Shown here piece by piece: positions 1-64,000 of a stretch of 64,000 nucleotides of DNA. Every line of letters starts with the position of its first letter. Position 1 is the first letter of the stretch. The translations under genes and the position numbers were made by a program. A model generated the notes under the pieces. That model searched no databases, was not told the origin of the DNA, and worked only from the letters and a program-made list of their open reading frames with translations. The DNA comes from Cetobacterium sp. 8H (GTDB taxonomy: Bacteria > Fusobacteriota > Fusobacteriia > Fusobacteriales > Fusobacteriaceae), in NCBI RefSeq assembly GCF_014250675.1, contig NZ_JACHTG010000004.1, forward strand, positions 558,001 to 622,000, given 5' to 3'.

Positions 1-30
1 ATAACTATCGTATTTTTCCTCTTTTATCAT
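1..30 (-). CDS. Start of a further gene of the lipooligosaccharide operon (partial)
   Basis: Ten codons (MIKEEKYDSY) are visible before the window ends. The ATG lies two bases after the stop codon of the upstream glycosyltransferase gene, with a purine-rich GAAAGAGAG stretch before it as a plausible ribosome binding site. The tight spacing says it is the next gene of the same leftward operon, so a role in surface polysaccharide synthesis is likely. Too little is visible to name a family. Confidence 0.5.
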   Translation of the reverse strand, partial: MIKEEKYDSY

Positions 31-32
31 TT

Positions 33-1100
33 TTACTCTCTTTCTCTATAAAGTTTTGAAAACTTTTCTAAGCTCTCTTCTAAAGAAAAACCTTTTATAT
101 TATTTCCCTCTTCTTTTCCTTTTACAATCTCATACTTTGAACTTCTTGGTTCAAATAATTTGAAATTTTTTTCTTCCATTGGATATATTCCTAAAATAGG
201 CTTATCATAAACTGAAGCTATATGAACAACACCTGTATCAACACTTATAAACATATCACAATATTTTATCAATCCTGCAGCTTCCGAAATCGTTTCTGTT
301 TTAGGTAAGCCTTTAACTCTATCTAAATCTAGTTTTTCTAAAAGTTTTCCTACTTTTTCATACTCACTTGGAATAGACATTATGTGGAGCTTTATTTTTT
401 TGTCTATTTTAGGCAGATTTTCGATAAAATACTCTAATTCTTCCTGTTTTAGAGTTCTTCCTTCTGAGCTTCCTTTGTAATTTAAAATAACATTTACATA
501 ATTCTTATCAAAGTAATTTTCAAATCTATTCTCATCTAAACCTAAATATAGCTTATATTTTCTATCTGAAATATCGATATCGAAATCTTTTATAAAATCC
601 ATATTTATATCTGTGGCATGTGAATCCTTTTTCACATCTACATATTTATCAAATAGTGTAAGCTCATCTTTTTTTATACCAAACTTTTCTGCTCTATGGC
701 ATCCTACAATATATCTTGGTGACAAAATTTTTAAACTTAAAAGATGAAGAAATCTAGGATTATTGGTAAAATCAAAATATAGATCATACTTACCTCTATT
801 TTTAATTGCAAACTTCATTTGTTTCCAAATTTTTATAATTTTAGCTTTACTCTCTTTTTTATCTGCTTCTATAATTTTATTTATGTATGGAATAGTCTCC
901 ACTAAGCTCTTAACACCTCTTGCTATTCCTATATCTATCTTTACATCGCTATTCATTTTTGATAAAGCTTCTAACATAGGAGTTTTTACAACAACATCCC
1001 CAACTCTTCCACCAGGTACATATATTCTTTTTATTTTTGATATATCTAAATCCTCTCTTCTTTTATTCCCAACTAATCTTATGCAAGCCCCTCTTAACAA
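33..1100 (-). CDS. Glycosyltransferase family 9 (heptosyltransferase-like)
   Basis: A 355-residue protein with the layout of GT9 ADP-heptose:LPS heptosyltransferases. The N-terminal half has a VGDVVVKTPML segment at about residues 33-43, the equivalent of the GD-x6-P acceptor-side motif of WaaC/WaaF. The C-terminal half has SVDTGVVHIA at about residue 285, the nucleotide-sugar-binding D-T/S-x2-x-H signature. No signal peptide or membrane segment is seen, so it should act on the inner face of the cytoplasmic membrane. Start is TTG at 1100, preceded by AAAGGGGAG at good spacing; no ATG fits as well. It follows the GT4 gene by 13 bases and is one of two GT9 paralogues in the operon. The sugar and acceptor cannot be told from sequence; heptose transfer to the LOS inner core is the family default. 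Confidence 0.85.
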   Translation of the reverse strand: MLRGACIRLVGNKRREDLDISKIKRIYVPGGRVGDVVVKTPMLEALSKMNSDVKIDIGIARGVKSLVETIPYINKIIEADKKESKAKIIKIWKQMKFAIKNRGKYDLYFDFTNNPRFLHLLSLKILSPRYIVGCHRAEKFGIKKDELTLFDKYVDVKKDSHATDINMDFIKDFDIDISDRKYKLYLGLDENRFENYFDKNYVNVILNYKGSSEGRTLKQEELEYFIENLPKIDKKIKLHIMSIPSEYEKVGKLLEKLDLDRVKGLPKTETISEAAGLIKYCDMFISVDTGVVHIASVYDKPILGIYPMEEKNFKLFEPRSSKYEIVKGKEEGNNIKGFSLEESLEKFSKLYRERE

Positions 1101-1113
1101 TTATATCTCCCCT

Positions 1114-2286
1114 TTATTTTAAAACATTCAGTAAATCTTTTCTTATATACTCATATGTAAACTCATCCATTTTTTTGTACATCTCTTCTTTTATAGACTT
1201 TTGAAGCACTTCATTTTCAAGTATCTCCATAACTTTATCTTCAAACGCCTTTTTATCATTTAAAGCTATAAGACCACCAGCTTTTCCATCAACTAAAATC
1301 TCTCTAGGCCCAGTAGGACAATCATAAGCTACAACAATTGTATCGCAAACCATCGCTTCTACCAAAACAAGACCAAACCCCTCTCCCATAGATGTATGTA
1401 AAAATAATTTTGCATTTTTCATCCAAGGAAATGGATTCTTTTTTTGCCCTAAAAGTAAAACATCCTTTTCTAGATTCAATTCTTTTATCTTTTTTTCTAT
1501 ATTTTCTCTATCAGGTCCATCTCCTAGAATATATAGTTTTTCTTTTCGTCCTCTTTTTTTGAGTTCAGAATATATCTCAACCATAGCTACTCTATTTTTT
1601 CCACCCACAAGTCTTGAAACTCCTATAAAGTAATTTTCTTTTAATAGGTCTAGCTCCTCTTTTGAAAGCTCCTTTATGTCCTCAGATTTTTTTAAAATTG
1701 TAATGAAATCCATTGGGTTATATATTCTAATACCTTTCTCTTTAAATTCTGGATACATCTCTTCAAATTCAGTTTTCATATCATCACAAATAAGAACAAT
1801 ATTTCTATATCTTTTAAACTTAGTTTTATACATCTCTTGACGTTTTTTCTTCTTTCCTTTTAAAGTAAAATGAGCCCAAGTAATTATGTCTTGATTCTTT
1901 ATTTCATCCACATATTTCATTAAACTCATATCAAAATCCACAATAACATCAAATCTATTTTTCTCAAAATATTCCTTTACCCATTTTCTAGTCACAACTC
2001 TTTCATAAAAAAGTGACCATTGATACATAAGTCTAGATATTGTATTTTTTTTATTTTTTCTATAACTATCTGTTCTTCTACAAAGCTCCTCACTTTTTAT
2101 ATATTCAACTTTAATGTTTTTAGGAACTTCTGATGCAAACACATTTTTTTCTGGTATATTTTCTTTAATTATAAGGGTTATATCTAGCTCAGGCTCTAGA
2201 GCTAATTTTTCTAAATAATTTACAAGAACTCTCTCTATGCCACCCATGTATAGTTGCCCATTATATATTGCTATCTTTTTTTTCAT
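1114..2286 (-). CDS. Glycosyltransferase family 4 (GT-B fold)
   Basis: A 390-residue cytosolic glycosyltransferase. The N-terminus has the acceptor-side glycine motif (NGQLYMGGIERVLVNYL, about 9-25). The C-terminal half carries the nucleotide-sugar-binding Rossmann domain: FIGVSRLVGGKN at about 216, LYILGDGPD near 250, and the E-x7-E retaining motif GEGFGLVLVEAM near 303-314. The start ATG is preceded by AAAGGGGAGCAG. It sits between two GT9 genes with 10-13 base gaps, so it belongs to the same lipooligosaccharide operon and probably adds an outer-core or side-branch sugar. Acceptor and donor are not predictable. Confidence 0.85.
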   Translation of the reverse strand: MKKKIAIYNGQLYMGGIERVLVNYLEKLALEPELDITLIIKENIPEKNVFASEVPKNIKVEYIKSEELCRRTDSYRKNKKNTISRLMYQWSLFYERVVTRKWVKEYFEKNRFDVIVDFDMSLMKYVDEIKNQDIITWAHFTLKGKKKKRQEMYKTKFKRYRNIVLICDDMKTEFEEMYPEFKEKGIRIYNPMDFITILKKSEDIKELSKEELDLLKENYFIGVSRLVGGKNRVAMVEIYSELKKRGRKEKLYILGDGPDRENIEKKIKELNLEKDVLLLGQKKNPFPWMKNAKLFLHTSMGEGFGLVLVEAMVCDTIVVAYDCPTGPREILVDGKAGGLIALNDKKAFEDKVMEILENEVLQKSIKEEMYKKMDEFTYEYIRKDLLNVLK

Positions 2287-2296
2287 CTGCTCCCCT

Positions 2297-3388
2297 TTAT
2301 ATAATCTCTTTCACATCAAACATATTTATATCAGCTTCTTCGCCTAACGCCGCTATATCTTTTGAGAATACCTGCTTCACAAGTTTCGAGTTTGGTCCCC
2401 ATACAACTGAGTTATTGTCCCCAGTATCTAATCTATATACAGCTGTCATATGAACTTTTTTAGCCACACCTATATGAACTATCGAAGTATCTGGAGTTAT
2501 CACATAGTCCGCTCTTCCAATAAGTTCTGCTACATCAAGTATTCCATGTAGCTTAGGATATTTAGCTCTCTCCCCTAACTCCTCAATAATAGAGTGTATT
2601 TCAGTGCTTCGACTCCCTTCACCTATAAATAAAATGGTGTTTCTTGGATCTTCTAAAACTCTTTTGGCTATCTCTATAATTTTATCTCTATTAAAACTTC
2701 TGTGCTTACTAGCTGCATATGGATTAATTATAACTATTCTATCTAGTGTCCCTAACTCTCTTAACTTCCTATCAATTCTATCCACAGATTCAGCATCCGT
2801 AAAAACATCGTAACTAAGATCTAGGAAATCTATTCCTAAAAGCTTTAAAACCCTAGCATACATATCTGTAATATGTTTACTATAGTCCTTTCCATAGCTC
2901 AAATCAAAAAGTTTCCACTCTTTTTTATCCAATCCTATATTTACCTTAGCTTTACAAAGATTTATAAACTTCATCTGATTTACACGAAGCATCTCAGAAA
3001 AATCTATCAAGACATCATAATTCTCTGTCGCTATTTTCTTAGCAAGTTTTGACTCTTGTCCCTTTTCATAGTTATATATTCTATCTACATAAGGGTTGAA
3101 TTTTATAATATCAGAAGCTGCACCTCTAGCTACAACTCCTATTTTAACATCACTATATCTCTTTTTCATCTCTCTAAACATAAGGGTATTTATAACTATA
3201 TCCCCTATTTTCCCATCATAACGTAAAAAAAGAATAGACTTCACCTTTTCCATGTTCGCTCTATTCCCCTCTATTAACTCTTCGTTTTTTTCTTGTTTTC
3301 TATCCCAAAGAAATCTCCCTAAGGCCAACCTTTTTGGTCTTAGAAAGTCCTGTACTATACGATTTATCTTTCTTATCAAAGACCTCAC
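2297..3388 (-). CDS. Glycosyltransferase family 9 (heptosyltransferase-like)
   Basis: A 363-residue GT9 protein and first gene of the leftward operon. After a basic N-terminal 30 residues (MRSLIRKINRIVQDFLRPKR), which may hold it to the membrane, comes the FLRYDGKIGDIVINTLMF acceptor motif near residue 52. The C-terminal GT9 signature is YVITPDTSIVHIG near residue 300. The assigned start is GTG at 3388; an AGAGG stretch lies immediately upstream, so the spacing is short and a slightly internal start is possible. A TATAAT box at 3409-3414 supports this gene as the operon's first. Likely role: transfer of an ADP-heptose-type sugar to the lipid A-Kdo core; the exact position is unknown. Confidence 0.83.
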   Translation of the reverse strand: MRSLIRKINRIVQDFLRPKRLALGRFLWDRKQEKNEELIEGNRANMEKVKSILFLRYDGKIGDIVINTLMFREMKKRYSDVKIGVVARGAASDIIKFNPYVDRIYNYEKGQESKLAKKIATENYDVLIDFSEMLRVNQMKFINLCKAKVNIGLDKKEWKLFDLSYGKDYSKHITDMYARVLKLLGIDFLDLSYDVFTDAESVDRIDRKLRELGTLDRIVIINPYAASKHRSFNRDKIIEIAKRVLEDPRNTILFIGEGSRSTEIHSIIEELGERAKYPKLHGILDVAELIGRADYVITPDTSIVHIGVAKKVHMTAVYRLDTGDNNSVVWGPNSKLVKQVFSKDIAALGEEADINMFDVKEII

Positions 3389-3408
3389 CCTCTGTTTTTT
3401 TATTTCAT

Positions 3409-3437
3409 ATTATAACATAATTTAGGACGTTTTTTAA
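3409..3437 (-). promoter_or_regulatory. Promoter of the glycosyltransferase operon
   Basis: On the minus strand a perfect TATAAT (3414-3409) is preceded, with a 17-base spacer, by TTAAAA (3437-3432), a four-of-six match to the -35 consensus. It lies about 20 bases upstream of the first glycosyltransferase start, so the 5' leader would be short. Confidence 0.6.
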
Positions 3438-3466
3438 CTCTATATGAAAAAATTCAAAAATAAAAA

Positions 3467-3492
3467 GAAGCTAGAATAAAAATTCTAGCTTC
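3467..3492 (-). terminator. Intrinsic terminator of the giant surface-protein gene
   Basis: Inverted repeat GAAGCTAGAAT / ATTCTAGCTTC with a 4-base loop, followed on the minus strand by TTTTTATTTTTG. It lies just after the stop codon at 3501. Confidence 0.85.
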
Positions 3493-3500
3493 ATATATAA

Positions 3501-6500
3501 CTACATTCTTCCTATAACGTTCACAAACCATCCATGAGCTTTATAGTCATCTACACCTAAATTGTCACTAAAGCCTGAGAAGTTGTATCCTCCACCAAAC
3601 TTTAAGTTCTTATGCATATTTTTATAGATTCCAACGATGGCACCACTCGCAACATCACTTTCCTCTTCATCAACTAACCAGTGATACTGTCCATACACTT
3701 CCCAATCATTCATAACCATATAGTTTGCCTTAAGCCCAACTAGATAGATATTATTATTTACAGTCAAACTATCCCCTGATTCTCTGACATATTGATCTCG
3801 CTCTCTTCTATAAGCGCCCTTCAGACCTAAATCAAGTCTCTTTGTATAAGAATATATAGATTCAAACTCCACCACATAAGCCCGTGAATCCTCATCATTT
3901 CTAGGGTCATCATCTAGTATAACCGTGTATCTTGATAAGAAATTCAACCTATCATTATATATTGGTCTATATGCTAAACCTATGCTACTTTCAATAAATT
4001 TTGCATTGTACTCATCATCTGTAAAAGCAAAATTCAATTTTCCTGCAAATGTGTACTCCTCATCTATCACATAGTTAAAACTATTTGTAGTTAAGTATTG
4101 TTTTATTTTATCCTCATTTTCCTCCTCTCTATACTCAAGTTTATTTTTCAGTGTCAGCTTTGCAGTCTCCACCTTAGAATAGATTGAAGCCGCTCTTCTT
4201 TTACTTGTACCCTCATCATCTGGAAGGTCTATTTTCCCAAGTTGGAAAGATGCTCCAAATGAGATATCCTCATCCAGTTCATAATCTACTCCGTAGGACT
4301 CAGTCGAACCTTTCCCCTCACTCTCATTTAAGAACTGGTTCTCTTGATAGATTGAGATTTTATCTGTCACCTTAGCTCTTTGTCCAGCTGTAATTTTATT
4401 TGAATCCTCTTCGCCGTCCATACTATATCCTAGGTATACATCATAGTCTTCCATCAAGTTATAGTCCGCTCCAACCTCTGTGTAGTTACCTCTTGTTCCA
4501 ACACTTGTCTTCCCATCAACAGTCAGTTTCTCTGTCAATTTTTTCTCTCCACCAACTGTTATAATATCATTTTTATCATATCTATCACTCTTATTTAGAG
4601 TCACTTGTCCCTCTGTAAATACTTTTGTATCATCATCTATCTCATACTCAACTTTAGCTCCTAGAAGGTCACCTGTTCCAACATTTGAATCTCTAAGCTC
4701 TTCGACATGCTGGATAGCTAACCCTCCAACAACTCTATCAGTAAATAGGTATTCTATTTGAGCCCCGATAGACTTTATCCATCCAGTTAGTCTATTATCT
4801 AGGTCTCTCTCCTCCATAGATTCATATTTGATTTTAGAGTTTATTCTGTCTGTATTTCTAAGATTTATTTCAGCTCCATAGCTCTCAAACTCTTTATCTC
4901 CAAGCTCTGATGCAAAAGAGTATCCCTTCTCTTTTTTCTCATACCAAGCTCTTATATCATTTCCATATGGTGAGAATAGCTCAGGATTTAAATCCGCTAA
5001 GTTTAAAACTCCTGTAAAGTTGTAGGCGTTTCCAGATATTTTATCCATACCGCTTCCCACTTTATCAAAAGTTAATCCACCATCATATGAAACAAAGTTG
5101 TTGTCAGTTTGAACTCCTTCACTTCTACTTACCTCTCCTTTAAAGTATGTTCCCTCTGTCGCTTTTAAAGTCAGATCGACACCTGAAAGTGTGTAGTCGG
5201 TTCTATCTTTACTCTCTTTGATATATGTTCCACCAACTCCCACATGATCATTCATCCAAGTTCTGCCCTTAAATCCGTAATCGGTTTGATTTATGCTCTC
5301 GCTATTTTTTGGTATATATTCATAGTCTGCAATCAGATAGACATAGTTATCTCCACCCACAGAGTTTTGAATTATTCCATTTGAAGCTCCAGACATATTT
5401 CCAGATAGAGGTTTAGCCAGTATTATTCTTCCTTGATATGGGTCAAACTCATAGTCTTTTCCCTCTTCTAGGTAGATTATTTTACTTGTTAAGCCAGTAT
5501 TTGAATCCACAACTTTTATCCAGATTTTCTCGCTGCCGTTTAAAACATCACCATTTTTAAGGAAGTATAAACTACCTCCTGTTCCTAAAAATTCGTCATG
5601 TCCATATAGCGAGTCCGGTTCCGATGCAAACCCTATCAGAGTATTTTTTTCATCTCCAAACTCTGTTGTCTCACTACTTATATAACTTCCTTTAGCACCG
5701 TATAGACTTCTGTTATACTGAGTATATTTAGAACCTGTAAATCCTGTGTTGTAGTTACCCCACATCACACTAGATTTTTCATACTGTAGTTTTAGATAGA
5801 TTTTTCCATCTGTCGGTGCATCATTATAGATGTATGCTCTATCCCCATATGTTGGATAGTAGACATTTTCACTATCCTCAACTCTTTCAAACAGAGTCTG
5901 CTCATCTCTTTTTAAAATGTCATTGAACAATCTATCGACACTGTTTGCTTTGGTGTCAACCTGAACAGTCAATCTCCATTTATCCTTGTATTTACCTCTT
6001 CCATAGTAAGCGATTCTTCCCTCGTTATATATGTTATCGGCATAATATTCCGGTCCAAATGGATTTTCAACATCTAAAACTTCAGAGTTTCCAGAGATAT
6101 AGTTTCTTCCTAAAGAGAAATCCGCTATCCCTGTTTGAATATAATAGGTCGCAGGAACATTCATCTCAAGTTCATACATCTTTTCTGAGTTGTCCTCATA
6201 GACAAGTTTTACTGGTATCATATAGTTTGCACTAGGCATATATTTTGAAACCATAAATCTATCTTGATCCACATCATACTCATCATTTCCTATGTATATC
6301 TTTTCAACATCTTTTAGACCATCCCCTGTAAATCTTACCATACCTGTGTTGATACCTATGTTTTGAATTTGAAGTCCAACCTCTGTTTCATTCTCATAGT
6401 TAAATAGCTCAACCTCAGGCTTTCTAGATACAAGGTCGGTATATCCAACCTTTGTCGTATCAAATTTTCCATCAGCACTAAAAACTTTTAGTCTAAATCT

Positions 6501-9500
6501 TAGCTGTTGTCCAACTTTTAGCAGTTTTTTTTCTAAAAGCTGTCCATTCCAATCGATATCCATATCGTTATACAGCTCATCTCCAGATAAAATCATAATC
6601 GGATGTGAAAGTGTATTGTCCTCTTGAGCAAATATTTGAAGTTCATATTTTTTAATAAAATCTCCATAGTTAGTTCTAACTGTGAAGTTTACATTTTCTG
6701 CTATAGCCCCATTTTTTACAACTATCTCTTTAGGGATAGTCAAGATAAGCTCTGGTTCTACATGAGTTGAATCCACAACTCCCCATATAGCTCCCTTATC
6801 CACATAGATTCTAGTTTTATCAACTCTCTCCTTCCCATCTTTATATCTCACACTGAAATTAAATTTAGTTAGAGCATATGGAGAAACCCTTCTTATTTGA
6901 GGATTTTCCGATAGAACTTCCATATCTTTAGGTAGGGTTGTATCATCAAGTTTCACTTCATAGTTTTTACCATTTTTACTATAAACCCATTCATCTGGAA
7001 CATGATATCTTCCAAACTGGTCAGTTTCTATCACTATCCCTTTAGGAGTTATAAGTCTCACTCCTGGAATACCAAACTCTCCTTTATCTTGATACCCATC
7101 ACCATTTTTATCTTCAAAAACCTTACCGATAATAGATGCTGTATCTAAAAGAGCGTCCGCTTGTATGCTTACAGTTGCGTGAGCTATATTAGATATTCTG
7201 CTTCCATTCAGATCCACATAAGCACTGTTTACATATTTTCCAAAAGTCACTCCCACACTTGGTTTTAAAAGGTATCTGACTCTATATTTTGTGAACGGCT
7301 CCATGCTGAACTTAGGGAAACTTAATCCATTTGATCCCACAACTGGTTCTCCTGTTAGAACCTCATCATCATTTGTTTTAAAAACTCCATCCAGTCCAGA
7401 CATAGTTATTTCAGTTGTATTTTTTACATATTTAAATCCACTTGGAATTCTATCTTTTAAAACTACATCTATAAATCTTGACTCATTGTTGTTTTCGACA
7501 ATGATCTCATACTCTACAGCTTCTCCAATCTTCACCTCATTTTTGAAGGCTTTTTTAATAACTCTTAGTTCCCCTTCATTGTCAGGTATCTTTTTAACGT
7601 GATTTGTGACACTAGCTTCAACAACTTTTGATGTTATCGGGTCTCTTGCCATAAACACATTTGTGATATCATCATCTAAGCCTTTATTTATCTTACCTGT
7701 TACCGTATAGACAATCTCATTTTTCCCGTCTGACCTCAAGTTAACCTTTCCTATTATGTCTTGATTATCTGAAATTTTCAAATCTGTATTTGCACTCTCA
7801 CCATTTTCAACAACATTCGTCTTCCACTCTGCAAATAATGGATTTCCATTTTTACCTTTAAGTTCAGAGATAATATCTTTTATCTCAACACCTTCAACGT
7901 TTCCAACTCCGCTATTTTTTATAGTCAAAGTATAGATTATAAACTCATCCGTTTCGATATAATTTTCTTTATCTGAAGTTTTCGATACCTCTATTATTGG
8001 TTCTGGCGGAATAAATTTAAATACATTTTTAAATGTTTCATCAGCTCTAGTAGTTGTTACCCTACTATCTGTAACAACACTATCTATAAGGATATCTCCA
8101 GATATTTCACCTTTAACTCTAGCTCTAACAAGATAGTTTACACTACCTTTAGGTGCTATATCTATCTTTGTGTCTATACTTTTATTGGGTTCAGTTTTTC
8201 CTGAACTACTCTGGTTTCCAACTGTTGTTGGTATAACTACCCAGCTCTCAAAAGGTTGGATAATATTTCCTGAAACATCCCTTGCCAAACCTTCTGTTAT
8301 ATACTCTTTAACATCCACATTAACAGCTAGTCCTAATCCCACATTTTCAATGTTTAAATTAAATTCAACATCCTCTCCTGGGATATACACTATCCTATTT
8401 TGATTGGCTGTAACCTTGAGTGTATAATCTTCTGAGCCTACATTAGCAGTATTTTGAACCCCATTAATAATCGCTGTATTTTCTATATTTCCAGTAGCAA
8501 ATTCATTGACAATACCTGTGATCTCATATGTTATAGATGAATTTGGTGGCATATCTAAACTATCAGACAGATCCACTCCTGCAACTCCACTTGGAATTGT
8601 TGTTACAACCCCTGCTGAAATCGCTTTTATCGATATTTTTACATCTTTTAGATCAAAAGCATTCTGTTCTCCTGTTGGCGTCATAACCATAATTGTACTT
8701 AAAATATCTGAAACTATTATGTTATCAGCATAACCTCTTCCTGTGTTTTCTACATCTATATTATATGTCAGAACGCTTCCCGGAGAATATTTTTGCTCTA
8801 CTGCTACTTTCTTTGAAGATATTACAGCATCATATGGCAATGACTCATATGAAGAACTATAATCTTTTAAGCTATCTTTTGCATTAGCAATATTTTTTAT
8901 AGGTCCAACAGCGTCATCTATAACTGTGGCTTCTATTGTAAACATAATCTTATCAAAGGAGTGGATGTCCATCTGTACATCTAAATCCTCGCCATCTTTA
9001 ACAGTTCCAGATGTTATTATCGTTCCTGGATTTCCTGCTGAATAAGAGATTTTCCATCCAGGTTTAAATGCATTAACCAATACACCCTTACTATTTAAAA
9101 CTTTTACGCCTGATATCACATCCTTTAAACTCACTCCTGAAATATTATTTATAGTATTATTCTCGACACTAACTGTGTATTCTATAGATTTTCCTACCTC
9201 ATAATTTGCAGTATTCGCTGTTTTCAAAAGTTTTAAAACAGGATTTTCTTGAATAGCTATGATCTCTTGGCTGTTATAAATAACTTTATCTTGAACAGCT
9301 CTTGCTGTATTTCTTATAGCTCCCACTGCATTATCTACTACAGTTCCTGTTATTGTAATGATAGCTTTACTTTGTGGTGCCATATCCCCTTCTATAACCA
9401 GATTTCCATACTGTGTAATTTTAAGTGTGCTTTTTCCAGTTTGACTTGTAATCTCACTTCTTATACTTCCAGGTATAAAGGCAGGGCCTGTTCCCCCTCC

Positions 9501-12500
9501 TAAAACCTGAGTCTGAATATTTTTTACTTCGTCATAGAGTGCAACCTCTTTTAACCATCCATTCCCAGTGTTATTTAATTCTAGTGTGTATATAAGTTCA
9601 TCTTGTGGCACATAGATATTTTTATTTTGAAACTTTTCTATACTCAGATTTCCTGGAACAGAGTTTAAACTATTAGTCGAATTATAATCTATTCCATTAT
9701 ATGTTGCTAAAGCCGTATTGTTTATAGGATCTTTTATAGTATCTAAAACCTCTGCATCTATCTGAATATTTACCCAACCATTTGGATGAATATTTGCAGT
9801 TGCCGTAAGAAGGCCATCTACCACATTGATATTTTCAATTTCTGACAATGAAGAGTCAGTGGTTGTCGTTGTCTTTATATTTGATAAATTAAAAGCCGCT
9901 AAACTTTTCAGATCATCTTTTATAGCGACACCACTTGTATAACCAGTCCCTGTATTTGTAATTCTTATATTGTATGTCACATTTTGTCCCGGTGTATAAG
10001 CAGATTGAACCACCGTTTTTTCAATTAAAAGAGCCCCAATATTAGGTTCTACAACAGCTGTTTTTGTTACATCATTCAAATATGTTAAGCTAGCACTATT
10101 TTCAACCTTACCTATTGCTGTATCTATCGCAGTTCCTTCTATCAATATTTTTACACTTGTGTTTGGTCCTATATCCCCTACAATATCTATATCACCTGAA
10201 GTTGGAACAGCCATATCTGTATTTACAGTGTCACCTGTAACTATCGTTTTTACAGTGTAACTTTTAAATGGAAACTCTGGATTTCCAACTGTATCTACAA
10301 GTAAAGATGTTATATAATCCTTTAACTTCACTCTTCCCGCTATCGCTGAACTTGTGTTATCTATTTTTAATAGATAACCTAACGGCCCACCAGGTGAATA
10401 TGTCGAAGTTATCGGTGTCTTTGTAAAATCTATACTCGCTTTTGCCCCTTGAGCTGTTATGCTTGAAGTTTCTGTTCCTGCTGTAGCTATATTTTCAATA
10501 TCTCCATAGATATTATCCGCTACAGTTGCTACAACCGTAAAGATTGCTGTCGCTCCCGGTGAAATATCTAAAACATCATCAATATCTGTTGTATTCGGAT
10601 AGTTCTTTTCACCAAATATAATTGATGTATCTGGTGATGCCTTTGTAGATACAATCCAGCTACTGAATGCTGCAGCTTTTCCACCACCAACAGAATCAGC
10701 TAATATCTCGCCTATTTTATCCTCAACCTTCAAATTATTGACGTATCCATCTCCTGTGTTTGCAACTTTTATCTCATAGACAATATTTCCTTTCGGAACA
10801 AACGGAACTCCAGAAACTATTGTCTTTTTAATGTTATATACTCCAGGTAAAGCTTTTATTATCTCACTCTGTGCACTGGTGCTACCATAGGTAACCACAT
10901 TTGCTGGAATATCACCCAAAGTAAGCTCGCTCACAACCGCTTTTACTGTTATTATCACCTGTGATTTTGGTGCTAGTGTCACACTTGTATTTAAAGATTG
11001 ATCCGCTTTAAAATCACTTGATGTTAAAATTGTTCTTGCACTTGAAGAATCTACAACAGTCCAAGTCCAGCTCTTATATGCCTGTCCAACTACATCTCCC
11101 GCAAGCTCAGTAACTATATTTTCAATATCATCTACAAGAGTGTTATTAAGTAAAAAACCATCTCCTGTATTTTTTAAAGTTATAGTATATGTTATCTCAT
11201 CCCCAGGCTTATAGGTTTTAGCTGATGCAATTTTTGTTAACTCTAAAACTCCCGGAGAAGGAACTACAGTTACTGTAGAGCTATTTGTTTTATCCCCTTG
11301 TTTTAAAGTTGGAACATTTATTATATCTGTAACCGGGGCTTTATCTCCTGTCTCGTTTATGATACATTCAACAACTAAAGTTATCACTCCATTTACCTCA
11401 AGTGCTCCTTTCACCAGCGGATCAGTTGTTGTTTCTGTATTTATCGGAACATTTAAACTTAAATTATCAGCTGTAGGATATTCAAACTTTAGAACTTGCC
11501 AGCTTTTAAATGCTGGGATTACGTTACCAAAATTATCCTTCACAGTTATACCTTTTAAAGGGTCTTCTAATTCAAGATTAGCTACCGCTTGTCCTATATT
11601 TTTTAAAGTTATAGTGTATGTTATTTTATTTACATCTTGAGGGTTATTTCCATTTCCCACCACATATTGCGTTTTATCTGCAACAACTTGCAAATCTAAA
11701 TCAGATATAAGTGGATTTGATACAACCTCATTTGTGTTAGCTCCATTTACGATGGCACTATTTTTTATCTCTCCAGAAGCGAAATCATTTACCTCTCCAC
11801 TTCCTTTTAATTCAAAACTTGTCCCTGGAGCTATATTTATAGTTTGATTTATATCCGTAGCACTACTAAAGGCAGGCTCAATTTGACCACTAGCTGTTGT
11901 TGTTGTAATTTTACTTATCTCATCAACTATTGTTACATCTTTTAACCAACCCTTTCCACTATTTGTAAGTGTCACGGTATAATTTAGTGTTCCTTGAGAT
12001 GTATAGTTAAGTTTATCAACATTTTTTAGAGCACTTAAAATTCCAGGCTCAGTGCCAAGAGTTAAACTACTTATCTTTGTATCTGCGCCGTACTGTGCAG
12101 TGGCACTATTTACTATTGGTCCAAAAGCATTTGGATTAACTGTTGCAGCAATCCTTACAGTCACTGTATCCCCAGGGTATATATCGGCTTTTTCTTGTTT
12201 GTATCCAGAAGATGAATCTATAGCTCCAAATTTAGTATTTTGGCTACTACCTTGCTGAGAAACAACATTTACATTAGTAAAAGCTGGTCCTTTAGAACCA
12301 TCAACTAAATCTACTTGAATACTTTTCAGATTGTCTGCAATAATTCCATCATTAATATATCCTATCCCTGTATTGGTAACACTGATTATATAGTTAAACT
12401 CAGTCCCAGGAGCATAATTTGTTATATTCGCTGTCTTCACTATATTAATAGCACCGACATTTGGATTTACAAGTGCTGAAACCTCTTGCTTTTGACTGTT

Positions 12501-15500
12501 ATTATATGTCCAACTAGCAGTGTTTTCTATAACTCCTAGTGATGTGGCACTGGCATTTCCTGAAATACTTATGACTGCACTCGACGCTTTTGCAAGGTCT
12601 ATCTTACTGTTTTGTAGATCTCCACCACTAGGTATTATAACCGCTGAATTTGTAGTGTCACCCAAAATATTTGCAGATACTGTCCATCCACCTTGGAAGG
12701 CTGGACCTTGATTCCCACCTGCTTGCTCGGTTTGGATAGCACTTATTATATCTGTTAAAAGAATGTCGTTGGCTGTTGTATCTGAGCTATTTGTAATTGC
12801 TATTTCAAATCCCAAAGCACCATTTGGTGAGTACTTATCGTTCTTTGGAACCTTTCTTACGGCTATACTGCTTAAATCTGCTGGCTTTAAAGTTATAGCT
12901 TCAGATTTATATGGCTTGTTTCCTATTGTTGCTATATTTTCTATAGTTCCAACAGCATTTAAAGCCACGTTTGCTTTTACATCAAAAGTGACAGTTATTC
13001 CTGGCCCTATATCAATTGTAGCATTCAGTCCATCTTTATCATTTATTTTTCCATACAGATATGTGTACTGTGCATATTCATTTGAAGGTGATGTCGGACC
13101 ATTATATGAAACGGTCCAGCTACTAAACGCTTTCCCAGTCTTACTTCCAACTAGCTCTGTATTTATAAGTGGTAATAAATCTAAAATAGGAATATTATCT
13201 CCATATCCTTCACCACTATTTGTAACAGTTATCTTATAGTTTATCTCATCTCCTGGTAGATAGATTCTACTTGTTGGCGAAATTAAATCCTTAGCTCCAC
13301 TTATAATTGAAGGTGATGGATTTATAACTTCTGATACCTTAGTTCCATCGTTTACTAAAAATATATTTCCACTTATTTGCCCTAAAGCCTTTTTATCTAT
13401 CTCTGCATTTATCACTATTCTCACACTGCTCTTTGGAGCTAAATCGATATTCTTTTGTATAAAGACATCTGTATCCCCGCTTCTAGCTATTATTGAAGTT
13501 CTAGGATCTGTCTGTGTAAGATCTAAAGATATATTTTTTAGTACTGATGAGGTTGTATTTCCAGATAGATCAGCAACTATAGCCGGTATAAAATCTGATA
13601 TAGAAACATTTGGTAAAAATCCATCCCCTGTATTTTCTACTATCAGCTCATATTGAACAGCATCTCCAGGCTTATATGTCTGTGATGTATTAAAAGCTTG
13701 CCCTCTTAAGGTTAAAACTTTATTTGTAAAATTTAAAACTCCTGGAACCGGTTGAAGAGTTGCTCTTTGAGTATCTTGCCCATACACAGAACTATTCTCT
13801 ATCGTTCCATATACTTTATCCCCAATTGTGGCCGAGATTGTAAATGTTATCTCACCCCTTTGGGATATTACCATATCACTGCTTCTAATATCATTGTTAT
13901 CTTGAACAGGTGTAGTTCCAACAGTTGTGATATCTCCTGAAGTTGTTGAAACTATTTTCCAGCTGTTTCCAAACGGATTTACACTGTTGGTATTTCCAGC
14001 TTCCGAAGCCACTATATTTTTAAGTAGATCTTCATATGTAACTCCATACGACGTTCCAAGTCCCACATTTTTTATAGATATCTTATAGACTATTTGATCT
14101 CCAGGTTTATATGTTGTGATCTCTCTTGAACCTGTAGAATCATAAACTTTTTTTGTATGAACAATTACTGGTGAAGCCATTTTTGAATTTTCTGTAACTC
14201 TTACGACTCCGTTTACACTCACCTGATTTGCAAATGATCCCACAGCCTTAGGGTTTATTTTAGCCACAATCTTATATTTTATATACCCATTAGGCCCAAT
14301 ATCTATTTTGGTATTTATATCTCCTGTAGGATTTAAAGTTCCGATATCTGTTGCCACACCGCTATCTTTTTCTGCAACTATCTCCCAACTCGTAAAAGCT
14401 GGTCCTTGAGTCCCATCGACAAGAGTTGTTTGAATCTTACTGAACTCATCTATGATTTGATAGTCATCTATTATCCCCTTCCCTCCATTTGTAAGATTGA
14501 TAAAATATTCTACATATCCACCTGGAACATATCCTTCTGCTACTCCTGTTGCTCCATCTACGTCCAGATATCTTCCCATACTCTTTTCTACATCAAGTCT
14601 ATCTTTTGGTGAGTTTACTCCTGTTGAAACTGTATCCCCATCAACAATAAGTTTATTTACAATTCCACCCACAGCAGTGTCATCTACAACACCTGTCACT
14701 TCATATTTTATGAATCCACCTACGGGTACATCTATAAGTACATCTATGTTTTCTGGATCACTTGGTGCCGGTGCAACTGCACCATATCCTTGAGTACTTG
14801 ATTTAACAGTTATACTCTGAGGTTTAAAAGCTGGTACAAATCCTCCTTTTGAGCTCTCAACTTCAATTGTTGATAAAATATCTTGTAGTGATATCTGCCC
14901 AGCATTTCCACGACTTTTGTTTTCAACTGTTAAAATATATGTCAAACTCTTTCCTGGTTCGTAGTTTCCATTTACAACCTCTTTAGATAAAGATAAGTTT
15001 TGTCTATATGGATTTGTTACAAGTCCTTTATAGTTTATACTTCTTAAAATATCTGGTCTTATATCTCCACTTATTTTATATACAAGGTAATCTCCTTGAG
15101 CTACATCCACTGTTCCTATTAAATTTTCATTATCTCTTACATCAGCACTTGGAATAGGAATTGTCCCTTGAGAAACCTTTGATTCACTCGGTACAAATTC
15201 AACTGTAAACTCATTTTTACCAGTATTAGGATTAAAAAATACATTTCCTGTACTTCCGTTCATAAGTCCCACATTTAAAGAGTTTATCTCTTCATCAATT
15301 TTAAAATTATTCAGATATCCGGTCCCATTAGGCGCTATCTTTATTGTATATATCAACTTATCTCCCGGTATATATCTTGTTAAATTCACACTTCTTTGAA
15401 TCCCACCTGTTGATCCCGAAACATTATTTTCTATGTAGCTTGTTTCAATCAGACTATTACCATTATAAACTTCAGCTGTATTTCTAACTTTCTGAATTAG

Positions 15501-18500
15501 AACTCTCGGGTCTGGTTGAGCCACTATTTCATACTTAACCTCCTCTTGAGGTGAAAGTGTTGTTATCAGATCTTGAAGAACATCATTATCTCCTGTACTT
15601 ATCAAAGTTCCACCTTTAGATATCTTCCACGAGGTAAAAACATTTCCAGTAATATCTGTTATATCTGTTCCACCTGAATTTGCAAGTTGACCCTTTATCT
15701 CATTCAAATTATCTCTAATCGATATGTCTTTTATCATATTTACAGAGTTATTCTTAACAGATATCTCATATTTAAATGGAGATAGAGGGCTTATTACTGG
15801 ACTGTCTGATGTTTTTCTTATAAAGATTGTTCCATCCTCTTGTGCATTATCTGTACTTGCTGAAGCCGTACTTGTATTGTTGTTTTGTGCATCTAAAACA
15901 CTGGCAGTGTTAGCTATAACTCCAGTTAAGTTATCATTTAACTGTGCCTCTATGGTATAGGTTACCTTTCCACCTGGGGCTATATCTACAATCGAATCTA
16001 TATTTTGATTATCTGTAACTATTCCAACTGTAGTTCCTGTTCCTAGAGGCTCTGCATTTATTATTTTCCAAGATGAGAAGGCTTTATTTCCGGCTCCATC
16101 TACAACTGAGCTCAGTGCATCCTTTATCTGTGCATTATTTGCATATCCAGCCCCTACGTTTGTAACCTCTATAGTATAACCAAGTGTTCCACCACTCACA
16201 TAGTTGTTATTTGATGAGGTTTTAGATATCTTTAAAAATGGTAACTTAGGATTTGTTGTAGCTTTAGAGACAACTGCATCCACAGTCGTACTATTCGTTA
16301 TGCTTCCATAAAAAACATCTGTGTCTGTATTATTTACAATCCCAGTAACTGTGAATGTCACTTTTCCACCTGGGGCTATATCAACTCTAGTGTTGATATC
16401 CTTTCCGTTTTCAACAGGATTTCCTGAAACCTTAGTTCCTACCCCTTCTGTTTTTACATCTATCTCCCAACCCGATTTAAATACCGGTTTTGTTCCGCCT
16501 GATAAAAGTTCCGCTGTTATTTGAGATATATTATCCACCACAGGTATATTCATAGCAAATCCACTTATCTCTTCATTGGAAACAACTATTGTATAGACAA
16601 TTTTTTCGTCTCCAACCATAACTCCATCAGAACCTATATTATTCGGATAACTACTTTGCTGAACACTCTTAGATGAATCTACACGCACTTGATTTGAAAT
16701 AGATCCTTTATCACTTACCAAAACACTATTTACATTAGCTGTATTTGTTATTCTTCCACTGGCAAATGGATTAACTGTCGCTACAACCGTATAGATTATC
16801 TTTTTCCCTGGAGATATTGTTGCTCTCACATCTAGGTCTTTATTTAAAAGTGTTCCAGTAAAACCAGCATTATCTGGTCCATCTGTACTTATGCTACCAT
16901 CTGAATTAAAAATTTCAGCTGTGACACTTGTTCCGGTATATGCGTCTCCTTTTACACCGGTTACTAAATCTGTCTTTATACTTGAAAATATATCTTTTAC
17001 TGGTATATTCACTGCTGTTCCATCACCTGTATTTTCAACTTCAACAGTATATACTAGAGGCTGTCCTGGTGTATACTCTGTTTGGTCCACATTTTTACTC
17101 AGTTCTAATTTAAATGGGGCCATCGACACTCCCGTTCCTACCTCTGTTACATTATCTCCTGGTACATTGTCAAAAATTTTACCTACAATCTCATCTTTTA
17201 CCTTCACAACCAGTTTATATACTACCTTTCCACCTGGAGCTATATCGGCTATAACAACCAAATCACTACTTCCTGGATTTGTTGCACCATAGTTAAAACT
17301 TCCCGGAGCAGTTCCACTTCCTGTTTGCGATTGTACACTCAATACCCAATTCTCAATAGCTGGCACATCATTCCCATATACATCTGAAGCTTTTATCTGA
17401 GAAAGAAAATCTTTTATCTCAACATTGTTGGCAAACTTTAAGTTATCTGTATTATTTACTGTTATCAGATATTCAATTGTTCCTCCTGGTTCATATTGAC
17501 TTTCATTTGTTGTTTTAGTTATTTTTATAGCTGGTGAATTTACTGGAAGTGTAGGCTGTGCAACGTATGTGGCACTCGAACTTTTCCCAGAGGCCGTAGC
17601 TGTATTAGTTATACTTCCAATAGCCGTGCTCTTTGTAGTCATAGTTATGTTGTAATCTATTCCCTCTCCTGGATATATGATTACTCCGGTGTCATTTAAA
17701 TCTTGATCTATAATCTGCCCACTAGTTAAAACTAAATCTGACTCACTATCTGTTGATCCTGTTGAGAGTGCCGCTGAAATAGTCCAACTACTTATTGGGT
17801 TTCCATCCACATCTGCAGAGCTATCCCCTGAGCTTCCATTAGCTAGATTTGAAATAATAGAGCTGATTTTATCCTCTATATTAAATCCGTAAGCTATTCC
17901 TTTTCCTATGTTTTTTACATTAAGTGTATACCCAATTTGACTTCCTGGTAGATATTCTGAGTTACTTATGGCTGTCTTTTGAATAGCTATCTCAGGGGCT
18001 TGAGACACTATTCCACTATCCTCAATATTTCTTATATTTCCATTTCTATCTGTCACTGCTGCACTATTTTTTATCTCACCCACTATGTTATTTCTTACAT
18101 ATGAGCTCACTGTGTATGTAACTGATTTTCCTGGAGCTATGCTTATACCTGTAGCACTTAAATCCCCTGTTTGACTAAATGTTCCAGCAGAACTTCCAGC
18201 TTCTGCACTAGCTACTGTCACTATTCTGTTTGAATCATATGCTGGTACGCTATTTCCATTGGCATCAAACGATGTTATCTTAGATATCTCATCCACTAAA
18301 CTCATACCTGTTATTGGCACTATCTGACTTTCATTTGTTATTGTTATTTTATATGTTGAACTTCCTCCTGGTACATATGTCCCACCTGGATTTAGACTTG
18401 TTTTTGTCACTGTATATTCATAATTAGCTAAAGGTACTGGATTTGCTGCTACTGTCTGTGTTTTTTTTCTAGCTGTCAAATCTACACTATTTTGTAGCAT

Positions 18501-19280
18501 TCCCACAAAATCTGGTTTTAATATCCCACGAATTGTGTATGTAACAGTATTTCCAGGAGTTATATATAGCCCTGTTGCCACTAAATCTCCTTGAGTTGTA
18601 TAAGTTCCTGCACTACTTTGTGAGTCTGTTGTATTGGCAGTTATAACACTGCCTTGAAAGGCATCTATATCTAATATATCCCTTACATCTAACCCTTTTA
18701 TCGGAGTAGTACCCATATTTTGAACCGTAATATTATATATTACATCGCCACCTTTTTCATAGAATGCTGGTCCTATTTTATTTACCTCTAAATCGTACCC
18801 TACTCTTGTCATACTGTCAGTTTTCTCTGAAACTATTTGACCTTGACTTAAAAGTTTAGCTACAGCATCTATACTTCCATTTACATCTGGATTTATTGTG
18901 GCTAAAACATTATACGTTACCGATTCTCCAGCTGGAATGAATATCCCTTTTACATCTAAGTTCCCTGTTTGTGCAAAGGTTCCAATGTTTGTTAACTGTC
19001 CTGTCGATGTTCCACTATTTTGAATATTATTAAATATAGGTCCTGTTCCACCGCCATCTAAAGGACTTGTAAGGTCTCCAATTAAAAATTCCAGATCACC
19101 TGAAAAATCATCTCCTCCACTGTTAAGTATTTTAATTTGATAACTTACTCCATCACCATTATCGTAATAATTTCCTACTGGAACAGGTCTTGTTAACTCA
19201 AAACTTATTTCAGCTGCATAGATATTTTGAAATATCATTAAAAATGAAAAAATAAATACTAATATCCCACTTTTTTTCAT
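3501..19280 (-). CDS. Giant DUF11-repeat outer-membrane/surface protein with C-terminal barrel
   Basis: About 5259 residues, the largest gene of the window. Start: an in-frame ATG 12 bases upstream (19292) has no ribosome binding site and itself overlaps GGGAGGG; that Shine-Dalgarno points to ATGAAAAAA at 19280. Residues 1-22 form a signal peptide (MKKSGILVFIFSFLMIFQNIYA, shown here in two parts: MKKSGILVFIFSF and LMIFQNIYA), probably cleaved before AEISF. About 29 DUF11-like beta-sandwich modules of 120-150 residues follow to about residue 4040, each with a 'K...Y.PG..i.Y.i.v.N.G.g' entry motif. Next is an SdrD-B-like segment (GKVFEDKNGDGYQDKGE, about 4048), then linker domains. From about 4380 to the end the sequence looks like an outer-membrane barrel: alternating hydrophobic/polar strands, many Tyr and charged turns, ending GWFVNVIGRM. 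It is transcribed alone, with its own terminator. Adhesion or cell-cell contact is inferred, not shown. Confidence 0.85.
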   Translation of the reverse strand: MKKSGILVFIFSFLMIFQNIYAAEISFELTRPVPVGNYYDNGDGVSYQIKILNSGGDDFSGDLEFLIGDLTSPLDGGGTGPIFNNIQNSGTSTGQLTNIGTFAQTGNLDVKGIFIPAGESVTYNVLATINPDVNGSIDAVAKLLSQGQIVSEKTDSMTRVGYDLEVNKIGPAFYEKGGDVIYNITVQNMGTTPIKGLDVRDILDIDAFQGSVITANTTDSQSSAGTYTTQGDLVATGLYITPGNTVTYTIRGILKPDFVGMLQNSVDLTARKKTQTVAANPVPLANYEYTVTKTSLNPGGTYVPGGSSTYKITITNESQIVPITGMSLVDEISKITSFDANGNSVPAYDSNRIVTVASAEAGSSAGTFSQTGDLSATGISIAPGKSVTYTVSSYVRNNIVGEIKNSAAVTDRNGNIRNIEDSGIVSQAPEIAIQKTAISNSEYLPGSQIGYTLNVKNIGKGIAYGFNIEDKISSIISNLANGSSGDSSADVDGNPISSWTISAALSTGSTDSESDLVLTSGQIIDQDLNDTGVIIYPGEGIDYNITMTTKSTAIGSITNTATASGKSSSATYVAQPTLPVNSPAIKITKTTNESQYEPGGTIEYLITVNNTDNLKFANNVEIKDFLSQIKASDVYGNDVPAIENWVLSVQSQTGSGTAPGSFNYGATNPGSSDLVVIADIAPGGKVVYKLVVKVKDEIVGKIFDNVPGDNVTEVGTGVSMAPFKLELSKNVDQTEYTPGQPLVYTVEVENTGDGTAVNIPVKDIFSSIKTDLVTGVKGDAYTGTSVTAEIFNSDGSISTDGPDNAGFTGTLLNKDLDVRATISPGKKIIYTVVATVNPFASGRITNTANVNSVLVSDKGSISNQVRVDSSKSVQQSSYPNNIGSDGVMVGDEKIVYTIVVSNEEISGFAMNIPVVDNISQITAELLSGGTKPVFKSGWEIDVKTEGVGTKVSGNPVENGKDINTRVDIAPGGKVTFTVTGIVNNTDTDVFYGSITNSTTVDAVVSKATTNPKLPFLKISKTSSNNNYVSGGTLGYTIEVTNVGAGYANNAQIKDALSSVVDGAGNKAFSSWKIINAEPLGTGTTVGIVTDNQNIDSIVDIAPGGKVTYTIEAQLNDNLTGVIANTASVLDAQNNNTSTASASTDNAQEDGTIFIRKTSDSPVISPLSPFKYEISVKNNSVNMIKDISIRDNLNEIKGQLANSGGTDITDITGNVFTSWKISKGGTLISTGDNDVLQDLITTLSPQEEVKYEIVAQPDPRVLIQKVRNTAEVYNGNSLIETSYIENNVSGSTGGIQRSVNLTRYIPGDKLIYTIKIAPNGTGYLNNFKIDEEINSLNVGLMNGSTGNVFFNPNTGKNEFTVEFVPSESKVSQGTIPIPSADVRDNENLIGTVDVAQGDYLVYKISGDIRPDILRSINYKGLVTNPYRQNLSLSKEVVNGNYEPGKSLTYILTVENKSRGNAGQISLQDILSTIEVESSKGGFVPAFKPQSITVKSSTQGYGAVAPAPSDPENIDVLIDVPVGGFIKYEVTGVVDDTAVGGIVNKLIVDGDTVSTGVNSPKDRLDVEKSMGRYLDVDGATGVAEGYVPGGYVEYFINLTNGGKGIIDDYQIIDEFSKIQTTLVDGTQGPAFTSWEIVAEKDSGVATDIGTLNPTGDINTKIDIGPNGYIKYKIVAKINPKAVGSFANQVSVNGVVRVTENSKMASPVIVHTKKVYDSTGSREITTYKPGDQIVYKISIKNVGLGTSYGVTYEDLLKNIVASEAGNTNSVNPFGNSWKIVSTTSGDITTVGTTPVQDNNDIRSSDMVISQRGEITFTISATIGDKVYGTIENSSVYGQDTQRATLQPVPGVLNFTNKVLTLRGQAFNTSQTYKPGDAVQYELIVENTGDGFLPNVSISDFIPAIVADLSGNTTSSVLKNISLDLTQTDPRTSIIARSGDTDVFIQKNIDLAPKSSVRIVINAEIDKKALGQISGNIFLVNDGTKVSEVINPSPSIISGAKDLISPTSRIYLPGDEINYKITVTNSGEGYGDNIPILDLLPLINTELVGSKTGKAFSSWTVSYNGPTSPSNEYAQYTYLYGKINDKDGLNATIDIGPGITVTFDVKANVALNAVGTIENIATIGNKPYKSEAITLKPADLSSIAVRKVPKNDKYSPNGALGFEIAITNSSDTTANDILLTDIISAIQTEQAGGNQGPAFQGGWTVSANILGDTTNSAVIIPSGGDLQNSKIDLAKASSAVISISGNASATSLGVIENTASWTYNNSQKQEVSALVNPNVGAINIVKTANITNYAPGTEFNYIISVTNTGIGYINDGIIADNLKSIQVDLVDGSKGPAFTNVNVVSQQGSSQNTKFGAIDSSSGYKQEKADIYPGDTVTVRIAATVNPNAFGPIVNSATAQYGADTKISSLTLGTEPGILSALKNVDKLNYTSQGTLNYTVTLTNSGKGWLKDVTIVDEISKITTTTASGQIEPAFSSATDINQTINIAPGTSFELKGSGEVNDFASGEIKNSAIVNGANTNEVVSNPLISDLDLQVVADKTQYVVGNGNNPQDVNKITYTITLKNIGQAVANLELEDPLKGITVKDNFGNVIPAFKSWQVLKFEYPTADNLSLNVPINTETTTDPLVKGALEVNGVITLVVECIINETGDKAPVTDIINVPTLKQGDKTNSSTVTVVPSPGVLELTKIASAKTYKPGDEITYTITLKNTGDGFLLNNTLVDDIENIVTELAGDVVGQAYKSWTWTVVDSSSARTILTSSDFKADQSLNTSVTLAPKSQVIITVKAVVSELTLGDIPANVVTYGSTSAQSEIIKALPGVYNIKKTIVSGVPFVPKGNIVYEIKVANTGDGYVNNLKVEDKIGEILADSVGGGKAAAFSSWIVSTKASPDTSIIFGEKNYPNTTDIDDVLDISPGATAIFTVVATVADNIYGDIENIATAGTETSSITAQGAKASIDFTKTPITSTYSPGGPLGYLLKIDNTSSAIAGRVKLKDYITSLLVDTVGNPEFPFKSYTVKTIVTGDTVNTDMAVPTSGDIDIVGDIGPNTSVKILIEGTAIDTAIGKVENSASLTYLNDVTKTAVVEPNIGALLIEKTVVQSAYTPGQNVTYNIRITNTGTGYTSGVAIKDDLKSLAAFNLSNIKTTTTTDSSLSEIENINVVDGLLTATANIHPNGWVNIQIDAEVLDTIKDPINNTALATYNGIDYNSTNSLNSVPGNLSIEKFQNKNIYVPQDELIYTLELNNTGNGWLKEVALYDEVKNIQTQVLGGGTGPAFIPGSIRSEITSQTGKSTLKITQYGNLVIEGDMAPQSKAIITITGTVVDNAVGAIRNTARAVQDKVIYNSQEIIAIQENPVLKLLKTANTANYEVGKSIEYTVSVENNTINNISGVSLKDVISGVKVLNSKGVLVNAFKPGWKISYSAGNPGTIITSGTVKDGEDLDVQMDIHSFDKIMFTIEATVIDDAVGPIKNIANAKDSLKDYSSSYESLPYDAVISSKKVAVEQKYSPGSVLTYNIDVENTGRGYADNIIVSDILSTIMVMTPTGEQNAFDLKDVKISIKAISAGVVTTIPSGVAGVDLSDSLDMPPNSSITYEITGIVNEFATGNIENTAIINGVQNTANVGSEDYTLKVTANQNRIVYIPGEDVEFNLNIENVGLGLAVNVDVKEYITEGLARDVSGNIIQPFESWVVIPTTVGNQSSSGKTEPNKSIDTKIDIAPKGSVNYLVRARVKGEISGDILIDSVVTDSRVTTTRADETFKNVFKFIPPEPIIEVSKTSDKENYIETDEFIIYTLTIKNSGVGNVEGVEIKDIISELKGKNGNPLFAEWKTNVVENGESANTDLKISDNQDIIGKVNLRSDGKNEIVYTVTGKINKGLDDDITNVFMARDPITSKVVEASVTNHVKKIPDNEGELRVIKKAFKNEVKIGEAVEYEIIVENNNESRFIDVVLKDRIPSGFKYVKNTTEITMSGLDGVFKTNDDEVLTGEPVVGSNGLSFPKFSMEPFTKYRVRYLLKPSVGVTFGKYVNSAYVDLNGSRISNIAHATVSIQADALLDTASIIGKVFEDKNGDGYQDKGEFGIPGVRLITPKGIVIETDQFGRYHVPDEWVYSKNGKNYEVKLDDTTLPKDMEVLSENPQIRRVSPYALTKFNFSVRYKDGKERVDKTRIYVDKGAIWGVVDSTHVEPELILTIPKEIVVKNGAIAENVNFTVRTNYGDFIKKYELQIFAQEDNTLSHPIMILSGDELYNDMDIDWNGQLLEKKLLKVGQQLRFRLKVFSADGKFDTTKVGYTDLVSRKPEVELFNYENETEVGLQIQNIGINTGMVRFTGDGLKDVEKIYIGNDEYDVDQDRFMVSKYMPSANYMIPVKLVYEDNSEKMYELEMNVPATYYIQTGIADFSLGRNYISGNSEVLDVENPFGPEYYADNIYNEGRIAYYGRGKYKDKWRLTVQVDTKANSVDRLFNDILKRDEQTLFERVEDSENVYYPTYGDRAYIYNDAPTDGKIYLKLQYEKSSVMWGNYNTGFTGSKYTQYNRSLYGAKGSYISSETTEFGDEKNTLIGFASEPDSLYGHDEFLGTGGSLYFLKNGDVLNGSEKIWIKVVDSNTGLTSKIIYLEEGKDYEFDPYQGRIILAKPLSGNMSGASNGIIQNSVGGDNYVYLIADYEYIPKNSESINQTDYGFKGRTWMNDHVGVGGTYIKESKDRTDYTLSGVDLTLKATEGTYFKGEVSRSEGVQTDNNFVSYDGGLTFDKVGSGMDKISGNAYNFTGVLNLADLNPELFSPYGNDIRAWYEKKEKGYSFASELGDKEFESYGAEINLRNTDRINSKIKYESMEERDLDNRLTGWIKSIGAQIEYLFTDRVVGGLAIQHVEELRDSNVGTGDLLGAKVEYEIDDDTKVFTEGQVTLNKSDRYDKNDIITVGGEKKLTEKLTVDGKTSVGTRGNYTEVGADYNLMEDYDVYLGYSMDGEEDSNKITAGQRAKVTDKISIYQENQFLNESEGKGSTESYGVDYELDEDISFGASFQLGKIDLPDDEGTSKRRAASIYSKVETAKLTLKNKLEYREEENEDKIKQYLTTNSFNYVIDEEYTFAGKLNFAFTDDEYNAKFIESSIGLAYRPIYNDRLNFLSRYTVILDDDPRNDEDSRAYVVEFESIYSYTKRLDLGLKGAYRRERDQYVRESGDSLTVNNNIYLVGLKANYMVMNDWEVYGQYHWLVDEEESDVASGAIVGIYKNMHKNLKFGGGYNFSGFSDNLGVDDYKAHGWFVNVIGRM
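7170..19215 (-). repeat. Array of about 29 DUF11-like protein modules
   Basis: Protein-level tandem repeats inside the giant gene, counted by eye from the recurring motif with Y-x-PG, then Y.I.V.N.G.G. Several copies keep TYKPGDEITYTITLKNTGDG-like wording, while others are degenerate (for example the module with SPLSPFKYEISVKNNS). The DNA copies are clearly diverged, so this is an old or selected array, not recent slippage. Each module ends near a 'G.I.N.A.V' strand. Count is approximate. Confidence 0.8.
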
Positions 19281-19378
19281 ATTCCCTCCCATTTATATGA
19301 TTTAATTTTTTAAAATTCTTTCCCTATAAATAGTTTTATCAATTTTTACTACACTTTCCTTTTTTTATAAAACAAAAA

Positions 19379-19407
19379 AAAGCTAGATTTTTTTAAGATC
19401 TAGCTTT
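19379..19407 (-). terminator. Intrinsic terminator of the NSS transporter gene
   Basis: Inverted repeat AAAGCTAGAT / ATCTAGCTTT with a 9-base loop; on the minus strand it is followed by TTTTTTTGTTTT. It lies about 30 bases beyond the transporter stop codon. Confidence 0.75.
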
Positions 19408-19438
19408 AATTTAAATTTTTATTTCTTTATTTATTTCT

Positions 19439-20860
19439 TTATACAGCTTTTACTCCTCTTTTAGCTTCTAATCTTCCACATAGAATCTGAACAGCAAATA
19501 TCGTTCCAAGTGCATAAACTAAAAATTCATCTTGAACTCCTACCGCTTGTAAAAGAATTAGTGATAGTAGTTGAATCCCTAAATATTTCACTCCAACTAT
19601 CCACAGTGAAAACATCTCAAATTTAACCTCTCCATGGTTTGTGACCTCATTTTTAAGATCCTCTTTATCCCAAACAAATCCAACAAATACGCAAAGAAGA
19701 AGTCCTCCTGCAGGAAGTAAGATATTGTCAGTTAAATAGCATAAGAAATCAAAGAAGTTCATCCCAAAGAATACTTTTAGCTCAGCCATAGATCCGAAAG
19801 AGTTAGAGTTTGGAATAACCAGTAGTGCAATAAGGGCACTTACTAAAACTGTAGCTTTTTTTCTATCTAGTTTAAACTGGTCTACAACAAACGAAACAAC
19901 AACTTCTAAAAGTGAGATAGTTGATGTAAGTGCCGCAAACAGAACTAACACAAAGAAAATAACACCGAATACATTTCCAAAAGGCATTGCTGAGAACACT
20001 TTCGGAAGAGTTATAAAGATTAACCCTGGTCCTGCTGTTGGCTCAAGTCCAAAAGAGAATACTGCTGGTAATATAGCAAGCCCTGCAAGTAGAGCTATTA
20101 TTGTATCTAAAACCGGAATACAAAATGCACTTTTAACAAGTTTAGTCTCTGGTGATAGGTAACTTCCATATGTTATCATAGCTCCCATCCCTAAACTTAA
20201 AGAGAAGAAAACTTGTCCTAAAGCTGCAATTATAACCTTAGGTGTAATAAGTGAAAAATCAGGTTTTAAAAAGTATTTTATACCGTCCATAGCATTCGGA
20301 AGAGTTACCGATCTCACAACTATTACAAGCATAAATATAAATAGAGTTGGCATCATGATTTTACTAGCTTTTTCAATTCCACCAGAAACCCCTTTTAATA
20401 CGATTAAAGCTGTAGCCACAACCATAATTATACTGTATACGATAGGTGTTGTTCCTGAAGATATAAAAGTAGAAAAGTAATCTACAGGGTCTCCATTCAA
20501 TCCACCACTTAAAAATAGTCCAATATATTTTACAATCCATCCAGCGATAACAACGTAGTAAGAATAGATTACAAAGCAACATAAAATTCCCATCATACCT
20601 ACAAAGCCCCAACCTTTTTTAATATTATTGTACGATCCATAGGCATCTGATTTTCCTCTTCTTCCTATTGCCATCTCCCCTAGCATCAAAGAAAATCCAA
20701 GTATAACTACAAGTGACAGGTACACTATAACAAAGGCACCCCCACCATTTTTCCCCGCTAAATATGGGAACTTCCATAAATTTCCAAGACCAATTGCCGA
20801 TCCAGCCGCCGCTAAAACAAATCCAACGCTAGAACCCCAGTTTCCTCTTTCGTTACTCAT
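19439..20860 (-). CDS. Sodium-dependent amino-acid transporter, NSS (SNF) family
   Basis: A 473-residue polytopic membrane protein of the neurotransmitter:sodium symporter family (LeuT, TnaT and MhsT are relatives). The first helix has the family signature WGSSVGFVLAAAGSAIGLGN followed by LWKFPYLAGKNGGGAF, which forms the unwound Na+ and substrate site. Eleven to twelve hydrophobic segments follow, with the usual length for bacterial members. Start: AAGGAAG sits 9 bases before ATG at 20860, whereas an in-frame GTG nine bases further upstream abuts it directly, so the ATG is preferred. It is monocistronic with its own terminator. Substrate is probably a hydrophobic or aromatic amino acid, by family analogy only. 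Confidence 0.92.
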   Translation of the reverse strand: MSNERGNWGSSVGFVLAAAGSAIGLGNLWKFPYLAGKNGGGAFVIVYLSLVVILGFSLMLGEMAIGRRGKSDAYGSYNNIKKGWGFVGMMGILCCFVIYSYYVVIAGWIVKYIGLFLSGGLNGDPVDYFSTFISSGTTPIVYSIIMVVATALIVLKGVSGGIEKASKIMMPTLFIFMLVIVVRSVTLPNAMDGIKYFLKPDFSLITPKVIIAALGQVFFSLSLGMGAMITYGSYLSPETKLVKSAFCIPVLDTIIALLAGLAILPAVFSFGLEPTAGPGLIFITLPKVFSAMPFGNVFGVIFFVLVLFAALTSTISLLEVVVSFVVDQFKLDRKKATVLVSALIALLVIPNSNSFGSMAELKVFFGMNFFDFLCYLTDNILLPAGGLLLCVFVGFVWDKEDLKNEVTNHGEVKFEMFSLWIVGVKYLGIQLLSLILLQAVGVQDEFLVYALGTIFAVQILCGRLEAKRGVKAV

Positions 20861-21052
20861 AATTATCACCTTCCTTTTGAAAATTTTTTTTTATTTCCAA
20901 GAATAATAACACAATTAAAATCAAGTTTCAAGCATTTTTTTACTTATTTTTAGTACTTTTGTTCGTTGTAAAAGAACTTTAATAAAATTAAATACAGACA
21001 TACTATATTTTTAGTATTTTTTATAGAATTTTTGAAAACAAAAAATAAAAAA

Positions 21053-21079
21053 AAGTTAGGTTTTATACAAACCTAACTT
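21053..21079 (-). terminator. Terminator of the sensor/LytTR/ABC operon, overlapping the stop codon
   Basis: Perfect inverted repeat AAGTTAGGTTT / AAACCTAACTT with a 5-base loop and T-runs on both strands. The TAG stop of the ATPase gene (21073-21075) lies inside the hairpin arm. Confidence 0.85.
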
Positions 21080-21810
21080 TTTTTACAGTCTTTACCACCT
21101 AAAAATTCACAGAGCTCAAATGTCATTGGTTTATCAAAAACAATTCCTGGAGGACCCATCTCAACTATTTTTCCTCCGCTTACAAAGATGACACAATCAG
21201 CAACATCTTTTGCAAAGCTCATCTCATGAGTCACAAGAACCATATCTTTTTTATCTTTACGCAATTCTAGTATCGCTTCTAAAATCTCTTTTGTCAGAGC
21301 TGGATCAAGAGCTGATGTTGGCTCGTCTAAAAGTAAAAATTTTGGTTCTAGTGCTAGGGCTCTAACTATAGCAACCCTTTGTTGCTGTCCACCCGATAAT
21401 TGATGCGGATATTTATCTTTATGCTCATATAGATCAAATCTCTTTAAAAGACCTATCGCTCTTTCTTTAGCAATTTTATGCTCCACCTTTTGAACTTTCT
21501 CAAGTGGCAACATTATATTTTTTAAAGCTGTCAAATGTGGAAAAAGGTTAAATGCTTGGAATACAATTCCAACCCCTTTTCTATATTCATGTAGCTCCTC
21601 TTCTATCTTTGGAATCTGTTCTCCATTTATAATAATACTTCCAGATTCCGGGATCTCCAGTCCTGCTAAAATTCTTAGCAGGGTTGATTTCCCTCCTCCA
21701 GATGGTCCTATTATAACAAGTGAATGAATTTTTTCCAGTTCCAAATCTAAACTATTTAAAACTACCTGTTCACCGAATCTTTTACAGAGATCTTTAATTT
21801 TAATTTCCAT
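21073..21810 (-). CDS. Polar amino-acid ABC transporter ATPase
   Basis: A 245-residue ATPase of the GlnQ/HisP class. It has Walker A GPSGGGKSTL (about 35-44), Q-loop VFQAFNLFPH, signature [11 protein letters not shown] (about 138-148), Walker [13 protein letters not shown] and the switch histidine in LVTHEMSFA. Start ATG follows GAGGAGGTATACAT and overlaps the permease gene by 11 bases, so translation is coupled. It energises import with the permease and binding protein encoded just upstream. It is the last gene of the operon that starts with a membrane sensor and a LytTR regulator. Confidence 0.93.
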   Translation of the reverse strand: MEIKIKDLCKRFGEQVVLNSLDLELEKIHSLVIIGPSGGGKSTLLRILAGLEIPESGSIIINGEQIPKIEEELHEYRKGVGIVFQAFNLFPHLTALKNIMLPLEKVQKVEHKIAKERAIGLLKRFDLYEHKDKYPHQLSGGQQQRVAIVRALALEPKFLLLDEPTSALDPALTKEILEAILELRKDKKDMVLVTHEMSFAKDVADCVIFVSGGKIVEMGPPGIVFDKPMTFELCEFLGGKDCKKS

Positions 21811-22591
21811 ATGTATACCTCCTCTCTAGCCATTTTGAGAAGTGAGATATTGGATAGGTTAAAATTAGATACCCTACCGCTAAAATACAGTAGTTCTCTA
21901 TCGGTGAAAACGTCAAAGAGTCCACCTCTTGTACATTTTTAGTAAACTCATTTACAGCAATTATTGAAAGTAGTGATGAATCTTTTATTAAACTTGCGAA
22001 CTGTCCCGCAAGTGGAGGCATAACTCTTTTTATAACTTGAGGTAAAATGATATATCTATAGGTTTGAAACTTTGTAAACGCAAGAGCCCTTGCTGTTTCA
22101 ATCTGCACTCTATCTATGCTCTCTATTCCAGCACGAATAATTTCTGAGACATACGCCCCTGAAAAAATTCCCATTATTAGAACTCCCATCACATACCTAT
22201 TTTCTATCCCAAACGCCGTACCTATCACATAATAAAACAGATATATTTGAACTATAAGAGGTGTTCCTCTTATAATTTCAGTAAATCCTTTTGCAAAGTA
22301 GTATGTTGGTAAAAAACTTCCGCGTTGAGCGAAAACAAGCAGTGTTCCAATTAAAAAACTTACTATCAGAGAAAAAATTGAAATCATAACTGTCATTGAA
22401 AAACCTAATATAAACTTATATCTATATTTTTCTATTATTCCAGCCCAGTTATAAGGATAATCCAATCTATGAAAAGCAAAATAAAATACTCCTAAAACTA
22501 TTAATATCACAAGTATTATATTAAATATTTTTACTGCCATATTCTCTTTCATCTGTTTTGGTTTAAAAAACCAACTGCCCACTTTTCCCAT
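21800..22591 (-). CDS. Polar amino-acid ABC transporter permease
   Basis: A 263-residue inner-membrane permease of the HisM/GlnP family. A TM helix at about 22-44 precedes the conserved core. The EAA loop that docks the ATPase reads IETARALAFTKFQTYRYIILPQV near residue 165, shown here as IETARALAF plus YIILPQV. About five or six hydrophobic segments are visible. Start ATG has GGAGATAAAG upstream and lies 9 bases after the binding-protein stop. A single permease gene implies a homodimer. Confidence 0.93.
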   Translation of the reverse strand: MGKVGSWFFKPKQMKENMAVKIFNIILVILIVLGVFYFAFHRLDYPYNWAGIIEKYRYKFILGFSMTVMISIFSLIVSFLIGTLLVFAQRGSFLPTYYFAKGFTEIIRGTPLIVQIYLFYYVIGTAFGIENRYVMGVLIMGIFSGAYVSEIIRAGIESIDRVQIETARALAFTKFQTYRYIILPQVIKRVMPPLAGQFASLIKDSSLLSIIAVNEFTKNVQEVDSLTFSPIENYCILAVGYLILTYPISHFSKWLERRYTYGN

Positions 22592-22600
22592 CTTTATCTC

Positions 22601-23380
22601 CTAATCGAAGAAGAAAGGTACATTTTTCTCTTTAAAGAAAGCTCTCTCCTCACCTAGATACTTATCTGCAAGTTTATTAAACCCGTCATTATTTTTATAC
22701 TCCACTATGAACTCATCTATTTGAGCTCCCAAATCCTCTTCACCTTTTCTATATGCTATAGCCCAAGGTTGTGATTCTGTTTCAAACTGCTGTAAAAGCG
22801 GAATTGTAGTCTCTTGATTTCTAGTCCAGTTTCTATATATAGTAAGCGGATCATAGATAAAAGCATCAACTTTTCCTTGTGACACCTCTAGAATACAAGC
22901 TGTTTCCTTATCAAATACAAGTATCTCAGCATTTGGGAAGTACTTTTCAGCTACAGTGTGTCCACTAGTTCCCTTTTTAACAGCTACTTTTTTTCCTTTT
23001 TGGTTTAAATCCATAGGTTCTTTTATTCCAGAATTTTTATTTGCAAGCATTCCTAAATAAGATTTAGCATATGGTTTTGAAAAATTAACAGAATTTTTTC
23101 TTTCCTCAGTCACAGACATTGAAGAGATTATAATATCTATCTTTTTTGTCTTCAAAGCTGGAATAAGACCACCATAAGACATATCCTCTATTATGATATC
23201 CCTTCCTAAATACTCTCCTAAAGCATAAGCCATATCTACACTTATCCCTGTTGGTCTACCATTTAAATCCGACATTTCAAAAGGTGGATATGCTAACTCC
23301 ATCCCTACTATTAACGTATCTTCATTTGCAAAAGTAAAAGTTCCTAATAAAAACATCAAACAGATCCATATTTTTTTCAT
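22601..23380 (-). CDS. Amino-acid ABC transporter substrate-binding protein
   Basis: A 259-residue periplasmic solute-binding protein (SBP_bac_3, PF00497 type). Residues 1-18 (MKKIWICLMFLLGTFTFA) are a signal peptide with probable cleavage before NEDTL. No lipobox cysteine follows, so it should be soluble in the periplasm. Family hallmarks: VGMELAYPPFEM at the N-terminus, the GISVDMAYALGEYL helix, and DIIISSMSVTEERKNSVNFS. Start ATG follows GGAGGAGAAT. It lies 24 bases after the LytTR gene, so regulator and transporter share a transcript. Ligand unknown; an amino acid is expected. Confidence 0.93.
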   Translation of the reverse strand: MKKIWICLMFLLGTFTFANEDTLIVGMELAYPPFEMSDLNGRPTGISVDMAYALGEYLGRDIIIEDMSYGGLIPALKTKKIDIIISSMSVTEERKNSVNFSKPYAKSYLGMLANKNSGIKEPMDLNQKGKKVAVKKGTSGHTVAEKYFPNAEILVFDKETACILEVSQGKVDAFIYDPLTIYRNWTRNQETTIPLLQQFETESQPWAIAYRKGEEDLGAQIDEFIVEYKNNDGFNKLADKYLGEERAFFKEKNVPFFFD

Positions 23381-23404
23381 ATTCTCCTCCGTTAACTCGT
23401 ACTT

Positions 23405-24106
23405 TTATAACTCTATTCTATTTCTAGATAAATTTAAAATTTCCTCTAAAAATTTTATTTTGGCTCTACTCACAAATAAAGTTTGTCCTCCTTTGAAAGT
23501 TATCTTCTCATTTTTATAATCGATCTCCTTCAAAAGATTTTTATTTATCAGAGTTCCTCTTTCAAGCTTTATAAAATAAGAAAAACTCTTTAACTTATCT
23601 TCAACCTCAGAAAATCCTTTTTTAGATGAATAAAGTGTCCCATCTTTAATTTTTATACCTGTTTTTCTAGATATCCTGCAATAGTCGATATAAATTATCT
23701 CATCTAAACTTATTATAGCTTTATAGTAGCTATCATTTATCACAATCTCTCTTATAAATTCTGGATCTTGTTTTTCCGCTTTGTTTTCAAAAATTTCTTC
23801 TAAAGACTTCTCAATCTCAAAATAATCGTCCCTATATACACAATCATAGATCAACCTATTTTTAAAATATGATTTTATTTTTCTAAAATTGTCATCCCTC
23901 GAGCATAATAGTATTATTGGAATTCTTTTTTTATTAAAAAATTTAATTTTCTCTTCAAACTCTGGGTTTTTTATATCTAAGATTACAACTTCTATATTTT
24001 CTATTTCATATTTTATTATCTTTTCTATTGAGTAAAATTCTAAATCTGTAAGCTCTTCTAATATCTCTTGTAAACTGATATCTATCTCTATTCCTATTTT
24101 TCGCAA
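23405..24106 (-). CDS. LytTR-type DNA-binding response regulator with degenerate receiver
   Basis: A 233-residue protein. The C-terminal ~100 residues match the LytTR DNA-binding domain: SLDEIIYIDYCRISRKTGIK, then YFIKLERGTLINKNLLKEID and a final FVSRAKIKFLEEIL. The N-terminal ~110 residues resemble a receiver with VVILDIKNPE (candidate phospho-Asp D44) and PIILLCSRDD. The acidic pair expected at the end of strand 1 is replaced by GIEIDIS, so phosphorylation is doubtful. Start is TTG at 24106, with AGGAGG seven bases upstream, and overlaps the sensor gene by 13 bases. It probably controls its own operon, including the ABC transporter directly downstream. Confidence 0.82.
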   Translation of the reverse strand: MRKIGIEIDISLQEILEELTDLEFYSIEKIIKYEIENIEVVILDIKNPEFEEKIKFFNKKRIPIILLCSRDDNFRKIKSYFKNRLIYDCVYRDDYFEIEKSLEEIFENKAEKQDPEFIREIVINDSYYKAIISLDEIIYIDYCRISRKTGIKIKDGTLYSSKKGFSEVEDKLKSFSYFIKLERGTLINKNLLKEIDYKNEKITFKGGQTLFVSRAKIKFLEEILNLSRNRIEL

Positions 24107-25662
24107 TCTAGTTCCTCCTGCAATTTAAGCATTCTATATCTACTAGAAACTAAAGAAACTTTTTCTGAGACCATTTCTAAATATTTTTTTTCTTCATATG
24201 CCAGTTTTAAATTTTGACTTTTTATTAAAACAAGTCCTAAAAATGGTTTTTTCCCATACTTTAATCTTACTGCATAATCATACTCATCTTTACAAAGAAT
24301 ATCATTTGAATCAATAATTATTTCACTCTCATCATACTCTCTATCTTTTAAATATTTTTTATAGTCTTCTTTGTATAATAACATTTCTATTTTTACTTTA
24401 ACTAATCCTAACGTTTTTTTAACTTCTTTAGACAGTTGTTCTTCAAATTCTTCCATATTCCTTGTCAGATACATTCTATTTAAAAGTCCTTCTGTATAAT
24501 TTTTATCTACTTTTAAAGCTCCTGTAAAAAGATATGTATGGATATTCAAAACTATAAAAGAAACCATTATCCATAAAACAATATCTATACTTTTAGTAAA
24601 TACATAAAATAGATATAGATGTACAAACATCTGAAAGACTTTAATTGCAAGCAGTTTATATTTATTATTTAAATTTACATCTATTAGAAATATATACCAA
24701 TATATAAAGGTAAACTCAAACATATTTAGATAGAAATAAAATCTATGTTCAAATCGAATTAAATCTACCACTATTGATAATATTAGAAAACTTAATATCG
24801 TTAAATTCTTTTTTGTAATAATTTTTTTTATTATTTCACTTTTTTGATTTCTATTTATATCTATAAAATAGATCAAAAGGATTATAACCGTTGCATCTAT
24901 CCAAGTATAAAAAGGTAGTAGTATTTTTGAAATCCACTTTAAATTTACCATAATGTAGTTAAGTACATCTGCATTAAAAATAATTGAGTTATAAAAGATC
25001 TCAGATGAGAGATAACAAAAGAATAACGCTCCAATAAAAAAGTTTGTTATCCTATCTTTTTTTCTTATCTTCTTTTCATTTACGTATATAAGTAAATATA
25101 ATCCCAATATTGAAGTTATTCCAATATTTATATGCATGACTAAGATATTTGAAAAAGTTAGTGGATTTGTAAAGAACATTTTTATAAAAAGAAGAATTAG
25201 TGGAAATATCAACTCTTTTCTTTTTAATATCTCAGCCTTAAATGAATAAAACAAAACTCCATTGTAAAGAATGAAGAGCCCTGTGAACACACTTAGAAAT
25301 ATAATATCTTTTAGGTTTTCCTTTTTTAATGTATAGTAATATTTTTTCTTGAAAGGTTCCTTGCTCTTATTTATAACTTTCTCTTTTGTCGGATTGTCCT
25401 TAATTTTTAATAGATATTCCCCCTCTGGAACATTGTTGCTCACAAGGCCATTCATATATCTCTGGGTTCTTATTTTCTTTATTTCGTTATTTTCATTTTG
25501 GAATAGTTCTGTCTTCTCTTTTGTGCTATTAAAAATATCCACAGTGTTATGATTATTTGATATAAAAATATAGTCTGTATAATCCTTTGAAATATAGCTC
25601 ATCCCTATAAAGAAAATTGCAAATATACTTAGGTATATCATCAGTTTTTTTGTTAAGCTCAT
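24094..25662 (-). CDS. Multi-pass membrane sensor with cytoplasmic GAF-like domain, no kinase
   Basis: A 522-residue protein. An N-terminal TM (about 7-25) is followed by a roughly 85-residue extracytoplasmic segment. From about 115 to 380 come some eight hydrophobic helices, and then a soluble C-terminal domain (about 385-515) that looks GAF-like (VKVKIEMLLYKEDYKKYL, then a Leu-rich helix). The architecture recalls the sensor part of ComP-like receptors, but the reading frame stops before any H-box, N-box or G-box. Its gene overlaps the LytTR regulator gene, so they form a pair. The signal and how it is passed on are unknown; direct protein-protein contact is one possibility. Start ATG has a GGGGGGAG purine run just upstream. 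Confidence 0.7.
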   Translation of the reverse strand: MSLTKKLMIYLSIFAIFFIGMSYISKDYTDYIFISNNHNTVDIFNSTKEKTELFQNENNEIKKIRTQRYMNGLVSNNVPEGEYLLKIKDNPTKEKVINKSKEPFKKKYYYTLKKENLKDIIFLSVFTGLFILYNGVLFYSFKAEILKRKELIFPLILLFIKMFFTNPLTFSNILVMHINIGITSILGLYLLIYVNEKKIRKKDRITNFFIGALFFCYLSSEIFYNSIIFNADVLNYIMVNLKWISKILLPFYTWIDATVIILLIYFIDINRNQKSEIIKKIITKKNLTILSFLILSIVVDLIRFEHRFYFYLNMFEFTFIYWYIFLIDVNLNNKYKLLAIKVFQMFVHLYLFYVFTKSIDIVLWIMVSFIVLNIHTYLFTGALKVDKNYTEGLLNRMYLTRNMEEFEEQLSKEVKKTLGLVKVKIEMLLYKEDYKKYLKDREYDESEIIIDSNDILCKDEYDYAVRLKYGKKPFLGLVLIKSQNLKLAYEEKKYLEMVSEKVSLVSSRYRMLKLQEELDCEK

Positions 25663-25691
25663 TCTCCCCCCCGGTGTTTTGTTATATGTTG

Positions 25692-25720
25692 AATATACTC
25701 TATATATAACGTTTTGTAAA
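25692..25720 (-). promoter_or_regulatory. Promoter of the sensor/LytTR/ABC operon
   Basis: Minus strand TTTACA (25720-25715), 17-base spacer, TATATT (25697-25692), about 30 bases before the sensor ATG. Five-of-six matches to each consensus hexamer. Confidence 0.6.
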
Positions 25721-25737
25721 TAAATTTATTATAAAAA

Positions 25738-25763
25738 AAGCCCTCCAAATTAATGAAGGGCTT
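25738..25763 (-). terminator. Intrinsic terminator downstream of porB and of a possible small RNA
   Basis: Arms AAGCCCT / AGGGCTT; on the minus strand the hairpin is followed by TTTTTTTAT. It lies about 180 bases after porB's stop, so it ends either a long 3' untranslated region or a separate small RNA. Confidence 0.75.
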
Positions 25764-25870
25764 AATTTAGTCTAATTTCTAGACGTCGGGGCACTTTAAT
25801 ATCTAACCATGGTTAAATGTTTAAGGATAAGTTTTCACTTATGATTTAGTATAACTTATTCTTATTTTTT
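25738..25870 (-). ncRNA. Candidate structured small RNA or 3' UTR element
   Basis: The 278-base gap between porB and the sensor gene has no ORF but dense minus-strand structure. In transcript order: ATAAGT-GAAA-ACTTAT (a hairpin with a GNRA loop, about 25823-25838), the 12-base palindrome TAACCATGGTTA (about 25806-25817), a GTCTA/TAGAC hairpin around GAAAT (about 25776-25790), then the intrinsic terminator. A TATACT box precedes the first hairpin, but its -35 is weak. No known riboswitch or sRNA family was recognised. It could equally be the processed 3' end of the por transcript. Confidence 0.4.
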
Positions 25871-25940
25871 TTAAAAGTGCTCACGAACATATAGTTTATA
25901 TTTTCACACATTCTATGCATTTTTATGAACAAATTAATTT

Positions 25941-26879
25941 TTATACCTCTTCTCCACATCTTTTTAAAAGAGCTTCCCATCTTCTGTCTACTTCCTCTTG
26001 CATCTCTACTAAAAGATGCTCGTTTCCAGCTTTGAATAGATGAGCAAATCTTCCTTGCTCTTTTAAAAACTCAGTGATTGGAAGTTTATTTTTTGGTCTA
26101 TATGAAAGTTTCCATTCCCCATTTATAACTTCAAATAGTGGCCAGTAACATGTTTCAACAGCAAGTTTACACATCTCCATAAGTTTTTCTGGAGAATATC
26201 TCCATCCTCTAGGACAAGGAGCTAAAACATTTAAAAATGCTGCACCCTCTGTATAGATAGCTTTTTCAGACTTTTCATGTAAATCTTTAAAGTTACCTAT
26301 GAAAGTTGTTTGAGCTACATATGGAATGTTATGAGCAGCCATGATATCTGCTAACTCTTTTCTTCCCTGTATCTTTCCATTACTATCTTTTCCTATAGGT
26401 GAAGTTGTTGTATCTGCAAACTTTGGTGTAGCTGACGATCTTTGAATTCCTGTATTCATGTATGCTCCATTATCATAACATACATAAACCATGTCATGCC
26501 CTCTCTCCATAGCTCCCGAAAGTGATTGGAATCCTATATCATAAGTTCCTCCATCCCCACCAAAAGCTATAAATTTATGAGTATCTTTTACTTTCCCTCT
26601 TCTTCTAAGAGCGTTGTATGCTCCTTCTACTCCACTTAGAGTAGCCGCAGCATTTTCAAAAGCTGAGTGGATAAATGAATCCTTCCAAGCTGTATAAGGA
26701 TACATAAAAGTTGAAACCTCTAAACATCCAGTGGCATTTGCTATAACTGCATGATCTTCAACTTTCAAGGCTCTTAAAACTCCTCTTGCTGCAACCCCTG
26801 CACCACATCCTGCACAAAGTCTATGTCCACCAGTTAATCTTTCTGGTTTATTCATCTCTTCTTTAAAATTATACGCCAT
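25941..26879 (-). CDS. porB: 2-oxoacid:ferredoxin oxidoreductase beta subunit (TPP-binding)
   Basis: A 312-residue subunit of the four-subunit pyruvate-type oxidoreductase. The N-terminal HRLCAGCGAG (about 19-28) supplies cysteines of a 4Fe-4S cluster. GGDGGTYDIGFQSLSGA (about 108-124) with DNGAYMNTG is the thiamine-diphosphate/Mg2+ motif. PCPRGW near 204 adds a further cysteine. The enzyme decarboxylates a 2-oxoacid and makes acyl-CoA plus reduced ferredoxin in the cytoplasm. It is last of the leftward megL-porC-porD-porA-porB run, 4 bases after porA. Pyruvate is the usual substrate, but 2-oxobutyrate is attractive here because methionine gamma-lyase heads the run. Confidence 0.93.
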   Translation of the reverse strand: MAYNFKEEMNKPERLTGGHRLCAGCGAGVAARGVLRALKVEDHAVIANATGCLEVSTFMYPYTAWKDSFIHSAFENAAATLSGVEGAYNALRRRGKVKDTHKFIAFGGDGGTYDIGFQSLSGAMERGHDMVYVCYDNGAYMNTGIQRSSATPKFADTTTSPIGKDSNGKIQGRKELADIMAAHNIPYVAQTTFIGNFKDLHEKSEKAIYTEGAAFLNVLAPCPRGWRYSPEKLMEMCKLAVETCYWPLFEVINGEWKLSYRPKNKLPITEFLKEQGRFAHLFKAGNEHLLVEMQEEVDRRWEALLKRCGEEV

Positions 26880-26883
26880 CTTA

Positions 26884-28134
26884 CTACCCCCTTACTCCTA
26901 AGTGTCTGTAAACTCTTCCAATTTCAAAATCTGATACATCTGCTAGAAGCAGCTCAGGATTGTAAGCAATTTCCACTTGATTTTCTATAAGTTGTTTTGC
27001 GTGTGCTTCATATAAAAGTTCATTAAAGACTCTTTTTATTGTATCCACAGTTACGTCTCTTCCACCTAAACCGTATACGTAGTTAAACATTTCAGGTCTG
27101 TCATGTGAATCATAAAGAGCTGATCTTACCTCAGCAAAAAGTGGTCCTCCTGCTGCCGAGAATCCCTCACATTTATCCATTACACCCACAACTTTTTTAC
27201 CAGTTAGAGCATGTTTTAAATCGTCAAATGGGAATGGTCTAAATACTCTTATCTTTATTAATCCAACTCTTTTCCCTTCAGCTCTTAACTCATCTACAGC
27301 CTCTTTAGCTGTTCCTGCTGTAGAGTTAATTACAACAATTGCAACATCTGCATCTTTCATTTTATACTCTTCAAAGAATGAGTATTTTCTTCCTGTAAGT
27401 GCTTCAAACTCTTTAGCTACCTCTTTAATTACATATTTTGCATTGATCATAGCATGAGCTTGTTGAACTTTATGCTCCATATAATAGTTTGCTATATCAT
27501 ATGGTCCATGAGCAATTGGTCTAGCTGAGTTTAATAGATAATCTTCTGGGTTATACTCCCCTACGAAAGCTTTTACATCAGAATCCTCTAAAAGTTCTAT
27601 ATTTTCTACAGCGTGACTTGTTATAAATCCATCTTGGCAAACCATAGCTGGAAGTTGTACATCTGGATGCTCAGCTATTTTTACAGCTTGGATATAGTTG
27701 TCATAAGCCTCTTGATTTGTTTCACTATATATTTGAATCCAACCAGTATCTCTAGCTCCCATAGAGTCACTGTGATCAGCGTTTATATTGATTGGTCCTG
27801 TAAGAGCTCTATTGATTAGGGCCATAGTTATAGGTAGTCTCATAGAAGAAGCAACATAAAGCATCTCCCACATTAAAGCAAGTCCGCAAGATGATGTTGC
27901 TGTCATAGTTCTAGCTCCTGCAGCTTGAGATCCTATACATGCTGACATAGCACTGTGTTCAGATTCAACTGGGATAAACTCTGTGTTTACAACTCCATCT
28001 GCTACGAATTTAGAGAAGTACTGGGGTACCTCAGTTGATGGTGTAATTGGAAATGCTGGCATTACATCTGGATTTATCTGTCTCATCGCTGTTGCCACAG
28101 CTTCGTTTCCTGACATTCTCTCTCTTATACTCAT
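26884..28134 (-). CDS. porA: 2-oxoacid:ferredoxin oxidoreductase alpha subunit
   Basis: A 416-residue alpha subunit. Features: SGNEAVATAMRQINPDVMPA at the N-terminus, AFPITPSTEVPQYF with the conserved I-T-P-S/Y, FIPVESEHSAMSACIGSQAAG (the active-site Glu region) and ATSSCGLALMWE. A C-terminal transketolase-like domain II has VRVFRPFPFDDL. Start: GGGAGAGG directly abuts an ATG at 28140 but is six bases before ATG at 28134, so the latter is chosen. It contributes half of the thiamine diphosphate and substrate pocket. It lies between porD and porB as in archaeal and Thermotoga-type operons. Confidence 0.93.
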   Translation of the reverse strand: MSIRERMSGNEAVATAMRQINPDVMPAFPITPSTEVPQYFSKFVADGVVNTEFIPVESEHSAMSACIGSQAAGARTMTATSSCGLALMWEMLYVASSMRLPITMALINRALTGPININADHSDSMGARDTGWIQIYSETNQEAYDNYIQAVKIAEHPDVQLPAMVCQDGFITSHAVENIELLEDSDVKAFVGEYNPEDYLLNSARPIAHGPYDIANYYMEHKVQQAHAMINAKYVIKEVAKEFEALTGRKYSFFEEYKMKDADVAIVVINSTAGTAKEAVDELRAEGKRVGLIKIRVFRPFPFDDLKHALTGKKVVGVMDKCEGFSAAGGPLFAEVRSALYDSHDRPEMFNYVYGLGGRDVTVDTIKRVFNELLYEAHAKQLIENQVEIAYNPELLLADVSDFEIGRVYRHLGVRG

Positions 28135-28147
28135 AATCATCCTCTCC

Positions 28148-28450
28148 CTAAACCTTACTGAACTCTATCGCTTTAAATGGACATACTGCAAAACAAACTC
28201 CACAACCTTTGCAGTGATCCTGATCAAAATCTAGTCTTTTCCCATCTTTTACTGGAATTGCTGAGTCTGGACATACAGGGAAACAAAGCATACACTGCTT
28301 ACAATTCTCCTCGATAAACTCAACTTTCATTGTTCTCCAATCACCAGTTTTAAAGTTTGCTGCACTTCCAGCTTCGTATACAACTCCTCCAGGAGTTATA
28401 TCTTGCCACTTTATTGTCTCATCTATCAATTGTCCTTTTTTATTTCTCAT
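28148..28450 (-). CDS. porD: 2-oxoacid:ferredoxin oxidoreductase delta subunit (2x 4Fe-4S)
   Basis: A 100-residue ferredoxin-like subunit. Two CxxCxxCxxxCP motifs, CKQCMLCFPVCP (about 54-65) and CKGCGVCFAVCP (about 80-91), each bind a 4Fe-4S cluster. They carry electrons from the thiamine site to external ferredoxin. The N-terminal half (ITPGGVVYEAGSA, then GDWRTMKVEF) is typical of PorD. Its ATG overlaps the porC stop by one base (TAATG), and porA follows within 14 bases, giving tight stoichiometry. Confidence 0.94.
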   Translation of the reverse strand: MRNKKGQLIDETIKWQDITPGGVVYEAGSAANFKTGDWRTMKVEFIEENCKQCMLCFPVCPDSAIPVKDGKRLDFDQDHCKGCGVCFAVCPFKAIEFSKV

Positions 28451-29025
28451 TATCCATCCACCTCATCCATTGAACGCTTTAGCGCACACATATTCCCCTC
28501 TAAAACTTGAGGTTTTGTGCTAAATTTATGTTTAAATGATTCCTCCATATTTTTGATGAACTCATCTTCAGGTATAAGTCCACTCACCTTAACTACTGCA
28601 CCTAACATAGGTGTATTTGGGAAATATTTGCCTAAGCACTCCTCAGATATCTTTTTTGCATTACAAGTATAAACTCTACCAGTATACCCTCTAAGTTCTG
28701 CTCTTATCTCTTCAGGAGTTCTCTCACTATTTACAATAATAGCTCCTCCATCTTTAAGTCCTTTTTCAACCTCTATCGATTTAATAAGCGTTTCATCTAC
28801 AACAACTACAAAGTTTGGTTCATAAATATTTGAATGTACCCTTATTTGAGATTTTCCAATACGATTATAAGCCGTAATTGGTGCTCCCATTCTTTCTGGT
28901 CCATACTCTGGAAAACCTTGAACAAACATTCCACTACTAAATGCTACATCTGCTAATAGAAGAGACGCTGTCTTTGCACCTTGTCCACCTCTACCATGCC
29001 ATCTGATTTCTACCATCTTATCCAT
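28450..29025 (-). CDS. porC: 2-oxoacid:ferredoxin oxidoreductase gamma subunit
   Basis: A 191-residue gamma subunit. The N-terminus has the family signature MVEIRWHGRGGQGAKTASLL, followed by FVQGFPEYGPERMGAPITAY, the segment that helps bind CoA and contacts alpha. Usual length for PorC of separate-subunit enzymes. It begins 33 bases after the methionine gamma-lyase gene with no terminator between, which suggests cotranscription. Start ATG has AAAGGA nine bases upstream. Confidence 0.92.
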   Translation of the reverse strand: MDKMVEIRWHGRGGQGAKTASLLLADVAFSSGMFVQGFPEYGPERMGAPITAYNRIGKSQIRVHSNIYEPNFVVVVDETLIKSIEVEKGLKDGGAIIVNSERTPEEIRAELRGYTGRVYTCNAKKISEECLGKYFPNTPMLGAVVKVSGLIPEDEFIKNMEESFKHKFSTKPQVLEGNMCALKRSMDEVDG

Positions 29026-29058
29026 GCTCTACCATCCTTTTTTTTATTTATGTAATTT

Positions 29059-30249
29059 TTAAACTAGGTCTAAACCTTTTCTTAAATCTTCAATAATATC
29101 ATCAACGTTCTCAAGCCCTACAGATATTCTTACAAGACCATCTGTAATTCCAGCTGTAAGTCTCTCCTCTCTTGTATAAGGTGAGTGTGTCATTGATGCC
29201 GGGTGTTGTATAAGAGTTTCAGTGTCTCCTAGTGAAACAGCTAAAGAGCAAAGCTCTAAATTATTTAGTAATTTTTTTCCTGCTTCAAATCCTTCTTTCA
29301 ATTCAAATGCGAAGATTCCTCCAAAATTTTTCATTTGTTTGCATGCGATGTCATGCCCTGGATGAGTTTTAAGCCCTGGATAGAATACAGTTTCTACCTT
29401 TGGATGAGCATTTAAAAATTCTGCTACTTTTTTAGCATTTGAGCAGTGTCTTTCCATTCTTACTTCTAATGTTTTCATTCCTCTTATTATAAAATATGCA
29501 TCCATAGGACTTAAAACAGCCCCTGTCATATCTTTAACTCCAACAAGTCTAATCTGTGTTACTAAATCTTTATTTCCCACAACAAAACCTGCGATTACAT
29601 CCCCATGTCCATTTAAATATTTAGTAGCTGAATGAACAACTAGATCTGCACCTAAAGTTAGAGGCTTTTGACAGTATGGTGTTGCAAATGTATTATCTAC
29701 AACTACAAGTGTGTCTTTATTTTCATGAGCTATTTTAGAAACAGCTTCAATATCTACAATTTTTAAGTTTGGATTTGCAGGTGTCTCAAGATAAACAACT
29801 CTTGTGTTTGGTCTCATAGCTTTTTTAACCTCTTCTAAATTTGAGGTATCTACAAACTCCACATCTATTCCAAACTTAGTAAGTCCGTGGCTAAGTAGTG
29901 CAAAAGTACAACCGTAAAGTGTCTTATCAGATATTACGTGATCTCCAGCTTTTAAAACAGTCCACATCACAGAAGCGATAGCACCCATTCCTGAAGCAGT
30001 CGCAAGTCCAGCTTCTCCCTCTTCTAACAGTGCTAACTTTTCCTCTACAACTGATGTTGTTGGATTTCCAAGTCTTGAGTAAATATATCCATCCTCTTCT
30101 AAAGCGAATCTTTTTCCACCCTGTTCGGCTGAATCAAATATAAATGTTGATGTTTGATAGATCGGTGTTGCTAAAGTCCCAAAAGGATTTTTTTGAGATC
30201 CACCATGAATTGAAATTGTACCAAAGCCATTTTTTATATTTTTATTCAT
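29059..30249 (-). CDS. megL: Methionine gamma-lyase
   Basis: A 396-residue PLP enzyme of the Cys/Met metabolism family that splits L-methionine into methanethiol, ammonia and 2-oxobutyrate. The PLP lysine is in [12 protein letters not shown] (about residue 205). The segment [12 protein letters not shown] (about 110) carries the cysteine that separates methionine gamma-lyases from cystathionine lyases. YSRLGNPTT, the phosphate-binding SGMGAIAS and the C-terminal [12 protein letters not shown] are also typical. Start: GGGAGGAAG is 4-5 bases before ATG at 30249; the in-frame GTG at 30264 is part of that ribosome site and is rejected. It has its own promoter and is followed by porCDAB, which could oxidise its 2-oxobutyrate. 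Confidence 0.93.
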
Positions 30250-30284
30250 AATACTTCCTCCCACTTTACTTACTTTTTGTTCAT

Positions 30285-30312
30285 ATTATACACTCTAAAT
30301 ACTAGTTTACAA
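30285..30312 (-). promoter_or_regulatory. Promoter of megL-porCDAB
   Basis: Minus strand TTGTAA (30312-30307), 16-base spacer, perfect TATAAT (30290-30285), about 35 bases before the megL start. Confidence 0.7.
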
Positions 30313-30324
30313 CTTAAAAAAAAT

Positions 30325-30348
30325 AAAAACTGTTATATAACAGTTTTT
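30325..30348 (-). terminator. Perfect palindromic hairpin, probable second terminator after cspA
   Basis: AAAAACTGTTAT continuing into ATAACAGTTTTT is a perfect 24-base palindrome; on the minus strand it is followed by ATTTTTTTTAAG. It lies between the first cspA terminator and the megL promoter, so it would insulate megL from cspA read-through. Confidence 0.55.
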
Positions 30349-30398
30349 ACTTGAGAGTTTTTAGATTCCAAAAAATAGCAAAAAAAAGTAAAAAAAAA

Positions 30399-30422
30399 AG
30401 CCCCTAGATTTCTCTAGGGGTT
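30399..30422 (-). terminator. Intrinsic terminator of cspA
   Basis: CCCCTAGA / TCTAGGGG with a 4-base loop, followed on the minus strand by a long T tract. Ten bases beyond the cspA stop. Confidence 0.85.
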
Positions 30423-30431
30423 TAAATTCAA

Positions 30432-30632
30432 TTACTTAACGATTACGATGTTAGTAGCTTGAGGTCCTTTGTCACCTTGAGCGATGTCAAAAGTTACTTC
30501 TTCTCCCTCAGTTAACTTTTTGAATCCGTCTCTTTTGATTTGAGAGAAGTGTGCGAATACATCTTTCCCGTCCTCACCAGTGATAAATCCAAATCCTTTT
30601 TCGTCGTTAAACCATTTAACTGTACCTTTCAT
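30432..30632 (-). CDS. cspA: Cold-shock domain protein
   Basis: A 66-residue single CSD (OB-fold) protein. RNP1 is KGFGFI and RNP2 is DVFAHFS; WFNDEKG and the C-terminal [10 protein letters not shown] are standard. It binds single-stranded RNA/DNA and melts structure in mRNA. Start ATG has GGAGG with normal spacing. A promoter at 30765-30793 would give a 5' leader of about 125 bases, as in cold-shock genes whose leader structure senses temperature. Whether this copy is cold-induced or constitutive cannot be told. Confidence 0.95.
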
Positions 30633-30764
30633 TTGATACCTCCATAAAATTAATTTTTTTTATAACTCTACAAATCTTAATTTTTAAAGTAAGAAGGTAT
30701 ACCACTAAGGACCTAATGATTCTACTTAAAACTTAAAAACTTATATAATTATTTCTATAAAGTT

Positions 30765-30793
30765 ATTATATAACTAAAGCATCAAAAAGTAAA
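30765..30793 (-). promoter_or_regulatory. Promoter of cspA
   Basis: Minus strand TTTACT (30793-30788), 17-base spacer, perfect TATAAT (30770-30765). The predicted start is about 125 bases before the cspA ATG. Confidence 0.6.
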
Positions 30794-30820
30794 GCTTTAT
30801 TTTTAAAGTTATAATCAAAC

Positions 30821-31453
30821 TTATTTTTTGATTTCATCTATCCCAACAAAATCATACCCTTGCTCTTTTAAAATTGGTATAACTTTTTTTATTGCCTCTA
30901 AGTTTTTTAAATTATCATGTAACAACACTACACCATTATCTTTTGAGCTTTTCAAAAGATAATCTTGAATATATGCTACGTCCGAGGTTTTTTTCCAATC
31001 TTCAGGACAAAGATTCCACATAATGCTCTCTAAACCCATATCTTTTTTTATCTCTTGCTTTTGTTTTTTACTTAAAACTCCATATGGTGGTCTAAAATAT
31101 TTCCCCTTTTTTCCTGTAACTTCAAATATAATATTTTGAGTTAGTTGAAGTTCATTCTTTATCTCTTTCATACTCAACTTCGAAAAATTCGGATGGCTAT
31201 AGCTGTGGTTTGCTATGACATGCCCTTCATCTTTCATTCTTTTTAAAACTTTCATATTTTTTTTCCCATTATATCCCAAAATGAAAAATGTTGCTTTAGC
31301 ATTATTTTCTTTTAAGACATCTAAAATTTCTTCCGTAATTTTTGGTCTTGGTCCATCATCAAAAGTAAACGCTATTTTTTTTAAATCTTTAGAATATAAA
31401 CTTGTTGATAGAAGTAAAATACAAATTAAACTTTTAAATATTTTTTTTATCAT
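30821..31453 (-). CDS. Polysaccharide deacetylase (NodB/CE4), exported
   Basis: A 210-residue CE4 deacetylase. A short hydrophobic signal (MIKKIFKSLICILLLSTSLYS) is followed almost at once by the NodB domain. Motif 1 is FTFDDGPRP (catalytic-base and metal aspartates), motif 2 NHSYSHPNF (metal histidines), motif 3 RPPYG, and motif 5 VVLLHD near the C-terminus. It should remove acetyl groups from a periplasmic or envelope polysaccharide such as peptidoglycan or a poly-GlcNAc type polymer; the substrate is not predictable. Start ATG follows GGGGGAG. It is a stand-alone gene divergent from glgB. Confidence 0.9.
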   Translation of the reverse strand: MIKKIFKSLICILLLSTSLYSKDLKKIAFTFDDGPRPKITEEILDVLKENNAKATFFILGYNGKKNMKVLKRMKDEGHVIANHSYSHPNFSKLSMKEIKNELQLTQNIIFEVTGKKGKYFRPPYGVLSKKQKQEIKKDMGLESIMWNLCPEDWKKTSDVAYIQDYLLKSSKDNGVVLLHDNLKNLEAIKKVIPILKEQGYDFVGIDEIKK

Positions 31454-31589
31454 TATTAACTCCCCCTTAACTTTTTCAGTTGAAATTATAACATATTTAC
31501 ACTTATTTCAAACTTTTTCTTTTAATTTTTATTTTTTAGTTTAGTTTTAGTTAATTTTTTTGAAAGGATTTTTTCCTTTTTTTACGTAC

Positions 31590-31600
31590 TATAATATAAT
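31590..31600 (+). promoter_or_regulatory. Probable -10 region of the glycogen operon
   Basis: TATAATATAAT lies about 30 bases before the glgB start. No convincing -35 hexamer is visible; a short AAAGGA/TCCTTT hairpin with a T-run (about 31563-31584) sits where it should be. Weak but the only candidate. Confidence 0.4.
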
Positions 31601-31626
31601 GTAAAAAAAATATGGGGGGAATTTTT

Positions 31627-33498
31627 ATGTATAGAGAATTCGGAGCTCATTTAACAACAATTAATGGAATTCCTGGAGTTCTTTTTAATCTTTGGGCACC
31701 AAATGCCATAAAGGTATCGGTTGTCGGTGATTTTAATGACTGGAACGGAAAATTGCATTATATGACTAAAGACTTTGAGCGAGGTGTTTGGACTCTTTTT
31801 ATTCCTAACTTAAAAGAGGGGGCTACATACAAATATATGATTGCAGGGAAAAATCAAAATATATTTTTAAAAAGTGATCCCTTTGCTTTTTTTTCTGAAG
31901 TTAGGCCCAATACTGCATCTATTGTTTACGACCCTTTTAAAGAATTTCCTTGGGAGGATAATACTTGGCTTGAAGATCGAGCTAAAAGTAATTTCCAAGA
32001 AAAACCTATCTCTATCTATGAAATTCATTTAGGTTCTTGGAAAAGAAACTACAACCGGGGAGATGGACCTGAAGATGGAAGCGAATTTTTAAACTATAGA
32101 CAGATTGCGGATAAACTTGTTCCATATATTTTAGAAACAGGTTTTACTCATATTGAAATTTTGCCACTCACCGAACACCCTTTAGATGCATCTTGGGGAT
32201 ATCAAGGAGTAGGATATTTCTCTATAACCAGTAGATATGGAACTCCTGAAGATTTTAAATATCTTGTAAATGAATGTCATAAAGCTGGAATAGGTGTAAT
32301 TCTAGACTGGGTTCCTGGCCACTTCTGTAAAGATGCCCACGGACTTTACCGTTTTGATGGAACACCACTTTTTGAATATAAAAATAAACTTTTAGGAGAA
32401 AATCCTGTTTGGGGAACTGCTAACTTTGATCTTACTAAACCTTTTGTAAAGAACTTTTTAATCTCAAGTGCAACATTTTTATTTGAACTTTTTCATATTG
32501 ATGGAATTAGAGTTGACGCTGTCTCAAACCTTTTATATCTAGAGTATGCTAGAGAAAAAACTGGTTTAAGAAATGCTGTCGGTGGAGACACCAATCTTGA
32601 AGCCATCGATTTTTTAAAAACACTCAACGAAACAATTTTTAAACTCTATAAAAATCCTTTAATCATTGCCGAAGAAGCAACCTCTTGGCCTATGGTCACC
32701 GCTCCAACTTATGATGGTGGACTAGGTTTTAACTTTAAGTGGAATATGGGTTGGATGAACGATATGCTTCGATACATGTCTTTAACACCATGTGAGAGAG
32801 AAAAATATCATAATCTTTTAACTTTTTCGCTCATGTATGCGTTCAGTGAAAATTTTATCCTCTCTCTTTCTCATGATGAGGTTGTTCACGGAAAAAAATC
32901 TCTTCTTGATAAGATGAGTGGAGACTATATCCAAAAGTTTGATTCTCTACGGATGTTCTACGCTTTTATGATAGGACACCCCGGAAAAAAATTACTTTTT
33001 ATGGGTGGAGAGATCGGGCAATTTATTGAGTGGAGATACTATGAAGAGCTAGAGTGGAACCTTCTAAAGTATCCTCAACACGATTCAATAAAAACTTATG
33101 TTTCTCATCTCAATAATTTTTATAAAGAGCAGAACTCACTTTGGGAACTAGACTCATCTCCCGAAGGTTTCGAATGGATAAATCATAAAAATCATAGCCA
33201 AAAGATAATATCTTTTTTAAGAAAAAGTAAAAATCCTGATGATTTTATCTTAGTTATATGTAATTTTACAAAAAACGAATACATAAATCATCATATAGGC
33301 GTTCCTAGAATGACTGAATATGTTGAAATTTTCAACAGCGATCAAGATATTTTTGGTGGTGGAAATCATATTAATTCAGAGGTTATTAAACCTCTCAATA
33401 GAGAACTTGATAATCAACCATTCTCTATCGCAATTAATATCGCACCTCTTTGCACTCTATTTTTAAAACCTGTTTTTAAGAAAAAAATAACAATTTAA
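31627..33498 (+). CDS. glgB: 1,4-alpha-glucan branching enzyme
   Basis: A 623-residue GH13 branching enzyme, first gene of the glycogen operon. An N-terminal CBM48 domain (FNLWAPNAIKVSVVGDFNDW) is followed by a TIM barrel. Conserved regions: DWVPGHF (region I), GIRVDAVSNLLY with the nucleophile Asp (II), IIAEEAT with the acid/base Glu (III) and LSHDEVVHGK (IV). SWGYQGVGYFSITSRYGTPE is diagnostic for GlgB. It cuts alpha-1,4 chains and rejoins them by alpha-1,6 links. Start: ATG at 31612 is part of the GGGGGGA ribosome site that serves ATG at 31627. Genes glgC, glgD, glgA and glgP follow with small gaps or overlaps. Confidence 0.95.
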   Translation: MYREFGAHLTTINGIPGVLFNLWAPNAIKVSVVGDFNDWNGKLHYMTKDFERGVWTLFIPNLKEGATYKYMIAGKNQNIFLKSDPFAFFSEVRPNTASIVYDPFKEFPWEDNTWLEDRAKSNFQEKPISIYEIHLGSWKRNYNRGDGPEDGSEFLNYRQIADKLVPYILETGFTHIEILPLTEHPLDASWGYQGVGYFSITSRYGTPEDFKYLVNECHKAGIGVILDWVPGHFCKDAHGLYRFDGTPLFEYKNKLLGENPVWGTANFDLTKPFVKNFLISSATFLFELFHIDGIRVDAVSNLLYLEYAREKTGLRNAVGGDTNLEAIDFLKTLNETIFKLYKNPLIIAEEATSWPMVTAPTYDGGLGFNFKWNMGWMNDMLRYMSLTPCEREKYHNLLTFSLMYAFSENFILSLSHDEVVHGKKSLLDKMSGDYIQKFDSLRMFYAFMIGHPGKKLLFMGGEIGQFIEWRYYEELEWNLLKYPQHDSIKTYVSHLNNFYKEQNSLWELDSSPEGFEWINHKNHSQKIISFLRKSKNPDDFILVICNFTKNEYINHHIGVPRMTEYVEIFNSDQDIFGGGNHINSEVIKPLNRELDNQPFSIAINIAPLCTLFLKPVFKKKITI

Positions 33499-33516
33499 AT
33501 ATAAGGGGGAATATTT

Positions 33517-34635
33517 ATGAAGAAAAAAATGATAGCTATGATTCTAGCTGGTGGTCAAGGAAGCAGACTTAAGCGTCTCACAAAAGAGGTAGCTAAACCT
33601 GCTGTACCATTTGGTGGTAAATATAGAATTATAGACTTTCCTTTGAGCAACTGTGTCAACTCAGGAATAGATACTGTTGGAGTTCTTGTTCAGTATAAGC
33701 CATTTCTTTTAAACCGATATATCGGAGTTGGAAGTGCATGGGATTTGGATATTGATGGGGCTGGTGTAAGCATTCTTCCACCATATTCCACAGAAAATGA
33801 AAATCGTTGGTATAAAGGGACTGCCGACGCAATTTTTCAAAATACACACTTTATAGATATGTATAACCCTGAATATGTTCTTATTCTTTCAGGAGATCAC
33901 ATCTATAAAATGGATTATGATAAGATGCTCGATTTTCATGAAAAAAATGGTTCTCAAGCCACTGTTGCCGTAATTGATGTTCCACTTGAAGAGGCTTCTC
34001 GTTTTGGTATTATGAACACCAGAGAAACAGGTGAAATCTATGAGTTTGAGGAGAAACCTAAAGAGCCTAAGAGTACTCTAGCAAGTATGGGAATATATAT
34101 TTTCAATTGGAAACTTCTAAAAAAGATTTTAAAAGAGGATCAAGAAGATAGCTATTCTGAGCAGGATTTTGGAAAAAATATAATACCTAAAATGTTAAGA
34201 GAGGGGTTCAAACTTATGGCTTATCCTTTCTCTGGATATTGGAAAGATGTTGGTACTATTGAAAGTTTGTGGGCTGCTAACATGGATCTTTTAGATAGTT
34301 CTAACCCTATCGATCTGTTTGAGGCAAATTGGAGAATTTACTCTCAAGTTACCAATAAACCTGGTCATCTTGTTGAAGACACCGCATATATTAAAAATTC
34401 CATAATCTGTGAGGGATGTATTGTAAAAGGTGAAGTTATTAACTCTGTAATCTCATCTGAGGTTCTTATTGAAGAGGGAGCTCGTGTACACAACAGTGTC
34501 GTTTTATCAGGAGCAACTATAAAAGCTAACAGTTTTATTGATAAGGTTATTATTGGTGAGCATGTAGTTATCGAAAATAAAGAACATTTTGGTAAAAAAA
34601 ATGAAATCTTATTTATTTCTGGGGGGGATGAATAA
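33517..34635 (+). CDS. glgC: Glucose-1-phosphate adenylyltransferase, catalytic subunit
   Basis: A 372-residue ADP-glucose pyrophosphorylase. The nucleotide-binding loop [20 protein letters not shown] (about 8-27) is intact, followed by [28 protein letters not shown] and [10 protein letters not shown] complete the active site. The C-terminal ~100 residues form a left-handed beta-helix ([15 protein letters not shown], then [15 protein letters not shown]). It makes ADP-glucose from glucose-1-phosphate and ATP for GlgA. Start ATG follows AAGGGGGAA. The stop overlaps the glgD start by one base, fitting a GlgC-GlgD hetero-oligomer as in Firmicutes. Confidence 0.95.
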
Positions 34636-35720
34636 TGCTAACAAACTATATCGGAATTATTTCTTCATTTGAAAGTAGATCTCTTTTAAAAACACTAACT
34701 TTACATAGAGGAATCTCTACCGTGCCTATTGCTGGAAAATATCGAGCCATAGATTTTCCACTTTCATATATGATAAATGCTGGAATTAAAACTATAAATG
34801 TACTTACTAACAAAAGCTGCCGTTCTTTAAGAACACACCTTGACGTATCTAAATCTTGGGGTTTAAATAGAAAAAGTGGTGGACTTGTTATTCATAATGA
34901 TGATCTTCCGACTGATGCTGAACTTTTAATGGCAAATTTTAACGATTTATGGCAAAGTCACGAAGATATGGTTGTCATTGCTCCTACGTATATGATTTGT
35001 AATATCAATCTAAAAAAAGCTATGGAGTTCCATGAACTTTCAGATGCTGACGTAACTGTTATCTACAAAAATATCTCCGAGCCTTCCGACGCTTTTATTG
35101 GGTGTGATATTTTAGATTTTAATGAACGAAATATTTTAACTAGAGTCTGCGACAATTTCTCTCCTAAAAAAAATATAAATATTTCAACTGAAGTTTTTTT
35201 AATAAAAAAAGATCTTCTTTTCTCTCTCCTACTATCTCGTCCTAATAGAGAGATCGCTTTAAAAGATATTATTTATAGATCTAAGAACAATCTCAATATA
35301 AAAGGATTTGAACACAAAGAGTATCTGTCATGTCTAAACTCACTTGGAAATTATTTTAAAACTAATATGGATATGATAAAAACAACCAACCTTAAAGAGG
35401 TTTTCTTCAATGAAAACAGACCTATTTTCAGTAAGATTAAAGATTCTATTCCTACACACTACCTAAATGGGGCTGATGTAAAAAATGCTATTATTTCAAA
35501 TGAATGCTCTATAAAGGGGAAAGTTACCAACAGTGTACTCTCTCGCTATGTCACTATTGAAGCTGGGGCTGAAGTTGAAAATTGTATCATCCTTCAGAGT
35601 TGTACAATAAAATCCGGAGCAGTTTTAAAAAATACTATTGTAGATAAAGAGGTCATTGTGGAAGAAGGTAAATCTGAAGGACATTTTGCTTATCCTCTTG
35701 TAATTCAAAAAAATATGTAA
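34635..35720 (+). CDS. glgD: Glucose-1-phosphate adenylyltransferase-like regulatory subunit
   Basis: A 361-residue GlgC paralogue. It keeps the nucleotidyltransferase fold (VPIAGKYRAIDFPLSYMINA) and the C-terminal beta-helix (VKNAIISNECSIKGKVTNSV). The glycine-rich ATP loop is replaced by IISSFESRSLLKTLTLHRG, so it is probably inactive alone. By analogy with Bacillus/Geobacillus GlgCD it should raise or tune GlgC activity. One-base overlap (TAATG) with glgC means coupled translation. Confidence 0.92.
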   Translation: MLTNYIGIISSFESRSLLKTLTLHRGISTVPIAGKYRAIDFPLSYMINAGIKTINVLTNKSCRSLRTHLDVSKSWGLNRKSGGLVIHNDDLPTDAELLMANFNDLWQSHEDMVVIAPTYMICNINLKKAMEFHELSDADVTVIYKNISEPSDAFIGCDILDFNERNILTRVCDNFSPKKNINISTEVFLIKKDLLFSLLLSRPNREIALKDIIYRSKNNLNIKGFEHKEYLSCLNSLGNYFKTNMDMIKTTNLKEVFFNENRPIFSKIKDSIPTHYLNGADVKNAIISNECSIKGKVTNSVLSRYVTIEAGAEVENCIILQSCTIKSGAVLKNTIVDKEVIVEEGKSEGHFAYPLVIQKNM

Positions 35721-35742
35721 TTTTTTATAAAGGAGAATAATT

Positions 35743-37185
35743 ATGAAAAATATAAACTTACTTTTTATAACTTCGGAAGCTGATCCATTTTTAAAAGTTG
35801 GTGGTTTAGGAGATGTTTCACACGCACTTCCTAAAGCTTTAAAAAAAATTGGAGTTAATGTTCGAGTTATCCTACCTAAAAATGGAAATATCCCCAAAGA
35901 GTTTACTGACAAAATGAAACTTGTTTCAACTTTTACTGTTCCTGTCGGTTGGAGAAATCAATATGCTGGTCTTTTCCATTTAGAGTTTGAAGGGATTGAC
36001 TTTTACTTCTTAGATAACGAATACTATTTTAAAAGACATATTCCATACGGGCACTATGATGATGGAGAGATATTTTCTTTTTTCTGCCGTGGTGTTTTAG
36101 AAGCTATTAAACATATCCCTAATTTTACTCCTGATATCTTACATTGTAACGACTGGCATACTGGAATGGTCCCTGTTTTTTTAAAAGTTTTTTATAAGAA
36201 TAATCCAAAATATAAAAATATAAAAACAGTTTTTACAATTCATAACTTAAGATATCAAGGTGTATTTTCTAAAGATATTCTATGTGAGCTTCTTGGACTT
36301 GATGACTCATATTTTTCTGAGGATAAACTTAAGTTTTATGATGGCATATCTTTTATGAAAGGTGGACTTATCTATTCTGATATTGTTACTACGGTGAGTG
36401 AAACCTATGCCAAAGAGATTACATATCCATTCTACGGAGAGAAATTGAATGGACTTATTATCCAGCTTGGTAGTAAGGTTCATGGTATCGTCAATGGAAT
36501 CGATTACAATCTATATGATCCTAGAAAAGACCCAAAAATCTATGAAAATTTTGGTCTTACTACTCTTAAGAAAAAACTTAAAAATAAAACTGAACTCCAA
36601 AAAAGACTTGGTCTTCCAATCGATGAAAATGTTATGATGGTCGGTCTTGTATCTAGACTTGTCAGTCAAAAGGGTCTAGACCTTATCAAATGGGTTATGG
36701 ATGAAATTTTAAATATCAATCTACAATTTGTTGTTTTAGGAACTGGTGATACACAGTACCAAGACCTATTCAATTATTATTCGTATACTCATCCTGATAA
36801 AATTTCAGCTAACATAACTTTTAGTGATGAGCTTGCGAGAAAAATATATGCTGCTTGTGATGTTTTCTTAATGCCATCTCTTTTTGAACCTTGTGGTATA
36901 GGACAACTTATCGCTATGAGATATGGGGCTATCCCTCTTGTTAGAGAAACTGGTGGATTAAAAGATACTGTCACAAATTTTGACCCTGAAACTAAAGTTG
37001 GGACAGGTTTTGTATTCCAAAACTATAATGCTCATGATATGCTTTTTAAACTTGAATATGTTGCTAAAATCTTTTATGAAGATAAAAAGTCTTGGACCAC
37101 TCTTATGAAATCATGTATGAAGTATGATGGGGATTGGAAGGAGTCTGCTAAAAAATATAAAGCTTTATATGGGGGACTATTATGA
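35743..37185 (+). CDS. glgA: Glycogen synthase (ADP-glucose)
   Basis: A 480-residue GT5 glycogen synthase, usual length. The ADP-glucose-binding motif near the N-terminus is KVGGLGDVSHALPKAL. Others are HCNDWHTGMVPVFLK, VHGIVNGIDYNLYDP, LVSRLVSQKGLDL and, in the C-terminal domain, SLFEPCGIGQLIAMRYG with the conserved Glu. It extends alpha-1,4-glucan chains from ADP-glucose in the cytoplasm. Start ATG follows AAAGGAGAA. It overlaps the downstream glgP by four bases. Confidence 0.96.
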   Translation: MKNINLLFITSEADPFLKVGGLGDVSHALPKALKKIGVNVRVILPKNGNIPKEFTDKMKLVSTFTVPVGWRNQYAGLFHLEFEGIDFYFLDNEYYFKRHIPYGHYDDGEIFSFFCRGVLEAIKHIPNFTPDILHCNDWHTGMVPVFLKVFYKNNPKYKNIKTVFTIHNLRYQGVFSKDILCELLGLDDSYFSEDKLKFYDGISFMKGGLIYSDIVTTVSETYAKEITYPFYGEKLNGLIIQLGSKVHGIVNGIDYNLYDPRKDPKIYENFGLTTLKKKLKNKTELQKRLGLPIDENVMMVGLVSRLVSQKGLDLIKWVMDEILNINLQFVVLGTGDTQYQDLFNYYSYTHPDKISANITFSDELARKIYAACDVFLMPSLFEPCGIGQLIAMRYGAIPLVRETGGLKDTVTNFDPETKVGTGFVFQNYNAHDMLFKLEYVAKIFYEDKKSWTTLMKSCMKYDGDWKESAKKYKALYGGLL

Positions 37186-39611
37186 ATATCAGTAAAAACA
37201 AATTTAAAGAGGACTATATTAAAAGACTTACTTTTACATTTGCCCAAAACCCCGATGATGCAACTTTAATGCATAAATACCTAGCTCTTGGAAAGCTTAT
37301 TAAAGATTATGTCTCAGAGCCTTGGGCTAAAACCAATGATGCCTATGCTAAAAAACAGGTTAAACAGATGTATTATTTTTCTATGGAGTTTTTGCTTGGT
37401 AGACTTTTAAATACCTATCTTTTAAATTTAAATATTAGAGATATAGCTAAAGAAGCCCTTAGAGAACTTGGTATAGACTTAGATGAACTGCTTGAACTTG
37501 AACCTGATCCAGCTCTTGGAAATGGAGGATTAGGTCGTTTGGCAGCATGTTTTATGGACTCTCTTGCCACACTTAACTTTCCAGGACATGGATGTGGAAT
37601 TAGATTTAAGCACGGACTTTTTAATCAAAAGATTGAAAATGGTTATCAAAAAGAGATTTTAAATAACTGGTTAAATGAAGATTTTATTTGGGAGATAAAA
37701 AAACCTGATAAGAGTGTTACCGTTACTTTTGGTGGAAGCATTGAACTTGTTAACTCAATTGATGGTATCACTCCAGTATATCATGGAGCCGATAAAATTT
37801 TAGCTGTTCCATATGATATCCCAATAGTTGGAGCTGACAATGAGACTGTGAATACACTTAGACTTTTCAGTGCAGAACTACCTGAAGAAGACATTGATTT
37901 AAGTGGTCTTCAAAAAGGTGGTTATCAAAAATTTATTGATAAAAAATTCCAAGTGGAATCAATCTCTCAAATTTTGTACCCTGATGACTCTAGTCCTCAA
38001 GGAAAGCTTTTACGTTTAAGACAGGAGTATTTCTTTGTTAGTGCTGGACTTCAAACCATATTAAAAAGATATAAAAAAATGGGGGAACCTATCAATAGAT
38101 TTTCAGATTTTATAGCTATTCATATAAATGATACTCACCCCGCTGTAGCTGTGGCTGAGCTTATGAGACTACTTTTAGATCAAGAAAGACTTGACTGGGA
38201 TACTGCATGGAACATAACTGTACAAACCATGGCTTATACAAATCATACAATTTTAGCTGAAGCTTTAGAAAAATGGCCATATGATATGTTTAGAAAAACT
38301 CTACCTAGAATACTTATGATTGTTGAAGAGATTGATCGTAGATTCTGTGAAGAGATCTCTCGAAAATATTTAGAAAACTACCATAAGATAGATGCTATGA
38401 AAATAATTTTTGATGGCCAAGTTAGAATGGCAAACCTGGCTATTGTTGGTTCTCATTCAGTAAATGGAGTTGCTAAACTTCATACTGAGATCTTAAAAAA
38501 TAGAGAACTCAATGATTTTTATATGTTCTTTCCAGAAAGATTCAATAACAAAACTAACGGAATCACACATAGACGTTGGTTAAAAAATGCTAACCCAGAA
38601 CTTTATAAACTTATCATAGAAAAAGGTGGAATTGAGTGTCTTAAAGATACCAATAAATTTATTGGATTTTTAAAATATGTTAATGATAGTAAAGTTTTAA
38701 AAGCACTTGAAAATATAAAATTAAAGAATAAAGAAAAAGTTGTAGCTTTTGTTAAGAAAAACTATAATCTTGATATCAGTCCATTCTCTATTTTTGATGT
38801 ACAGATAAAAAGACTGCATGCCTACAAAAGACAACTTCTAAACATTTTTCATATCATATATCTTTACAATAAAATTAAGGAAAATCCTGAGTTAGATATT
38901 GTTCCTAGAACTTTTTTCTTTGGTGCTAAGGCTGCGCCGTCCTATTCGCTTGCTAAGAATATAATAAAGCTTATAACCTCTGTTGCAAATGTTATAAATA
39001 ACGATGCTGATATCAGAAATAAGCTTAAAGTTGTTTTTCTTGAAAACTATGGAGTTTCAATTGCTGAGCTGATAATTCCTGCTGGAGATGTGAGTGAACA
39101 GATTTCTACAGCTTCTAAGGAAGCTTCTGGAACAGGAAATATGAAGTTTATGATGAACGGAGCTGTTACTCTTGCCACCTTAGATGGAGCTAATGTCGAA
39201 ATCTTTGATGAGGTTGGAGAAGAAAATATAGTTATCTTTGGTTTAACTTCTGAAGAGGTTATGAAACTTGAAAAAGGTGGTTACAACGCTTGGGATATTG
39301 TCAACTCTAGCCCTGATTTACAAAAGATTATAAAACAACTTTCAGATGGTACTTTTTCTCAAAATCATGAGGAGTTCAAAGAGATTATCGATCATCTTTT
39401 AGCTCATAATGACCCTTACTTTGTTCTTAAAGATTTTGATGCATATGTTGAAGCACAATATAGAATAAACTCTCTCTATGAGGATAAAAAAAGATGGTTA
39501 CAGATGTGTCTTATAAATATTGCTCACTCAGGTAAATTCTCTTCCGATAACAGCATTCGGAAATATGCCCAAAGCATTTGGCATATAAAGGAGATGGCAC
39601 GAAATGGATAA
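37182..39611 (+). CDS. glgP: Glycogen/maltodextrin phosphorylase
   Basis: An 809-residue GT35 phosphorylase. The PLP-lysine motif is EASGTGNMKFMMNGAVTLAT (about 655-675). EPDPALGNGGLGRLAACFMDS and IHINDTHPAVAVAELMRL are diagnostic. It releases glucose-1-phosphate from alpha-1,4-glucan ends, so the operon encodes both synthesis and breakdown. The ATG overlaps the glgA stop (ATGA), and the downstream GH13 gene starts eight bases before this gene's end, so translation is coupled along the whole block. Confidence 0.96.
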   Translation: MNISKNKFKEDYIKRLTFTFAQNPDDATLMHKYLALGKLIKDYVSEPWAKTNDAYAKKQVKQMYYFSMEFLLGRLLNTYLLNLNIRDIAKEALRELGIDLDELLELEPDPALGNGGLGRLAACFMDSLATLNFPGHGCGIRFKHGLFNQKIENGYQKEILNNWLNEDFIWEIKKPDKSVTVTFGGSIELVNSIDGITPVYHGADKILAVPYDIPIVGADNETVNTLRLFSAELPEEDIDLSGLQKGGYQKFIDKKFQVESISQILYPDDSSPQGKLLRLRQEYFFVSAGLQTILKRYKKMGEPINRFSDFIAIHINDTHPAVAVAELMRLLLDQERLDWDTAWNITVQTMAYTNHTILAEALEKWPYDMFRKTLPRILMIVEEIDRRFCEEISRKYLENYHKIDAMKIIFDGQVRMANLAIVGSHSVNGVAKLHTEILKNRELNDFYMFFPERFNNKTNGITHRRWLKNANPELYKLIIEKGGIECLKDTNKFIGFLKYVNDSKVLKALENIKLKNKEKVVAFVKKNYNLDISPFSIFDVQIKRLHAYKRQLLNIFHIIYLYNKIKENPELDIVPRTFFFGAKAAPSYSLAKNIIKLITSVANVINNDADIRNKLKVVFLENYGVSIAELIIPAGDVSEQISTASKEASGTGNMKFMMNGAVTLATLDGANVEIFDEVGEENIVIFGLTSEEVMKLEKGGYNAWDIVNSSPDLQKIIKQLSDGTFSQNHEEFKEIIDHLLAHNDPYFVLKDFDAYVEAQYRINSLYEDKKRWLQMCLINIAHSGKFSSDNSIRKYAQSIWHIKEMARNG

Positions 39612-41544
39612 AATATCTTATAACATTAATGAAGATTCTATTTTTTTTAATTCTCAAGATATAAATTTTAAAAATCCCTTTGGAGCCGTTGCATCCGGAG
39701 AAAGCATCACTTTTAATATCGAGATTGAAACTGTAATCAACTGTTCCCATGTTGTTTTGTTTATAGATGGTAGCAAACACTACCATATCAATTTAGAACC
39801 TGTAGCTACTATCACAAAAGAAAATTTAAAAGAATACACCGTTTGGTCTGGAGTTTTTAAGACTCCTCCTCTAACTCATATTCTTTTTTATTATTTTGAA
39901 ATATTTACAGAAAATAATTTGAATAAAATTTTTTATGGTAACAACACTTTAGCACTTGGTGGAATAGGGCAGATATATAAAGAGAATCCAATCGGTTATC
40001 AGATTACTCTTTTTTATAAAAATAGTAAAACTCCAAATTGGTTTAAAGAAAGCATAGCCTATCAAATTTTTCCAGACAGATTTAACAATGGAAATAAAGA
40101 TGGCAAAGTCAGTAATCCTAAACCCAATTCTTTTTTATATGGGCACTGGTCGGACACTCCAATGTATATAAAAAATAGTAAAAATCATATATCTCGGTGG
40201 GATTTTTTTGGAGGTAATCTAAAAGGAATTTCTGATAAACTAAACTATCTCAAAGAGCTAAATATCAATCTTTTGTATCTCAATCCAATCTTTGAAGCCA
40301 CAAGCAATCATAGATATGATACCGTTAACTATCACAATATCGATCCAGTTTTAGGAACGTATAAAGATTTTACAACTATGATCAAAGAGTGTAAAAAAAG
40401 AGGGATTGAAACTATTTTGGATGGTGTTTTTAATCATACCGGTAAAAACAGTATCTATTTTAAAGATGCTATTAAATCCAAAGATTCTGTTTTTTATCCT
40501 TGGTACCGTTTCAAAAATTATCCCACTGAATATGATTGTTGGTGGGGAATTGACGATCTTCCTTGTGTTAATGAGCTTGAACCAGGATTTTTTAAATATA
40601 TCATAGAAGGCAAAAATAGTGTTGTCAATCACTGGATGAACTCTGGAATCAAAGGGTGGAGACTTGATGTTGCCGATGAACTTCCAAACTATTTTATTGA
40701 AAGTCTTAGGTATCGTTGTAAAGAGATTGACCCCGAATCCGTTATTATAGGTGAGGTTTGGGAAGATGCTAGCAACAAAATTAGTTATGGTCAAAGAAGA
40801 GAGTATTTTAATGGAAGACAACTTGACTCTGTCATGAACTACCCACTTAGAACCTACCTCTTAAACTTTTTTAATGGTTCTATTGATAGTAAAACCTTAT
40901 GTCAGTATATGAACTCTCTTAAGGAAAACTATCCTCGTGAGAACTATTACTCACTTTTTAATCTTTTAAGTAGCCATGACGTCATTAGAATAAAAACTTC
41001 TGTTGAAACACTTGTTCAAGAATACCCTATCGATCACCAATATTTTGAAAAAGCGACCGAAAGAGTTTTAAAATCTATGTCACTCATTCAATTTACACTT
41101 CCTGGTATTCCTGTGATATATTATGGAGATGAGGTTGGTGTTGAAGGAAAAAAAGATCCCGATAACAGAAGAACATATCCTTGGGGAAATGAGGATAAAA
41201 ATCTTTTGAAGTGGTATAAAAAAATATCTATTTTAAGAAGTGAATCTAAAGTTTTAAAAAATGGAGAGGTCAAGTTTTTTAGCCCTCATCCCGATGTTTT
41301 TGGTTATATCAGATACTTTCCAAATGAAAAAGATTTCATTGGAGTTATCACAAATAGAAATCCAAACAAGTCTAAAATTTTTAACATAAATTTAAAGGAA
41401 TTTATTGGACAATTTAGTAATAAGATAGCGACTGACATATATCGTTGGAACGACCCCCTAATCGTTCCAACAGATTCATCTACTAATTTCCCAATAAAAA
41501 TCCCCCCACTAAAGACCCTTTTATTTAGTAGTAAAAAGGTCTAA
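39604..41544 (+). CDS. Cytoplasmic GH13 maltodextrin hydrolase (cyclomaltodextrinase/neopullulanase type)
   Basis: A 646-residue GH13 enzyme without a signal peptide. An N-terminal beta domain of about 130 residues precedes AYQIFPDRFNNGNKDG and a TIM barrel: DGVFNHTG (region I), GWRLDVADELP (nucleophile Asp, II), IIGEVWEDA (acid/base Glu, III) and LLSSHDVIRI (IV). NHRYDTVNYHNIDPVLG and the GH13_20-like N-terminal domain favour neopullulanase/cyclomaltodextrinase over alpha-amylase. Likely role: hydrolysis of the short or branched maltodextrins that phosphorylase leaves. It overlaps glgP by eight bases, is the last gene of the operon and is followed by a strong terminator. Exact specificity not predictable. 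Confidence 0.88.
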   Translation: MDKISYNINEDSIFFNSQDINFKNPFGAVASGESITFNIEIETVINCSHVVLFIDGSKHYHINLEPVATITKENLKEYTVWSGVFKTPPLTHILFYYFEIFTENNLNKIFYGNNTLALGGIGQIYKENPIGYQITLFYKNSKTPNWFKESIAYQIFPDRFNNGNKDGKVSNPKPNSFLYGHWSDTPMYIKNSKNHISRWDFFGGNLKGISDKLNYLKELNINLLYLNPIFEATSNHRYDTVNYHNIDPVLGTYKDFTTMIKECKKRGIETILDGVFNHTGKNSIYFKDAIKSKDSVFYPWYRFKNYPTEYDCWWGIDDLPCVNELEPGFFKYIIEGKNSVVNHWMNSGIKGWRLDVADELPNYFIESLRYRCKEIDPESVIIGEVWEDASNKISYGQRREYFNGRQLDSVMNYPLRTYLLNFFNGSIDSKTLCQYMNSLKENYPRENYYSLFNLLSSHDVIRIKTSVETLVQEYPIDHQYFEKATERVLKSMSLIQFTLPGIPVIYYGDEVGVEGKKDPDNRRTYPWGNEDKNLLKWYKKISILRSESKVLKNGEVKFFSPHPDVFGYIRYFPNEKDFIGVITNRNPNKSKIFNINLKEFIGQFSNKIATDIYRWNDPLIVPTDSSTNFPIKIPPLKTLLFSSKKV

Positions 41545-41547
41545 GAA

Positions 41548-41577
41548 AAAGCTGAGCAATCCCCCCTGCTCAGCTTT
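41548..41577 (+). terminator. Terminator of the glycogen operon
   Basis: AAAGCTGAGCA / TGCTCAGCTTT with an 8-base C-rich loop and a T6 tail, directly after the GH13 stop codon. Confidence 0.9.
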
Positions 41578-41609
41578 TTTCCTAAAAAAATATTTTTATA
41601 AAAAATAGT

Positions 41610-41638
41610 TTGACAAATTTATTTTCATATATTATAAT
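41610..41638 (+). promoter_or_regulatory. Consensus sigma-70 promoter of the leader/ABC transporter unit
   Basis: Perfect TTGACA (41610-41615), 17-base spacer and perfect TATAAT (41633-41638). Transcription should start near 41645, about 40 bases before the leader-peptide ATG and 270 before the permease gene. One of the strongest-looking promoters in the window, which fits control by termination after initiation. Confidence 0.85.
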
Positions 41639-41685
41639 CAATCAAACTTAAAATTAATTAAGAATTTTTTAAAGGAGGTCAGGTC

Positions 41686-41763
41686 ATGTTATTTAGAAAT
41701 GATAGGAATAGGGTACAAAATAATAAAAACTCTATATTCTATTATATTCTTAGTAATAACTGA
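41686..41763 (+). CDS. 25-residue leader peptide
   Basis: ATG to TGA, 25 codons: MLFRNDRNRVQNN followed by KNSIFYYILSNN. AAAGGAGGT lies 6 bases before the ATG, a near-perfect Shine-Dalgarno. Seven of 25 residues are Asn and three of the first nine are Arg (one AGA, two AGG). The peptide ends about 80 bases before an intrinsic terminator and precedes an amino-acid ABC transporter, so ribosome-mediated attenuation is the simplest reading. Its stop codon overlaps another ATG that opens a 9-codon ORF (MLTIHFLYK), which may be chance. Confidence 0.6.
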   Translation: MLFRNDRNRVQNNKNSIFYYILSNN

Positions 41764-41840
41764 TGCTGACCATCCATTTTTTATATAAATAAATCTTTAT
41801 GATTTATTGTGTATGGTTTCATTTACCCTTTTTATTTTTT

Positions 41841-41881
41841 AGAAGGTCTAGGAGTATATGCTTTTAGACCTTCTTTTTTTA
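41841..41881 (+). terminator. Intrinsic terminator (attenuator) upstream of the ABC transporter
   Basis: AGAAGGTCTA / TAGACCTTCT with a 14-base loop, followed by T7-8. It lies 37 bases before the permease ATG and after the leader ORF, so it would stop transcription before the transporter unless it is prevented from forming. Confidence 0.85.
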
Positions 41882-41917
41882 TATAAAAATTTTAATTTCG
41901 AGTAGAGGAGATTTGAT

Positions 41918-42583
41918 ATGGAAAGTTATTTGAGCACATTAAAAACTATTTTTATTGATGGATACAGATACCAATATGTTCTTCAAGGACTAGGTTTTTC
42001 TGTTGGAGTCACTGCTTTTTCTGCAATATTTGGTGTCATTTTTGGAATTTTAATAGCACTCGTTAGACTCTCTAAATTCAAATATTTGGCTATCGTTTAC
42101 ATCGACCTTATCAGAGGAACTCCCGCAGTTGTTCAGCTTCTAATTTTAGCTAACATTATTTTTGCTGGTTTTAGAGATATGCCTATCTTTCTAATAGCTG
42201 GAATAGCTTTTGGAATTAACTCAAGTGCATATGTCGCTGAAATTATAAGAGCTGGTATAGAAGGTTTAGATAAGGGGCAGATGGAAGCTTCTCGTGCTCT
42301 TGGAATGAGCTATCCCGTAGCTATGAAAGAGGTTATTATTCCTCAAGCCATAAGAAAAATTCTACCTACTCTTGTGAGTGAGTTTATAACTCTTTTAAAA
42401 GAGACATCTATTGTTGGATTTATTGGTGGTGTTGACCTTTTAAGATCAGCAAATATAATTACTTCTCAAACCTATAGAGGTGTTGAACCACTTCTTTTAG
42501 TTGGTCTTATATATCTTATTTTAGTTGGAATTTTTACAAAGATTATGCGTGGAGTTGAAAAGGGGTTGAGTTCGAATGATTAA
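41918..42583 (+). CDS. Polar amino-acid ABC transporter permease
   Basis: A 221-residue inner-membrane permease of the HisM/GlnP/ArtQ class with about five TM segments. The ATPase-docking EAA loop reads [20 protein letters not shown] near residue 125, and [13 protein letters not shown] near 66 is typical. Start ATG follows GAGGAGATTTGAT. It overlaps the ATPase gene by eight bases. Expression should depend on read-through of the upstream attenuator. Confidence 0.94.
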
Positions 42584-43304
42584 AGTGGAAAATCTATTTA
42601 AAAATTTTGGAGAGTTAGAGGTTTTAAAAGGTATCTCAACTCATATCAATAGAGGTGAGGTTGTTGCTGTTATTGGTCCTTCTGGAAGTGGAAAATCAAC
42701 TTTTTTAAGATGCCTAAACAGACTTGAAGAACCGAATCTAGGGCATATCTATATCGATGGAGAGGATATTATGAATCCTAGTACAGATATAAATAAGGTC
42801 AGAGCAAAGGTTGGAATGGTTTTTCAGCACTTCAATCTTTTTCCTCATAAAAATGTTTTAGAGAATTTAACTCTTGCACCAATTAAAGTTAAAGGAGTTA
42901 AAAAAGATATTATTAATGAAAAAGCTCTTGTTGTTCTTGGGAAAGTTGGATTAAAAGATAAGGCTTTAGCATATCCAAATCAACTATCTGGAGGTCAAAA
43001 GCAAAGAATAGCTATCGCTCGTGCTCTTTGTATGGATCCCGATGTCATTTTATTTGATGAGCCCACTTCAGCCTTAGACCCCGAGATGATCCATGAGGTT
43101 CTAGATGTTATGAGAGGACTTGCAGATGAAGGAATGACGATGGTAGTTGTCACTCATGAGATGGGATTTGCTAGAAAAGTTGCAGACAGAGTCCTTTTCA
43201 TGGATCAGGGAACCATTCTTGAAGATGTAACTCCTGATGAGCTATTTGATGGTCCTAACCACACAAGAGCTAAAGAGTTTATAGAAAAAGTTTTAAATCA
43301 TTAA
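42576..43304 (+). CDS. Polar amino-acid ABC transporter ATPase
   Basis: A 242-residue GlnQ-class ATPase. Walker [11 protein letters not shown] (about 33-42), Q-loop [12 protein letters not shown], signature [12 protein letters not shown] (about 137), Walker [13 protein letters not shown] and switch VVTHEMGFA are intact. Its start overlaps the permease gene. A paralogue of the ATPase near 21.1-21.8 kb, but here the gene order is permease-ATPase-binding protein, so the two systems are not a recent duplication of one block. Confidence 0.94.
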
Positions 43305-43346
43305 AAATATATAATTATAAAAATTAAAAATACAGGAGGTTTTATT

Positions 43347-44066
43347 ATGAAAAAATTTATGAAGAGTTTAGTTTTATTCTTAGCTATGGTTATGAGTGTT
43401 GTTGCATTTGGAAAAGAGAAGCTTTATGTAGGAACTAATGCTGAATTCCCACCTTTTGAGTATCTTGAAAAAGGTGAAGTTGTTGGTTTTGATATCGATC
43501 TTATAAAAGCTATTGGCGAAAAAATTGGAATGGAAGTTGTAATTAAAGATATGTCTTTTGATGGGCTTATTCCTGCTCTTGAAGCTAACAAAGTGGATAT
43601 TGTTATCGCTGGAATGACTGCTAATGAAGAAAGAAAAATGGCTGTAAACTTTTCAACTCCTTACTACACTGCAAACCAAGTTATCATCTTAAATGAGGAT
43701 AACAACGACATAAAATCTTTCGACGATCTTAAAGGTAAACTTGTTGGAGTTATGCTAGGATTTACTGGAGACGTTGTTGTGAGCGAAATGAAAGATGTTA
43801 AAAGTAAAAAGTACAATGCTTCATATGCTGCTGTTATGGAGTTACAGAATAAAAAAATTGATGCCATTGTTTTAGATTCTGAAACAGCTCTTAACTATGT
43901 AAAAAATAACAAGGGAATCAAAATTTTAGAAAGCAAAGGACAACCAGAAGAGTATGCTATCGCAATTTCAAAGAAAAATACTGAACTTTTAGAAAAAATT
44001 AATGCTGCTATTGAAACACTAAAAAAAGATGGAACATATGATGCTCTTTTAAAAAAATATATGTAA
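43347..44066 (+). CDS. Amino-acid ABC transporter substrate-binding protein
   Basis: A 239-residue periplasmic SBP_bac_3 protein. The signal peptide (MKKFMKSLVLFLAMVMSVVA, then FG) should be cleaved before KEKLYVG. Family wording: VGTNAEFPPFEYLEKGEVVG, GFDIDLIKAIGEKIG, and DIVIAGMTANEERKMAVNFS. No lipobox. Start ATG follows ACAGGAGG. The ligand is probably an amino acid; Arg, His or Gln binders are all possible. Forty-two bases separate it from the ATPase gene with no clear terminator. Confidence 0.94.
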   Translation: MKKFMKSLVLFLAMVMSVVAFGKEKLYVGTNAEFPPFEYLEKGEVVGFDIDLIKAIGEKIGMEVVIKDMSFDGLIPALEANKVDIVIAGMTANEERKMAVNFSTPYYTANQVIILNEDNNDIKSFDDLKGKLVGVMLGFTGDVVVSEMKDVKSKKYNASYAAVMELQNKKIDAIVLDSETALNYVKNNKGIKILESKGQPEEYAIAISKKNTELLEKINAAIETLKKDGTYDALLKKYM

Positions 44067-44083
44067 TACAAAATTTAAAAAAC

Positions 44084-44110
44084 GAAGCTGACTTGATTCA
44101 AGTCAGCTTC
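44084..44110. terminator. Bidirectional terminator between the ABC transporter and mscS
   Basis: GAAGCTGACTT / AAGTCAGCTTC with a 5-base loop and T-rich sequence on the exit side for both strands. It ends the rightward transporter unit and the leftward MscS unit that meet here. Confidence 0.8.
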
Positions 44111-44113
44111 ATT

Positions 44114-44980
44114 TTATTTCTTATTCACATCATTAAAGTGAACATCCATCTGTGGAAATGGAATGCTTATATTCTCTTTATCCAGTGCACCTTTTATTGC
44201 ATTCAGTGTCTCTTTATAGACTGTCCAGTAACACTCATTTCTAGCCCAACCTTTCAACGCTATATTTATTGAACTATCAGCATATGAGTCCACATGAGTA
44301 TAAACTGGAGGGTCAGTTAAAACTAAAGGATTCTCTCTTAAAACTTTCTCAAGAGTTGCTCTAGCTAGATCCAAATCTGCGTCATATGATACTCCAACTA
44401 TAAATTTTAATCTTCTTATAGGTGTCTTTGTATAATTGATAACTTTATTTGAAACCACAACCCCATTTGGAACTATTACCAAATCATTATTATGAGTTCT
44501 AATCGTTGTAGAAAATATATCAATATCATGTATATATCCCATTTCAGATGCTATGTTAACTTCATCTCCAACCTTATAAGTTTTAAATATCAACACAATA
44601 ATTCCACCTGCAAAGTTCGAAAGATTATCCTTCAAAGCCAGACCCACACCGATTCCTAATGTTCCAAAGAATGCCAACAAACTACTTTCTTTTACACCTA
44701 GTATCAATAGACAAAGTGTTATCAAAATTGTGTGTAGCCCTATATTTAATACCGATCTTATAAAGCTTCTAAGAGATTCATCTATTACCTGATCATTTGA
44801 AGCCTTCCTAAATATCGGAGTTATTTTTTTTATCGCCTTTAAAACTATATAATATATAGTTATACAAATTGCTAACTTTATAACAAAAAATATAATATCA
44901 ACAGTAAAGTTTACAAATATTTTTTTATTTATTAATTTTTCAAAAACTTCACCTAAAAAGCTTTGTGATTGTGTCTCCAT
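44114..44980 (-). CDS. mscS: Small-conductance mechanosensitive channel, MscS family
   Basis: A 288-residue channel. Three N-terminal TM segments (about 25-47, 70-92 and 97-125) include the pore helix SLLAFFGTLGIGVGLALKDN, which carries the Gly/Ala pattern of MscS TM3, followed by LSNFAGGIIVLIFKTYKVGD. The beta and alpha-beta cytoplasmic domains follow (VNYTKTPIRRLKFIVGVSYD). It opens on membrane tension to release solutes on osmotic downshock. Usual length (E. coli MscS has 286 residues). Start ATG follows GGAGGATTTAAA. The cyclic-di-GMP gene lies 17 bases upstream, so it may be second in a two-gene unit. Confidence 0.92.
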   Translation of the reverse strand: METQSQSFLGEVFEKLINKKIFVNFTVDIIFFVIKLAICITIYYIVLKAIKKITPIFRKASNDQVIDESLRSFIRSVLNIGLHTILITLCLLILGVKESSLLAFFGTLGIGVGLALKDNLSNFAGGIIVLIFKTYKVGDEVNIASEMGYIHDIDIFSTTIRTHNNDLVIVPNGVVVSNKVINYTKTPIRRLKFIVGVSYDADLDLARATLEKVLRENPLVLTDPPVYTHVDSYADSSINIALKGWARNECYWTVYKETLNAIKGALDKENISIPFPQMDVHFNDVNKK

Positions 44981-44997
44981 TTTAAATCCTCCATACT

Positions 44998-47745
44998 TTA
45001 AAGACTTTTACCTGGTTTACCCAATAGATATCCCTGTCCATAATCAACATCTATACTTTTTAAAAATTCTAACTCAGACTCCTCTTCAATCCCTTCAGAA
45101 ACAATTTTTAGTTCCAAACTCTTTATCATTTTTGTAAGAGCTAGGTATATTGCTTTTCCTTTTTGAATATCATCCTTTAAAGCAAGTATTAGAGATCTGT
45201 CGAATTTTACTATATCTATTGGTAGAGTTGTTAAAAGTCCTACTGTCGAGTGCCCTGCTGTAAAATCATCAATAGAAATTTTTATACCCATACCTTTTAA
45301 TAAATTTAATTTTTTTATAACATCATTTAAATCAGTTAAAATCATGCTCTCTGTTATTTCAACCTCTATATTTTCTCCTGAAACTTGATATTTTTTTAAA
45401 TAATTATCTATCTTTTCAACTATTTCAGTTCTCTTAAAAGTTTCAGCAGAAAGATTAAACGATATTCTAAACTCTGATTTTATGTTATTTTCTTTCAAAT
45501 ACTTTTTTAAATACTTTATCGTTTCTTCCGCCATCTTATAGTCAATTTCATGGATTATTCCAATCTCTTCTGCAAGCGGTATAAATTCACCAGGAGAGAT
45601 AAATCCTAACTCTTTATTTTCCCATCTAGCTAAAGTTTCAGCTCCTGATAGCTTCCCTGTTGAAAGTTCATACTTAGGTTGAAACGCTGGATAAAACTCA
45701 TTTTCTATAGACGTTTTTAAATACTCTTTTATTTTTTCTTTTCTATTTGTTTCATTTATAAAATCTTGATCAGCCTCTTTTATTTTATAAATTTTTGATT
45801 TTTTGGCATTATACATTGCAATATCTGCATATTTAAATGAGTCTTTCATATTGACTTGGCTATCTTTAATATAGTAACCTAAACTAAATCCTATATTATT
45901 CTTTTTTAATATCGGCGTGTTTCTAAACACTGTTTCAATATCCTTAAATTTATTTTGGATACACTCTTTATCTGCGAAAATATAAAATTCATCTCCAGAT
46001 ATTCTAAAAATGTAATCTCTTTTAAAAACTATTTTCAAGCAATTTGAAACAGCCTTCAAGACTTCGTCTCCAACCTCGTGCCCATAGGAGTCATTCACAA
46101 CTTTAAATTTATTTAAATCTATTATAATTGCTACCCCTGCCAAATAGTTTTTATTCAAGCAAAACTCTTCAAATACTCTTCTACTTAAAAGCCCTGTTAA
46201 AGAATCTTTTAAAAGTTCTTTATTCTTTTTCTTTTGCATTATAATCCTATAAGATTGCAATGCTAATACAACCAATACAAATATTAAAATTGTTAATATA
46301 TTGTTATATTTTGTATTTTTTTTATCTAAAATTTCTAAAACATAGTTTTTGTTCTGCAATTCAGATTTTTTTAAGATATCTTTTTTATCTACTACCTTAT
46401 CAATAGCTTTATCAATTATATCTCTTAAAATATAGTTTTCTTTTTTTAGTGCCAGATTTACAGGAACGACTTCCAATTGTTCTATTGTATATCGCATTTT
46501 ATCTAAATCATTCAAATCAAACGTTACAATAGATGAGATTTTATGATCTTTTAAATCTTTTATCATTTTTCTTCTATCAATATATGTAACAATCTCATCA
46601 TCTAAAAAATATCTTCTTGTGACATTCTCTTCGATTCCATTTTCTATTACTCCTATTTTTTTCTCATTTGTCTGCTTAAAACAATTTAATTTATAAACAG
46701 ATAGATCAAACAGTTTTTTCGTGAATATATAGCTCTTTTCTCTTTCAGCATTTCGAGACATTGGAATAATATCTATGTAATTTCTTTCAAATTTTGAAAA
46801 CTTTTGATACCATTCCTCATTAACTACAGATTTATCAATTAATTGAACTTCCATACCTTTAAATAAAACTGAAAGAAAGTCTGGAATAACACCTTCATAC
46901 TTTCTAGTTTTTTTGGAATAATAACTTAAACTTCCTGTCTCTTCATAGATTATGCCTATGTTTTTTAAATTTTCTAAATATGCAAGTTCCTCTGAATTTA
47001 ACTCTTTATAGAAATTCTCTTGAAATATTTGATTTTTTTTTGTAACAAACCAATCGTTTATCCTATTCTTATATTTCTCATTAAGTGCATTATTTATTAT
47101 AGGAATTAAACTTTTATATTTTTTAGAAAATGCCATCGAAATATCAGGCAATCTTCCTATCTCAATTTTATTTGTAATATCTATGACATTATATTCTGAA
47201 TCTAAGTGATATTCATTTTGAAAATTTGAGTTATTTTCGGTATATCTTTTTTCAATATTAAGATCATTATTTTTTATAAATATATCTAAATAATACTCAT
47301 ATATAGATCCCTTAGTCAGGTATATAATACTGTCATTTAAAGTATTTTTACTATTTATTTTTTTACTTTTAGATGCAACATATAGATTTTCTCCAAATAA
47401 AGTTTCTGTAAAGTAAGATAACTTTTTTCTTTCATTTGTTTGTGTTGTAAAGTTTAAAGCATCAATTTCCCCTTTACTAAATTTTGAATAAATCTCATCC
47501 CAACTTCCCTCTTCCATTTTTACATTTAACTGAAGATAGTTTTCTAACATATCTTGAAGTATATCATCTAGTGACACTCCATTAACTTTTGTGTCTGTAA
47601 AATAATTTTTTAATACCCCTACTTTAATCTCTTCTTTTCTAAAATTTTCCAATATTATTTGTTCATTTTTATTTTTAGTAATATATAATTCTTTCCCAAA
47701 AATGATTTGAGAAAAAATCATTAACAGTAAAACAAATTTTAACAT
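44998..47745 (-). CDS. Sensor with two periplasmic binding domains, GGDEF and EAL
   Basis: A 915-residue cyclic-di-GMP signalling protein. A signal or anchor peptide (MLKFVLLLMIFSQIIFG) is followed by two tandem SBP_bac_3 domains (about 35-250 and 255-455). Then come a TM helix (about 478-498, ILTILIFVLVVLALQSYRI), a GGDEF domain (about 515-665; site RISGDEFY) and an EAL domain (about 675-915). The EAL motif reads ETL; the other catalytic motifs are present: NLSAE, VEITES, IDDFTAGHS, VKFDRS and SEGIEEESE, plus QGYLLGKP. Both activities are therefore possible. The periplasmic domains suggest control by an amino acid. Start ATG follows GGAGGGGGC. It is followed by mscS after 17 bases. Confidence 0.9.
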   Translation of the reverse strand: MLKFVLLLMIFSQIIFGKELYITKNKNEQIILENFRKEEIKVGVLKNYFTDTKVNGVSLDDILQDMLENYLQLNVKMEEGSWDEIYSKFSKGEIDALNFTTQTNERKKLSYFTETLFGENLYVASKSKKINSKNTLNDSIIYLTKGSIYEYYLDIFIKNNDLNIEKRYTENNSNFQNEYHLDSEYNVIDITNKIEIGRLPDISMAFSKKYKSLIPIINNALNEKYKNRINDWFVTKKNQIFQENFYKELNSEELAYLENLKNIGIIYEETGSLSYYSKKTRKYEGVIPDFLSVLFKGMEVQLIDKSVVNEEWYQKFSKFERNYIDIIPMSRNAEREKSYIFTKKLFDLSVYKLNCFKQTNEKKIGVIENGIEENVTRRYFLDDEIVTYIDRRKMIKDLKDHKISSIVTFDLNDLDKMRYTIEQLEVVPVNLALKKENYILRDIIDKAIDKVVDKKDILKKSELQNKNYVLEILDKKNTKYNNILTILIFVLVVLALQSYRIIMQKKKNKELLKDSLTGLLSRRVFEEFCLNKNYLAGVAIIIDLNKFKVVNDSYGHEVGDEVLKAVSNCLKIVFKRDYIFRISGDEFYIFADKECIQNKFKDIETVFRNTPILKKNNIGFSLGYYIKDSQVNMKDSFKYADIAMYNAKKSKIYKIKEADQDFINETNRKEKIKEYLKTSIENEFYPAFQPKYELSTGKLSGAETLARWENKELGFISPGEFIPLAEEIGIIHEIDYKMAEETIKYLKKYLKENNIKSEFRISFNLSAETFKRTEIVEKIDNYLKKYQVSGENIEVEITESMILTDLNDVIKKLNLLKGMGIKISIDDFTAGHSTVGLLTTLPIDIVKFDRSLILALKDDIQKGKAIYLALTKMIKSLELKIVSEGIEEESELEFLKSIDVDYGQGYLLGKPGKSL

Positions 47746-47759
47746 GCCCCCTCCAATTT

Positions 47760-48398
47760 CTACTTTTCATACTCTTTTGGAATTATACCTTTTGACTTCC
47801 ATTCCTCCATCGGAATATCAATCTCTTTTATATTTCCATGTCTAATATCTAAAATCCACCCATGAATTTTAGGATATTCACCACTCTCTATTTTATTTCT
47901 TATTATTGGTAATTCAAAAATATGTTTCAATTGCTCCAACACATTTAGTTCAGTAAGTCTGTCTAATCTATCATCTTCATTCTTAAGTAGTTTTAGCTCT
48001 TCTTTGTGCTCTACCTCGATTTTTTTTATTGGCATCAACCAATTTGAAATCATTGCTGAATGTCTACATTTTTCATGAGCTGTCCTTATTCCACCACACT
48101 CATAATGTCCAGAAACAATTATGTGCTGAACTCCTAGTTGTTCCACAGCATACTCAAGAGTTGCTAAAAAATTCATATCATTTGGAAATACTTGATTTGC
48201 TATATTTCTATGAATAAAAAAGCTTCCAGGCTCACTTTGAGTAAATGTATCTATAGGCATTCTACTATCAGAACAACCTATATATAAAAAAGGTGGATTT
48301 TGACCCTTTGATAAATTCTTAAAATAATCCTTATCTAGAGAAAGTTTTGTCTCTACCCATTCTAAATTCGCTTTTAATAAATCATCATAATTTTGCAT
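47760..48398 (-). CDS. can: Beta-class carbonic anhydrase
   Basis: A 212-residue beta-carbonic anhydrase, interconverting CO2 and bicarbonate. The zinc ligands are C42 (CSDSRMP), H98 and C101 (HYECGG), with the D44-R46 dyad that gates the fourth ligand. FIHRNIAN is also conserved. Cytoplasmic, no signal peptide. Start ATG follows AAGGAGGAAAA. It lies 15 bases before the cyclic-di-GMP gene on the same strand, so cotranscription is possible though the functional link is unclear. Confidence 0.94.
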   Translation of the reverse strand: MQNYDDLLKANLEWVETKLSLDKDYFKNLSKGQNPPFLYIGCSDSRMPIDTFTQSEPGSFFIHRNIANQVFPNDMNFLATLEYAVEQLGVQHIIVSGHYECGGIRTAHEKCRHSAMISNWLMPIKKIEVEHKEELKLLKNEDDRLDRLTELNVLEQLKHIFELPIIRNKIESGEYPKIHGWILDIRHGNIKEIDIPMEEWKSKGIIPKEYEK

Positions 48399-48594
48399 TT
48401 TTCCTCCTTAAAATTAAGAATTTTTATTTTTATATTATATTTTACTCTATTTCATTTATTTTTTCTACTTTTCAAGTATATTTTTTAGTGTGAGTTCCAC
48501 CTATGAAACATTTCTATGAAATCCACTCTTGTTTATAATCTTTTTTTTAACTAAAATTATACAAAATATAACTTTTATATAGGGGGGATTTTTT

Positions 48595-49233
48595 ATGTTA
48601 AAGAAACACAAAATTATAGATAGCATTTTAAAAACTGGAGTTGTTGCTGTTGTTAGAGCAGAAAACTTAGATGAGGCTAAACGTATTTCAAATGCTTGTA
48701 TTGCTGGTGGAGTTAACGCAATCGAAGTAACTTACACTGTTCCTGGAGCTACTGAAGTTATTACTGAACTTTCTAAAGAGTTTCCAGGAGAGGATTTCAT
48801 AATTGGAGCTGGAACAGTTCTTGATAGTGAAACCGCTAGACTTGCTATTTTAGCTGGAGCTAAATATATTGTTTCACCTGGATTTGATGAGGATACTGCA
48901 AAACTTTGTAACAGATACGCTATCCCATATATGCCTGGATGTATGACTATCACTGAAATGATTAGAGCTACTGAGTTAGGTTGTGATATCATTAAACTTT
49001 TCCCAGGAAGTGCTTTTGGTCCTGACTTTATAAAAGCAGTTAAAGCACCTCTTCCACATGTAAACATTATGCCAACTGGTGGAGTTTCTTTAGACAATGT
49101 AGATACATGGATTAAAAATGGTGTTTCTGCTGTTGGTGTTGGTGGAAAGTTAGCAACTGGTACAAGCCACGATATAACTGAAACTGCAAAAGCTTTTGTT
49201 GCTAAAATTAAAAAGGTTAGAGAGGAGATTTAA
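48595..49233 (+). CDS. eda: KDPG/KHG aldolase
   Basis: A 212-residue class I aldolase that splits 2-keto-3-deoxy-6-phosphogluconate to pyruvate and glyceraldehyde-3-phosphate. The Schiff-base lysine is in CDIIKLFPGSAFGPDF (about 131-146), the catalytic Glu in AIEVTYTVPGA (about 41-51), and MPTGGVSLDN binds phosphate. Usual length. Start ATG follows a GGGGGGA ribosome site. Two bases separate it from kdgK, so 2-keto-3-deoxygluconate is phosphorylated and cleaved by adjacent gene products, as in hexuronate or pectin/alginate breakdown. Confidence 0.95.
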   Translation: MLKKHKIIDSILKTGVVAVVRAENLDEAKRISNACIAGGVNAIEVTYTVPGATEVITELSKEFPGEDFIIGAGTVLDSETARLAILAGAKYIVSPGFDEDTAKLCNRYAIPYMPGCMTITEMIRATELGCDIIKLFPGSAFGPDFIKAVKAPLPHVNIMPTGGVSLDNVDTWIKNGVSAVGVGGKLATGTSHDITETAKAFVAKIKKVREEI

Positions 49234-49235
49234 AG

Positions 49236-50225
49236 ATGGGTAAAATTGTAACTCTAGGAGAGATTATGCTTCGTCTATCTACAGAAAATAACAATCGTTT
49301 TATTCAAAGTAGCACTTTTAGAGCTGACTATGGAGGTGGAGAAGCCAATGTTGCTGTTTCACTTGCTAACTTTGGAATTCCTACTGAGTATGTGACAAAA
49401 CTTCCAAACAACCCTCTTACAGAGTCTATTTTTAGATATCTTAAAGGTAATGGAGTTGAAACTAAAAATATTGTTTTAGGTGGAGAAAGATTAGGAACTT
49501 ATTACCTTGAAGTTGGAACAAGTGTGAGAGCTTCATCTGTAATTTATGATAGAAAACACTCTGCTTTTTCAACTTTAAATTTTCATGAGTTGAATTTAGA
49601 TTCTATTTTTGATAACTGTGATATCTTACACCTTTCAGGTATTACTCCAGCTCTTTCTGAAAGTTGTCATGTTCTAATGGACCTTATTATTAAAAAAGCT
49701 AAATCTTTAGATGTTCTTATAAGCTTTGATTTTAATTACAGAAGCAAACTTTGGCCTATAGATAAAGCTTCAAAAGTTTTAGTTAGCTATCTTCCATATA
49801 TTGATATATGTTTTGCTGGAAGTTTAGATGCCGAACACATAATGAATTTAGGTTCTAATAAAACCTTGATTGAGTATTATGAGGAGATCTTATCAAAATA
49901 CCCCAACATAAAATATCTTTTATCTACTAAAAGAGAAACTCACTCGGTGAATGAAAATTCTTTAACAGGATTTATATTTAAAGATGGAAAACTATTCTCA
50001 TCTGATAAATATAAGTTTCAAATTGTAGATAGAGTTGGTGGTGGTGATTCCTTTGCTGCAGGAGCTCTTTGTGGAATATACAACAATTTATCTCCACAAG
50101 AAATCGTGGACTTTGCAACTGCAGCCTCAGTGTACAAACATACGGTTAGGGGGGATGCAAATTTAGTATCCAAACAAGAGATTGAACATATTATAAAAAA
50201 TGGAATTTCAACTGTTTCTAGATAA
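49236..50225 (+). CDS. kdgK: 2-dehydro-3-deoxygluconokinase
   Basis: A 329-residue PfkB-family kinase. The N-terminus has GEIMLRLS and DYGGGEANVAVSLANFG; the C-terminal PfkB signature is DRVGGGDSFAAGALCG (about 263-278) with the catalytic Asp in GGDS. It phosphorylates 2-keto-3-deoxygluconate to KDPG for Eda. Start ATG follows GAGGAGATTTAAAG, two bases after the eda stop. Other PfkB sugars are possible, but the aldolase partner makes KDG the best choice. Confidence 0.92.
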   Translation: MGKIVTLGEIMLRLSTENNNRFIQSSTFRADYGGGEANVAVSLANFGIPTEYVTKLPNNPLTESIFRYLKGNGVETKNIVLGGERLGTYYLEVGTSVRASSVIYDRKHSAFSTLNFHELNLDSIFDNCDILHLSGITPALSESCHVLMDLIIKKAKSLDVLISFDFNYRSKLWPIDKASKVLVSYLPYIDICFAGSLDAEHIMNLGSNKTLIEYYEEILSKYPNIKYLLSTKRETHSVNENSLTGFIFKDGKLFSSDKYKFQIVDRVGGGDSFAAGALCGIYNNLSPQEIVDFATAASVYKHTVRGDANLVSKQEIEHIIKNGISTVSR

Positions 50226-50240
50226 TTGTTCCACATATGA

Positions 50241-50280
50241 AAAAAGCTAATTTGAGTGAAAAACTTCAAATTAGCTTTTT
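50241..50280. terminator. Bidirectional terminator between kdgK and hcp
   Basis: AAAAAGCTAATTTGA / TCAAATTAGCTTTTT with a 10-base loop; T-runs on both strands. Ends the convergent kdgK and hcp transcripts. Confidence 0.85.
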
Positions 50281-50297
50281 TTTATTCATATTTTATA

Positions 50298-51974
50298 TTA
50301 GAATTTTTTTAAATCCTCTTCAACTGTTGAAATTGTTCCTATATTGAAGTTTTCAATTAAAACTTTTAAAACATTTCCAGATAAGAATGCTGGAATTGTT
50401 GGTCCTATATTTATATTTTTAACTCCTAAGTGAAGTAAAGCTAGTAAAACTATTACAGCTTTTTGCTCATACCAAGCTATGTTATAAGCGATTGGAAGTT
50501 CGTTGATATCATTTAATTCAAATACCTCTTTTAATTTTAGAGCTATTAATGCTAACGAGTATGAATCGTTACATTGTCCTGCATCTAGAACTCTAGGTAT
50601 TCCTCCAATATCTCCTAAGTTTAGTTTATTGTATTTATATTTTGCACAACCAGCTGTTAAAATAACTGTATCTTTTGGAAGACTTGCAGCAAACTCTGTA
50701 TAGTAATCTCTTGATTTCATTCTTCCGTCACATCCTGCCATAACGTAGAATCTTCTTATAGCTCCGCTCTTAACTGCGTCTACAACTTTATCCGCTAAAG
50801 CAAAAACTTGATTATGTGCAAATCCACCTATAATTTTACCTGTTTCGATCTCTGTAGGAGAAGCACACTTTTTAGCCATCTCAATTACTTCTGAGAAATC
50901 TTTATTTCCATTTGCATCCTCTTTTACTCTTGCCCAACCTGGGAATCCTGTTGCATTTGTTGTAAATACTTTACCTTCATATGATGCTCCTGCTTTTGGA
51001 GGAACTATGCAGTTTGTTGTAAATACAATTGGCCCGTTGAAAGTTTCAAACTCCTCTTTTTGTTTCCACCAAGCATTTCCATAGTTTCCAGCTAAGTGTT
51101 TATATTTTTTTAGCTCTGGATAGTAGTGTGCTGGTAACATCTCTGAGTGAGTATAGATATCTACTCCTGTACCTTCTGTTTGCTCTAGTAGTTGAACTAT
51201 ATCATTTAAATCATGCCCTGATATTAAAATTCCTGGATTGTTTCTAACTCCTATGTTTACTTCAGTTATTTCAGGGTTTCCAAACTTTCCTGTGTTAGCT
51301 GAATCTAGAAGTCCCATAACATCCACACCAAATTTACCTGTTTCTAATGTTAAAGCAACTAAGTCTCCTACCTCTAAAGAGTTATCTAAAGTTGATACAA
51401 GAGCTTTTTCAATAAACATTACAATCTCTTCTTTTTCATATCCTAAATTAACTGAATGCTCATAGTATGCAGCCATCCCTTTTAATCCGTATACAATAAG
51501 CTCTCTAAGTGATCTAACATCTTCATTTTCTGTAGATAGAACTCCTACTGTTAAAGCTTTTTCATTCATCTCTGCAACTGTATTAACTACAAATGTTGCT
51601 GCATCATGATTTCTTAATCTTTTAATCTCTATCCCTTTTGACTCAACTAAAGCCTTAACTTTATCTCTAATTTTTATTCCTTCTAATATTTGAGCTGATA
51701 TAGCATCATCATCAAAGTTAGCATTTGTTATTGTTATAAATAATGAATTTGTTATAAAGTAATCTATTTCTGAATTTAACTTCTTATTTTCTTTTCTATC
51801 TTCTAAAGAAAGATTCTCTCTATATATTGATATACCTTTTGCTGTATATATTAATAGGTCTTGAAGATTTGATGTAGTCGCTTTTTTTCCACATACTCCT
51901 ATGACAGAGCACCCCTTATTCCCTGCAGTCTCTTGACATTGAAAACAAAACATTGGTATTTTTTTATCTGACAT
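50298..51974 (-). CDS. hcp: Hybrid cluster protein / hydroxylamine reductase
   Basis: A 558-residue Hcp. The N-terminal cysteines C10, C13, C22 and C28 ([13 protein letters not shown], then SVIGVC) bind the cubane cluster. Hybrid-cluster ligands are seen in [40 protein letters not shown] and the C-terminal AWYEQKA. It reduces hydroxylamine in vitro and NO in cells, protecting anaerobes from nitrosative stress. Start ATG follows AAAAAGGAGAG. It is a monocistronic gene with TATAAT at 52011-52016 and a palindrome at the class II activator position. Confidence 0.95.
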
Positions 51975-52010
51975 AATTTAAACTCTCCTTTTTTAGTGTT
52001 ATTTAAATTT

Positions 52011-52052
52011 ATTATAGCAACATTTCTAAAATAAATACGTAACATATGTTAC
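52011..52052 (-). promoter_or_regulatory. hcp promoter with CRP/FNR-type (HcpR-like) operator
   Basis: Perfect 14-base palindrome GTAACATATGTTAC (52039-52052) and a -10 TATAAT (52016-52011). With +1 seven bases beyond the -10 box, the palindrome centre falls at -41.5, the class II position of CRP/FNR activators. From memory, GTAAC-N4-GTTAC is the site type proposed for the nitrosative-stress regulator HcpR in clostridia and relatives. No obvious -35 hexamer is present, which fits activator dependence. Confidence 0.65.
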
Positions 52053-52142
52053 ATATTTATTTTTTTTTATTATAAAAAAGAATTCTGTCTTTTTTTATGA
52101 ATAATTAATATATTTTATAAAATTAAATAAGGAGGCTAAACT

Positions 52143-52388
52143 ATGGGTCTTTTATCTTGGATTATTCTTGGTATTATTGCTGGTGCTCTTGCAAAGTTTT
52201 TAATGCCCGGTAATGATAGCGGTGGAATTATTGCAACTATGCTACTTGGAATCGTTGGAGCTCTTGTTGGAGGATTTATCGGTGGAATCATCGGTATTGG
52301 TTCGGTTCACGGTTTAAATATTGGTAGTATTTTAACTGCTACTTTAGGAGCATTTGTTGTTTTATATCTTTTCAAAAAATTTAGATAA
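52143..52388 (+). CDS. GlsB/YeaQ/YmgE-family small membrane protein
   Basis: An 81-residue protein with three hydrophobic helices rich in glycine: LLSWIILGIIAGALAKFLMP, then IIATMLLGIVGALVGGFIGG, then SILTATLGAFVVLYLFKKF. KFLMPGNDSGG between helices 1 and 2 is the family signature (transglycosylase-associated, PF04226). It is an inner-membrane protein often linked to general stress; mechanism unknown. Start ATG follows AATAAGGAGGC; it has its own terminator. Confidence 0.88.
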   Translation: MGLLSWIILGIIAGALAKFLMPGNDSGGIIATMLLGIVGALVGGFIGGIIGIGSVHGLNIGSILTATLGAFVVLYLFKKFR

Positions 52389-52410
52389 ACTTCTATCCTA
52401 TTCAATTATA

Positions 52411-52440
52411 AAAAGCTGAGAAAACATTTTCTCAGCTTTT
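52411..52440 (+). terminator. Terminator of the GlsB-like gene
   Basis: AAAAGCTGAGAAAA / TTTTCTCAGCTTTT with a two-base centre, followed by TATTT. Confidence 0.8.
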
Positions 52441-52518
52441 TATTTACTGTTTTTATTAAATAGTTTAAAATACCAAGCAGAGCTATAATATATTTAAAAT
52501 TATCGAAAGGAAAGTATT

Positions 52519-53271
52519 ATGAAAAAAATAGTTCCATCTATGGAAAAAATTGATAAAATATTTAACTATCTTTATTTAAAAGAAAAAGCTACACAATCTG
52601 AGCTTTCAAAGGCTCTTAATATTCCAAAAGCGACTACAAATAGAATTCTCTATACTTTAGTCACTATGAATTATTTAAATCAGAATGATAAAGAATACAC
52701 ACTTGGAAATAAATTTGAGTATTTTGCAGATACAAATCAGAAACATACTCTTATAAAACGTATTTCTGTACCTTATTTAGAAGAACTTTCTTTAAAGTTC
52801 AAAGAGACTTTTAAAATAAGTGTTCTTGATAAAAATAAAATTAGAGTTATAGCTAGTATTGAAAGTAACGATTTTTATAAAATTACGGTTCCTGAAAATG
52901 CTATTTTCCCTCTTCATGCAGGTGCAGCTAGCAAACTTTTAATCTGCCAACTTTCTGAAAAAAAACTTAGTTCTTTACTTCCTGAAAAGTTACCTAAATA
53001 TACTGAAAACACTATTGTAAGTAGAGAAGAATTAAAAAAAGAACTATTTAAAATAAATATAAAAAAAATAGCTTTTGATAATATGGAGCATTCCAATTCT
53101 ATTTCAGCAGTTGCTATCCCTATTTTTAATGAAAATAATAAAATTATTTCAGCAATTAGTTGTCCTTTTTTTAGTAATAATCAAAACGATCAACATATAG
53201 ATGAAATTGTTAAAGCTATGAAAGATGTTAGTAATAAGATCTCTTCAACACTAAATAATATTAACTATTAA
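52519..53271 (+). CDS. IclR-family transcriptional regulator
   Basis: A 250-residue regulator. The N-terminal winged helix-turn-helix (about 10-70) has ATQSELSKALNIPKATTNRI as helices 2-3. The C-terminal effector domain (about 80-245) has the family pattern LHAGAASKLLICQLSEKKL and VAIPIFNENNKIISAISCPF. IclR regulators often control KDG, aromatic or glyoxylate pathways. The nearby eda-kdgK pair makes KDG metabolism one candidate target, but hcp and another gene intervene. Start ATG follows GAAAGGAAAG. Confidence 0.9.
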   Translation: MKKIVPSMEKIDKIFNYLYLKEKATQSELSKALNIPKATTNRILYTLVTMNYLNQNDKEYTLGNKFEYFADTNQKHTLIKRISVPYLEELSLKFKETFKISVLDKNKIRVIASIESNDFYKITVPENAIFPLHAGAASKLLICQLSEKKLSSLLPEKLPKYTENTIVSREELKKELFKINIKKIAFDNMEHSNSISAVAIPIFNENNKIISAISCPFFSNNQNDQHIDEIVKAMKDVSNKISSTLNNINY

Positions 53272-53365
53272 AAAAAATATATATTTTGAAGGAAATAAAA
53301 AAAACTCTCGAATAATAGGATTGAAGTAATAAAATAAATGTTTTTAAACTAAAGGAGGATTTTTT

Positions 53366-53809
53366 ATGGAAAATAAAAATCTTGTATTTCAAATGAACAA
53401 ATTTGTTGGGGATTTACACGTATTTAAAACTAAGGTTCACAATTTTCACTGGAATTTGGTTGGAGAGCACTTCTTTGTTATTCATCCTATGTTAGATGGA
53501 ATCATGGCTGAAATAGATACACAAATTGATGGTGTTGCTGAAAGAATTCTTATGATAGGGCATAGACCTTTTGGTTCTCTAGAAGTTTATTTAAAACATA
53601 CAGTTTTAGGTGAAGTTGAAACTAAACCTTATACTGGTAAAGAAGCTGTTAAACATATGCTTGAAGATTTCAAATTACTTTTAGCAGAATTAAATATTAT
53701 ATTAAAAATGGCTGAGGACGAAGACGACCAAGAAACTATCACTCTTATGACTGATATTGGTGCTTTATACCAAAAACATATTTGGATGTTTGGTGCTTGG
53801 CTAGCATAA
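53366..53809 (+). CDS. dps: Dps-family ferritin-like protein
   Basis: A 147-residue Dps. Ferroxidase ligands fit the family spacing: H28 (FHWN), H40 and D44 (IHPMLDG), then D55 and E59 (DGVAERI), each three residues below Listeria numbering. It forms a 12-subunit shell that oxidises Fe2+ with H2O2 and stores iron. No long basic N-terminal tail is present, so DNA binding is doubtful. Start ATG follows AAAGGAGG; a terminator follows. Confidence 0.94.
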   Translation: MENKNLVFQMNKFVGDLHVFKTKVHNFHWNLVGEHFFVIHPMLDGIMAEIDTQIDGVAERILMIGHRPFGSLEVYLKHTVLGEVETKPYTGKEAVKHMLEDFKLLLAELNIILKMAEDEDDQETITLMTDIGALYQKHIWMFGAWLA

Positions 53810-53833
53810 TTTTATAAACTCCTTCTTAAATAA

Positions 53834-53867
53834 AAAGGTTCACTTGAATATTCAAGTGAGCTTTTTT
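53834..53867 (+). terminator. Terminator of dps
   Basis: TTCACTTGAA / TTCAAGTGAG stem flanked by AAAGG and CTTTTTT, with a two-base centre. Confidence 0.75.
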
Positions 53868-53943
53868 ATTTTAAAAAAAATGAAACCCCACTCTTATTTT
53901 GTACTACTATATATGAATCTTTAAATGTAAATAGGAGAAATCT

Positions 53944-55131
53944 ATGAAAAAAAAATGGCTAATATTTTTTATAATTATAGTTATTACAATTTTATCTATA
54001 TCTTATTTTTCTTTTAAAAAAACCAAGGTTTCAGCTATAAAAATAAAAAAAGAAGATTATACTGAACAGATACTTGTTACTGGAACTATCCAAGCCAAAA
54101 ATTTCTCTACTTTGACTTCTGGAATTAATGGAATTATTGAAAACATCTATATAAGAGAGGGGGAACCCATTTTTAAAGGTGATATTATTGCAAAATTAGA
54201 CACTCAAGAAATTGAAGCTAATATAAGAGAAGCAGAGGCAACTTATCAAAAGTCAGAATATAATTTAGAGATAATTAATAGTGTTGATATTGAAAATGCT
54301 CGAACAAATCTCAAATCAGCTCTGCTTAACTATAATATAGCAAAAGATGAATATTTAAAATATGAATCACTTTTCGAAAAAAATTATATAAATAAACTGG
54401 ACTACAATATTAAAAAAAATGCTTTTATCAATAGCGAAACTCTTCTTAAAAATTCTGAAAATAACTTAAAAACTCTTGAAAAAACTGGTGCTACTTATAA
54501 GGCTGCATTAGAAAACACAAAAGCTGCAAGAGATGCTTTAACTGCTCTCAACAAAACTCTCTTAAAATATTATATCTATGCCCCATATAATGGTTATATA
54601 ACCGCAAGATATGTCGAAGTCGGACAGTCAGTTGCCCCTTATACCGAAATGTTTGATGTCTCTTCTAACACAGATAAAATTGTCAGTATAAACCTTGATG
54701 AAAAATATATCAACAGAGTTCAAATCAACTCTCAAATAAAAATATATCCATATGCAGATATATCCAAATATTCTTTAGGAAAGTTATATTATATTGGAAT
54801 AAATATAGATAATTCTTTTGGAACTCTTGAAATTAGGGGCACTATAGATGATGTGCTACCTGAATTTTTATTTAATAGTACTGTTAATGTTATCATTGAA
54901 GGTAGAAAATTTAGTGATGCTATTCTGTTACAAAATATCTATGTGATTGAAAAGAAAAATAAAAACTTCGTTTATCTTTTACAAAATGGTAAATCTAAAC
55001 TTATTGAAGTTGAGGTGGTACCTGTAATTGATGGCTTCATTGTGGTTGATGGGTTAGAAGATAACAGTATTATTCTACTTCCTAAAAACTTAACAGAAGG
55101 TGTTCGGGTAAATCCTCAATTTAACTTATAA
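53944..55131 (+). CDS. Periplasmic adaptor (HlyD/MacA-like membrane fusion protein)
   Basis: A 395-residue adaptor. N-terminal TM anchor (about 4-24), then a barrel-sandwich/lipoyl half (ILVTGTIQAKNFSTLTSGIN, IREGEPIFKGDIIAKLD), then a long alpha hairpin (about 85-195). The second lipoyl half follows (LKYYIYAPYNGYITARYVEV, then GQSVAPY) and then a beta-barrel domain. It links an inner-membrane transporter to an outer-membrane channel. It is first of a three-gene unit with a MacB-like permease and an ATPase, so a MacAB-type tripartite exporter is inferred. No TolC homologue is visible in the window. Confidence 0.9.
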   Translation: MKKKWLIFFIIIVITILSISYFSFKKTKVSAIKIKKEDYTEQILVTGTIQAKNFSTLTSGINGIIENIYIREGEPIFKGDIIAKLDTQEIEANIREAEATYQKSEYNLEIINSVDIENARTNLKSALLNYNIAKDEYLKYESLFEKNYINKLDYNIKKNAFINSETLLKNSENNLKTLEKTGATYKAALENTKAARDALTALNKTLLKYYIYAPYNGYITARYVEVGQSVAPYTEMFDVSSNTDKIVSINLDEKYINRVQINSQIKIYPYADISKYSLGKLYYIGINIDNSFGTLEIRGTIDDVLPEFLFNSTVNVIIEGRKFSDAILLQNIYVIEKKNKNFVYLLQNGKSKLIEVEVVPVIDGFIVVDGLEDNSIILLPKNLTEGVRVNPQFNL

Positions 55132-55147
55132 CAAAGGAATGATGACG

Positions 55148-56344
55148 ATGAGATATGAATTTAGAATCGGAATAGGTTTTATGACACATAGCAAAGGTCA
55201 ATCAATTTTTATAATCTCCGCAATCGCTTTGGGAGTTGCTGTGCAAATCTTTATATCTTCACTAGTTACCTCTCTTCAAGCTAGTCTTATCGAAAGATTT
55301 TTAGGAGAATCTGCACACATCTCTATTACCGATGGAAACACAAGAGATCAACTCATCTCTTTAGATAACAAGCCTCTTATATATGGTAACTTTTCTTTTA
55401 CACAAAATCGAATTACAGACTCTTCTAATATTGTTAACTATTTAAAAGATTATGAAGATATAACAATTGTCGTTCCCACTGTAGAAGGAAATGCTATCTA
55501 TAATCGTGGTGGAAAAACAACCTCTTTAACTATAAGAGGTGTTGATTTGGGTTTAGGTGATAGACTTTACAATATAATTGATCGAGTTATTAAAGGAGTA
55601 CCTGTTATTGATTCTGAAAACATTTTAATCGGAACTAGACTCGCCCAAGATTATGATCTAAAAATTGGAGATATTATGCAGCTTACCCTTTCTAGTGGGA
55701 AAATTGAAACCGTTCGTATCTCAGGTATTTTTGATCTTGAAAATACAAATTCGAACACAAATCTTGTTATAATGGATCTCAATAAAGCTCAAAGAATTTT
55801 TGATAAAAAAGGCTATGTTACCAATATTAGTATTCAGATAAAAGATGTTTTTCAAGCTCCTATTTTAGCCGATATATTCCAAAAAAAATATCCTTATCTT
55901 GAAGTGGTTCCATGGACTCGTGATTCTGAAAATATAATTAAAGCTCTTAAATCTCAAACAGATACAAGCATTGTAATTCAAATTGTTGTGACACTCGCTA
56001 CTTCTATGAGTATTGCAAGTGTGCTTTTAGTAACAGTTCTTCAGAAGATGAAAGAGATTGGGATTCTTAAAGCCATGGGTGCTCTTGATAGATCTACAGG
56101 CTATCTTTTTATCATTCAAGGAGCTCTTATTGGATTTTTCGGTTCTGTTTTAGGGATGCTTTTTGGTGTGGCTGTAATTGAATTTTATATCAATCTAGCT
56201 CAGCCTAGTTTTGATATAACAATCTCCCCTTTAAAGTTAATATTGATAGTTTTTGTATCTACAATATCTGGTATCATATCCGGTATTGCACCCGCTAGAA
56301 AATGTATGAAACTAAGTCCAATTGAGGTGATAAAAGGTGAGTAA
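55148..56344 (+). CDS. ABC transporter permease, MacB/LolC (FtsX) type
   Basis: A 398-residue permease. One N-terminal TM (about 17-40, SIFIISAIALGVAVQIFISS), a large periplasmic MacB-like core domain (about 45-270), then three C-terminal TMs. The coupling segment is LQKMKEIGILKAMGALDRS (about 300-318). It ends [22 protein letters not shown], a typical FtsX-family tail. Start: AAAGGA lies directly before ATG 55139 and nine bases before ATG 55148, so the latter is preferred. It partners the adaptor upstream and the ATPase whose gene overlaps by eight bases. Substrate may be a macrolide, lipoprotein or peptide. Confidence 0.9.
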   Translation: MRYEFRIGIGFMTHSKGQSIFIISAIALGVAVQIFISSLVTSLQASLIERFLGESAHISITDGNTRDQLISLDNKPLIYGNFSFTQNRITDSSNIVNYLKDYEDITIVVPTVEGNAIYNRGGKTTSLTIRGVDLGLGDRLYNIIDRVIKGVPVIDSENILIGTRLAQDYDLKIGDIMQLTLSSGKIETVRISGIFDLENTNSNTNLVIMDLNKAQRIFDKKGYVTNISIQIKDVFQAPILADIFQKKYPYLEVVPWTRDSENIIKALKSQTDTSIVIQIVVTLATSMSIASVLLVTVLQKMKEIGILKAMGALDRSTGYLFIIQGALIGFFGSVLGMLFGVAVIEFYINLAQPSFDITISPLKLILIVFVSTISGIISGIAPARKCMKLSPIEVIKGE

Positions 56345-57035
56345 AAAAATATTACAACTTTTAAATATCGATAAATTTTATGGTGAAGAAGTAATTATAA
56401 AAGTTCTTAAAAATATTAACTTAACTTTTTATGAGGGTGAATTCATAGCTATTATTGGTCAAAGTGGAAGTGGTAAAAGTACCCTTTTAAACATTATCGG
56501 TTCACTTGACAAGCCTAGTGCTGGTAAAATCTTTTTTAAAGAAAAAGATATTTCAGATTTTTCTCGTGATGAGATGGCTCTTTTTAGAAATAGGTCTATT
56601 GGTTTTATATTTCAATTTCATTACCTACTGCCAGAATTTACTGTTTTAGAAAACGTTCTTATTCCAACCTGGATAAAAACCGGTTATGATACCGACGACC
56701 AAAAAAATAGAGCTCTTAAACTTTTAGAATATGTTGGCTTAAAAGATTTTGTTAACAGAACTTCAAACACTCTCTCTGGTGGACAGCAACAAAGAGTTGC
56801 TATAGCACGTGCTCTTATGAATGAAACTGACATTATTTTAGCTGATGAACCCACGGGTAATTTAGATTCAGAAAGTAGTAGCCAAATATATCGTTTGCTA
56901 CGAGAAATAAATCTTGAATTCAAAACTACATTTATTATTGTTACTCATGATTCACGTATTTCAAATATGTGTGATCGAGTTATTGAAATTATGGATGGAA
57001 CAATCATTAAAGATGAACAGAAAAATCCAACTTAA
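56337..57035 (+). CDS. ABC transporter ATPase, MacB/LolD type
   Basis: A 232-residue ATPase. Walker [21 protein letters not shown] (about 39-58), Q-loop [13 protein letters not shown], signature [12 protein letters not shown] (about 145), Walker [14 protein letters not shown] and switch [19 protein letters not shown] is diagnostic for the LolD/MacB/FtsE class. Start is GTG at 56337, within the permease's last codons (GGTGAGTAA), giving coupled translation. It drives the adjacent FtsX-type permease by mechanotransmission. Confidence 0.94.
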
Positions 57036-57050
57036 AATATTTTAAAAATA

Positions 57051-57085
57051 AAAATCACCTTATAAAAATTCATAAGGTGATTTTT
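57051..57085. terminator. Bidirectional terminator between the exporter and the HD-GYP gene
   Basis: AAAATCACCTTAT / ATAAGGTGATTTT with an 8-base loop and T-runs on either side; it abuts the HD-GYP stop codon. Confidence 0.85.
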
Positions 57086-59224
57086 TTAATTTGTTTTGAA
57101 TATAGTATCAAATTGATCGTTATATTTTAAAAATATATCTACAATTTTAGGATCAAAATGCTTTCCTCTTTCACTTTCTATTATCTCTTTTGCCTTTTCG
57201 TGAGAAAACCCTTTTTTGTAAACCCTCTCCTGTCTAAGAGCATCATATACATCTGCAAGAGAAACTATTCTTGCTTCTAGCGGTATATCTTCTCCAATTA
57301 ATCCCATTCCATATCCTTGCCCATCATATTTCTCGTGATGATAGAGTGCAATATTTTCAGCTATTTCTCCAACTTCCATCTTCACTATAAGCTTATGTCC
57401 TAAGGTAACATGACTTTTCATAGTTTCAAACTCTTCTTCAGTTAATTTTCCTGGTTTTTTTAAGATCATATCTGATACTCCAATTTTTCCAACATCATGT
57501 AAAGAAGCATAAGTTGATATCTCTTGAATAAATTTTCTTGAACACCCAAGTTTTTCTGCAATAAGTTTTGAATATAAGTTAACTCTCAATATATGATTTC
57601 CTGTATCTTCATCATTTAACTCATTTGCTATCTCAAAACTTTCTACTAAAGCTTTTGTTATTCTTTCTGCTCTAGACTTTTCACTCTGTGACTTCAATAA
57701 TAAAAAATACATAATAAAAATTATTATCATTGAAACTGTAACTATTAAAGAGATATATTTATAGTCTACATCCGGTGTATCTGGTATGTTTAGACGACTT
57801 GATAAAATATGAAAATCAGATGAATGATCCGGTAGAATTTTTTTTAACAGTCTCGCTATGTGTATATCTTCAATATTAACTCCAAAACCTACACTCGGTT
57901 TTTCATTATAAAAACCTACTATTTTTATCTTCTTCTCTAGATGCTTTCTTGAAATCGCAAGTGAAATCGTTCTAAAATCTCCCATCAACACTTCTATTTC
58001 TTTATCTAAGATAGCTTTAAAAGCTTCTTCATAAGAGTTGTATCTCACAATTGTTTTAACTTCATAAGTCCTTTCAAAATCTAAATCCAAATCTTCATGA
58101 GAAATATATCCTACTTTTTTATCTTTTAATCCTGTATTCAAATTTAAATTTTCAGAATTTACATTTGAAAAAAATGTTACATTACTTTCATAATATGGGA
58201 TTATATATTCAGATCTCTCTTTAAATAACTTGTAGTCAACCGCTTTTATATTGCTATATTCTCCAGATTTATAAGGTTTAAAAACAATTGGAACTCCCAC
58301 TATTTTTCCAAACTCTATCATTCTATCTGGTACATATCCAAAATAATTTTCTTTTTTTCTATAGAATAAAGGATTGATATCCTCTACATTAGGCATTGAT
58401 ACTACAATCTCTTTATAGTTCTCTTTAATATATTTCAAATCCTTATCATTTTTTAAAATTTGTTTATAGAATATAGGTCTTTCATTTTCTAAAACCTGAA
58501 CCATTCCATCATTAAAAAATTTCTTTTGATATTTTTCAACTATATTTGCTAAACATACCTCTTTTTTACTCACCATAATTTTCAAATTGTTTTTTGCAAT
58601 TCTATCTAAAACTTGAAAATCATAACTTTTAAATATATCTGTATTACTTTTCCCTAAGTATACATCTATATCTCCAGAATCTAGTCTTTTAAATCCATCT
58701 TCTGGGTTTTTTACATACACAATCTCTTTTATATTCTCATACTGCTTATTATAAGATTCTTTAAACTTTATTTCCTCTGTGCTGTCTTCAATAATTCCAA
58801 CTCTTTTTTCATGAATATCATTTAAATTTAAAATTTCAAAATCCTTTGTATAAAATCCTGTATAATAAGTATTTGGAGTTGCTACAAATTTATAAAAATT
58901 ATCCCTTGATTTATTTTTAGAAGCATTGATAACAATTTCTGAATTATTATTACAAATATCTTCTTTTATTAAACTTATATCTCTATCTCTAAATTTAAAT
59001 CTAACTCCTATTTTTTTTTCTAAATATTTAAAAAATTCCTTTTGAACCCCTCTCAATTCACCTTTTTCATCTCTATATAAAAATATAGATGTTGGTCTTA
59101 ATGAATCTATTTGAATTACTCTTCCTCTATTTTTCGAAATCCATGCATTCTCTTCAGTAGACAAATCTGCTGAAAAAATATTTATGACCATACTAAAAAA
59201 AACAATAAAAAAATTTTTTAACAA
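57086..59224 (-). CDS. Sensor with periplasmic binding domains and HD-GYP phosphodiesterase
   Basis: About 712 residues. A signal or anchor peptide (LLKNFFIVFFSMVINIFSA) precedes two SBP_bac_3-like domains (about 25-245 and 250-490), a TM helix (SLIVTVSMIIIFIMYFLLL, about 505-523) and an HD-GYP domain (about 535-705). HD motif: LHDVGKIG; the GYP position reads GQGYGMG, so the Pro is replaced by Gly. LADVYDALRQERVYKKGF is typical. It should hydrolyse cyclic-di-GMP under control of a periplasmic ligand. Start: TTG at 59224 has GGAG nine bases upstream; ATG at 59239 lacks a ribosome site but is possible, and a longer frame to 59302 is unlikely. Confidence 0.85.
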   Translation of the reverse strand: MLKNFFIVFFSMVINIFSADLSTEENAWISKNRGRVIQIDSLRPTSIFLYRDEKGELRGVQKEFFKYLEKKIGVRFKFRDRDISLIKEDICNNNSEIVINASKNKSRDNFYKFVATPNTYYTGFYTKDFEILNLNDIHEKRVGIIEDSTEEIKFKESYNKQYENIKEIVYVKNPEDGFKRLDSGDIDVYLGKSNTDIFKSYDFQVLDRIAKNNLKIMVSKKEVCLANIVEKYQKKFFNDGMVQVLENERPIFYKQILKNDKDLKYIKENYKEIVVSMPNVEDINPLFYRKKENYFGYVPDRMIEFGKIVGVPIVFKPYKSGEYSNIKAVDYKLFKERSEYIIPYYESNVTFFSNVNSENLNLNTGLKDKKVGYISHEDLDLDFERTYEVKTIVRYNSYEEAFKAILDKEIEVLMGDFRTISLAISRKHLEKKIKIVGFYNEKPSVGFGVNIEDIHIARLLKKILPDHSSDFHILSSRLNIPDTPDVDYKYISLIVTVSMIIIFIMYFLLLKSQSEKSRAERITKALVESFEIANELNDEDTGNHILRVNLYSKLIAEKLGCSRKFIQEISTYASLHDVGKIGVSDMILKKPGKLTEEEFETMKSHVTLGHKLIVKMEVGEIAENIALYHHEKYDGQGYGMGLIGEDIPLEARIVSLADVYDALRQERVYKKGFSHEKAKEIIESERGKHFDPKIVDIFLKYNDQFDTIFKTN

Positions 59225-59290
59225 AATCTCACACTCCATTATAATTTGAACATATATTGTAGCATATTTTTTATGTAATATAAATAAAAA

Positions 59291-59319
59291 AAGCCAAGAC
59301 AACCCGAGTTGCTTGACTT
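59291..59319 (-). terminator. Terminator of the mupG-IIA unit
   Basis: Imperfect inverted repeat AAGCCAAGACAAC / GTTGCTTGACTT around CCGA; on the minus strand followed by a T8 run. Fifteen bases after the IIA stop. Confidence 0.7.
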
Positions 59320-59334
59320 TTCAAGTAAATATAA

Positions 59335-59673
59335 TTATTTATTTTCTAAAGCATATAATCTTTTATTCATTTTTATCATCTTTTTTATTAACTCTCTTTC
59401 AGAAAGAGCAGTCATTAAATGATCTTGAGCATGAACAAAAACCATTGATAATGGAACTTTCTGTCCTCCAGCTTCTTTTTGAATCATATCAGTTTGAACA
59501 TGGTGAGCTTTTAATACTGCCGCATCACACTCTTTCATACACTCTTCTGCCTCTTCAAACTTTCCTTCTTCAGCAAACGCTAGAGCTTGGTGAGCGCATC
59601 CTTTAGCTTCCCCTGCATATGCAACTATTGAAAATATTATCTCTTCTAACTCATCTTCTGTAAAGTCTACCAT
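59335..59673 (-). CDS. PTS lactose/cellobiose-family IIA protein
   Basis: A 112-residue soluble IIA (LacF/ChbA family), a helical trimer. The phospho-histidine is H81 in FVHAQDHLMTA, with D84 the trimer metal ligand. EIIFSIVAYAGEAKGCAHQA at the N-terminus is also typical. It takes phosphate from HPr and passes it to the IIB encoded at 62.4 kb on the other strand. Start ATG follows CGGGAGGAATAAA, 19 bases after mupG. IIA is thus separated from IIB/IIC by the Rep_3-like gene and lies in the opposite orientation. Confidence 0.94.
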   Translation of the reverse strand: MVDFTEDELEEIIFSIVAYAGEAKGCAHQALAFAEEGKFEEAEECMKECDAAVLKAHHVQTDMIQKEAGGQKVPLSMVFVHAQDHLMTALSERELIKKMIKMNKRLYALENK

Positions 59674-59692
59674 TTTATTCCTCCCGAATTTT

Positions 59693-60775
59693 TTATTTTA
59701 TTTTTACTTTAAATTTCTGCCATGGTTTTATACTATCTAAAAGTCCCATATACTCTGGTTTTATTTTCCCAACTACACTTGTTTTTCCACCATTTTTCAT
59801 ATCTTTTCTTGCTATATGGAGCTCTCCAGCATATTGTCCATAAAGTGATGACTCAATAAGAACATCTCCTTTTTTTATATCTGAAGGATTAAAAAGTTCA
59901 AAGTGTGTCCCTTTATATTTTACTCTTGACTGTGTCGATCTAACAACATATTCTCCTACATCTCCTCTTTGAAAATGTAACTCTTTTTCTATAATTGCTC
60001 TTTCCACTTCACCAACACCTTCATAAACTTCGCATTCTAACTCTAACATCTCTTTATTTATTCCAGCAAGTGCTTTTAATTCATCCTCTGTTGGAAAACA
60101 ATTTGATATAATTACTACATCAATTCCCTCATTGAAAAGTTCTCTACCTTGAACTTCTATAGGAAGGTCTCTATGCTCTTCTAGAGTACAAAGCCCATCA
60201 TTCACTGGCCAAGGACCAAATGTCCCTGTTTGAGCTGTTACAAATGCTGCTGTCGTAAGTGAAAATCCTTTAAATCTTTTATTACAATTTCTAAAGTGCT
60301 CTCTTGAAAGCCCTGTATATCTATGTGGATAAAAATTATGACATCCTACTAATTTTTCTCTGTTCGGCATATAATCCATAATTGTGTTTACATAATTTGT
60401 ATCTTGGCTCATATTTATTTCAACAACAAGTCCATGTTCATTGAAAGTCATTATACTTTCTTCATTCCCAGAAAATCCTAAATCAAGCCTAACTCCATAA
60501 GCTCCTATCTCTTTGAAAAAAGATAGATCTTCATAACTTATTCCTAATTTACTAAAAATTGATGGAGCTACATCTACCATAACTTGCATCCCGAATCTGT
60601 TTGCATATGCTATCGTTTCTTTAAATTCGTTTACTATTGCATTTTTATCCCCTTCAACTGATAGTAAACATGTAAATACTCTCTTATATCCATACTTTGC
60701 TGCCATCTCTATATAATTCTTATTCTCATCTAAAGTTGCATGAAACGGATAGATTGAAATTCCTAACTCCCTCAT
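59693..60775 (-). CDS. MupG/DUF871-family 6-phospho-glycosidase (TIM barrel)
   Basis: A 360-residue protein of the MupG/DUF871 family. An N-terminal TIM barrel (about 1-245; ELGISIYPFHATLDENKNYI at the start, HNFYPHRYTGLSREHF in mid-barrel) is followed by a cyclophilin-like C-terminal domain (about 250-360). Staphylococcal MupG is a 6-phospho-N-acetylmuramidase acting on PTS-imported MurNAc-GlcNAc. Here it is transcribed with a lactose/cellobiose-type IIA, so hydrolysis of a phosphorylated disaccharide is likely. The actual sugar is not determined by sequence. Start ATG follows AGGAGGGAG. Confidence 0.85.
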   Translation of the reverse strand: MRELGISIYPFHATLDENKNYIEMAAKYGYKRVFTCLLSVEGDKNAIVNEFKETIAYANRFGMQVMVDVAPSIFSKLGISYEDLSFFKEIGAYGVRLDLGFSGNEESIMTFNEHGLVVEINMSQDTNYVNTIMDYMPNREKLVGCHNFYPHRYTGLSREHFRNCNKRFKGFSLTTAAFVTAQTGTFGPWPVNDGLCTLEEHRDLPIEVQGRELFNEGIDVVIISNCFPTEDELKALAGINKEMLELECEVYEGVGEVERAIIEKELHFQRGDVGEYVVRSTQSRVKYKGTHFELFNPSDIKKGDVLIESSLYGQYAGELHIARKDMKNGGKTSVVGKIKPEYMGLLDSIKPWQKFKVKIK

Positions 60776-60808
60776 TTATAACTCCCTCCTAAAACCTTTG
60801 TTTACTAG

Positions 60809-60837
60809 GTTTTACTAGAAAAACAAAAGTAAGTCAA
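60809..60837 (-). promoter_or_regulatory. Promoter of mupG-IIA
   Basis: Minus strand TTGACT (60837-60832), 17-base spacer and TAAAAC (60814-60809), a weak -10. A GACGAAAAAA copy starts 40 bases before the -35 box, which suggests the promoter depends on, or is controlled by, a factor binding there. Confidence 0.5.
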
Positions 60838-60867
60838 GCACTAAAACTTTAGGAATATTTAAAACTA

Positions 60868-60877
60868 TTTTTTCGTC
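60868..60877 (-). promoter_or_regulatory. GACGA-A-tract motif, copy 1 (upstream of mupG)
   Basis: ATTAGACGAAAAAATAG on the minus strand, core GACGAAAAAA at 60877-60868. Same core as three copies on the other side of the Rep_3-like gene. Confidence 0.45.
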
Positions 60878-60934
60878 TAATTACCCTAATATTTATAGCT
60901 ATTTATTTCTTTTTTTTAAATTAAACGCTTAAAT

Positions 60935-62080
60935 TTATTTTTTTTCTTGTGTAGCATTTTCAGCTATTTTATATATCTCAATTGTACTTTCTCTTCCTTT
61001 ATCAGCATACAATATCTCAATTTTATGTCTCTCATCCTTATACTGTAATAACTCCCCTACTTTCATATTTCTTAAAGTTTTTAAAAAGTTATAGTTATAG
61101 TAAAATTTACATTTCAAAAGTTCTTTATAAAGTCTTGATTCAAATATAAATCTATTCGAAAAAATATCTGTAGTCTTATTTATAAGAATATATCGTTCTT
61201 GTGACTCAATATTTGAATTTTCTTTCAGTGCTAAAGATATCGCTTCATCTAAAGACCCAGAAATACCTTTATCCAAATGATATAAATTATTTCTTACAAA
61301 ATCTATTCCCTCTTTTAATAGAGCTTCTTCAATTATCTTACTCACCTTTGCAATAGAATCTACTCTATCTCTTAGTGGTAACAATAGACTATCTATCTCT
61401 CCGGCTATAATTGGAGAAAGTTTATGATTAAATATAAATTCAATCTCCATAATCTTACTTGTAAATCCTTCACTATTTTTTATTTTTTTATAATCTACAC
61501 TATATTTAGTTAACTCATTTATATCATCTAATGCTGGTCTTAAAATAGTTTTTTCAAAATCATAAAATCTTTCGTAGTTTTCCTGTCCAACTCCTAAAAG
61601 TTCTTTTAATTGATCTCTTGTCAATACAAAGCCACCATTCATTCTATTTTTTATCAAAGCCAAATATAGTTGAAAACTCTTTTTTTCTTTGAATAGTAAT
61701 ATCAGCAATAGGTCTATGTCATCAAATATTCCACTCTCTTTTAAAGATTTTAACGATCTTGAAATATACACTCTATATTCATCTCTATTTTTCATATAAA
61801 AATCAAATATCGAAAAAGATGCAAAAAATATCTCTTCATTTTTTTCTATCAATTTTAAATGTATTCTTCTTTTAGAAAATTTATCTAAAAAATCTTCTAT
61901 TGATCCTCTTTCTTTTACTATACTTCTAAGCTCTTTTTCTGTAAAAATTATATATTTTTCATTTTTCCCTTTATACTTATCTCTTATTATTTCTAAAAAA
62001 TCTCTTTCTTTTTTGTTAAGTTTTTTATCTGTATCAATAAAAATATCATTTTTAGAAAAATCAAATGTCATTTTTTTCAT
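60935..62080 (-). CDS. Rep_3-fold (plasmid initiator-like) protein, probable regulator
   Basis: A 381-residue protein. The middle (about 125-225) has the second winged-helix signature of the RepB/Rep_3 initiators: FQLYLALIKNRMNGG, LTRDQLKELLG, YERFYDFEKTILRPALDDIN, and YSVDYKKIKNSEGF ending in IEFIF. The N-terminal part (about 20-120) could be the first winged helix, and about 150 C-terminal residues are unrecognised. No plasmid maintenance genes are nearby. It sits between oppositely oriented PTS units, and copies of a GACGA motif flank it, including at its own promoter. A repurposed initiator acting as transcription factor is therefore inferred; a true replication role is not excluded. Start ATG follows GGGAG. 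Confidence 0.7.
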   Translation of the reverse strand: MKKMTFDFSKNDIFIDTDKKLNKKERDFLEIIRDKYKGKNEKYIIFTEKELRSIVKERGSIEDFLDKFSKRRIHLKLIEKNEEIFFASFSIFDFYMKNRDEYRVYISRSLKSLKESGIFDDIDLLLILLFKEKKSFQLYLALIKNRMNGGFVLTRDQLKELLGVGQENYERFYDFEKTILRPALDDINELTKYSVDYKKIKNSEGFTSKIMEIEFIFNHKLSPIIAGEIDSLLLPLRDRVDSIAKVSKIIEEALLKEGIDFVRNNLYHLDKGISGSLDEAISLALKENSNIESQERYILINKTTDIFSNRFIFESRLYKELLKCKFYYNYNFLKTLRNMKVGELLQYKDERHKIEILYADKGRESTIEIYKIAENATQEKK

Positions 62081-62160
62081 GTTTTAATCTCCCTTTTTTA
62101 GATTTTTCCATTTTTTTTTAATTTTTTTTGTTTTTTTTTCTTATATTTTTAGAAAAATTA

Positions 62161-62188
62161 GACGATTTTTTTTAGTTTTTTTTTCGTC
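62161..62188. promoter_or_regulatory. Inverted pair of GACGA-A/T-tract motifs, copies 2 and 3
   Basis: GACGA at 62161-62165 (plus) and GACGA at 62188-62184 (minus) face each other across 18 bases of nearly pure T on the plus strand. Outer flanks are TTA and GTTAA. Likely operator overlapping the Rep_3-like gene's own promoter. Confidence 0.5.
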
Positions 62189-62254
62189 GTTAATAAAGAA
62201 TACATTATTTAGCTCTTTTTTTCAAGTTTTTTTTAATTTTTTTTATTGTTATTT

Positions 62255-62264
62255 GACGAAAAAA
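62255..62264 (+). promoter_or_regulatory. GACGA-A-tract motif, copy 4 (upstream of PTS IIB)
   Basis: TTTGACGAAAAAAGT, core at 62255-62264, 28 bases before the -35 box of the IIB promoter. The equivalent distance at mupG is 40, about one helical turn more. Confidence 0.45.
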
Positions 62265-62282
62265 GTATCATTTTTGACAAAT

Positions 62283-62311
62283 TTGACTTTTTTTAAAACA
62301 CATTTTATAAT
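62283..62311 (+). promoter_or_regulatory. Promoter of PTS IIB-porin-IIC
   Basis: TTGACT (62283-62288), 17-base spacer, perfect TATAAT (62306-62311), about 70 bases before the IIB ATG. Confidence 0.7.
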
Positions 62312-62380
62312 CATTTTATAAACATATTGGAAAGTTAAAGTTCAAAAAAAATTTTAAACTTTTAAAAAGGAGAAATTATT

Positions 62381-62683
62381 ATGAAAAAAATATTATTACT
62401 TTGTTCTGCAGGAATGTCAACTAGTATGGTTGTTAAAAAAATGGAAGCTGCTGCTGCTGCTGAAAATATAGAAGTAAAAATCGACGCTGTTGGTTTAGAG
62501 CAATTCCACGAGCTATTACCACAATACGATGTCTTCTTATTAGGACCACAAGTTAGATTTAAAAAGGCTGAGCTTTCTGCTCTTGCAGCCGCTGCAGGAA
62601 AGCCTTTAGATGTTATAGATACAATGGCTTATGGAACATTAAATGGAAAGAAAATTTTAGATTTCGCTCTAAATATGAAATAA
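62381..62683 (+). CDS. PTS lactose/cellobiose-family IIB protein
   Basis: A 100-residue soluble IIB (ChbB family). The phospho-cysteine is C8 in ILLLCSAGMSTSMVVKKM, with the P-loop-like turn CSAGMST. YDVFLLGPQVRF and LDVIDTMAYGTLNGKKILDF are typical. It receives phosphate from IIA H81 and gives it to the sugar bound by IIC. Start ATG follows AAAAAGGAGAA. It heads the rightward unit with a porin and IIC. Confidence 0.95.
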   Translation: MKKILLLCSAGMSTSMVVKKMEAAAAAENIEVKIDAVGLEQFHELLPQYDVFLLGPQVRFKKAELSALAAAAGKPLDVIDTMAYGTLNGKKILDFALNMK

Positions 62684-62714
62684 AAATATGATATAAAAAA
62701 CGGGAGGGTAACAA

Positions 62715-63770
62715 ATGAAAAAATCACTTTACTTATTAGCTGCTTTATCATTATTAGGAACAAACGTTTTTGCAAAAGAGGTTGTAGCTGAACCTGCAAT
62801 GGAATCATCTAAAGAGGTTATTGTTGAGCCAGTAGTTATTGTTGAAGAAGCTCCAGTTGAAACTTGGAAGTTTGCAGGAAGAATGTACTTAGAGACTGAG
62901 GATTTTGATAACAGTTCTAAAATCAGTAGAGGTAGCCAAGGGTTTTTTGAGATGGAAGATTTAGGTGACGGTGCTGATGGCCTTTTCTGGGGGACAGGAG
63001 TTTCTGGTACAAAAGGTAAGTTAACTTTAGATCTAAATGTTGAAAGAAGATACTTTGGAGACCTATCTGGAGTTGTAGGTGGATCTGAAAATGATGCAAC
63101 AAGAGTTGATTGGAAAGTTAGATATCAACTATTTGAAAAACAAGCATTCCACTTAAAATATAGAAATGAAAAAGCAGATTCTTCAAGAAGAGATAGAGTT
63201 GAACTTGGAACAGATTGGAATCACTTTGATGGACTTTTTGCTGGATGGTTTGTTGTTGGTCATGACGAAGATAAAGCCGAGGGAGCATTCAATGATAAAG
63301 GAGAATATACACCTTCTGATCGTACAAATGGAAGTTACTGGGAAGGAGATTTTGGACCATCATTTAAGTTAACGGATTCATTATCTTTAAATCCTACTAT
63401 CTATACAACTGGAGAGTACTATGACGGTTATGAAATGGTTGAGACTCAGTTAAGAATTATGATGCCATACCAGTTAAATGATAAGATTACTATTATGCCT
63501 AGAGTTAGAATTACTTTAGATAAAACTGTTGATGATAAATTAAATGGTTCTTATGTTACTAACTATGAGCAAAAGCTTGGAGATAGAGTTAGATATGAGC
63601 TAATGGCTAATGCTGTACTTACAGATAACTTATCTGCTTTTGTAGGAGTAGCTTATGATGCTTCTAAAAGAGACTTTAAAAACTCTGATAAGTTTGGGTC
63701 TGGAAAAGATGGAAAGCAAGATGCTAACATGTGGTGGTCATATGTTGGGTTAAACTATAACTTCAATTAA
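62715..63770 (+). CDS. Outer-membrane porin-like beta-barrel
   Basis: A 351-residue exported protein. The signal peptide (MKKSLYLLAALSLLGTNVFA) is cleaved before KEVVAEP. A Glu/Val/Pro-rich linker (about 22-50) is followed by a 300-residue barrel with amphipathic strands such as WKFAGRMYLETEDF, LTLDLNVERRYFGDL and YELMANAVLTDNLSAFVGVAY. It ends WWSYVGLNYNFN; the aromatic-rich last strand is typical of outer-membrane proteins. The position inside a PTS operon suggests a sugar-oligomer channel (KdgM- or ChiP-like role). Family not firmly identified. Start ATG follows CGGGAGGGTAACAA. Confidence 0.82.
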   Translation: MKKSLYLLAALSLLGTNVFAKEVVAEPAMESSKEVIVEPVVIVEEAPVETWKFAGRMYLETEDFDNSSKISRGSQGFFEMEDLGDGADGLFWGTGVSGTKGKLTLDLNVERRYFGDLSGVVGGSENDATRVDWKVRYQLFEKQAFHLKYRNEKADSSRRDRVELGTDWNHFDGLFAGWFVVGHDEDKAEGAFNDKGEYTPSDRTNGSYWEGDFGPSFKLTDSLSLNPTIYTTGEYYDGYEMVETQLRIMMPYQLNDKITIMPRVRITLDKTVDDKLNGSYVTNYEQKLGDRVRYELMANAVLTDNLSAFVGVAYDASKRDFKNSDKFGSGKDGKQDANMWWSYVGLNYNFN

Positions 63771-63799
63771 TTAACTGATATTAATTATATATAAATTAT

Positions 63800-63827
63800 G
63801 GGGAGGGGAAATTTTTTCCTCCACCCC
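63800..63827 (+). terminator. Intra-operon hairpin between porin and IIC genes
   Basis: GGGGAGGGG / CCTCCACCCC can form a GC-rich imperfect stem with an AT loop, unusual in this AT-rich DNA. Only TTT follows, so it is a weak terminator or an mRNA-stabilising 3' end. A TATAAT lies just beyond (about 63844), so IIC may also have its own start. Confidence 0.5.
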
Positions 63828-63890
63828 TTTCTATAAAATTTGATATAATATACTGAATAAGTAAAAAAAATTAAAAACGGAGGAAATTTT

Positions 63891-64000
63891 ATGAGTAACT
63901 TTATGAATATTGTAGAAGAAAAATTAATGCCTGTTGCCGCAAAAGTCGGTCAAAATAGATATTTAAATGCAATCAAAGATGGTTTTGTTTACACGATGCC
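63891..64000 (+). CDS. PTS lactose/cellobiose-family IIC protein (partial)
   Basis: The first 36 codons are visible before the window ends: MSNFMNIVEEKLMPVAAK followed by VGQNRYLNAIKDGFVYTM. This matches the N-terminus of CelB/ChbC-type IIC permeases, where EEKLMP, GQ.R.L.AI.DGF and TMP are conserved just before the first TM helix. Start ATG follows ACGGAGGAAATTTT. It would complete the PTS with the IIB in this unit and the IIA on the other side of the Rep_3-like gene. Confidence 0.85.
   Translation, partial: MSNFMNIVEEKLMPVAAKVGQNRYLNAIKDGFVYTM

Follow-up and report, generated by a model that had tools for sequence, protein, structure and literature searches.

Rep_3-like proteins beside the sugar-uptake operons of Fusobacteriota: a probable family of regulators derived from a plasmid initiator

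In F, dimers of RepE bind two inverted repeats which lie between the promoter of the gene and its open reading frame (PMC13028717). This initiator (Rep_3 / RepE-pi; PF21205, PF01051) is the closest described relative of the protein of Cetobacterium sp. 8H which we study here: its two winged helices superpose on residues 8–222 of our protein with Z 13.5. The operator layout, which for our protein is a layout of sequence, is also the same: inverted half-sites between promoter and open reading frame, direct half-sites elsewhere. However the Cetobacterium gene has no iteron array, is chromosomal and divergent from PTS operons, and codes for an extra C-terminal domain; its candidate sites have the core ACGA(A/T)(A/T) and are in register with the operon promoters. 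RctB of Vibrio cholerae chromosome 2 is a distant relative by fold (Foldseek E 1.6e-5). It is a plasmid-type initiator domesticated by its host, but it stayed a replication initiator, unlike the role which we propose here. Another group of described systems, the PRD proteins of the BglG/LicR type, RpiR, GntR, LacI and DeoR, are also found beside a PTS operon, one per operon, but with a different DNA-binding fold. None of the PRD, RpiR, GntR, LacI or DeoR domains was detected in our protein or in 28 aligned members of its family.

The domains and the divergent-regulator layout are already known; what appears to be new is that they are combined and that the protein descends from an initiator. 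We found no description of a Rep_3-derived family dedicated to uptake operons in the open-access literature. Our main reading, to which we give a probability of about 0.7, is that the protein is a Rep_3-derived activator of the local MurNAc-disaccharide-type PTS locus, which also represses itself and comes from an initiator recruited apparently once. We call it the regulator. The window, the whole stretch of 64,000 nucleotides which was analysed, has the following genes at this locus:

59335..59673, minus strand: PTS lactose/cellobiose-type IIA (Pfam)
59693..60775, minus strand: mupG, 6-phospho-N-acetylmuramidase family (MupG_N and MupG_C matches)
60935..62080, minus strand: Rep_3-derived regulator gene, 381 aa, with WH1 and WH2 at about residues 8–222 and a C-terminal alpha/beta domain at 219–381
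62081..62380: intergenic control region from which the regulator and the IIB operon diverge
62381..62683, plus strand: PTS lactose/cellobiose-type IIB (Pfam)
62715..63770, plus strand: FomA-like outer-membrane porin (E=1e-10, below the curated cut-off)
63891 (about)..64000, plus strand: start of the PTS IIC gene, 445 aa, which extends past the window end

The initial annotation had described a 381-residue Rep_3-like protein between a mupG-IIA unit and an IIB-porin-IIC unit, with no plasmid maintenance genes nearby. The open reading frame, the Pfam match and the flanking genes (mupG and IIA-lac to the left; IIB-lac, porin and IIC to the right) confirm it, and no partition, toxin-antitoxin or mobilisation genes were seen in the 16 kb around the regulator. 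A plasmid with its origin here had also been considered; the contig is not of plasmid size, with 1.75 Mb in a genome of 2.57 Mb, and the neighbours are PTS genes. MupG is presumably a 6-phospho-N-acetylmuramidase, as its family indicates, and for this reason we take the sugar to be of the MurNAc-GlcNAc-type disaccharide kind. The genome has two further chromosomal genes of the regulator type, both divergent from PTS operons, one with a fructose-type IIABC and the other with IIA / asparaginase-like / IIC / IIB. The protein encoded at 57086–59302, which adjoins the locus, is HD-GYP-like, by eye, in its C-terminal part and also has regions which resemble periplasmic binding proteins; a relative is found in the same place in G003, while most congeners have different genes there.

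The arrangement mupG-IIA / regulator / IIB-porin-IIC is kept in nine other genomes, with 82–91% identity in eight Cetobacterium and 45% in G020. Orthologues of mupG are found in the same nine genomes; they are absent from the congeners G001, G004 and G011, which likewise have no regulator orthologue. More distant mupG copies exist in Leptotrichiaceae without this regulator. A single operon, divergent from the regulator, unites these genes in Psychrilyobacter (L180). Several loci of Leptotrichiaceae (L066, L067, L069, L117, L168, L171, L175) have the IIA unit and the IIB-IIC unit on opposite sides of the regulator, so that the split layout recurs. The dN/dS values of the regulator orthologues, 0.03–0.11, indicate strong purifying selection.

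Only one Pfam family passes the cut-off in the 381-aa protein: Rep3_C, which corresponds to WH2 (E=3.6e-11). A search of the PDB with the single sequence gave no match. A profile of 28 family members matches RepE of F (1REP, 2Z9O and relatives) with E ~5e-10 at profile positions 24–217, a region which spans both winged helices. The AlphaFold2 model of the regulator (pLDDT 81.8) gives Z 13.5 with 1REP and 13.2 with pi (2NRA) for residues 8–222; its matches to RepE and pi structures on iteron or operator DNA are mostly in the range Z 11–13.5. The initial annotation had recognised a Rep_3 signature in the second winged helix; Pfam, profile and structure together establish the tandem WH1-WH2 fold of Rep_3 initiators, of the RepE/pi type. 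The C-terminal region, modelled alone (pLDDT 79), is helical at first and then has a beta-alpha-alpha-beta-beta-beta part. It has no confident match in the PDB: the best Foldseek E is 0.095 and the best Z 5.2. A longin/roadblock-like identity was considered; the matches are weak and no fold has been assigned. The suggestion that this domain senses PTS phosphorylation through a conserved histidine is not borne out, because its alignment has no invariant residue. Presumably it senses a phosphosugar or another cue.

We have placed in their neighbourhoods the Rep3_C genes among the matches listed for 61 Fusobacteriales genomes. The regulator group has 78 members among these matches (42 non-redundant), and in all of them the first upstream gene is divergent and part of an uptake locus; 77 were assigned by script, and the other one is L039, whose IIB gene was masked by a spurious open reading frame. 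PTS genes are present in the divergent run of 75 of the 78 listed members and belong to at least six types: lac/cel, fru, glc/mal, man, gat and gut. Of the three exceptions, L065 faces a GH1 enzyme, L126 an ABC sugar-binding protein and L060 a PRD/SFCGS cluster. The remaining Rep genes, of plasmid type, are mostly found in small contigs, usually with longer upstream gaps, and no PTS link was found for them. The homologues of the regulator could have been mostly genes of iteron plasmids unrelated to the PTS, and the survey went the other way: the close ones are mostly chromosomal, adjacent to PTS genes and devoid of iteron arrays. The neighbourhood was used for the grouping, and therefore the independent tree is the test that counts. 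When 85 dereplicated proteins are placed in a tree, the regulators are parted from all other Reps by a branch with SH-aLRT 100. On the regulator side we find all 42 PTS-linked proteins, together with L085, at a contig edge, and L134.

The extra C-terminal domain is real and specific to the regulator clade: among the matches listed it is found in 64 of 76 proteins of the regulator type and in none of 47 of the plasmid type. It is present in 51 of 98 Fusobacteriota genomes, with up to 8 copies per genome; where examined, nearly all copies are beside uptake operons. One search outside Fusobacteriota gave few matches, which resemble plasmid or phage Reps and not regulators, and a phage collection had no match. 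Loci from genomes outside the survey were held out, and in each of these 20 the regulator has an uptake operon on its divergent side. This operon is of PTS type in 14 loci and of the oligopeptide-type ABC kind in two; the other four have sugar-acid-like clusters, in which DgaE/DgaF-type, SFCGS and PRD genes are found. The ABC operons and the sugar-acid-like clusters were read by eye from the sequence and from likeness to L060 and L055. At L243, L251, L253, L260 and L060 the regulator is divergent from an SFCGS/PRD cluster which also has DgaE/DgaF-type genes and codes for membrane proteins; such clusters are possibly an uptake system of unclear type.

The picture of one odd locus is too narrow: the regulators are a radiated family, wider than the initial annotation thought. 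Its idea of an initiator domesticated into a sugar-operon regulator is supported by the single clade, the PTS linkage, the absence of iteron arrays and the C-terminal domain. We propose that a plasmid Rep_3 initiator was recruited, apparently once, in an ancestor of Fusobacteriales; it would have lost its iteron array, gained the C-terminal domain and radiated as a local regulator of PTS and related uptake operons. One might take the gene for what is left of an integrated plasmid, or for a passenger of the PTS locus with no regulatory role, as these genomes commonly have plasmid-borne Rep genes and some regulator-type copies are found on plasmid-like replicons (G005:C6, C. somerae p1). However the strong purifying selection (dN/dS 0.03–0.11), the clade apart from plasmid Reps, the divergent layout conserved across many PTS types, the C-terminal domain missing in plasmid Reps and the conserved sites described below already contradict such a reading, which we consider extremely improbable.

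A DNA motif shared by the upstream regions of both PTS units and of the regulator had also been proposed, and it is real. In the 64 kb of the window GACGAAAAAA occurs four times, three of them at the locus; 0.27 occurrences are expected and none of 100 shuffles reaches four. The putative sites, with promoters predicted by consensus matching, are:

60809..60837, minus strand: predicted mupG-IIA promoter TTGACT-17-TAAAAC
60867..60880, minus strand: putative site 4, TTAGACGAAAAAAT, upstream of mupG, its core 39 nt upstream of the mupG -35
62158..62171, plus strand: putative site 1, TTAGACGATTTTTT, which pairs invertedly with site 2 in the regulator leader and is conserved in orthologues
62178..62188, minus strand: putative site 2, GACGAAAAAAA, partner of site 1
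62197..62225, minus strand: predicted regulator promoter TTGAAA-17-TATTCT
62251..62264, plus strand: putative site 3, ATTTGACGAAAAAA, whose ACGA core begins 27 nt upstream of the IIB operon -35
62283..62311, plus strand: predicted IIB-porin-IIC promoter TTGACT-17-TATAAT, conserved in orthologues

Sites 1–4 have nearly fixed positions in nine Cetobacterium sequences, that of the window and eight orthologues. In these sequences the forms are ATTAGACGA for site 1, TTTTTTCGT for site 2 and [A/T]TT[T/C]GACGAAAAAAGT for site 3; site 2 is a weaker AACGA in most of the Cetobacterium orthologues. The inverted pair formed by sites 1 and 2 lies between the predicted regulator promoter and the ATG. Four matches of ATTNGACGAAAAAA are found in the whole genome, two of them at this locus, which also has a third close variant. 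Two more strong genomic matches, one in a moeA-like gene and the other before an outer-membrane gene, were not accepted as members of the regulon. A perfect ATTTGACGAAAAAA is found before the gene of a large outer-membrane protein (L240:3835-3848, G000:C4:456334), with no regulator nearby.

The complete WH1-WH2 fold and the A/T-rich leader could be taken as signs of a protein which is still a replication initiator and fires a chromosomal mini-origin. However there is no iteron array next to the regulator: it has only four dispersed sites, none in tandem, against 3–8 direct repeats in most plasmid relatives. Furthermore a genome may have as many as eight copies, and of those examined nearly all are beside uptake operons. 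Of all the readings considered here, a mini-origin is the least probable.

The core ACGAWW (ACGA[AT][AT]) recurs in the family. Its density is 10.3 per kb in the 78 regulator regions and 0.97 per kb in 147 intergenic regions elsewhere in these loci; at least two ACGAAA are present in 49 of the former and in one of the latter. The same core was recovered by counting de novo in further groups of the family. A GGTAACC motif from the first de novo run was dropped, as it was derived from the plasmid iteron of G005:C6. A few regulator regions have no ACGAWW (L073, L105, L138, L140). Convergent pairs of sites span 25–27 nt (40 cases), while direct pairs cluster at 52–53, 72–74, 84–85 and 94 nt. The direct spacings correspond to whole helical turns (n=32 non-redundant, R=0.63 at 10.4 bp, Rayleigh p ~4e-6), which would fit looping or cooperative binding: sites on the same face of the DNA may be looped together.

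The position with respect to the promoter is also conserved. In 22 of the 42 non-redundant loci the operon-facing core is 25–29 nt upstream of the best predicted -35, often 27–28 nt, and a shifted control gives a mean of 1.5 and a maximum of 7 in 20,000. No minus-strand site has this register in the 42 loci. The range 25–29 was picked after viewing this first set; the held-out set is an independent test, in which 7 of 20 loci, some of them mutually orthologous, have the register against 0.8 expected. About half of the loci have no operon-facing site in this register; some have it at 15, 18 or 38 nt. The locus of the window has the traits of the family: it is divergent from an uptake operon, with the clade-specific C-terminal domain and ACGAWW sites in fixed geometry.

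Most likely the regulator binds GACGA-A-tract sites through WH2 and WH1. From a position near -60 at the IIB-porin-IIC promoter it would activate this unit; at the mupG-IIA promoter its position would be more distant by about one helical turn, and from there it would activate the other unit. A dimer on the inverted pair, placed between its promoter and its start codon, would repress the regulator gene, as in RepE. It is only from the position of the sites that we infer activation rather than repression: a single operon-facing site at about -60 would fit a class-I activator, and the inverted pair would fit autorepression. The same family and the same sites could also correspond to a repressor of PTS operons which is released by a sugar phosphate; plasmid Reps are known as autorepressors and the phased sites could make a repression loop. 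However there is no overlap between the operon-facing site and the promoter. In many loci with different PTS types the site is 27–28 nt upstream of the -35, a class-I activator position, and always in one orientation; the inverted pair is instead on the regulator's own leader. A repressor of the operons appears unlikely, and we prefer activation.

The site is short and its binding by the regulator is inferred. The ACGAWW sites might belong to another, global regulator of PTS genes, the Rep-like protein having a different role. This is very unlikely: elsewhere in these loci, in the 147 intergenic regions compared, the density of the sites is about ten times lower, they are also present in the leader of the rep-like gene itself, and two of the four genomic ATTNGACGAAAAAA matches with the third close variant are at this locus. 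Plasmid Reps with the same WH2 signature also have GACGA iterons, and for this reason we tie the regulator to the motif. The plasmid-type Reps of these genomes mostly have iteron arrays, with many different sequences. Two of them, L166 and L156 (G028), share with the regulators the WH2 signature YxRFYD, and their iterons, TAAGACGAAGGAATCTGACATTT in L166 and ATAAGACGAGAAATTAAGG in L156, have the GACGA core of the regulator sites. Unlike the regulators they are found in small contigs (9.5 and 5.1 kb), have iteron arrays and are on the plasmid side of the tree. L158 has GACGA repeats and a different WH2; L157, with a near YxRFYD signature, has no GACGA repeats, and this is also the case for most other plasmid Reps. 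The co-variation of signature and core, in few cases, is suggestive of a link between protein and motif.

For the family as a whole, we lean towards a new family of transcription factors which arose from a plasmid initiator in one step. It would have kept the two binding modes of the initiator, to single sites and to an inverted dimer operator, and turned them to activation of sugar-uptake operons and self-repression, acquired a ligand-sensing C-terminal domain and become a widely used local PTS regulator of Fusobacteriota. If this is true, it is a clear case of the initiator of a selfish replicon turned into a family of metabolic switches, and the plasmid Reps which share the DNA core are possible intermediates for how an initiator became a regulator. 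For a phylum whose bacteria live in the gut and the mouth, a regulator, an operator and a regulon of sugar uptake are predicted. Many genes labelled "replication initiation protein" would acquire a likely function, and the label could mislead plasmid detection when it is given to regulators. An example is WP_330112116.1 of C. somerae, which has this annotation; it is the product of a family member found beside a mannose-type PTS operon on the 664-kb plasmid p1 (L238:7944-9176).

Some individual replicons have peculiar features. In a Leptotrichia (G043, L121:4577-5510) the regulator gene is split into two open reading frames and the IIB-IIC operon is still there. The 65-kb contig G005:C6, which has a repeated stretch, carries a Rep of plasmid type, whose iterons are AAGGTAACC, and also a copy of the regulator type (L154 and L174); the latter adjoins a mannose-type PTS. 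L158 (G038:C2) has a tandem of three rep genes, almost identical and spaced by about 6 kb, in a 298-kb replicon, with GACGAC repeats upstream of each of them. In the contig G000:C1 (L082), with 29,248 bp, the same plasmid rep domain is found at positions 5,572 and 20,196. Their distance, 14,624, is exactly half of the contig, which is therefore probably a 14.6-kb plasmid assembled as a dimer.
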